A DNA stretch of 23,768 nt, from positions 47,680 through 71,447 of the IMG/VR virus record IMGVR_UViG_3300030106_006393; one strand, given 5' to 3'. Below, piece after piece: positions 1 through 23,768 of the stretch; position 1 is the stretch's first letter, and each line of letters opens with the position of its first letter. Source of the stretch: a virus. The translations under genes and the position numbers were made by a program. A model generated the notes under the pieces. It searched no databases, had not been told where the DNA came from, and saw only the letters and a program-made list of their open reading frames with translations.

Positions 1-2
1 TT

Positions 3-1259
3 CTTGAGGACAAGCAGGACGGAGAAAGACTAACTCCTATTGAGTGTCATGATATCATGTGCCATTTGGCAGATGCTGTCTTGTCTGGTGGCATAAGAAG
101 AGCTGCAATGATTTCCCTGTTTTCTGCCGATGACAGCGAGATGCTGGCTGCAAAGTCAGGCAATTGGTGGGAGAAGAGCCCTCAAAGGGGCAGAGCAAAC
201 AATTCAGTTGTGCTTCTACGACACAGAATCGAAAAAGAAACGTTTATGTCTCTTTGGGAGAGAATCCGCGCCTCCGGAGCTGGTGAGCCTGGATTTTCTT
301 TCACGAACGACAAGGAAAGAGGTTTTAATCCTTGCCATGAGATTTCATTGAGATCTTGTCAGATGTGCAATCTTACAGAAATCAACGTGAGTGATATAGA
401 CTCTCAGGAGGAGTTAGAGGAGCGGGCGAGAGTTGCTTCTTTTATTGGAACCTTGCAAGCTGGATACACCGACTTTCACTATCTTCGACCTGCATGGCAA
501 GCAAATTGTGAGAGGGACGCGCTACTCGGAGTCAGCATGACAGGTATCGCCTCACAGAGAGTGTTGGAGTTGGACATGACTTCTGCAGCCAAGATAGTGA
601 AGCAAGAGAATGCAAGAGTGGCAGAGTTGATCGGCATCAATCCTGCAGCACGTTGTACTGCGGTAAAGCCTGCTGGCACAACTTCACTTGTTCTCGGAAC
701 TTCGAGTGGTATTCATGCGTGGCACAACGATTACTATATCCGTCGTGTGAGAGTCGGAAAGAACGAGTCAATCTACAGGTATCTGGCAAACAATCACCCA
801 GAGCTTGTAGAGGATGAGTACTTCAGTCCACACGATACTGCAGTAATTTCCGTACCACAAAAGGCTCCAGAGGATTCGATCTTAAGGACAGAAAGTGCAC
901 TGCAGCTTCTAAAGAGAGTAAAGAAGGTCACAGAGGAGTGGGTCTTTGCTGGATACAGAAAGGGTCCAAACAATCATAACGTCTCGGCCACAATCTCTAC
1001 AAAGGATGCTGAGTGGCCTGACGTCGGAGAGTGGATGTGGGAAAACAGAGGCTCTTACACAGGCCTGTCTGTTCTCCCGTATGACGGAGGAACATACAAG
1101 CAGGCCCCTTTTGAGGACTGCTCTAAAGAGACTTATGAAGCTTTGTTTGAGACCTTGAAAGAGGTCGACTTGTCAAAGATCGTAGAAGAAAAAGATGAAA
1201 CAAACCTTACGGCTGAGGCTGCCTGTGCTGGCGGCGAGTGTACGGTAAACTTTCTTTAA
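3..1259 (+). CDS. nrdJ: Class II (adenosylcobalamin-dependent) ribonucleotide reductase, 3' part
   Basis: Reduces ribonucleotides to deoxyribonucleotides for phage DNA synthesis, using a B12-derived radical. The reading frame is open from base 3, so the gene starts outside the window and only the last ~418 residues are visible; the ATG at 57 is internal. Visible marks: MCHLADAVLSGGIRRAA near the left edge; NPCHEI, matching the N-x-C-x-E active-site loop with its radical Cys and Glu; CNLTEINVS; the phosphate-binding KPAGTTSLVLGTSSGIHAW stretch; and a C-terminal CAGGEC (CxGGxC) pair that passes electrons to the active site. These fit the monomeric NrdJ type common in marine phages. The first active-site cysteine would be upstream and cannot be checked. 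A glutaredoxin at 19762 could be its reductant, which is inference. No frameshift is seen in the visible part. Confidence 0.93.
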   Translation, partial: LEDKQDGERLTPIECHDIMCHLADAVLSGGIRRAAMISLFSADDSEMLAAKSGNWWEKSPQRGRANNSVVLLRHRIEKETFMSLWERIRASGAGEPGFSFTNDKERGFNPCHEISLRSCQMCNLTEINVSDIDSQEELEERARVASFIGTLQAGYTDFHYLRPAWQANCERDALLGVSMTGIASQRVLELDMTSAAKIVKQENARVAELIGINPAARCTAVKPAGTTSLVLGTSSGIHAWHNDYYIRRVRVGKNESIYRYLANNHPELVEDEYFSPHDTAVISVPQKAPEDSILRTESALQLLKRVKKVTEEWVFAGYRKGPNNHNVSATISTKDAEWPDVGEWMWENRGSYTGLSVLPYDGGTYKQAPFEDCSKETYEALFETLKEVDLSKIVEEKDETNLTAEAACAGGECTVNFL

Positions 1260-1266
1260 AAAATGC

Positions 1267-1295
1267 TTGATTTTATATTACAATGTTGATATAAT
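1267..1295 (+). promoter_or_regulatory. sigma70-type promoter ahead of the 1330-gene/groES/thyX operon
   Basis: TTGATT (1267-1272), a 17-base spacer and TATAAT (1290-1295), just after the nrdJ stop. The predicted +1 is near 1302, giving a ~28-base leader with AAAGGAG before the ATG at 1330. The -10 is perfect and the -35 is 4/6. It would serve the overlapping 1330, groES and thyX genes and perhaps the lipoprotein genes. Confidence 0.75.
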
Positions 1296-1329
1296 GGCAA
1301 AGTAGTTAACAACAAGAAAAGGAGAAATA

Positions 1330-1611
1330 ATGGCTACTAATTTACATATCGTTAACAATAGAGAGATTGAAGAAAAGGAAAAGCATATTACTAGCTTTAT
1401 CAAGAGCCTTGCAGCGGTGGAAGAAGCAATGGAGCCCTTCAAGGACCAGAAGCGAGACCTGCGACAGAACTATGTCGACAATGGTTGGCTCACCAAAGAA
1501 GAGATGCGAATGGCAGTACGCGCATATCGCCTGATGAAGACTGATACTGACATGGATCAGCTTTTGGATTTCTTCCAGCATGTGAAGAAGACTGTGGGGA
1601 ACAATGGTTGA
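1330..1611 (+). CDS. Small helical phage protein, function unknown
   Basis: A 93-residue protein with a very good ribosome site (AAAGGAG, then AAATA, then ATG), first gene after a clear promoter. It is rich in charged residues and predicted helical: residues 10-45 look like a coiled coil (REIEEKEKHITSFIKSLAAV onward). A basic middle (KDQKRDLRQNYVDNGWLTKE) is followed by a second helix. The pattern of a charged coiled coil plus a basic helical hairpin loosely recalls GapR-like (DUF2312) DNA-binding proteins, but this is resemblance only. Its 3' end overlaps groES by 8 bases (ATGGTTGA), suggesting translational coupling. No signal peptide or membrane segment is seen. Expression is likely early because it is promoter-proximal, which is inference. 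Confidence 0.8.
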   Translation: MATNLHIVNNREIEEKEKHITSFIKSLAAVEEAMEPFKDQKRDLRQNYVDNGWLTKEEMRMAVRAYRLMKTDTDMDQLLDFFQHVKKTVGNNG

Positions 1612-1915
1612 ATCTCTTTCCCCGCTGAATCGTCGTATTCTTATAGTCCCGCACTTTAAAGAGCAAAAGGATGATTCAGGTATTCTACTGCCAGAAGATT
1701 ATAAGCCACAGGAAGAGCAGCACATTGTTGCTACTGTGGTAGCTGTCGCTCCTGACTGTGCTCCTAGTTTTGCTTCTATTCGCAATTCTAGAGAGAGGCA
1801 GGAGATTATAGTTGATAGAGCTATGATTGAAACGATCAACCATAAGGGTAAAAAGTTTCATCTTATTCTTGAGAACTATGTTGTGGGTGTAATGCGGGGA
1901 AGAAGTGAGATTTGA
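1604..1915 (+). CDS. groES: GroES-like co-chaperonin
   Basis: 103 residues, the usual size for a 10-kDa co-chaperonin. It opens with SPLNRRILIVPHFKEQKDDS, matching the GroES pattern of 'pL.dRvlv'. GILLPEDY follows at 26-33, in the place of the GGI[VL]L mobile loop that docks on the GroEL apical domain. A beta-strand core (HIVATVVAVAPDC) comes next, and the C-terminal strand has LILENYVVGVM. The body is diverged, as in T4 gp31-type phage co-chaperonins. It probably forms the heptameric lid for the GroEL encoded at 16891, about 15 kb away on the same strand. The start overlaps the previous stop by 8 bases and the end overlaps thyX by 11, so it is translationally coupled in a promoter-led operon. 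The known family role is capping the folding chamber. Specificity for a phage protein (for example the capsid protein) is inferred. Confidence 0.83.
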   Translation: MVESLSPLNRRILIVPHFKEQKDDSGILLPEDYKPQEEQHIVATVVAVAPDCAPSFASIRNSRERQEIIVDRAMIETINHKGKKFHLILENYVVGVMRGRSEI

Positions 1916-2612
1916 TCTATATGGAGACAAGATCGGAGCCGTAGAGTATGTTAGTCATATGGGCTCCGACTTGTCTGTCGTTAACGCTGCAAGAGTCTCC
2001 TTTGGCTCGAAGAGGGATGAGCTGAATGAAAAAGATATTAAACTTATTAACTACCTCATGCAGCATAACCACACTAGTCCATTTGAGCATTGTACTATTA
2101 CAATGCGTTTTACTGTTCCTTTATTCATAAGGTCCCAGCATCATCGACACAGAACGTGGGCTTACAACGAGATCAGCAGGCGATATACGTCCGTTGATAT
2201 GCAGTTTTATCAGCCAAAAGAATTCAGAACACAACATAAGTCTAATAGACAGGCAAGTGAAGACAAACTGATTAATCCTCTGGTATCTTTCAGAGACTCC
2301 TATCAGGTTGGCCATTCTGGATACGCCGCACGTCTAGTTGAAAATCACCATGCAACATCTATGACTCTATATCAATCTTTGCTAAATTCTGGAGTCTGTA
2401 GAGAACAAGCAAGAGGGGTTCTCCCTCAGAATTTGTACACGCAATATTACGGCACCGCAAATCTTCACAATCTATTAAAATTTGTATCGCTCCGTAGCCA
2501 CGACGGAGCACAATGGGAAATCCAAAGAGTGGCACAGGCTTGCTTGGCCATAGCGAGGGAGCACTTCCCTGAGTCTATAAAAGCGTATGAGAAGAAGCAT
2601 ATGGAGTTGTGA
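1905..2612 (+). CDS. thyX: Flavin-dependent thymidylate synthase ThyX
   Basis: Makes dTMP from dUMP using FAD, NADPH and methylenetetrahydrofolate; 235 residues, normal for the family. The ThyX signature RHR-x7-S is at 81-91 (RHRTWAYNEIS), followed by RRY. Other family marks are HTSPFEH (56-62), EQARGVLPQNLYTQYY with the dUMP-binding Arg, and a C-terminal RSHDGAQWEIQ block. Oddity: the residue that is Ser in the fuller motif RHRxxSxNExS is Ala here (A86). The start is a GTG at 1905 preceded by GGGGAAGAA and overlapping groES by 11 bases. The next in-frame Met is at residue 19 and would delete the first conserved strand. Together with dUTPase (11083) it gives a dUMP-to-dTMP route. Confidence 0.95.
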   Translation: MRFDLYGDKIGAVEYVSHMGSDLSVVNAARVSFGSKRDELNEKDIKLINYLMQHNHTSPFEHCTITMRFTVPLFIRSQHHRHRTWAYNEISRRYTSVDMQFYQPKEFRTQHKSNRQASEDKLINPLVSFRDSYQVGHSGYAARLVENHHATSMTLYQSLLNSGVCREQARGVLPQNLYTQYYGTANLHNLLKFVSLRSHDGAQWEIQRVAQACLAIAREHFPESIKAYEKKHMEL

Positions 2613-4675
2613 TGAAAAGATTTTTGTTTTTGTTTTTGTTTTTATTGGTTGGGTGCGAAGATGATACTGCCGCTACAGGTGGCAGATCTCTGGCTGACAA
2701 GGGTTCAACATTCGTTGAAAATGGCGACGTAAGAGTACTCATTCCCAGAGATATGCGTCAGCGAGAGCCAGATCAGTTTGTCTATATCGTCGATGCAAGA
2801 ATGCGATTTGATATGATCATAGACGCAGCACCGCCACCACAGGTGTGCAGAAGATGGGGGATGAAAGAAGAGTGTACCCTGCCTGATTTTGAGGGACCTT
2901 GCGCTCAAGGTGAAAGAATCTGCAGAGAGACAGAGTGGAGCGACTGTGTTCCAGTTAACTTTCCCCGTCAAGAGGTTTGTGATGCTATCGACAATGATTG
3001 TGATGGAAGACTAAACGAGTCCCCACTGTCTCAGAACGAGGTTCTCTCCAAAATGTGTTACACAGGCGCTCCAGGGACCGATAAGAACGGCCCTTGTCGC
3101 AGCGGTATTTCATTGTGCGAAGAAGTTATGGTAAGCACAGATGCAGGAGTTATCATCGCGTATGAGTATGGAGACTGCCAGAACCAAATAGTGCCCTCTG
3201 AGGAGGAGTGTGATTCGATCGATAATGATTGTGATAGATCCACGGACGAAGGCGTGCTAAACGCTTGTGATCAATGCGGAGAAGTTCCAGTTGAAGAGTG
3301 TGACGGTATTGATAATGATTGTGACGACTCTACGGACGAAGGCTTATTGAACGCTTGTGACGAATGTGGCCCATTGCCAGAAGAGCTGTGTGATTTTATT
3401 GATAATGACTGCGACGGTGAGATCGATGAAGACGCTGGTGACTGTGAATGTGAAAACCCGCTTTATGTCCCACAGCCAGAAAAGTGCAATGGCTTAGACG
3501 ATGACTGTGACGACTTTATTGACGAAGGCCCCGGCGGCGGCCCATTGACTTCTCTTTGTGCAACCAATCAGCAAACAGGCGAGGTTGAAACCTTCGCAAG
3601 AAGAGAAGATGGTCCAAATTATGTTGGCGGTGATTGTCGTCTTGGTCTCGCAATTTGCGAATCACGACGCGTCGATGGAGAAGAGGAATATGGGTACTTC
3701 GAGTGCCAGGAAGAAATACTCCCCAGAAACGAGCGTTGTAACGAGGAGGATGATGACTGCGATGGTATAGCAGATGAAAACTTTCAACAAGGAAGCGTCG
3801 CAGTGATGATGGTTGTAGACGTCTCTGGTTCAATGCAGGATGATGAGTTGTTCGCTGCCTTCAACGCAACAAGGGACACTGTCTCGGTCTTACACGCTCA
3901 GGGCGTACAGGATGTTTGCTATATGTTGGCAGTAGTTGGAAATGACGAAATGGAAGATCCATATCTGCAAGCTTATGCGGATAACTGCGTCCCCGGCGTT
4001 GAAGACCCTCCTATCGTTCCAGTCGAGGATATGAGAGGAGCAGTTGTAGCCCTTCAGGGTCAGATTGCTGGCAACCTAATCAACCAAGGTGGTGCTACTG
4101 AAAACACGTACGATGCAATAGGTAAGTTTTTTACAGATGATCTGCTCGATTGGGACAACGATGGCTTTCCAGATGAAGTTGAGTGGGCGACTAACCGCCC
4201 TGGACTTAATCCTGTTCACACAACAGATTTGAGCCGATATACTCACAGAATAGTTGTTGTTCTAGGTGACGAGCGAGGTCAAGGTGTTTTGTATGATGAA
4301 CATACTGCAGCAATGGCAATGGCACGCTCTGGAGGAATGGTTTTTATAATCGGCCCAGCACACTTGGAAGCAAGCTACTCTCAGTTGATGGACAATGGAG
4401 CCGTTCGCAGAGAAATGGGGAGAGGTCTTGGTAGAAATGATAACGTAGAAAACATAACCGAAGCGATAGTAGAGGCTATCGAAGAGGCTGCTTGTATCAA
4501 CAGGAGAGTTGGGCAACCCGCTCCGGACGGTGGCGTAGATGACGGAGGTGTGACCGATGCAGGCCTCGATGGTGGTTTGGCTAGAAATCTAATACCTCTT
4601 GTTCCAAATTACAAGGAGACATCCGCAACTTATCGAACCGACAAGATGTGGTCAGTTTACAGGATGTGTTTCTAA
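2612..4675 (+). CDS. Secreted lipoprotein with six MopE-type metal-binding motifs and a VWA domain
   Basis: 687 residues. An N-terminal KR plus a hydrophobic F/L run and the lipobox LVGC (acylated Cys15) mark a lipoprotein. Six C-x3-D-x-DCD-x3-[DN]E motifs, typical of MopE-like 'putative metal-binding' repeats, lie at about 123, 200, 230, 260, 292 and 376. Those at 200, 230 and 260 fall in a 30-residue tandem repeat. A VWA domain follows (~396-626), with the MIDAS motif DVSGS at 403-407 and an EF-hand-like loop DWDNDGFPDEVE at 513-524. The tail is Asp/Gly rich. The start is the ATG at 2612 (TGATG overlap with thyX), chosen over the GTG at 2609 because GGAG sits 5 bases upstream of it. Known of the families: MopE motifs bind metal and VWA domains mediate adhesion. 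Inferred: it is displayed on the infected host's envelope, perhaps for superinfection exclusion. The exact role is unknown. Confidence 0.85.
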   Translation: MKRFLFLFLFLLVGCEDDTAATGGRSLADKGSTFVENGDVRVLIPRDMRQREPDQFVYIVDARMRFDMIIDAAPPPQVCRRWGMKEECTLPDFEGPCAQGERICRETEWSDCVPVNFPRQEVCDAIDNDCDGRLNESPLSQNEVLSKMCYTGAPGTDKNGPCRSGISLCEEVMVSTDAGVIIAYEYGDCQNQIVPSEEECDSIDNDCDRSTDEGVLNACDQCGEVPVEECDGIDNDCDDSTDEGLLNACDECGPLPEELCDFIDNDCDGEIDEDAGDCECENPLYVPQPEKCNGLDDDCDDFIDEGPGGGPLTSLCATNQQTGEVETFARREDGPNYVGGDCRLGLAICESRRVDGEEEYGYFECQEEILPRNERCNEEDDDCDGIADENFQQGSVAVMMVVDVSGSMQDDELFAAFNATRDTVSVLHAQGVQDVCYMLAVVGNDEMEDPYLQAYADNCVPGVEDPPIVPVEDMRGAVVALQGQIAGNLINQGGATENTYDAIGKFFTDDLLDWDNDGFPDEVEWATNRPGLNPVHTTDLSRYTHRIVVVLGDERGQGVLYDEHTAAMAMARSGGMVFIIGPAHLEASYSQLMDNGAVRREMGRGLGRNDNVENITEAIVEAIEEAACINRRVGQPAPDGGVDDGGVTDAGLDGGLARNLIPLVPNYKETSATYRTDKMWSVYRMCF
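2621..2643 (+). repeat. Short tandem repeat (TTTTTG) in the lipoprotein signal peptide
   Basis: Three exact TTTTTG units plus a partial fourth encode the alternating Phe-Leu core of the signal peptide. The unit is two codons, so gain or loss of a whole unit would stay in frame and only change the length of the hydrophobic segment. Confidence 0.7.
3209..3430 (+). repeat. 90-bp tandem repeat encoding MopE metal-binding units
   Basis: Two full 90-base units (3209-3298, 3299-3388) and a partial third (from 3389) share strong DNA and protein similarity. Each unit starts CD.IDNDCD..[TI]DE and the first two continue LNACD.CG..P.E. Exact 90-base spacing of the Cys codons shows expansion by in-frame duplication. 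The other three MopE motifs of the protein (from ~2978, ~3485 and ~3737) are irregularly spaced and more diverged. Confidence 0.8.
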
Positions 4676-5799
4676 TGAAAAGGATTTTCGTTCTGATCTT
4701 AGCTATCGGTTGTACGGACGACAGTCCCCCATCGATGCCGACAGATGTGAAGCTTGTGTACAGGGATGCGTCACAACCCGTTGTGGACGCACTCATCATA
4801 CCAGCCGACGCTGCACCTGTTGTGGATGCTGCTCCTGACGCTTCGCAGAGACCTCCTTTCGAGTGTCCCTTGAGTGATACGGTTGATCGGTTGGGATCTG
4901 AACTTTGCGAGAGAGATGATGATACTGTCGGACAAAGGGCAATTTGGTGCGACAAGGGATATATACGTTTAGGTCCGTGCGATCCATGCGAAGTAGAAAC
5001 TTGCGACAACGAAGACAACGACTGTGACGGCCGTATCGATGAAGGAGAATTCTCTTGCAATACTGCCTGTGGCCCCGGCAGCGGCATCTGTATAGATGGA
5101 TCGGTCGAAGGGTGCGATGCTCCTGAGGTCATCAACACTGACGTGCTCTTCATAGTTGATTGGTCAAGTTCAATGGGGGCTCGTATAGATGCGACTCTTG
5201 ATGCGCTGGGAAGATTTTCAAGAGAATTTCAAACAAGCGAACAAGTCAAGTGGGGCTTAATTGTGGGGCCAATAAGAACTCCAAGAGAAGACAATCCAGA
5301 AATAAGTCAAGAGACCTTGATTCTTATATCAAACATATCTACATTTGATGACTTTCTTGTTCGCTTTGTTGCATCCCCTCGTGTTCACACTGGAGGCAAG
5401 GAGATGCTTTTGGATGCCGTATACATCGCATTGAGAAATGTTAGTGGGAATCTTGCAAACAACTTAGAAGAATCCAGATGGACTCAGGGCGCCGCATCTG
5501 TGCCTCCTTTGGGAGAGTTTATCATCAACTGGAGACCTGGGGCAGATAAAATTATGGTTGTGTTTTCTGACGAAGTCGAAAGAACTTACATGGACCCGCC
5601 AAACACGATCTACAGGGTTGATGACGCCCTTGCGGCATCTCCAAACTTAAAGCTATATACTTTTGCGGGTGGATTTTACGGTTGGGATGAACTCGCCGCA
5701 CGTACCGGTGGAGCAAACTTCGCACTAACAGCAGAAGCAGATGAGATGTACGAGAGTCTAATGACGATCTTAAGCGACGTCTGTAGGCCACGGCAGTGA
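4675..5799 (+). CDS. Second secreted lipoprotein with one MopE motif and a VWA domain
   Basis: 374 residues from the ATG at 4675, which overlaps the previous stop (TAATG). Upstream in-frame codons would only add nine residues before the signal peptide, so this start is preferred. MKR plus a hydrophobic stretch ending LAIGC gives a very short lipoprotein signal (Cys13). A D/A/P-rich linker (~30-58, e.g. DAAPVVDAAPDAS) is of the kind seen on Myxococcota-like surface lipoproteins. One MopE motif, CDNEDNDCDGRIDEG, starts at 110. A VWA domain (156-370) has the MIDAS motif DWSSS at 162-166 and a further likely metal Asp in VVFSDE (D299). The architecture is the same as that of the preceding gene with fewer repeats, so the two are probably old paralogues acting together at the cell envelope. 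The function is inferred, not shown. Confidence 0.83.
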   Translation: MKRIFVLILAIGCTDDSPPSMPTDVKLVYRDASQPVVDALIIPADAAPVVDAAPDASQRPPFECPLSDTVDRLGSELCERDDDTVGQRAIWCDKGYIRLGPCDPCEVETCDNEDNDCDGRIDEGEFSCNTACGPGSGICIDGSVEGCDAPEVINTDVLFIVDWSSSMGARIDATLDALGRFSREFQTSEQVKWGLIVGPIRTPREDNPEISQETLILISNISTFDDFLVRFVASPRVHTGGKEMLLDAVYIALRNVSGNLANNLEESRWTQGAASVPPLGEFIINWRPGADKIMVVFSDEVERTYMDPPNTIYRVDDALAASPNLKLYTFAGGFYGWDELAARTGGANFALTAEADEMYESLMTILSDVCRPRQ

Positions 5800-5802
5800 A
5801 AC

Positions 5803-6588
5803 ATGGAATACAAAAACATCGTCATAGGCTCCAGCCTACCAGCGCTACTGTTTGCCTATTATAACGAATATCCGATTATAATTAACTCGCTACGCAGGCC
5901 ATTCAGGTTCGACAGTTTATCAATGGATGTTCAGTTTCATGACGAGGTGATAAGAAGTAAGAGCTACCTGTGGTCTGCCGTTGCATGGAGGCTGTCCATG
6001 GAAGGCCTCGCACCCTTCGGTCCATCCGCCAAGTCAGTAAGAATAAAGGACGATGTAATATCTAATGTTGTCGAAGGTGGAACCAACATAAAGATCAGCT
6101 TTGAGAAGTGCTATGTCTTTGATGATGACAATCTGACTGTAGAAAACGAGATACTACAAGAGGCAAGTGGGGATGTTCGGGTGTTCGATTGGATGAACGT
6201 ACGCAGAGGAACCACTCATGGTATAGACTATTTGGGATCGGAAGATGACTTTGTAAGGCATATATATTTTTACAAGTCCGAAAGAATAGATGGCAACCAC
6301 AACAAGAAAGATCTGGTTGCGGTATCTTTTCTAAAGGAGGAGGATATCCAAGATTTTGAATACTCTGAGACCATGGCTCGATTTAAGATACAGAAAGAGA
6401 TGTCATCTCACGGGATCATCGGAGCAAAGAGTGGCCTGACTCATGATGGAAAACAAAGAAAGTACAACGTAAAGGTTGAGCCTGATTATAGATATGTCGA
6501 ACCACTAGGAAGGAGAGTATACCAGAACTCGGAAAGAGTAGAGTTCATCAACTTGACAGCCGAGGAAGTGGTGATGGACTATGCTTGA
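5803..6588 (+). CDS. Unknown protein with Rossmann-like N terminus
   Basis: 261 residues. The first ~30 residues, YKNIVIGSSLPALLFAYYNE followed by a hydrophobic strand PIIIN, resemble the beta-alpha-beta opening of FAD- or NAD-binding proteins. The glycine pattern is reduced (GSS.P instead of GxGxxG), so cofactor binding is uncertain. The rest has no motif I recognise; it is mixed alpha/beta and fairly charged, with no membrane segment. It starts 3 bases after the lipoprotein gene with no strong ribosome site, and its end overlaps the next gene by 8 bases (ATGCTTGA). It could be a diverged flavoprotein or a structural protein that only mimics the pattern. The tight coupling to the next gene suggests the two products act together. 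Confidence 0.75.
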   Translation: MEYKNIVIGSSLPALLFAYYNEYPIIINSLRRPFRFDSLSMDVQFHDEVIRSKSYLWSAVAWRLSMEGLAPFGPSAKSVRIKDDVISNVVEGGTNIKISFEKCYVFDDDNLTVENEILQEASGDVRVFDWMNVRRGTTHGIDYLGSEDDFVRHIYFYKSERIDGNHNKKDLVAVSFLKEEDIQDFEYSETMARFKIQKEMSSHGIIGAKSGLTHDGKQRKYNVKVEPDYRYVEPLGRRVYQNSERVEFINLTAEEVVMDYA

Positions 6589-7453
6589 AGAGGGTAGCGG
6601 AAATGTGCAAGCTTTTCATCTCGCAGGTGTCGTTCCTGTAGCTGGTCCTGATTTAGGCTTTGGGTTTCCTTGGCATGACAGTATGCAACCTATCGCTGAA
6701 AATTACCTTGCAGTAGAGAGGTCTGTTGTAGAGTGCGCCTACGCAGGATGCGAGACAATATGGGTGGTCTGCAATGACGACATGCAACCTCTCTTGAAGC
6801 ATAGGATGGGTGACTACATAGAGGACCCCTACTATCTAGACAAGGCTCAGTTTGTAAAATATCCGAGTGCTGCACGAAGACAGATACCTATATTTTATAC
6901 ACCTATTCACCCAAAGGATCGAGACAGAAGGGATAGTCTTGGGTGGTCCGCTCTTCACGGTGCTCTTACAGCATTTATCATGAGCGATAAGATAAGCAAG
7001 TGGCTCATACCCAGCAGATATTATGTTAGCTTTCCTTACGGGGTTTATCAGCCGTGGAGTATTTATAAGCACAGAAAGAGAATCTCTCACAAGAATCCGT
7101 TCTTTCTCTCTATCGATGGAAAGACGATAAGGGACGGAGAGTATTTGGGATTTACGTTTGATGCAGAAGAGTACAAACAATATGTGGCGGATGTTAAACA
7201 AAGCTGCACAGGCGGAAGCAAAAGTATTTCAGCCAAGGAAAGATGGTCTTCTCGGTTTTTTGGACTTGACAAAATCTTTGGTTCTGCTATAATAAACAAA
7301 GATCAAACGTTGGAAGTTCCCTGGTATTACCGAATTGATTCGTGGGACGGACTACACAACTATCTGGCTTCAGAGGAAAGCAAACAAATAAAAAGACCCA
7401 GCGACACATTATTTAAGAAGTCGCTGTACAACAAGATTGGAGAACAAGAATGA
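6581..7453 (+). CDS. Conserved phage protein, possibly nucleotidyltransferase-like (GT-A) fold
   Basis: 290 residues. The start GVVPVAGPDLGFGFPWHDSM followed by PIAENYLAVERSVVECAYAG and CETIWVVCNDDMQPLL has the order seen in sugar-nucleotide nucleotidyltransferases: a 'pvaG' nucleotide loop, a helix, then an AGC-x-I-x-VV strand ending in acidic residues. The usual G-x-G-T-R-x(n)-K signature is absent, so this is a fold-level guess. Other runs that look conserved are PIHPKDRDRRDSLGWS, YYVSFPYGVYQPW and a C-terminal VPWYYRIDSWDGLHNYL. No signal peptide or transmembrane segment is seen. I recall similar proteins near replication genes in marine phages, without known function. It overlaps both neighbours (8 and 4 bases). 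A near-perfect promoter lies inside its 3' end (7266-7293). Confidence 0.8.
   Translation: MLEEGSGNVQAFHLAGVVPVAGPDLGFGFPWHDSMQPIAENYLAVERSVVECAYAGCETIWVVCNDDMQPLLKHRMGDYIEDPYYLDKAQFVKYPSAARRQIPIFYTPIHPKDRDRRDSLGWSALHGALTAFIMSDKISKWLIPSRYYVSFPYGVYQPWSIYKHRKRISHKNPFFLSIDGKTIRDGEYLGFTFDAEEYKQYVADVKQSCTGGSKSISAKERWSSRFFGLDKIFGSAIINKDQTLEVPWYYRIDSWDGLHNYLASEESKQIKRPSDTLFKKSLYNKIGEQE
7266..7293 (+). promoter_or_regulatory. Internal sigma70 promoter for the DNA polymerase operon
   Basis: TTGACA (7266-7271), a 16-base spacer and TATAAT (7288-7293), both hexamers perfect, plus an extended -10 (TG at 7285-7286). It lies within the coding sequence of the preceding gene. The predicted +1 near 7300 would give an mRNA starting ~150 bases before the 7450 gene and reading into dnaE, dut and beyond. 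Confidence 0.72.
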
Positions 7454-7659
7454 AAAAAAACGCACACTTTAGGGGGTACAACGATGTGCCATGGTATCTA
7501 AAAGAGGCCATCGGCTGGCCAGATCATTATGATAATTTGTCGACAGAGCAGCAAGCTTTTGTCTACCAGATGTGTGTAGAGATTGCATCACCTCCCCAGC
7601 TTCGAGAAAACTTGCAAGAAATCCGGGATGATTTGGAGGAGATCATTGAAGACCTCTAG
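7450..7659 (+). CDS. Small acidic protein of unknown function upstream of dnaE
   Basis: 69 residues; the start overlaps the previous stop (ATGA) and has GGAG 8 bases upstream. The sequence has a WYLKEAIGWPDHYDN segment followed by an acidic helix (ENLQEIRDDLEEIIEDL). No known motif, signal or membrane segment was recognised. Its last 14 bases overlap the preferred dnaE start, and its final codons contain the GGAGGAG that probably initiates dnaE, so the two genes look translationally coupled. It could be a small polymerase-associated or regulatory protein, but nothing in the sequence proves this. Confidence 0.7.
   Translation: MKKNAHFRGYNDVPWYLKEAIGWPDHYDNLSTEQQAFVYQMCVEIASPPQLRENLQEIRDDLEEIIEDL
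7635..7641 (+). promoter_or_regulatory. Ribosome binding site deciding the dnaE start
   Basis: GGAGGAG four bases before a TTG at 7646. No comparable site precedes the in-frame ATGs at 7583 and 7628, so TTG initiation is preferred. The spacing is somewhat short. Confidence 0.55.
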
Positions 7660-10600
7660 AGTTAAGTCAACCATTCCTTTCGTTGGTTTGCATGCCCACT
7701 CCGTTGCGGGAAGTATCTTTGATGCCCTGGGATATCCGCAGGAGCATATGGACTTTGCCTATCAGAACGGCATGGACGCACTAGCGCTAACTGATCATGG
7801 GAACGCCAACGGTCTGGCATATCAAGTTTTGCATGCTAAAAAGATGCAGGCTGAAAACAAAAACTTTAAGCCTATCTTTGGCGTTGAGGCATACTTTCTG
7901 CCCTCTGTTGCAAACTGGAGAACTGAGTATGAGAAGGCGCTAAAGGACAAGAAGAAAAAGGTCGACGACACTCAGTCAGGAACCACCGTCGAGAATGAAG
8001 AATCAAAGAAGTTGATGAAAAACATTCTCAACCGTAGACGTCATCTGATTCTTTTGGCACAGAACCAAAAGGGTCTAAAGAACATCTTTAAGTTGATCTC
8101 ATCAAGTTATGACAAAGAGCATTTTTATAGGTATCCCCGCGTCGACTATGCCTTGCTCAAGAAGCACAATGAAGGCGTCATCGCTGCGTCTGCCTGCTTG
8201 GGCGGAGTGTATGCTGGCTGCTATTGGGAGAATCGCGACAAAGGTGAAGATCAAATCCTCACAGCGTTTCGTAACACAACGCAAAAGATGCAGTCCATCT
8301 TTGGAGACAGGTGGTATGGAGAGTTGCAGTGGAATAATGTACCAGAACAGCATGAGCTAAACAGATATATTATCCAGATGCATCACGAGTTTGGTCTTCC
8401 GCTGATTTCAACTGCAGATAGCCACTATCCAGACAAGGAGGCCTGGAAAGACAGAGAGCTTTACAAGCGCCTAGGCTGGCTTGGCAAGCGTCCTGAGTGG
8501 ATGTCTGCTGAGTTGCCAATCGACGTCGAAGAGATTGGGTATGAACTTTATCCGAAGAATGGCGATCAGATGTGGGAGTCTTACAAGAAGTATTCAAAAG
8601 AGTGTCAGTGCGAATATGATGACAACATCGTAAAGAATTCAATTACAGAAACCCACAGGATCGCACATGAAAGGATCGAGACATTCTTTCCAGACAACAC
8701 GGTGCGTCTGCCAGACTTTGTCGTGCCTCAGGATACGACACCAGGCGAGGCTTTGCAGAAGTTGACTGCTGAAGGTTTGAGAAACTTGGGCCTATCTGAT
8801 GACAAAGATTACCTAGACCGCGCAGCTCTAGAGATCGAAGTCATTGACTCTAGAGGGTTCAGTAAATACTTTCTAACTATGAAGGCTATCGCAGATAGGG
8901 CCAAGGAGACCCAATTAGTGGGCGCTGGAAGGGGCTCTGCAGCCGGTTCTCTGGTCGCCTATGCCCTAGGTATCACCCAAGTTGACCCTTTAAAGTATGG
9001 TTTACAGTTTGAGAGGTTTCTGACAAAGGGTGGCTCTGGATATCCAGATATTGACTTTGATACAGCAGAACCCATGAAACTAAAGGAGGAACTGGTTGAG
9101 GAATGGGGCGAGAACACAGTGGTTCCGATCTCTAATTGGAACACGCTACAGCTCAGGTCCCTCATCAAAGATATTTCAAAGTTTTACGATGTGCCTTTTA
9201 CAGAGGTAAACACCGTCACCAGCAAGATGATCTACGAGGCTACTCCACTAGCCAAAAAGAAGCATGGGATCACGGCAGGTGTTTACAATCCCACATTCGA
9301 AGAGGTAATGGAATTTTCGGATTCGCTAAAAAAATTCCTCAGTAAATATCCTCATATTAAGACTCACGTCGAGGCTCTATATGGACAGGTAAGATCTTGC
9401 TCAAGGCATGCCGGTGGCGTGGTTGTTGGCGAGAATCTAAACGAGTGGATGCCAATCATTGCATCTGGTGGTGTGCGCCAGACTCCATGGAGCGAAGGCA
9501 TGAACGTCCGCCAACTGGAGCCTATGGGCTTTATCAAGTTTGATTTATTGGGTCTCGCCTCTTTGCGCATGATCGAGGGTGCAATCAGGCATATTCTAAA
9601 GAGGCATAAGAATGTTCCTGAACCTACGTTCGATCAGGTAAGAGAGTTTTACAACGAAAAGCTCCACCCGGATAGGATTGATCTTGGTGATCAGAACGTT
9701 TGGAAAAACATCTTTCAAGATGGTAAGTGGGCCGGCATCTTTCAGTTTACAGAGGACGGAGCACAGAAGTTTTGCAAGAGAGTTAAGCCAAGCAATCTAA
9801 TTGAGCTGTCAGCTATAACTAGTATTTATAGACCAGGCCCATTATCGGCCAATGTTGACAAGAAGTTTGTGTCGGCTAAGAACAATCCAAATGATGTGGA
9901 ATATGTTAACGACTTTGCCCGCAATGTTACAGAGGAAACCTTCGGCTTCCTTATCTTTCAGGAGCAGATCGCTATGTTGGCTCACAAGCTCGGCAAAGAC
10001 CTGTCTCTTGACGAGGGCAACAAACTTAGAAAGCTTCTAACAAAGAAGGGCACAGGAGAGGTTCAAGAGCAGAAGGATAAGATCTTCTCAAAGTTTCTTG
10101 ATGGTTGCCTGGAGAAAGGAATGAGAAAACATGAAGCAAGAGAACTATGGGAGACCTTTGAATACTTTTCCGGCTACGGCTTTAACAAGTCGCACGCTGT
10201 TTCTTACTGTATGCTGTCGTTTCAGTGTGCTTGGCTGCTCAACTATTATCCAGCAGAGTGGACCGCAGCTTTCTTGGACAAGGAGCCCGAGACGCGCAAA
10301 GAAAAGGCGATCAACATTTCAAAGTCTCTCGGATTTGAAATCGCACCATTGAACGTGAACACTTCTGGAATGGTGTGGGAGATCTCGCCAGACGGTAAGA
10401 CGCTTATCCAGCCCTTGTCGTCAGTCAAGGGTCTTGGAGAGAAGGCGATCGAGCAGATCCTAAACAATCGTCCGTTCAATACGGTAGAGGAGTTTTTGTT
10501 CAACGAGAACATTGTATATTCAAAACTGAACAAGAAGGCTCTCGATGTCCTTTGTCGATCTGGTGCGATGGATGATCTAGTTGACGATAGGTTCACCGGA

Positions 10601-11074
10601 GCAAAGCACTTCTGGAGTTCTGTTGCAGTGGACAGGCCCAGAAAGGAAAAGAATCTATTAGAAAACATAGACAAGTACGCTCCAGAGGGGGACTTTACAG
10701 AAGAAGAGAATATCCAGTATCAGATTGATCTGACCGGGGTCTTCCCTTTTGACTTGGTAATGGGCGAACACATCAGAGAGTCTCTAGACAAGTACATGGT
10801 ACCTCCTATCAGCGAATATGATGCAGAGTTGGGAGGCGTCGTGTGGTGTATTCCGAGAGAGGTCATCAAGAAGAAGACCAAGAACGGCAAGGATTACTAT
10901 ATCGTCAGGGTTATTGATGATAACAACGAAACGAACACCATCCGATGCTGGGGCGTGAGACCGGATAAGGATATAGTAAGAGTAAATCGGCCCTATATGA
11001 TGAAATTAGACTGGAATCCTCAATGGGGTTTCAGCACGAGAAGATTGAGTGCAACTTTTAGAATGTTAGGATAG
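7646..11074 (+). CDS. dnaE: DNA polymerase III alpha subunit (DnaE-type replicative polymerase)
   Basis: Replicative C-family DNA polymerase, 1142 residues from the TTG at 7646 (alternative ATG at 7628). Domains: an N-terminal PHP domain with metal-site motifs LHAHS (14-18), LTDHGN (~48-53) and GVEAYF; a palm with GAGRGSAAGSLVAY and the catalytic pair in PDIDFD (D468, D470); a third catalytic Asp in FIKFDLLGL (D633). TSIYRPGPLS, LIFQEQIAMLAHKLGK and GYGFNKSHAVSY form the fingers and tandem HhH region. A C-terminal OB-like stretch is at ~1040-1110 (GVVWCIPREVIKKKTKNG), and the protein ends soon after. There is therefore little or no room for the tau-binding tail of E. coli DnaE, and the clamp-loader link may differ. 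No intein or frameshift is seen. It is full length and looks active; most phages use A- or B-family polymerases instead. Confidence 0.96.
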   Translation: MKTSRVKSTIPFVGLHAHSVAGSIFDALGYPQEHMDFAYQNGMDALALTDHGNANGLAYQVLHAKKMQAENKNFKPIFGVEAYFLPSVANWRTEYEKALKDKKKKVDDTQSGTTVENEESKKLMKNILNRRRHLILLAQNQKGLKNIFKLISSSYDKEHFYRYPRVDYALLKKHNEGVIAASACLGGVYAGCYWENRDKGEDQILTAFRNTTQKMQSIFGDRWYGELQWNNVPEQHELNRYIIQMHHEFGLPLISTADSHYPDKEAWKDRELYKRLGWLGKRPEWMSAELPIDVEEIGYELYPKNGDQMWESYKKYSKECQCEYDDNIVKNSITETHRIAHERIETFFPDNTVRLPDFVVPQDTTPGEALQKLTAEGLRNLGLSDDKDYLDRAALEIEVIDSRGFSKYFLTMKAIADRAKETQLVGAGRGSAAGSLVAYALGITQVDPLKYGLQFERFLTKGGSGYPDIDFDTAEPMKLKEELVEEWGENTVVPISNWNTLQLRSLIKDISKFYDVPFTEVNTVTSKMIYEATPLAKKKHGITAGVYNPTFEEVMEFSDSLKKFLSKYPHIKTHVEALYGQVRSCSRHAGGVVVGENLNEWMPIIASGGVRQTPWSEGMNVRQLEPMGFIKFDLLGLASLRMIEGAIRHILKRHKNVPEPTFDQVREFYNEKLHPDRIDLGDQNVWKNIFQDGKWAGIFQFTEDGAQKFCKRVKPSNLIELSAITSIYRPGPLSANVDKKFVSAKNNPNDVEYVNDFARNVTEETFGFLIFQEQIAMLAHKLGKDLSLDEGNKLRKLLTKKGTGEVQEQKDKIFSKFLDGCLEKGMRKHEARELWETFEYFSGYGFNKSHAVSYCMLSFQCAWLLNYYPAEWTAAFLDKEPETRKEKAINISKSLGFEIAPLNVNTSGMVWEISPDGKTLIQPLSSVKGLGEKAIEQILNNRPFNTVEEFLFNENIVYSKLNKKALDVLCRSGAMDDLVDDRFTGAKHFWSSVAVDRPRKEKNLLENIDKYAPEGDFTEEENIQYQIDLTGVFPFDLVMGEHIRESLDKYMVPPISEYDAELGGVVWCIPREVIKKKTKNGKDYYIVRVIDDNNETNTIRCWGVRPDKDIVRVNRPYMMKLDWNPQWGFSTRRLSATFRMLG

Positions 11075-11082
11075 GAGTTATT

Positions 11083-11532
11083 ATGAAAGTTAATGTTTAC
11101 AAAGTTAGAGAGAACGCAAAGCTGCCCGTCAGGGCGCACCCAACAGACGCAGGAATGGACCTGTTCTTCTGCCCAGAGGCTGATGAGCCCGTTACGGTTC
11201 GTGGCTCTCGCACATGCCTGCTGCAAACAGGGTTGAAGATTGAAGTACCAGAAGGCTACATGCTTGAGGTAAAGAACAAGTCAGGCATTGCTTCAAAGAA
11301 GCAGCTCGTAACTGGTGCCTGTGTTGTCGACTCAGGATACGACGGAGAGATCTTTGTCAACCTTCACAACATCGGAGAGCGAGCACAAGTGGTCCAGCCG
11401 GGGCAAAAGATCGCTCAAGGGGTCTTTGTGAAGGTTGAGCAGCCACTGCTTGTGGAGATTGAAGAAGACAACATTTATGGTGGAACCACGAAGCGAGGCT
11501 CTGGTGCTCTCGGATCCACTGGTGATTTCTAG
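11083..11532 (+). CDS. dut: dUTP diphosphatase (trimeric dUTPase)
   Basis: Hydrolyses dUTP to dUMP and pyrophosphate, keeping uracil out of DNA and feeding ThyX. 149 residues, with all five trimeric dUTPase motifs in order: PTDAGMDLF (20-28), KNKSGIAS (65-72), VDSGYDGEIFVNL (82-94, catalytic Asp in YDG), QPGQKIAQGVF (105-115) and RGSGALGSTG (138-147). The last normally reads RGxGGFGSTG; the Phe that stacks on the uracil ring is Leu here. The start ATG has TAGGAG 5-6 bases upstream, 8 bases after the dnaE stop. The stop overlaps the next gene's GTG by one base. Confidence 0.96.
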   Translation: MKVNVYKVRENAKLPVRAHPTDAGMDLFFCPEADEPVTVRGSRTCLLQTGLKIEVPEGYMLEVKNKSGIASKKQLVTGACVVDSGYDGEIFVNLHNIGERAQVVQPGQKIAQGVFVKVEQPLLVEIEEDNIYGGTTKRGSGALGSTGDF

Positions 11533-11816
11533 TGGCTTCTGCAACCAGAAAACTACAGAGAAAAAAACACAAGGAAGCTAAAAAGGACATGGCCGAGAAG
11601 CTTGGTCTGTTTCATAGAGTGCCAGATATTTGTACTATGTGCGAAAAACCATTTGACAAAAAGGACAAAAGTCAGGTACAATCATGGAGAGTGGTAGTAA
11701 GAGAGAAGGAGAAGAGAGTTAATCTTTATTGTCCGACTTGCTGGGATCACGCTAACGAACTCTTGGGTTCGATAATGGAAAAACTAGAAGGAGACAAGAA
11801 TGAAGGAGACACTTAG
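11532..11816 (+). CDS. Small zinc-finger protein of unknown function
   Basis: 94 residues from a GTG that overlaps the dut stop (TAGTG). The front is strongly basic (TRKLQRKKHKEAKKDM), followed by a four-cysteine motif: CTMC at ~34-37 and CPTC at ~67-70, separated by a charged beta-like segment (QSWRVVVREKEKRVNLY). This CxxC...CxxC spacing suggests a zinc ribbon or treble clef. The basic tail plus zinc ribbon suggests nucleic-acid binding, perhaps a transcription or replication accessory protein. I recall similar small proteins in marine phages but not a function. The alternative start Met20 would lose the basic tail. It overlaps the next gene by 17 bases. Confidence 0.78.
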   Translation: MASATRKLQRKKHKEAKKDMAEKLGLFHRVPDICTMCEKPFDKKDKSQVQSWRVVVREKEKRVNLYCPTCWDHANELLGSIMEKLEGDKNEGDT

Positions 11817-12798
11817 CTTTGAAGATGTGCTCTTGGTACCGCAAAAGAGTGACATAGTAAGCAGGTCAGAAGTTAATCTGACATCAACAATGGGAAACCA
11901 CAGTTTTGAGCTGCCGATAATCGCTAGTCCTATGGACACGGTTACCGAAACGGTCATGGCTTCAACCATGAAGGAGCTTGGAGCGCTCGGGATCATCCAC
12001 AGGTACGCATCGATTGAAGAGCAGTGCGAAATGGTAAGCCCCACGGTTGTGGCTGCAGCAGTAGGAGTTTCAGGAGACTTTAAAGAGCGTGTCGCCTCTC
12101 TCAAAGAAGTTGGTCTAGAGATTGTCTGTTTAGATGTTGCTCACGGCCACCATTCAATGATGGAAGCTGCGCTAAAGCACCTTAGAGATACGTATGGCAA
12201 CGATTTAACAATCATAGCGGGTAACGTAGCGACTCCAGAGGGGTATAGGGATCTTTCTGAGTGGGGTGCTGACGCAGTCAGGATCGGCATCGGGGGCGGC
12301 TCTATCTGTTCGACAAGGATTCAGACGGGACATGGAGTTCCCACCTTTCAGTCTGTTTTGGACTGCAAGTATGTCGACGCGGATGCCAAGATTATAGCTG
12401 ATGGCGGCATAAAGACAGCAGGAGACATGGTTAAGGCCATAGCTGCAGGTGCAGACTTTGTAATGCTTGGCTCGATGCTCGCAGGAACGGATGAATCACC
12501 GGGGCAAGTCTTTGTCTCTGGAGACGACAAGAAGTATAAGGTATACAGAGGGATGGCTAGCGTTGAAGCGCAGGTCGACTGGAGAGGTGAAGCAAGATCT
12601 TTGGAGGGTGTATCGACTACGATTCCGCATAAGGGCTCAGTTACGAGCGTGATGTCTGGTCTAAAGCAGAATATAAGAAGCGGACTGTCTTATTCTGGTG
12701 CACGCACCATAGAAGAATTCCAAGCGAAAGCTAGATTCATCAGGCAAACTAGCGCAAGCATGGTGGAGAGCGGGACACACATACTAAATGGAAGATAA
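11800..12798 (+). CDS. IMP dehydrogenase / GMP reductase family enzyme, GMP reductase more likely
   Basis: 332 residues forming one (beta/alpha)8 barrel without the CBS pair normal in IMPDH. Family marks: FEDVLLVP (7-14), [22 protein letters not shown], the catalytic loop GGGSICST with Cys170, IIADGGIK, and the flap region YRGMAS. Which enzyme it is: the IMPDH Arg-Tyr dyad of the flap is missing (the segment reads [11 protein letters not shown]), while Thr172 and Glu269 match the Thr-Glu dyad of GMP reductase, and [11 protein letters not shown] resembles GMPR. GMPR deaminates GMP to IMP with NADPH; IMPDH makes XMP from IMP. Either would adjust purine pools during infection. AAGGAG lies ~7 bases before the ATG, and the 3' end overlaps the next gene by 11 bases. 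Confidence 0.88.
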
Positions 12799-13126
12799 AT
12801 ATAAATACGGCCAAGAAGGTAAAAAGATTGTCTTCCAAGATTTAGACAAGAGGCACGCAGATTTGAAGATCAGGCTTAGGCATGACGGCCTGACACAGAT
12901 CCAGTTTTTCCAGTCGATAATGACGGGCTATATAGAGAACGACCCACGATTGATAGATTTCATCACGGACGTCAAGATCGATCTTGCCCGACAAGGAAAG
13001 ACAAGGATCAAAAAGACTCGCAATTTGATAGAAGAGGGAGAGCAGGTCAAGAGGCTTTTTCTTTTCGATGACAGCGAACAGGAAGAGATCTTCGACATGA
13101 TAGCAAAGGAGTTTCCAGATTTATGA
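12788..13126 (+). CDS. Conserved small phage protein, possible DNA-binding
   Basis: 112 residues. It begins [20 protein letters not shown], then RHADLKIRLRHDGLTQIQFF. The strand-helix pattern (KIVFQDLDKRHADLKIRL, then DGLTQIQFFQSIMTGYIEND) resembles ribbon-helix-helix or small regulator proteins in which a beta strand is followed by two helices. A basic segment KTRIKKTRNLIEEG follows, with an acidic tail. It sits directly before the sigma-region-4-like gene (ATGA overlap), which suggests a shared role in transcription, though this is inference. The ribosome site is weak; translation is probably coupled through the 11-base overlap with the upstream gene. No signal or membrane segment. Confidence 0.75.
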   Translation: MEDKYKYGQEGKKIVFQDLDKRHADLKIRLRHDGLTQIQFFQSIMTGYIENDPRLIDFITDVKIDLARQGKTRIKKTRNLIEEGEQVKRLFLFDDSEQEEIFDMIAKEFPDL

Positions 13127-13371
13127 GCGATGGCTTGACAGAGTGCGCAAGAAAGTGTTATAATGAAAACAAACCTTGCGGAGAAACAGGATGCAGAAAA
13201 TGGATAGACTATGAAGAGGACAATAACTGTTGTTTAATCTCAATAAGGAATAATGGCGGCGATAAGCTAACATTAGCAGAGACAGGAAAGAGAATCGGAC
13301 TCAGTTTTGTTAGAGTCCGACAAATTGAACAAAGGGCACTAGAGAAACTTTCCAAATATTGCGAAAAATAA
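13123..13371 (+). CDS. Mini sigma factor-like protein: cysteine-rich front plus sigma70 region 4
   Basis: 82 residues. The C-terminal half (49-76, LTLAETGKRIGLSFVRVRQI onward) closely matches sigma70 region 4.2, the helix-turn-helix that reads the -35 element. The front half has six cysteines (C8, C12, C19, C24, C36, C37) in a C-x3-C-x6-C-x4-C-x11-CC pattern with RKWIDYEEDNN, which probably binds zinc. Regions 2 and 3 are absent, so it cannot be a full sigma factor. It may act as a coactivator, anti-sigma or appropriator on host RNA polymerase, comparable in concept to phage proteins that remodel sigma region 4, but this is inferred. It overlaps the previous gene by 4 bases. A consensus promoter lies inside its own 5' coding part. 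Confidence 0.83.
   Translation: MSDGLTECARKCYNENKPCGETGCRKWIDYEEDNNCCLISIRNNGGDKLTLAETGKRIGLSFVRVRQIEQRALEKLSKYCEK
13135..13164 (+). promoter_or_regulatory. Internal sigma70 promoter inside the mini-sigma gene
   Basis: TTGACA (13135-13140), an 18-base spacer and TATAAT (13159-13164), both hexamers perfect. It lies within codons 5-14 of the mini-sigma gene. The predicted +1 near 13171 would drive the acidic protein gene at 13467, which has no better promoter nearby. The long spacer lowers certainty. Confidence 0.6.
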
Positions 13372-13466
13372 TCTCTTTTTTGCTCCTAATAGCACTATTT
13401 ATTAATGAAATATAGTGTAAAATATCTTTTTTATAACTTTTTTACAAACACCTAGGAGAAACCATA
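13372..13466 (+). other. AT-rich intergenic leader before the acidic protein gene
   Basis: A 95-base, strongly AT-rich gap. It holds a weak inverted repeat, CACTAT (13393-13398) with ATAGTG (13412-13417), followed after several bases by a six-T run. This may be a weak terminator or a leader hairpin. TAGGAG lies ahead of the ATG at 13467. No -35/-10 pair of good quality was found here. Confidence 0.35.
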
Positions 13467-14114
13467 ATGAGTAAAAAGACACTACTTAAGGAAAATACAA
13501 TCCGTAGATTCTGGAAGCTTTCCGGAATTACGCCTGTTAACGAGATGGCAGCAAAGTTTGCCAGAGACGAGGACGAGGACGAAGAAGCCATTGAAGAAGG
13601 CGGCGGCTACAAGCCTGGCGGTGATTGGGAATCAGACCCTTTCCGAGTTGATCAGGAAGAGGACGAGCCAATGGAAGAGATGGCGCCAGCCCTCAGAGAC
13701 GAGGAAGAGCCTATGCAGGAGGAAGAAGAGGGTGAAATGCCCGAGCCTGCAATGGACGAGCCTGCAGAGCCTGAAATGGACATGGACATGGGCGACGACG
13801 CTGCTGAAGGCGGAGACGTAGAGGCTGAGGTCTCGATCCCAGAGTCTGATGTTGACGCACTTAGAACTGCTCGTGACGTGATTGACCAGATCCTCGGAGC
13901 TAGCGATGAGGGTGCCGGCGAGCTGGACATGGGCGGCGACGAAGAGGTCGCTGATCTCCCAGCTCCTGAGCCAGAGGCAGAAGAGGAAGAGGAGCCACTT
14001 ATGGAGCTTGATATCGACAACGATCAGCTTAATGAAGTTCTCGACCGAATCACATCCCGCGTTACAAAGCGAATCCTCAAAGAGGCTCTCGCTAAAAAGT
14101 TGACAAAAAACTAA
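13467..14114 (+). CDS. Highly acidic protein, candidate capsid core/scaffold
   Basis: 215 residues. The basic front MSKKTLLKENTIRRFWKLSG is followed by ~150 residues dominated by Glu, Asp, Pro and Met (e.g. EPEMDMDMGDDAAEGGDVEA). A basic helix closes it: NEVLDRITSRVTKRILKEAL. The layout of a short conserved head, a disordered acidic middle and a basic C-terminal helix fits phage prohead-core or scaffold proteins, and I recall similar 'TENTIRRFMKLA'-type proteins among virion genes of marine phages. The exact role is unproven. The ribosome site is TAGGAG ahead of the ATG. The acidic repeats produce a Ser-rich antisense reading frame that should be ignored. It is followed directly by another promoter. 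Confidence 0.8.
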   Translation: MSKKTLLKENTIRRFWKLSGITPVNEMAAKFARDEDEDEEAIEEGGGYKPGGDWESDPFRVDQEEDEPMEEMAPALRDEEEPMQEEEEGEMPEPAMDEPAEPEMDMDMGDDAAEGGDVEAEVSIPESDVDALRTARDVIDQILGASDEGAGELDMGGDEEVADLPAPEPEAEEEEEPLMELDIDNDQLNEVLDRITSRVTKRILKEALAKKLTKN

Positions 14115-14121
14115 TTTGTCA

Positions 14122-14150
14122 TTGACATAACAGCTGAAAGACTGTAATAT
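14122..14150 (+). promoter_or_regulatory. sigma70 promoter giving a probably leaderless mRNA for the 14157 gene
   Basis: TTGACA (14122-14127) followed by TGTAATAT. Read as TAATAT (14145-14150) the spacer is 17, and the +1 falls on base 14157, the A of the gene's ATG. Read as TGTAAT (14143-14148) the spacer is 15. No Shine-Dalgarno site precedes the ATG. Confidence 0.6.
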
Positions 14151-14156
14151 ATAAAT

Positions 14157-14549
14157 ATGTTGACTTACTTAATATGGTTTCTGGCCGGTGCCCTAGCGCA
14201 CCGGCTGCTATCCTTTTTTCTTGCTGTTCGCTTAGAAAAGCATATCATTTCACAAACATTGTTGATTACGGGAAAACTGTTCAAAGCTATTTCTATTGAT
14301 ATAGAAAGAATCCTGGCGTTTAAGCACGACGCTATTAAATACTCGGATCTCCCGGATCAGATTATCAAAAAGACTATTGACTCTGACAGGGAGTTTATCG
14401 CCAAGTGGCAGATGCTTCTTTTCACTACGGTGGCGATGACAATACCAACAAAATACATTAAAACTATTCCAAATTACATTTGGGACGAAAGAATTGATCT
14501 GAATAGCATAGTTACAAAGCTGGAGGAAGAAAACAATGAACAATATTGA
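14157..14549 (+). CDS. Small membrane-anchored phage protein, function unknown
   Basis: 130 residues. An N-terminal hydrophobic segment (LIWFLAGALAHRLLSFFLAV, ~4-24) acts as a membrane anchor or uncleaved signal. A mainly helical body follows, with ERILAFKHDAIKYSDLPDQI and a short hydrophobic stretch WQMLLFTTVAM near 84-94. The C terminus is acidic (KLEEENNEQY). No enzyme motif is seen. The ATG lacks a ribosome site and coincides with the predicted transcription start, so the mRNA is probably leaderless. The stop overlaps the next gene by 14 bases. I recall similar proteins in marine phages, but no function is known. Confidence 0.78.
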   Translation: MLTYLIWFLAGALAHRLLSFFLAVRLEKHIISQTLLITGKLFKAISIDIERILAFKHDAIKYSDLPDQIIKKTIDSDREFIAKWQMLLFTTVAMTIPTKYIKTIPNYIWDERIDLNSIVTKLEEENNEQY

Positions 14550-14841
14550 GTTAAGCGCCTGGGGTGAAAAGAACGACACAGACGATCTAATCACTTACAA
14601 GGTCCAAGCGAAGTTGAAAGGCAAGAGGCAACTGAATTCCCTAATGAAGGAGTTTAGTGGCTGGAAACAAGCAGGCGAGGGCTATGACCCGAACAATGAG
14701 AAGACGATTATCTTGATGATGCGAACTTTTGAGAACAAGAAGTCGTGGATGAAGTTTGCTAACGATCTTCCATTTTTGGTGGAAGAGTTTAATCCAAGAA
14801 CAGGAAAAAAGAAGGTAATCAATGGAAAAAGAAGAAAATAA
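14536..14841 (+). CDS. Small conserved phage protein, function unknown
   Basis: 101 residues, starting with a good ribosome site (GGAGG, about 8 bases before the ATG). It reads MNNIELSAWGEKNDTDDLIT, then alternating beta-like and helical parts (YKVQAKLKGKRQLNSLMKEF; KTIILMMRTFENKKSWMKFA), then a basic C terminus (RTGKKKVINGKRRK). No motif, signal or membrane segment was recognised. It overlaps its upstream neighbour by 14 bases and clpP by 20 bases, so it probably belongs to the same transcript as clpP. Confidence 0.75.
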   Translation: MNNIELSAWGEKNDTDDLITYKVQAKLKGKRQLNSLMKEFSGWKQAGEGYDPNNEKTIILMMRTFENKKSWMKFANDLPFLVEEFNPRTGKKKVINGKRRK

Positions 14842-15493
14842 CGAAGAGGGAGTAGATCTTGAATCGCTCCCTATGCAGTATGATGATCGACAAATCGTAA
14901 TCATCAACAATATTGACCAGCCGGCAGGAGAGGGTATTCGTACATTCTCTCTGTATGGGGACGTCAACGAAAAGATGTGTGCAGAAGCCGTGTCAACACT
15001 GCTGTACCTCAAGGACACAGCAAGCAGTGTGGCGTACGAAGATCCAGAAGACCCAGATTCTGAGCTGGTGCACACAACAAAACCTATTAAGATGCTAATC
15101 TCTACACAAGGAGGCAGCGCATCTGAAATGTTCTCTCTTTATGATACGATGAGGTTCGTAAAGGAGACTTGCGATATAGAAACTCTCGGAGTCGGAAAGG
15201 TTATGTCTGCTGGCGTTCTTATCTTTGCTGCGGGAACCAAAGGCAAGAGAAAGATTGGAGCAAACTGCAGAGTCATGATCCATAGTGTTATGGGTGGTTT
15301 CGGAGGAAACATCCACAGCATGGAAAATGAGATAGCCGAAGTAAGATGGATTCAGGACCAGTACATCAAGTGCCTTGCGAAAGAATCGAAGCTTACAGAG
15401 GCAAAGATTAGAAAGATGCTAAAGAGGCAGGTTGATGTATATCTCTCTGCAGAGGAAGCGGTTGAATTTGGCATAGCCGATGAGATAGTGTAA
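14822..15493 (+). CDS. clpP: ClpP-like serine protease
   Basis: 223 residues, a ClpP/crotonase-fold peptidase. The catalytic triad is complete: Ser129 in GKVMSAGVLIFAAG, His154 in RVMIHSVMGG and Asp205 in RQVDVYLSAEEA. The Ser-His spacing (25) matches E. coli ClpP and the His-Asp spacing (51 against 49) nearly so. The oxyanion glycines are in STQGGSASE, and the C terminus AVEFGIADEIV is typical. It has an acidic N-terminal extension and a short acidic insert (YEDPEDPDSELVH) before the oxyanion strand. No Clp ATPase is encoded in this window, so it may use a host ClpX/ClpA or serve as a capsid maturation protease; both are inferences. The start overlaps the previous gene by 20 bases. Confidence 0.92.
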   Translation: MEKEENNEEGVDLESLPMQYDDRQIVIINNIDQPAGEGIRTFSLYGDVNEKMCAEAVSTLLYLKDTASSVAYEDPEDPDSELVHTTKPIKMLISTQGGSASEMFSLYDTMRFVKETCDIETLGVGKVMSAGVLIFAAGTKGKRKIGANCRVMIHSVMGGFGGNIHSMENEIAEVRWIQDQYIKCLAKESKLTEAKIRKMLKRQVDVYLSAEEAVEFGIADEIV

Positions 15494-15522
15494 CACTAAT
15501 TATACTAAAAGGAGAACAGTTT

Positions 15523-16842
15523 ATGTCTGGTTTTGACGATTTATTTGAAACATACAAGAAAAAGCACAGCGTTCAAGACGTCTTGTTTGAGATGGTGGAA
15601 AAGGCTCTGCAAGATAGTTCGCTGGTGATGGAGCAAGATGAGCCTTCTGCAGGCCGAAAGTTCATGATGGTTATTCCCAGGATCTCACCGTCAGAAGCTT
15701 GGGGTGACCCAAATTCAATGGAAAGAGAACAGGTCAATGAGATCTTCAAAGTAGTTAGAGGTGGTGCGAGTATATCTGCGCGTATCCAATCTCTAAATGA
15801 TTATCTGGATCCAGCAAAAGCAAAGCGTAAGCGCTCACCACGAGTTATTATCAACAATATGATCATCCTAGAGAGCCTCAAGGCTGCACTCAATCACTTC
15901 AGTGAATCGGCTGCTGGGTTTGTTCTTGAAGCTTTCATGGCAGCACTTACTGGAGGTTTCCAGCAGGCAGAAAGAGTCGGAGGAACTTTGCCGATAGAAG
16001 ACTTCGTTGCCTTCACGGAGTTCGGTGGCACACCTACTGCTGTAAGTTTGAAGCTTTTGCAAAAGACCACACAAATCAAAGGTAGTTTTACAAACCTTGT
16101 GGACTATCTTTTTGTTAGGGGCGAGCCAAGCATAAAGTATCTGGTGGCTTACAAGAATGCAAAGTCCAACATAGAGAGTCTGGATATTTATGATTTCACA
16201 ATTTCAAGAGATAACCTTGTATCTTTCATTGTTGCCGGCGCGGAAAATCCACATGCTAGTCTTTTGGGCGGGACTGATTTGGCCAAGCTGCAAAACGTAT
16301 TGAGCAATGGCACCATAGAAGAGGTGGCAATCGCAGTCACTGAGTTGCCAGGATACACAAAAGCTGGCAAGCTAAACGCGGTAGCAAAGCAGGCAAAGGA
16401 GGCAGCAGCTGCAGCCCAAGCAGATACGCAGCCAGTGCCAGCGGAAACAGAGCCAGCTCCTGTGGCAGAGTCTTTCCACGAAGCTGAAAAGCAAATGATG
16501 TCAAAAGAGATACTTTTGGAAGAATCAGGAAAAAAGGGAGCATCACAGTGGAAGGTAAGTTTTACTATGTTGAAGAACCTTGAAACTGTAGATTTGGTCC
16601 ACCATGGAGAGCTAGACATGTCAGAGGCAAAGGTTATGGAAATCGCAGAGATATACGCCAAGACGTTGGGAGACCAAATCATAAACCTTATGGAGTCTGT
16701 CCAGTCTCTCACTGGAAACATCGGTGATTACTTCTCTGAGCGCCTAAGATCTAACGCAATCTCTGCCGGAAGAGATGCATCTAAGGACGCAGAAGAAATA
16801 AAAACCAACTTGGAAGGTCAACTTTCTGAAGAAGACACTTGA
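15523..16842 (+). CDS. Two-domain unknown protein with a possible PD-(D/E)XK-like core
   Basis: 439 residues with a strong ribosome site (AAAAGGAG). An N-terminal domain (~1-280) is joined by an Ala/Pro/Glu linker (~290-318) to a helical C-terminal domain (~330-435). Within the first domain, AAGFVLEAFMAALTGG (E136), then PIEDFVAF (D160), then AVSLKLL (K177) follow the E...D...xLK order of PD-(D/E)XK nucleases. The middle acidic residue of the D/E-x-K motif is Ser here, as in some members. This is a weak, pattern-level suggestion. I otherwise recall it as a conserved marine-phage protein of unknown role, possibly virion-associated since it sits between clpP and groEL. Its 3' end is followed by the groEL promoter. 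Confidence 0.8.
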   Translation: MSGFDDLFETYKKKHSVQDVLFEMVEKALQDSSLVMEQDEPSAGRKFMMVIPRISPSEAWGDPNSMEREQVNEIFKVVRGGASISARIQSLNDYLDPAKAKRKRSPRVIINNMIILESLKAALNHFSESAAGFVLEAFMAALTGGFQQAERVGGTLPIEDFVAFTEFGGTPTAVSLKLLQKTTQIKGSFTNLVDYLFVRGEPSIKYLVAYKNAKSNIESLDIYDFTISRDNLVSFIVAGAENPHASLLGGTDLAKLQNVLSNGTIEEVAIAVTELPGYTKAGKLNAVAKQAKEAAAAAQADTQPVPAETEPAPVAESFHEAEKQMMSKEILLEESGKKGASQWKVSFTMLKNLETVDLVHHGELDMSEAKVMEIAEIYAKTLGDQIINLMESVQSLTGNIGDYFSERLRSNAISAGRDASKDAEEIKTNLEGQLSEEDT

Positions 16843-16867
16843 CAAACCATCAATTAATGCTTATAAT
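16839..16867 (+). promoter_or_regulatory. Consensus sigma70 promoter of groEL
   Basis: TTGACA (16839-16844), a 17-base spacer and TATAAT (16862-16867), a perfect match to the housekeeping consensus. It overlaps the stop codon of the preceding gene. The predicted +1 near 16874 leaves a ~17-base leader with GAGGAG before the groEL ATG. No CIRCE-type heat-shock operator is seen, so expression looks constitutive. Confidence 0.85.
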
Positions 16868-16890
16868 ATATAAAAGAAAGTGAGGAGTTA

Positions 16891-18459
16891 ATGTCAAAGC
16901 ATTTTTCGTCTAAGGAAGAACTACACAATAAAATTTTAACAGGGGTCAACACACTAGCAGATAACGTTGCATCGACTCTAGGACCCAGAGGTCGCAATGT
17001 TATCCTTCAAGAAAAGGGCAAGATGCCCATCATTACAAAGGATGGAGTTACGGTCGCAAAGTTTGTAGACCTCGAAGATCCCTTCGAGAACGCAGGCGCA
17101 CAGATCGTCAAGCAAGCATCAGCAAAGACAAACGTCGATGCTGGTGATGGCACAACTACTTCTACTGTTTTGACCCGAGCCATCTTTCGTGAGGCGTGGG
17201 ATCATATCGAACAAGGCGCAAGCCCAACAGAACTGAGAAGAGGCATTGACAAAGCAGTATCAGCTACTGTTTTTGCTTTAGAGGAGAAGGCTCGACCTGT
17301 GGCAAGTGCGGATGACATCTCGCACATTGCGACAATCTCAGCCAACAACGATAAGAGCATTGGAGACCTCATTGCCCTTGCGGTCGACAAGGTGGGAAAG
17401 GATGGATCTATCACGATCGAAGAGGCCAACTCTTTGGACACTGCTCTAGATCTAGTAGAAGGCTTCAGGTTTGATTCAGGCTACGCTGCATCTGCGTTCG
17501 TGACCGATACGCGCCGAGCGATTACCCGTCACGAAAAGCCAATGTTTCTGATTACAGACTCTAGAATTGAAGCTGTTGATCAGATTCTCCCCTCTTTGGA
17601 GATTGCCGCTCGCGAGGCTCGACCTCTTATTATCATTGCAGATGAGATCGAAGGCCAGGCCCTGGCAGCCCTAATCATGAACACGGTTCGTGGTTCTATG
17701 AAAGTCGCTGCAATTAAGGCTCCGAGATACGGGGAAGCAAGAAGGCAGATCATGTCAGACTTGGCTATCGCAACAAACGGAAAGTATTTCCAACGTGCGT
17801 CTGGTGATGATATCAAGCAAGTTTCATTAATTGACTTTGGCACTGCCAAGACTATCGAAATCACCAAAAACATGACAACGATCGTAGACGGTGGTGGCTT
17901 ACACATTGAAATTGATGAAAGGATCCAAGAGATCAAAGAGACTCTCGATCAGACTGATTCAATGTACGAATGTGAACAGCTCCAAGAGCGAATCACAAGA
18001 CTGTCTTCAGGTATTGCGATCATCAGAGTTGGGGCGGCAACACAGATTGACATGATTGAAAAGAAGCACAGAATCGAAGACGCTCTAGAGGCAGTTCGCT
18101 CTGCACAAATGGAGGGAATCATTCCTGGCGGCGGTGTTATGCTGTACAGGATCTCCAAGAAGCTCGATGTCGGCACTGATTCTAAGGAGCAGTCCTTGGG
18201 TGTGGACATTGTAAAGAGGGCTCTCTGCGCACCACTACAGATGATGGCACAGAACTCAGGTATGGAATGGCAAGAGGTTGCCTCAAAGATCGATGACGCA
18301 AAGAATGAAGACACAGGAGTCAACTTCCTTACGGGGGAGACAGCAAATCTTTTGGAAGCTGGAGTAATCGATCCTGTGAAGGTGACCCGATGTGCTCTCC
18401 AGAACGCTGCATCTGTGGCGGGAACTCTGATAACAACAAATTATGCCATTATTGAGTAA
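16891..18459 (+). CDS. groEL: GroEL-type (group I) chaperonin
   Basis: 522 residues covering equatorial, intermediate and apical domains. Motifs: GPRGRNV (31-37), ITKDGVTVAK (48-57), DAGDGTTT (83-90, with D86 matching the ATPase Asp87 of E. coli GroEL), EGFRFDSGYAASAFV, IKVGAAT-like IRVGAATQID, RIEDALEAVRS with the second ATPase Asp, and IIPGGGV. It ends TNYAIIE without the Gly-Gly-Met tail of most bacterial GroELs. Apical regions are diverged from the host type. It has its own consensus promoter and ribosome site. With the GroES-like protein at 1604 it could make a complete phage folding machine, probably for capsid or tail proteins; the pairing is inferred. Confidence 0.96.
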   Translation: MSKHFSSKEELHNKILTGVNTLADNVASTLGPRGRNVILQEKGKMPIITKDGVTVAKFVDLEDPFENAGAQIVKQASAKTNVDAGDGTTTSTVLTRAIFREAWDHIEQGASPTELRRGIDKAVSATVFALEEKARPVASADDISHIATISANNDKSIGDLIALAVDKVGKDGSITIEEANSLDTALDLVEGFRFDSGYAASAFVTDTRRAITRHEKPMFLITDSRIEAVDQILPSLEIAAREARPLIIIADEIEGQALAALIMNTVRGSMKVAAIKAPRYGEARRQIMSDLAIATNGKYFQRASGDDIKQVSLIDFGTAKTIEITKNMTTIVDGGGLHIEIDERIQEIKETLDQTDSMYECEQLQERITRLSSGIAIIRVGAATQIDMIEKKHRIEDALEAVRSAQMEGIIPGGGVMLYRISKKLDVGTDSKEQSLGVDIVKRALCAPLQMMAQNSGMEWQEVASKIDDAKNEDTGVNFLTGETANLLEAGVIDPVKVTRCALQNAASVAGTLITTNYAIIE

Positions 18460-18516
18460 TTGTTGTAGACTAACTGAGTTGTGAATACTAGTTAGGTTAC
18501 GGAGGGCTCTAGCATC

Positions 18517-18768
18517 ATGGATAACAGCGACATTAAGATTAAACTTGATAGACTTTGTACTGGAATTGAGACTGTGAAGGACAAGCAAGAGGAAATGGCA
18601 GAGGACATCGGGAAGATCAAGGAAGCTGTATATAACCCGGATGAGGGTCTTTATGCCCGTCTCCGAGCCCTTGAGGCGTGGCAGGCTACATCTTCCAAGA
18701 TGATCTGGACCCTTTTCACCACTGTTGTTGGCCTCGTAGGCGCTTTTGTTCTAAAGTCTCTCGGCTAA
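18517..18768 (+). CDS. Coiled-coil plus C-terminal membrane segment, XhlA/holin-like
   Basis: 83 residues. A charged coiled coil (KLDRLCTGIETVKDKQEEMA onward) is followed by LYARLRALEAW and one C-terminal transmembrane helix (IWTLFTTVVGLVGAFVLKSL, ~63-82). This is the build of haemolysin XhlA-type phage proteins that partner holins in lysis. A holin-associated or membrane-anchoring role is therefore suggested, but no lysin is recognised nearby. GGAGGG lies 10 bases before the ATG, a slightly long spacing. It is the first gene of the small-gene run that follows groEL. Confidence 0.75.
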   Translation: MDNSDIKIKLDRLCTGIETVKDKQEEMAEDIGKIKEAVYNPDEGLYARLRALEAWQATSSKMIWTLFTTVVGLVGAFVLKSLG

Positions 18769-18782
18769 AGAAAGGCGGATTT

Positions 18783-19208
18783 GTGTCACTGCAAAAGGAA
18801 CAGATAATTAACAGTTTAAAAACAATCGAGAGTTTCCTGTATCAGGAACATTCTGTTGAGGTGGAGTATTCCCCAGACCACAAAGACGTATACTATCAAG
18901 ACATATCAAGAATAGAAATTAATTCTAGACAAAATTACAATAGTCGACTTAATAGCTTGCTTCACGAGGCAGGACATGTTATGATAAGATCAGAAGTTGA
19001 TTGGGAAAGCAAGCGATTCCCATACATGAAGGATCAGGGATCACTTATCAGGGGCAACATTAGTCACAGGGTAGATGTCTTGCGAGAGGAAGTTATGGCC
19101 TGGGAAGAGGCAAAGAAGCTAGTGAACTATCTATCTCTAGAAGTGGATGAAGAGTTGTTTGCGCGGCACAGGACAGCTGCGCTTAAATCTTATATTGATT
19201 GGGTGTAA
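18783..19208 (+). CDS. HExxH zinc metallopeptidase-like protein
   Basis: 141 residues from the GTG at 18783, which follows GAAAGGCGGA 14 bases after the previous stop. The longer frame from 18678 overlaps the XhlA-like gene and adds unlikely sequence. HEAGH at 61-65 is a zinc-binding HExxH helix, and the conserved-looking helix REEVMAWEEA at 101-110 could supply the third (Glu) ligand, as in gluzincins and ImmA/IrrE-like peptidases. The front (SLKTIESFLY, then a strand with VEVEYSPDHKDVYY) resembles small phage peptidase-like proteins. Substrate unknown; it could be cell-wall, regulatory-protein or virion processing. No signal peptide is seen, so it probably acts in the cytoplasm. Confidence 0.8.
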   Translation: MSLQKEQIINSLKTIESFLYQEHSVEVEYSPDHKDVYYQDISRIEINSRQNYNSRLNSLLHEAGHVMIRSEVDWESKRFPYMKDQGSLIRGNISHRVDVLREEVMAWEEAKKLVNYLSLEVDEELFARHRTAALKSYIDWV

Positions 19209-19210
19209 AC

Positions 19211-19501
19211 ATGAAAGTAAAAATAACATATACGGTCGACCTTGCGGAGGTCCCGGAAAAAGCAGATCCCCTTTTGAAGGAAGCTGCAGCCGCAACGAAA
19301 GAGATCTCTAAAAGGGTAGCCTCTCTTGGAGAACTAAAGAGTGAATCTATAGAGAAGTGCCTAAAGGAGATTGCAGATATCAGGTCGATCTTGATGAACG
19401 TCGACTTTGCACTTGATGACTGCGACTCAATGTTGACGGGATATCTTCGAGCATTGACGGACGGTCCGTCGTACCCTGAACTACCAAACGAGGAAGGATA
19501 A
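19211..19501 (+). CDS. Small phage protein, function unknown
   Basis: 96 residues from the ATG at 19211 (MKVKITYTVDLAEVPEKADP). The in-frame TTG at 19199 lies within the previous gene and would add only four residues. The front is one beta hairpin; the rest is helical (KSESIEKCLKEIADIRSILM), ending acidic. No motif, membrane segment or signal is seen. I recall this 'MKVKITYTVDL.EVP' front in other phages, without a function. It lies two bases after the previous stop in a tightly packed run. Confidence 0.75.
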   Translation: MKVKITYTVDLAEVPEKADPLLKEAAAATKEISKRVASLGELKSESIEKCLKEIADIRSILMNVDFALDDCDSMLTGYLRALTDGPSYPELPNEEG

Positions 19502-19502
19502 A

Positions 19503-19769
19503 ATGATTAAGCTACAAGAAGTTGTTTCAGTCGTAGCGAGTGACGACTGGAGAAACCGATACAAATACGAAGTTAGGGACATTTTTGTTAATCCTGAGCA
19601 CATACAGTACATCAGACCTAACAAAAGCAGACAACTGGTTGAGTCCCTCGCAAGCGCACACGGAAACTACTGTAATATCTGGATTCAAGGAAGAGAGATG
19701 ACGGTGGTGGGGACACTAGACGAGCTACAAAAGAGGTTGTTTAGTGGCAAGGGTCTGCTGCATGATTGA
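19503..19769 (+). CDS. Small phage protein, function unknown
   Basis: 88 residues with AAGGA ahead of the ATG. It starts MIKLQEVVSVVASDDWRNRY, continues with beta-like strands (VRDIFVNPEHIQYIRPN; YCNIWIQGREMTVVGTLDEL) and ends FSGKGLLHD. Its mainly beta pattern, with a strand-turn-strand core and a short helix, recalls small phage proteins that probe DNA or protein surfaces, but no family can be named. The stop overlaps the glutaredoxin start by 8 bases, so translation is coupled. Confidence 0.73.
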   Translation: MIKLQEVVSVVASDDWRNRYKYEVRDIFVNPEHIQYIRPNKSRQLVESLASAHGNYCNIWIQGREMTVVGTLDELQKRLFSGKGLLHD

Positions 19770-20019
19770 TCAATTCAGTAGATACTTTATTTACGGAAGA
19801 CAAAGCTGTCCATTTTGTAGGGACGCTGTCGACTTCCTCAAGGCCAAGAATAAGGAAAGTGTTTTCTTTGACTTCTCAGAGGACCCTGAAGCGATTGAGG
19901 ATGCAAAGAACTTCTACAACAGAACAACCGTGCCAATTATTCTGGAAAACAACCGATCCTCTGGAGATACAAAACTAATCGGAGGATACACAGATCTAGT
20001 GGAGTATTTCAATGATTAA
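19762..20019 (+). CDS. Glutaredoxin
   Basis: 85 residues from the ATG at 19762; the upstream in-frame GTG at 19744 would only add residues inside the preceding gene. Thioredoxin-fold marks: the redox site CPFC (16-19) after strand YFIYGRQS, the cis-proline TVPII (56-60), and the glutathione-binding GGYTDL (74-79). It transfers electrons from glutathione to enzymes such as ribonucleotide reductase, so it is a likely partner for the NrdJ at the left end, though B12-type enzymes are often served by thioredoxin. The start overlaps the previous stop by 8 bases and its end overlaps the next gene by 8 bases. Confidence 0.93.
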   Translation: MIDQFSRYFIYGRQSCPFCRDAVDFLKAKNKESVFFDFSEDPEAIEDAKNFYNRTTVPIILENNRSSGDTKLIGGYTDLVEYFND

Positions 20020-20401
20020 GTGTGAGTTAATGCCCATCTCCTCTCCTTTGGAGTCTCGCAATTCAAAACCAAGATTCGGCAGGTATCACGGCAGTTGTTT
20101 CTGGGATATCAAGAACTTTGGATCAAAGAAGTGGGTCATCGCCGCCTACATTAAGGTTGAGGATGCGACACTTTTTGAAGACGCCACTCCTGATGAAATC
20201 GCGAAAGGTTGCGTTGAGTATCTAAATCAGCCACCCCCGCGCAAGAAGTATGCCAAAAAGATTCCAAAGCCCAAGTATGGTTCACTGGAGTTTTATAGTG
20301 CTAGAGTGGTGGAGAAAGAAGATGGCAAATGTATCTCGGCTCTTTTGGTGACAGACTCTAGAAGAAACAAACTATTTTGGGGTAAGGGTAGAAATGTCTG
20401 A
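20012..20401 (+). CDS. Small phage protein, function unknown
   Basis: 129 residues, mixed alpha/beta, basic in the middle (PPPRKKYAKKIPKPKYG). It has Trp-rich strands (CFWDIKNFGSKKWVIAAYIK) and a C-terminal ALLVTDSRRNKLFWGKG. No motif, signal or membrane segment recognised. It is translated in a chain with its neighbours (ATGATTAA overlap upstream, ATGTCTGA overlap downstream), both 8 bases. The basic loop could contact nucleic acid, but this is only a charge-based guess. Confidence 0.73.
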   Translation: MIKCELMPISSPLESRNSKPRFGRYHGSCFWDIKNFGSKKWVIAAYIKVEDATLFEDATPDEIAKGCVEYLNQPPPRKKYAKKIPKPKYGSLEFYSARVVEKEDGKCISALLVTDSRRNKLFWGKGRNV

Positions 20402-20750
20402 TCAGCAGGATCCCAAACAAAATTTCTATGATCTAAAGAGAGATGAAGTCGAAGGGTATTTCGACAATGCGAGTACAATGATTGTTCGTACAGATCGACT
20501 GATGTCTGACCACTATACTGGAAAGAACGTCCTGGGCCCCGAGATCTTGCAGCGAGTTGCAGAACTTCATGCTCTCGCTGGAGCTTTCGAGTCATACTTG
20601 GAAAAGACATTCAACTTAGCTGCAGCACCTGAGAACGCAATGTTTAGAGTAAAGTTTACCGCTGCTACTGGAATCATAAAAATGGTATTCGCAATGTTTG
20701 AGTCAAAGGAATACCTGTCACGACACAATATAAGCTTAGAAGACCAATGA
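20394..20750 (+). CDS. Helical phage protein, function unknown
   Basis: 118 residues, predicted all-helical: FYDLKRDEVEGYFDNASTMI, then PEILQRVAELHALAGAFESY, then a last helix TGIIKMVFAMFESKEYLS. No cysteine motif, signal or clear membrane segment. Its start overlaps the previous gene by 8 bases, and the ATG of the next gene overlaps its stop by 4 (ATGA). A helical bundle suits a small structural or adapter protein, but the function cannot be told from the sequence. Confidence 0.73.
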   Translation: MSDQQDPKQNFYDLKRDEVEGYFDNASTMIVRTDRLMSDHYTGKNVLGPEILQRVAELHALAGAFESYLEKTFNLAAAPENAMFRVKFTAATGIIKMVFAMFESKEYLSRHNISLEDQ

Positions 20751-21091
20751 CCCTAAAGTTACTCTTGGGTGTACTGGTCTTTATGCTGGGCCAAATCGGA
20801 GGGTGGTATCAGCTAAACTCCCAGTACGTGTGGAAGTGGTGGCAGGACAAGCCCTTGATGTCGGCAGTGGTCTTTGGTATCCCGACGAGTGTTGCTTTTT
20901 GGTACGCCTGGAGGATGGTGGCAGACTCTACCGAATCTGTATGGAGCGCTCGCTTTATCGGTTCTGGGACTGGATTTCTTATCTTCCCCGTTCTGACATG
21001 GTTTTATCTCGGAGAGAGTATGTTTACGGCTAAAACGATGTCTTGTCTGGTTTTGGCGATAACAATCATTTTAATTCAGATTTATGCTTGA
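20747..21091 (+). CDS. Small integral membrane protein with four helices (SMR/DMT-like?)
   Basis: 114 residues with about four transmembrane helices: ~2-22 (LKLLLGVLVFMLGQIGGWYQ), ~37-54 (PLMSAVVFGIPTSVAFWYAW), ~68-88 and ~95-113 (TMSCLVLAITIILIQIYA). A WFYLGESMF loop precedes the last helix. Size and a 'GE..T.....L' last segment recall small multidrug-resistance/DMT-type proteins, but the conserved membrane Glu of helix 1 in SMR is not evident, so transport is doubtful. It could equally be a lysis or membrane-remodelling protein. It is the last gene of the run; the hsp20 promoter begins at its stop codon. Confidence 0.75.
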   Translation: MTLKLLLGVLVFMLGQIGGWYQLNSQYVWKWWQDKPLMSAVVFGIPTSVAFWYAWRMVADSTESVWSARFIGSGTGFLIFPVLTWFYLGESMFTAKTMSCLVLAITIILIQIYA

Positions 21092-21115
21092 CAAATATTC
21101 AGAAGTGGTTATAAT
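21088..21115 (+). promoter_or_regulatory. Consensus sigma70 promoter of hsp20
   Basis: TTGACA (21088-21093), a 16-base spacer and TATAAT (21110-21115), perfect hexamers. The predicted +1 is 21122, the A of an in-frame ATG 39 bases before the main start. Confidence 0.85.
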
Positions 21116-21121
21116 ATATAT

Positions 21122-21160
21122 ATGCTCGAAAATGAGCACTTGAGAACAAGGAGAAATAGT
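21122..21160 (+). promoter_or_regulatory. Structured hsp20 leader with Shine-Dalgarno in a short hairpin
   Basis: The leader holds TGCTC (21123-21127) paired with GAGCA (21134-21138), and right after it CTTG (21139-21142) paired with CAAG (21147-21150). The second hairpin takes up part of the AAGGAG ribosome site (21148-21153). A small heat-shock gene with a partly masked ribosome site could respond to temperature, but the second stem is only four pairs, so this is tentative. Confidence 0.45.
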
Positions 21161-21529
21161 ATGAGTTTGCAGATTTTAAGAGGGGATCCTTTTTTTAGTG
21201 AGCTTTTTGGAAGGCCATCAGTTAGAAACACTGGTCCAAAAACAAGCGTGGCAACTACGGACGACGGGTATGAGTTGTCTGTTGTCGTGCCGGGCGTGAA
21301 CAAGGGAGACATTGATATCAATGTTGACAAGGGAACTTTGACAGTATCCTACAAGACCACAGAAGAAACAAAGACTTCGTTTGCGACAAAGTCGTTCACC
21401 AAGTCTTGGACACTTCCAGAGAATACCGACGCTGAATTTATCACAGCTAAATCTGAAAACGGGATTCTTACGTTGTCTGTGCCAACCACAGATAAGTCGA
21501 TCCCAGCCAGAACTATTACGGTACAGTGA
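21161..21529 (+). CDS. Hsp20 / small heat-shock protein
   Basis: 122 residues from the ATG at 21161, which has AAGGAG 7 bases upstream. The upstream ATG at 21122 would add 13 residues but lacks a ribosome site. The protein opens MSLQILRGDPFFSELFG. An alpha-crystallin core follows (~27-118), with DDGYELSVVVPGVNKGDIDI, the turn GTLTVSY, the domain-closing NGILTLSVP, and a short tail. The tail lacks a clear I-x-I anchor (it has IPARTITV). Such proteins hold unfolded clients for chaperonins such as the GroEL here; Hsp20 genes are frequent in marine phages. It has its own strong promoter and terminator, so it is an independent single-gene unit. Confidence 0.94.
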   Translation: MSLQILRGDPFFSELFGRPSVRNTGPKTSVATTDDGYELSVVVPGVNKGDIDINVDKGTLTVSYKTTEETKTSFATKSFTKSWTLPENTDAEFITAKSENGILTLSVPTTDKSIPARTITVQ

Positions 21530-21549
21530 TAGTTTAATTCTTTAAATTT

Positions 21550-21580
21550 AAAAGGCATCCGATTGGGTGCCTTTTGTTTA
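21550..21580 (+). terminator. Rho-independent terminator after hsp20
   Basis: An 11-pair stem (AAAAGGCATCC at 21550-21560 with GGGTGCCTTTT at 21565-21575, one G-T wobble) with the four-base loop GATT and a T-rich continuation. It ends the hsp20 transcript just before the next promoter. Confidence 0.92.
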
Positions 21581-21584
21581 TGTA

Positions 21585-21613
21585 TTGACTAATTATTATA
21601 AAAAAGGTATAAT
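21585..21613 (+). promoter_or_regulatory. sigma70 promoter of the right-edge gene, leaderless start
   Basis: TTGACT (21585-21590), a 17-base spacer and TATAAT (21608-21613). The predicted +1 is 21620, exactly the A of the ATG that opens the following long gene. No ribosome site lies between. Confidence 0.8.
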
Positions 21614-21619
21614 CTTTTT

Positions 21620-23768
21620 ATGAACTTCAACTCTATTTGGAAATCCTATCTCAACGAAGAAAAAGAACTTGAACTGCTTGCTGAAGCGAGAGTCAAGGAC
21701 ATTAAGAAAAAGTATCCCGTCCTCACCGACACTGGCTGGCTTGCTTATAGTCGCGAAAGACTAGACAGCGTCCTTGGTCCCAAGGGCGTATCAAAGTATC
21801 TCTTATTTTGCATGAGGGAGCTTCACAAGAACTTCAAGCAAGACATCGAAGACTCTGAAAGCTGGATTGATAGTGAGCATTATGATGTTCAAGATGTGAA
21901 AACAGTGGCAGAGGAGATCCTTGAGGCTGTCCTTGCGTTTCAAGAAAACCAACAGCGCATAGAAGAAAAGGATATCTACAAGTACAATATTGGAGAACTG
22001 CAGCAGGCCTTGTCTAAATTGGGATTGTCCTCTAGCCAGAAAAAGGAAAAAGAGAAAGCTGAAGCAATGAAGACCACAGAGATCGTTTACGATGAGAACG
22101 GCATCTTCGCCGTCCGTCCGCTTTCTGAGACCTCCTCTTGTTACTTTGGCAAGAACACGAGATGGTGTATCTCTGCAACACAATCTAGAAACTACTTTGA
22201 TCAGTACACAAATGACGAAAAAGCCTTTGTGATGGTAAGGTTTGATGGTATTCCTGCCGATAACAGCATGCACAAGTTGGCTCTTGTTTATGATAAAGAG
22301 GGCAACCTTGAAGAGGTTTTTGACGCTCCTGACAACGATCATAGTGATATCATCGTTTATCGAGCTGCAGCCCTCCACTTCGGTGAAGAGGACTATGAGC
22401 TAATCGAAGACGAAGACAAGGAAGAGAAGATCAATGAGATCGCATCCGACATCATACAATATGGATATATGAATGTTCTAGATAATCCTCCAGACAAGAC
22501 CGCCGGCTATGAAGCCGCATGTCACAAAATAGAGGAAGATTTAGCAGATGACATCAAGCATGCTGACTATGGCTTTGAAGTTGACGATTACGGTGAAGGT
22601 AGTTACGTTAGCTTTTGGGCAAGTTTCAACATTGAGTTGGACAATGAGGTGTTTGAAAACGGAAAGTACCAATTCGATGACGGCTATCATACTGCTGGCG
22701 AGATCATTAACAAGATGTCAGAGGCACAAATCTACTTTGAAGATGTCGACATAAACGATTATTCAGGTAAAACCACTTTTCAATTCCGTATGGCTGCAGA
22801 AAACTACGAGGCAACTCCCGATGGTTATAGAGAACTATTAGAAGAAGTAGCCTTCCAAGAAAAGAGAAAATACCCTGCAATGCGAAGAATACTTTTAAAG
22901 TACCTTGCAGATGAAGAGTTCATACAACCCGCTGCATTTGATACCTTTAGAGCCAAATTAGATGATATACGTAAAAGCCTTAATCATTTTACAGCCACAG
23001 ATGCAGACTATGTTGGAGAAGAAGAAATACACTTCGCCGCAACTCCTATCGACACCAACATCGAATACAGTTATTTGAAATTTATCAGTGAGGAAAAGCT
23101 CGGCGGCAAATGGATAAATCCAGAGCTGACGAAAGGATTGACCGATGGTCTGCAAAGCCTAAACAAAGCAGTGCAAACTTATCTCGCACAACAATTGGAA
23201 CTTCCTATAGATGATCTTCCGCCAAGAATAGTTCAAGATTTGTCAATTCCAGATTCACTAGAGATGTATCTCTATCGTTCTTATGAAAAGGCACAAATTA
23301 TGATCAGAATATCTCTCGATAATCCAGAGGCGGATGACAAGGAGCTAGAGTTGGGGCTTAACATCGTGAAGTTCATTGACTCTAATTACGATTTAGTTGT
23401 CGAGGCTGCGAACAAATCTCTTTCAAACGTAGTCCAGAAGGCTCTGCAGATGCAAAAAGACATAGAAAACAACTTTCCTGAGCCTGTGAAGAAGCTTCTC
23501 GCGATGGCTAGAGAGTCTGGTAATTCTGATGTCGCAAGACTTCTAGATAGAATACCAGATTATACTCGCGGAGCGTACAAGCAATCTAGGCCATGGGTGG
23601 CTTCGTATCGCGGCCAAGGCGTAGCTCCAGAAGAGTACATATATAATTTAATAAGAAGTCAACTCTTGCGCCCTATATGGTCATACTTAAGAGGCATCCT
23701 TGACCCTGAAGGCAAAGTGTACATTCCACCGGGAGACACAGAGCATGCCTTTGAAATATACGCTCCAG
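21620..23768 (+). CDS. Large phage protein of unknown function, 3' end outside window
   Basis: At least 716 residues with no stop before the window edge. It begins MNFNSIWKSYLNEEKELELL, a short 'W..+L.E' front that I recall at the start of several large marine-phage proteins. The segment at ~153-200 (IVYDENGIFAVRPL, then SCYFGKNTRWCISATQSRNY, then FDQYTNDEKAFVMVRFDG) carries a tight Trp-Cys...Tyr-Phe motif typical of a phage family without assigned function. The middle is very acidic (GEEDYELIEDEDKEEKINEI). The end in the window is helical, with PWVASYRGQGVAPEEYIYN. No signal or membrane segment is seen. It may be a virion or host-takeover protein; the motif could be a catalytic site (Cys) but this is speculation. 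Translation seems to start on a leaderless mRNA. Confidence 0.85.
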   Translation, partial: MNFNSIWKSYLNEEKELELLAEARVKDIKKKYPVLTDTGWLAYSRERLDSVLGPKGVSKYLLFCMRELHKNFKQDIEDSESWIDSEHYDVQDVKTVAEEILEAVLAFQENQQRIEEKDIYKYNIGELQQALSKLGLSSSQKKEKEKAEAMKTTEIVYDENGIFAVRPLSETSSCYFGKNTRWCISATQSRNYFDQYTNDEKAFVMVRFDGIPADNSMHKLALVYDKEGNLEEVFDAPDNDHSDIIVYRAAALHFGEEDYELIEDEDKEEKINEIASDIIQYGYMNVLDNPPDKTAGYEAACHKIEEDLADDIKHADYGFEVDDYGEGSYVSFWASFNIELDNEVFENGKYQFDDGYHTAGEIINKMSEAQIYFEDVDINDYSGKTTFQFRMAAENYEATPDGYRELLEEVAFQEKRKYPAMRRILLKYLADEEFIQPAAFDTFRAKLDDIRKSLNHFTATDADYVGEEEIHFAATPIDTNIEYSYLKFISEEKLGGKWINPELTKGLTDGLQSLNKAVQTYLAQQLELPIDDLPPRIVQDLSIPDSLEMYLYRSYEKAQIMIRISLDNPEADDKELELGLNIVKFIDSNYDLVVEAANKSLSNVVQKALQMQKDIENNFPEPVKKLLAMARESGNSDVARLLDRIPDYTRGAYKQSRPWVASYRGQGVAPEEYIYNLIRSQLLRPIWSYLRGILDPEGKVYIPPGDTEHAFEIYAP

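Follow-up and report, generated by a model that had tools for sequence, protein, structure and literature searches.

A family of predicted VWA/MopE lipoproteins at a fixed locus in uncultured marine T4-like phages

What two adjacent genes for putative surface lipoproteins do inside the nucleotide and replication genes of a phage, and whether they are phage genes at all, is the question raised by the locus described here. The genes, A and B, were singled out in an initial annotation, which read them as a phage-encoded pair, likened them to proteins of Myxococcota, took them to be undescribed and suggested that they could exclude other phages, affect adhesion or benefit predatory hosts. The stretch analyzed (the window, 23,768 nucleotides) covers positions 47680-71447 of a 71,447-base virus record, IMGVR_UViG_3300030106_006393, and ends where the record ends.

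Authenticity and layout of the locus

The record is a fragment of a T4-like myophage, as judged from its genes for a terminase, portal, major head protein, tail sheath, UvsX-like recombinase and DnaB-like helicase; almost all called genes share one strand. Its terminase shares at most 46.6% identity with the best-listed of 50,697 phage records, with all matches below 60%. A and B form part of a tightly packed run between thyX and c16, c17 and dnaE (Table 1), and their placement inside a phage nucleotide/replication cluster is borne out.

Table 1. Genes and protein features of the locus (window coordinates)
Feature	Position	Strand	Basis and remarks
c7, GroES-like co-chaperonin	1604..1915	+	PF00166, 1.3e-6; borders the slot on the left in loci that lack thyX
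thyX	1905..2612	+	PF02511, 1.6e-49; borders the slot on the left; its stop codon overlaps the ATG of A
Gene A, VWA/MopE lipoprotein (predicted), 687 aa, conserved member	2612..4675	+	ORF, Pfam, alignment
Putative lipobox LVGC of A, residues 12-15	2645..2656	+	Sequence; E-D-D after the lipidated Cys
Six MopE-type CxxxDNDCD repeats of A, in Cys-rich stalk	2978..3763	+	Sequence, Pfam
A-type VWA domain of A; MIDAS DVSGSM at 3818-3835	3791..4507	+	Alignment; fold model not confident
C-terminal tail of A (...WSVYRMCF), after DAG-rich linker	4622..4672	+	Counterpart of family tail
Gene B, shorter VWA/MopE lipoprotein (predicted), 374 aa, optional partner	4675..5799	+	ORF, Pfam
Putative lipobox AIGC of B	4702..4713	+	Sequence
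One MopE-type motif of B	4987..5028	+	Sequence; 11.8 bits in Pfam, below cut-off
W-type VWA domain of B; MIDAS DWSSSM at 5158-5175	5131..5790	+	AlphaFold, Foldseek, profile
c16, conserved, borders the slot on the right	5803..6588	+	Locus comparison
c17, conserved neighbor, used for placing related phages	6581..7453	+	c17 searches, tree
dnaE-type DNA polymerase III alpha, the conserved gene that follows	7583..11074	+	Start codon uncertain

An in-frame GTG (2609) precedes the ATG of A, and the likely start of B is the ATG that overlaps the stop codon of A, the GTG at 4648 chosen by the ORF tool falling inside A. Given these start/stop overlaps, translational coupling across thyX, A and B is likely. 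A scan for promoters and terminators returned sites no more frequently than in shuffled sequences, and a search for tRNA genes found none. Neither c16 nor c17 has a credible Pfam or PHROG match; relatives of c17 occur at 530 viral loci, which makes c16/c17 a widespread pair beside dnaE.

Several further features of the record were recorded. Two 10-N gaps are present (record positions 7206-7215 and 47670-47679), the latter just before the window and inside the RNR gene at its left edge. A GroEL-like protein of 522 aa (window 16891-18459, judged by sequence only) lies ~15 kb from the GroES-like Cpn10 gene, and a 332-aa protein at window 11800-12798 resembles IMP dehydrogenase (guaB-like, named by eye) and has relatives in related phages. 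An N-terminal peptide of the MKLLLENWRKFLKEE type is common to unrelated proteins (record positions 10104 and 69299, the latter at window 21620; loci L014, L019, L031 and others) and resembles a T4-type capsid-targeting sequence. Additionally, the proteins encoded at record positions 43017-43535 and 2608-3054 have apparent signal peptides, one of them appearing outer-membrane-barrel-like by eye, and gave no credible match in Pfam or PHROG.

The 10-N gap immediately before the window, together with the fact that MopE repeats are common in Myxococcota and Deltaproteobacteria, could suggest that A and B are host genes without a phage role, introduced through a chimeric contig or a passing transfer. 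We regard this explanation as scarcely credible, and for this locus it is already refuted: a second, gap-free contig of 14.3 kb (IMGVR_UViG_3300012952_003271) is colinear with the record through A and B into dnaE, with 96.3% and 96.6% identity on either side of the record's gap, and the slot that A and B occupy is conserved across dozens of contigs, so that the pair is not a bacterial-phage join. Furthermore, the B-type VWA domain has no close cellular relative in the genomes searched. Comparison of the two contigs gave a dN/dS of 0.053 for A (whose relative is 98% identical) and 0.053 for B, alongside 0.011-0.10 for c7, thyX, c16, c17, dnaE and part of the RNR gene; c15, without any amino-acid change, gave 0. 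A and B are thus phage genes under purifying selection.

The two proteins and their predicted anchoring

Both genes encode a lipobox signal, MopE-type motifs and a VWA domain with a DxSxS motif, just as first described, according to a check of the ORFs and motifs. The signal peptides are short (14 residues before the Cys in A, 12 in B), the stalk of each protein is acid- and Cys-rich, and A and B contain 36 and 13 Cys with MIDAS motifs at residues 403 and 162, respectively. Against Pfam Cu-binding_MopE (PF11617, cut-off 27 bits) A scored 57.6 and B fell under the cut-off, while the Pfam VWA scores were under the cut-off in both (10.8 bits for A, 13.7 for B). Searches of PDB sequence profiles, of PHROGs and, with A and B, of NCBIfam returned no match.

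Structure prediction, which had been proposed as a check, supported one of the two heads. The AlphaFold model of B (mean pLDDT 80.7, mostly above 90 across the VWA domain) matched vWF A3, integrin I domains and the TFIIH VWA with a Foldseek probability of 1.00, and the predicted VWA fold of B is therefore supported despite its Pfam score. The model of A was too poor for use (pLDDT 40), so that its VWA domain is assigned from the MIDAS motif and from residues shared with homologs of ~50-60% identity. D11, S13, S15 and D148 are invariant in the B-type VWA profile; A has DVSGSM and GDE.

The lipid anchoring put forward initially is predicted from the lipoboxes of A, of B and across the family. 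Residue +2 after the lipidated Cys is rarely Asp in the family, and Asp occupies +3 in 56 of 76 proteins. As Asp is absent from +2, we infer from the +2 rule of E. coli that the products are sorted to the outer membrane; sorting rules differ between bacteria (PMC3222651). A Bacteroidetes host, considered for its C-S-D-type surface-export signals, is argued against by the frequent Shine-Dalgarno motifs, which precede 68% of ATG starts vs 18% of random positions.

At its C-terminus protein A has a polar linker followed by a short tail, with no obvious transmembrane segment. The C-terminus approximates RYD[YFH]xxx[IVLM]C[YFL] in 53 distinct slot-type proteins, and B lacks this tail. Five different codons are in use for the Arg of the tail, which places the selection on the protein. 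The final codons often run into the start of c16, and the idea that the tail is a by-product of that overlap is partly true for these codons only: the RYDY codons vary, and the tail persists without the overlap in A of this record and at loci L024, L025 and L112.

Distribution, slot occupancy and origin

Searches with A and B initially gave 17 and 15 viral loci, and profile searches then gave 314 B-type and 172 A-type loci, so that the occurrence of such genes exceeds chance. In 66 of the 96 VWA/MopE loci examined, the gene precedes c16, the order being thyX or c7, slot, c16, c17, dnaE; recurrence beside thyX and dnaE in related phages, which had been proposed as a check, was thus found. Forty-five of these 66 slots hold a VWA/MopE gene alone, 16 hold it with an exported SLT transglycosylase lying directly or nearly upstream, three hold two VWA/MopE genes and two a further small gene. 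At the remaining loci of the 96 the VWA/MopE gene lies elsewhere, in 11 cases near a lipoprotein-like protein with an HELVH motif.

Loci were also sampled via the neighbor c17, and a quick tree of 106 distinct c17 proteins separated two sides. On one, a VWA/MopE gene is in the slot in 57 of 57 loci; on the other, a clade of 49 (SH-aLRT 100), it is in none, and the slot holds an SLT in 21 loci and a GH25/PG-binding endolysin-like protein in at least one further locus. These frequencies are not unbiased, because VWA queries had supplied many of the 57 loci and only the best 80 c17 matches were kept. On the VWA side, heads of the A-type and of the B-type (W-type) interchange in the slot, with ~7 changes on the tree; the three states require 8 changes, one being the presence or absence of VWA. 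Taken together, the carriers of the VWA lipoprotein family are marine T4-like phages that form a large, uncultured group, and the gene is kept at every locus sampled on one side of the c17 tree.

The pair itself did not survive as the unit of interest. The conserved element is a single VWA/MopE gene, with the second copy optional and confined to few lineages: B stands beside A at three distinct loci of the c17 tree (the lineages of L022 and of L024/L025), as well as at L023 and L030, and L213 carries the pair in reverse order. Since most relatives lack B, the pair as a functional unit was ruled out. So was a recent tandem duplication, because the VWA domains fall in separate clades, that of B grouping with W-type proteins and that of A not.

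No relative of A or B was found among the 50,697 phage records, and no paper describing such phage VWA/MopE proteins was found in the literature searched, in keeping with the earlier view that they are apparently undescribed. Their likeness to Myxococcota proteins held in part. MopE-region matches in bacterial genomes came mostly from Myxococcota and Deltaproteobacteria, among the matches listed, so that the repeats do recall these bacteria; the B-type VWA profile, in contrast, reached at best 36 bits in 284 Myxococcota genomes vs 247-311 bits in 8 of 10 viral records. Most of the ten viral records gave rows to that profile, and one that gave none (G016) scores 298; the two others were G028 (26.8 bits) and G020, which has an A-type head only and gave no score. 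Recent capture from Myxococcota is therefore unsupported for the B-type VWA and, with no close counterpart in those genomes, the VWA/MopE proteins look like a long-standing phage family, and not like recent host genes.

Candidate roles at the envelope of the infected cell

Our leading reading, offered tentatively and at somewhat less than an even chance, is that the product of A or B is an adhesin-like lipoprotein of the outer membrane that remodels the envelope of the infected cell, most plausibly for superinfection exclusion. The product would be lipid-anchored in the host outer membrane, its Cys/Asp-rich repeats would form a stalk stiffened by disulphides and calcium (the DNDCDGxxDE repeats resemble calcium loops), and the VWA head would bind an envelope ligand via its metal site. 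A would be the core element, to which B would add a head of the other VWA type. Both would be made alongside the replication genes, a timing suggested by gene position, so that the envelope would be remodeled before lysis, with the lipoprotein most plausibly covering or jamming a surface structure used by other phages. The predicted combination of lipid anchor, Cys/Asp-rich stalk and metal-site head is an adhesin layout, the other identified occupants of the slot (exported murein enzymes) act on the envelope, and retention at every locus sampled on the VWA side, together with head exchange, suits a protein that recognizes a partner which itself varies. On these three grounds we slightly favor envelope remodeling or exclusion over help with lysis. 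Against it, the murein hydrolases of the slot would suit a role in lysis no less well, and the head of A lacks a confident model. A broader formulation, which we hold a little more loosely, is that the family constitutes a phage-specific module for envelope recognition that defines a clade, with its VWA/MIDAS head swapped at a fixed locus and its tail kept, acting with or instead of a murein hydrolase and controlling entry or exit.

The same slot occupants are the main argument for a lysis assistant, in which the lipoprotein would act jointly with the slot's exported transglycosylase to tether or disrupt the outer membrane during lysis, functionally replacing a spanin. The murein hydrolases in the slot of related phages (SLT in the VWA-free clade, GH25 with PG-binding), the SLT that accompanies the VWA gene in 16 of 66 slots and the HELVH lipoprotein-like protein near the VWA gene in other phages of the family all speak for such a role; however, VWA is a binding fold that is not known as lytic, the VWA gene sits in the replication cluster, and a search of 20 VWA-carrying records, mostly of 120-200 kb, left 13 with no SLT or Amidase_2 match, so that there is no fixed partner of that type. 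Proteins of phrog_3000 with an SAGCQVF motif, possibly murein enzymes, occur in 9 of 20 VWA-carrying records searched (e.g., L116:8749-9399, near dnaE). On balance we consider a role in lysis the less likely reading by a small margin, and the main competitor. Less probable still is an adhesin toward cells or particles that makes the infected cell sticky and draws new hosts near before lysis: the anchor, repetitive stalk and MIDAS head would suit it, and the Foldseek matches of B include vWF A3 and integrin I domains, but a phage strategy of this kind did not turn up in the literature searched. The Pfam name Cu-binding_MopE, whose cut-off A exceeds, would suggest a copper-scavenging lipoprotein, which we consider very improbable. 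The copper site of MopE needs two His and a kynurenine (PMC3423442), whereas the translated stalk of A (residues 79-395) contains 0 His; the Methylococcus MopE copper site therefore cannot form there, and copper scavenging was rejected on this ground.

A large, integrin-like lipoprotein kept clade-wide in uncultured marine T4-like phages would point to an unrecognized step taking place at the infected cell's envelope. With a fixed slot, two interchangeable heads and a conserved tail, the question is partly testable before the host is cultured.

Among known systems, the phage-encoded envelope lipoproteins are mainly small coliphage proteins. We know of no VWA domain or MopE repeats in Llp or Cor. 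The precedent for the reading as an exclusion lipoprotein is T5 Llp, which the phage encodes as an exclusion lipoprotein of the outer membrane (PMC9586334); Llp and Cor resemble the present family as phage-encoded lipoproteins made in the infected cell (PMC9586334), lipidation being predicted here, and differ in being small, whereas the VWA/MopE proteins have 374 to ~800 aa (687 in A) with a stalk and a head. Methylococcus MopE shares the name-giving Pfam repeat and differs in its copper site, and the MopE-repeat proteins of Myxococcota and Deltaproteobacteria share the CxxxDNDCD repeats and in few cases a VWA-like stretch, with similarity mostly confined to the repeats among the matches listed. 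The exported lytic transglycosylases and GH25 endolysins of related phages occupy the same slot, between thyX or the co-chaperonin and c16, but are enzymes and not binding proteins, and the SLT frequently shares the slot with the VWA gene. Finally, the VWA domains of vWF A3 and the integrin I domains share with these proteins the fold (predicted in B) and the DxSxS metal-site motif, and are set apart by the lipoprotein context here and by ~10-18% identity.

What the first reader, a model, noticed from the sequence alone, without database searches (positions are those of the whole stretch)
21620..23768. Large Trp-Cys / Tyr-Phe motif protein of unknown role
The gene is over 2.1 kb, has its own promoter and terminator-insulated start, and carries the tight motif TRWCISATQSRNYFDQY, which suggests a constrained active or binding site. 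It could be a new enzyme family or a virion protein.
Basis: partly seen in the sequence, partly recalled or inferred. Interest (0 to 1): 0.55.

Follow-up and report, generated by a model that had tools for sequence, protein, structure and literature searches.

The report
Phage protein with capsid-packaging tag
This gene of a large environmental bacteriophage belongs to a widespread, unannotated protein family that seems to carry a short, cut-off tag for loading it into the virus head, so it may be delivered into the bacterium together with the viral DNA; what its conserved core does there is still unknown.

Summary
The open frame at 21620 is coding, is cut by the end of the viral contig, and has complete relatives of 829-868 aa. 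The motif is conserved: G177, T180, W182, C183 and F193 are invariant in 46 aligned sequences. The family is unnamed (no Pfam; two PHROGs of unknown function), rare in isolate phages, frequent in metagenomic ones. Two results point to mechanism. First, 43 of 46 sequences have [L/I]-x-E at one aligned N-terminal position, usually residue 9 (LAE22 in the window protein, plus LNE13). That is the recognition motif of the T4 prohead protease; this phage encodes a protease of that type, and all 14 tested records with a T4-type major head protein do too. Second, the PA5oct homologue is annotated as found by mass spectrometry of virions. Best reading: a head-internal protein with a removable capsid-targeting propeptide, delivered with the DNA, like T4 Alt and IP proteins. 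Cleavage, head location and ejection are not shown. The core has the same predicted order of elements as the PcfJ domain and matches it in reciprocal fold searches, but lacks the PcfJ signature; its activity is unknown.

The parts
21549..21576 (+). terminator-like hairpin between the Hsp20-like gene and this gene
   Evidence: 12 pairs, 5 G-C, loop 4, T-rich tail; similar hairpin in L002 and L003, not clear in L004 and L005
21585..21613 (+). promoter-like site TTGACT-17-TATAAT, ending 6 nt before the ATG (leaderless-like)
   Evidence: 11 of 12 consensus matches; identical in L002-L004, partly kept in L005
21620..23767 (+). the gene: 716 aa of a protein of about 855 aa, cut by the end of the contig
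   Evidence: open frame; relatives of 34-97% identity over the same extent; complete relatives of 829-868 aa
21620..21685 (+). proposed capsid-targeting propeptide, residues 1-22, with two [L/I]xE sites: LNE13 and LAE22; LAE22 is the aligned site of the family
   Evidence: [L/I]xE at this column in 43 of 46 sequences, next best column 11 of 46; residues 1-14 are the only 14/14 identical window against L005
21626..22072 (+). helical N-terminal region, residues 3-151
   Evidence: AlphaFold2 model, mean pLDDT 84.8, pTM 0.58
22076..22378 (+). conserved core domain (residues 153-253), order b-b-a-(WC loop)-a-b-b-b-a, PcfJ-like in predicted fold
   Evidence: PHROG 28193 E 1.4e-11 and 17056 E 5.9e-10
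22157..22207 (+). motif TRWCISATQSRNYFDQY (residues 180-196)
   Evidence: T180, W182, C183, F193 invariant, Y196 at least 90% in 46 sequences
22424..23767 (+). variable middle region (residues 269-716); a conserved C-terminal domain of about 130 aa follows in complete relatives, beyond the window
   Evidence: segments 28-31% identical between L002 and L005 against 64% for the C-terminal segment

Best explanation
It is a head-internal (core) protein of a large T4-type phage. A short N-terminal propeptide (residues 1-13 or 1-22) would direct it into the prohead core. The phage's gp21-type (S77) protease would then cut it off after [L/I]-x-E, and the mature protein would be packaged with the DNA and delivered into the host. 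The payload is a helical region followed by a conserved Trp-Cys core domain distantly related in predicted fold to PcfJ. SHOWN: the N-terminal site and its conservation, the protease gene, the motif conservation, and the virion annotation of one remote homologue. INFERRED: targeting, cleavage, position inside the head, ejection, and any action on the host.
For: (1) [L/I]xE at one aligned N-terminal column in 43 of 46 sequences; two of the three exceptions read TLE and VVE; the next best column has 11 of 46; the peptide is 9 residues long in 23 of the 43. With a looser rule ([LIV]xE, E at residue 5-13), 35 of 43 non-redundant members against 129 of 511 other ORFs of the same loci and 14% of internal stretches. 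(2) The same phage encodes a Peptidase_S77 prohead protease, E 1.6e-30, and a T4-type major head protein. (3) Of 45 records tested, 14 hold a T4-type major head protein and all 14 hold the S77 protease. (4) The PA5oct homologue EST35_0205 is annotated 'structural protein, ESI-MS/MS'. (5) In relatives, unrelated proteins carry the same tag as the family member on the same contig: 5 of 632 ORFs (4 distinct) against a mean of 0.08 and a maximum of 2 for 200 sets of shuffled tags. (6) The first 14 residues are the only fully identical 14-residue stretch to the 37% identical L005 protein. (7) T4 rules as read in PMC9026906, sections 2.5 and 2.6: gp21 cuts after L/I-X-E; internal-protein propeptides of 10-19 residues target proteins into the head.
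Against: No cleavage or packaging data exist for this protein. The gene lies about 54 kb from the major head gene of its record, next to an Hsp20-like gene, under a sigma-70-like promoter. In PA5oct the homologue lies near the tail sheath (about 119-121 kb), not near the head genes (about 84-87 kb). The PA5oct structural annotation also covers a homologue of FtsH (passage in PMC6892783), so being listed may not mean being structural. The MIJ3 gel study named four other proteins. Many large records with the family show no S77 protease (e.g. G005, G013, G030; G049, G051, G055); they may be fragments, but this is not shown, and no background rate of S77 in IMG/VR was measured. The short homologue of CcrBL9, a genome without S77, lacks the site at the aligned place but has an IAE at residues 18-20, so it is no clean contrast. 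The window phage's own tag is not repeated on its other proteins.
Confidence: 0.65

Rival explanations
1. The N-terminal [L/I]xE is part of a conserved helix, not a cleavage site; the protein is a non-virion factor that acts in the infected cell (an enzyme or regulator made early).
For: The model draws residues 3-31 as helix; promoter-like sequence of sigma-70 type; neighbours are chaperone-like genes; many family-bearing records lack a detected S77 protease.
Against: The PA5oct homologue is annotated as found by virion mass spectrometry; the site follows the same rule as the T4 protease; unrelated proteins share the tag in relatives; no other column of the alignment comes near in keeping [L/I]xE.
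Confidence: 0.2
2. It is a virion protein, but of the tail or baseplate rather than the head interior.
For: In PA5oct the homologue sits in a run of MS-detected proteins next to the tail sheath gene.
Against: Prohead proteases act in the head; the family site fits them. In the window phage and in Salicola phage SCTP-2 the gene is not in a recognisable tail cluster.
Confidence: 0.1
3. It is a scaffold or core protein of the prohead that is degraded during maturation, not a delivered payload.
For: Helix-rich N-terminal region with a protease site; T4 core proteins are gp21 substrates (PMC9026906).
Against: Patchy presence in isolate phages, a strictly conserved core motif, and the virion annotation of the PA5oct homologue.
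Confidence: 0.05

Closest known systems
T4 internal head proteins (IPI-IPIII, Alt) with capsid targeting sequence
   Same: short N-terminal peptide ending in [L/I]xE in a phage with a gp21-type protease and gp23-type head protein
   Different: the body matches no Pfam family and only PHROGs of unknown function; cleavage and ejection untested
PHROG 28193 and 17056 (unknown function)
   Same: the window core matches both (E 1.4e-11, 5.9e-10); Salicola phage SCTP-2 gp435 is a full-length match to 28193
   Different: only residues 137-275 of the window protein match
PA5oct EST35_0205 / Callisto GBBBJNDB_00046
   Same: core motif, N-terminal region, N-terminal LYE site
   Different: 482-496 aa, 19% identical overall, different C-terminal part
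PcfJ domain (PF14284)
   Same: same predicted order of elements with the conserved Cys between the two helices; mutual structural matches in BFVD
   Different: Trp-Cys in place of HHCVG; no Pfam match; profile score reached by 12 of 1000 column shuffles

Membership tests
T4-type head-internal proteins with capsid targeting sequence | N-terminal propeptide of about 10-20 residues ending in [L/I]xE | tested here: met
   43 of 46 aligned sequences; LNE13 and LAE22 in the window protein
T4-type head-internal proteins with capsid targeting sequence | phage encodes a gp21-type (S77) prohead protease | tested here: met
   G000 9578-10021, E 1.6e-30
T4-type head-internal proteins with capsid targeting sequence | tag shared with other internal proteins of the same phage | tested here: inconclusive
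   seen in relatives (L030, L034, L043), not in the window phage
T4-type head-internal proteins with capsid targeting sequence | present in the mature virion | tested here: inconclusive
   only through the annotation of a remote homologue in PA5oct
T4-type head-internal proteins with capsid targeting sequence | cleaved by the protease and ejected with the DNA | not testable with these tools
   needs mass spectrometry or delivery assays
PcfJ (PF14284) | matches the Pfam profile | tested here: not met
   no PcfJ match up to E 1 for the window protein; three phage PcfJ proteins match at 2e-34 to 4e-39
PcfJ (PF14284) | HHCVG-x-Y signature | tested here: not met
   the window has RWCIS; only the Cys aligns
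PcfJ (PF14284) | predicted fold of the domain | tested here: inconclusive
   same order of elements; BFVD matches to PcfJ-named entries from E 4.8e-4 and back at 3.2e-3 to 5.6e-2
GNAT acetyltransferase fold | structural match of the window core to GNAT structures | tested here: inconclusive
   not among the leading rows for the window model, but GNATs fill the PcfJ list at Z 5.2-7.0
PHROG 28193 | profile match | tested here: met
   E 1.4e-11, residues 139-239 only

The most novel reading that the evidence does not exclude
Large environmental phages carry a series of head-packaged proteins with T4-like tags. The Trp-Cys core of this family is a diverged PcfJ/GNAT-like domain that acts on a host target at the moment of DNA entry, the counterpart of T4 Alt but with another fold. 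The PcfJ domain itself, found in many phages, would then be a diverged GNAT-like fold.
Probability: 0.15. Interest if true: 0.75.

Novelty: new member of a known kind. Interest (0 to 1): 0.48.

Why it matters
Head-packaged proteins are the first phage proteins to meet the host, but outside T4 and a few other phages they are hard to recognise. A conserved, sequence-readable N-terminal tag with a matching protease gives a test that can be run on metagenomic phages to list candidate delivered proteins. This family, found on 102 stretches with one narrow DNA pattern and with no assigned function, would be a first case.

Tried and rejected
Pfam on the window protein and on 46 sequences: no family for the core; low E-values there hit one or two members each and disagree, so they were dropped (25 of 54 families are shown). 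PDB by sequence: the designed-repeat hits have no stretch passing on its own and lie in the helical part; dropped. PDB by fold for the window model: best E 0.85, best Z 5.0; nothing usable, and a weak result does not show a new fold. An ADP-ribosyltransferase, by analogy with T4 Alt, was considered; nothing in the matches supports it. phrog_207 in 20 S77-negative records: no match, and nothing rang in the controls, so it says little. hhalign of the core (48 sequences) against PcfJ (41 sequences, two of 43 dropped): right register but weak (score 17.4; 12 of 1000 column shuffles reach it); the first 60 shuffles alone looked better than the larger set. The PcfJ model used 36 of the 43 sequences. 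The C-terminal domain of L002 has no match in isolate phages or Pfam. Paper searches for the motif strings and PHROG numbers, PcfJ alone, PcfJ-like/PcfJ domain, and PcfJ with acetyltransferase and phage listed no description of the family or the domain link; the one PA5oct DOI that I tried, from recall, is not held. Papers: PMC9026906 sections 2.5 and 2.6 read, plus passages; PMC9958956, PMC10052503 and PMC6892783 passages only; all others seen only in listings.

Full report
WHAT IS THERE. The frame from ATG 21620 runs open for 716 aa to the end of the window. The window is G000:47680-71447 of a 71,447-base virus record, so the gene is cut by the contig end. IMG/VR holds close relatives: L002 (93% identical, complete at 855 aa), L003 (63%, 868 aa), L004 (97%, cut) and L005/L006 (34%, 829 aa). 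The complete proteins end in a domain of about 130 aa that is 64% identical between L002 and L005, while the middle is 28-31%. That domain lies beyond the window and has no Pfam or isolate-phage match. A terminator-like hairpin and a promoter-like site precede the gene. The -10 box ends 6 nt before the ATG in the window and in L002-L004, with partial conservation in L005.

THE MOTIF IS REAL AND WIDESPREAD. PHROG 28193 and 17056 (unknown function) match residues 139-239 and 137-275. Isolate relatives are few: 10 phage records by the window protein, 14 by the Callisto protein, 17 by L058 (two or three of these by its C-terminal part only), out of 50,697. They are mainly PA5oct-like Pseudomonas phages, Salicola phage SCTP-2 (several copies) and Caulobacter phage CcrBL9. 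One degenerate DNA pattern of the motif finds 102 stretches in IMG/VR. In the 80 loci read, 82 ORFs carry the motif in frame; 72 have their own start, and 43 remain after removing near-copies. Alignment A4 holds 42 of these 43 (L072 was left out because its motif lies far inside) plus the window, L002, L003 and L005. In it G177, T180, W182, C183 and F193 are invariant, and E22, D118, Y176, G179, T184, A185, Y196 and D238 mark columns that are at least 90% conserved (at three of them, G179, T184 and A185, the named residue is the family's and the window has N, I and S).

THE N-TERMINAL TAG. E22 is the last letter of [L/I]-x-E in 43 of 46 sequences. Two exceptions read TLE and VVE; one (L099) lacks it, possibly through a wrong start. 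No other column comes near (next 11 of 46). The peptide up to E is 9 residues long in 23 of the 43 and 9-34 overall, start codons being uncertain in some. The residue after E is mostly G, Y, S, D or A. With a looser positional rule, 35 of 43 members pass against 129 of 511 other ORFs from the same loci (a set that can itself contain head proteins) and 14% of internal stretches. In the window protein there are two such sites, LNE13 and LAE22, and residues 1-14 are the only 14-residue window fully identical to the L005 protein. L/I-X-E is where the T4 prohead protease gp21 cuts, and T4 internal proteins use N-terminal propeptides of 10-19 residues to enter the head (PMC9026906 sections 2.5 and 2.6). 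In G015 and PA5oct the ORFs that hold the S77 protease and the major head protein begin with such sites themselves. On some contigs unrelated ORFs carry the same tag as the family member: 5 of 632, or 4 distinct since G015 and L030 are one contig; shuffled tags give a mean of 0.08 and a maximum of 2. In the window phage itself some other ORFs start with an [L/I]xE (e.g. 13467 and 15523) but not with the same tag.

THE PROTEASE. G000 has a Peptidase_S77 gene (E 1.6e-30; PHROG head maturation protease E 1.7e-55) and a T4-type major head protein. S77 rings in 14 of 51 other records with the family and 4 of 12 further ones, including records of 309 and 178 kb. T4-type major head protein rings in 14 of 45 records, and all 14 have S77. 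The S77-negative records that were tested for the head protein all lack it too, so their head module may be missing from the record; this is not proven, and some are large. The complete CcrBL9 genome has neither; its 249-aa homologue lacks the site at the aligned place but has an IAE at residues 18-20, so it is a weak contrast. I did not measure how often S77 occurs in comparable records without the family.

VIRION EVIDENCE. EST35_0205 of PA5oct, 61% identical to the Callisto protein, is annotated 'structural protein, ESI-MS/MS'. Its start reads MKLFEVFTLYE. Caveats: the gene is near the tail sheath; a MIJ3 paper passage notes that a PA5oct FtsH homologue is also called structural; and the MIJ3 gel study named four other proteins.

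THE CORE FOLD. The AlphaFold2 model of residues 1-268 (46 sequences) has pLDDT 84.8 and pTM 0.58: helices to 151, then b-b-a-(WC loop)-a-b-b-b-a. The PDB gives nothing usable. In BFVD the hits with E up to 0.001 (22) include the family itself, two Marseilleviruses, and two PcfJ-named proteins from E 4.8e-4, with more PcfJ-named entries below. I collected phage PcfJ proteins (three checked, PF14284 E 2e-34 to 4e-39) and modelled the domain (pLDDT 93.5, pTM 0.81): the same order of elements, with the Cys again in the loop between the two helices. Searched in BFVD, that model finds PcfJ proteins first and then entries that led the window's own list: A0A8S5T0B4 (3.2e-3), A0A8S5T035 (1.3e-2), A0A481YZT2 (2.5e-2), A0A516MAR6 (5.6e-2). 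Profile comparison puts Cys on Cys but is weak (12 of 1000 shuffles). So a distant relation is likely but unproven, and the protein is not a PcfJ member by signature. Against the PDB the PcfJ model is matched by GNAT acetyltransferases in nearly all of the 50 listed rows (Z 5.2-7.0), below the level the tool calls safe. The window model does not show this, and the acidic D238 after the last strand does not favour CoA binding there (inference).

VERDICT. A new, widespread family of probable head-packaged phage proteins: new in its payload, known in its targeting principle. Packaging is the best explanation (0.65); the action of the payload is open.

Noticed in passing
window 21585-21620: A near-consensus sigma-70 promoter whose -10 box ends 6 nt before the start codon, identical in three relatives and partly kept in the 34% identical L005: the mRNA may be leaderless.
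   Followed up: partly
window 2609-4675 and 4648-5799: Two consecutive genes with repeated DNDCDG-type Cys/Asp motifs and VWA-like DxSxS segments, of a kind I recall from myxobacterial-type bacteria; odd cargo for a phage and a possible clue to the host.
   Followed up: no
L007 7656-10788 and window 21122-23767: In Salicola phage SCTP-2 the family gene also lies close to an Hsp20-like gene, as in the window.
   Followed up: no
L213:86-613 (PcfJ domain model): The PcfJ domain model is matched by GNAT acetyltransferases in nearly all of the top 50 PDB rows; PcfJ may be a diverged GNAT-like fold.
   Followed up: partly
L043 4344-5339 and 7779-8720; L034 3847-4719; L030 5252-5623: Other proteins with the same MRAxxF-type N-terminal tag as the family member on the same contig; the L034 one has a sub-threshold GNAT match (E 0.024). 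Candidate further packaged proteins.
   Followed up: partly
L002 7947-8552: The gene directly downstream in relatives (201 aa, beyond the window) matches the LeuA allosteric dimerisation domain (E 5.3e-8).
   Followed up: no
BFVD A0A481YZT2, A0A481Z016, A0A481YW50: Proteins of Marseilleviruses LCMAC201/202 match the model at E 1.8e-6 to 1.0e-4.
   Followed up: no
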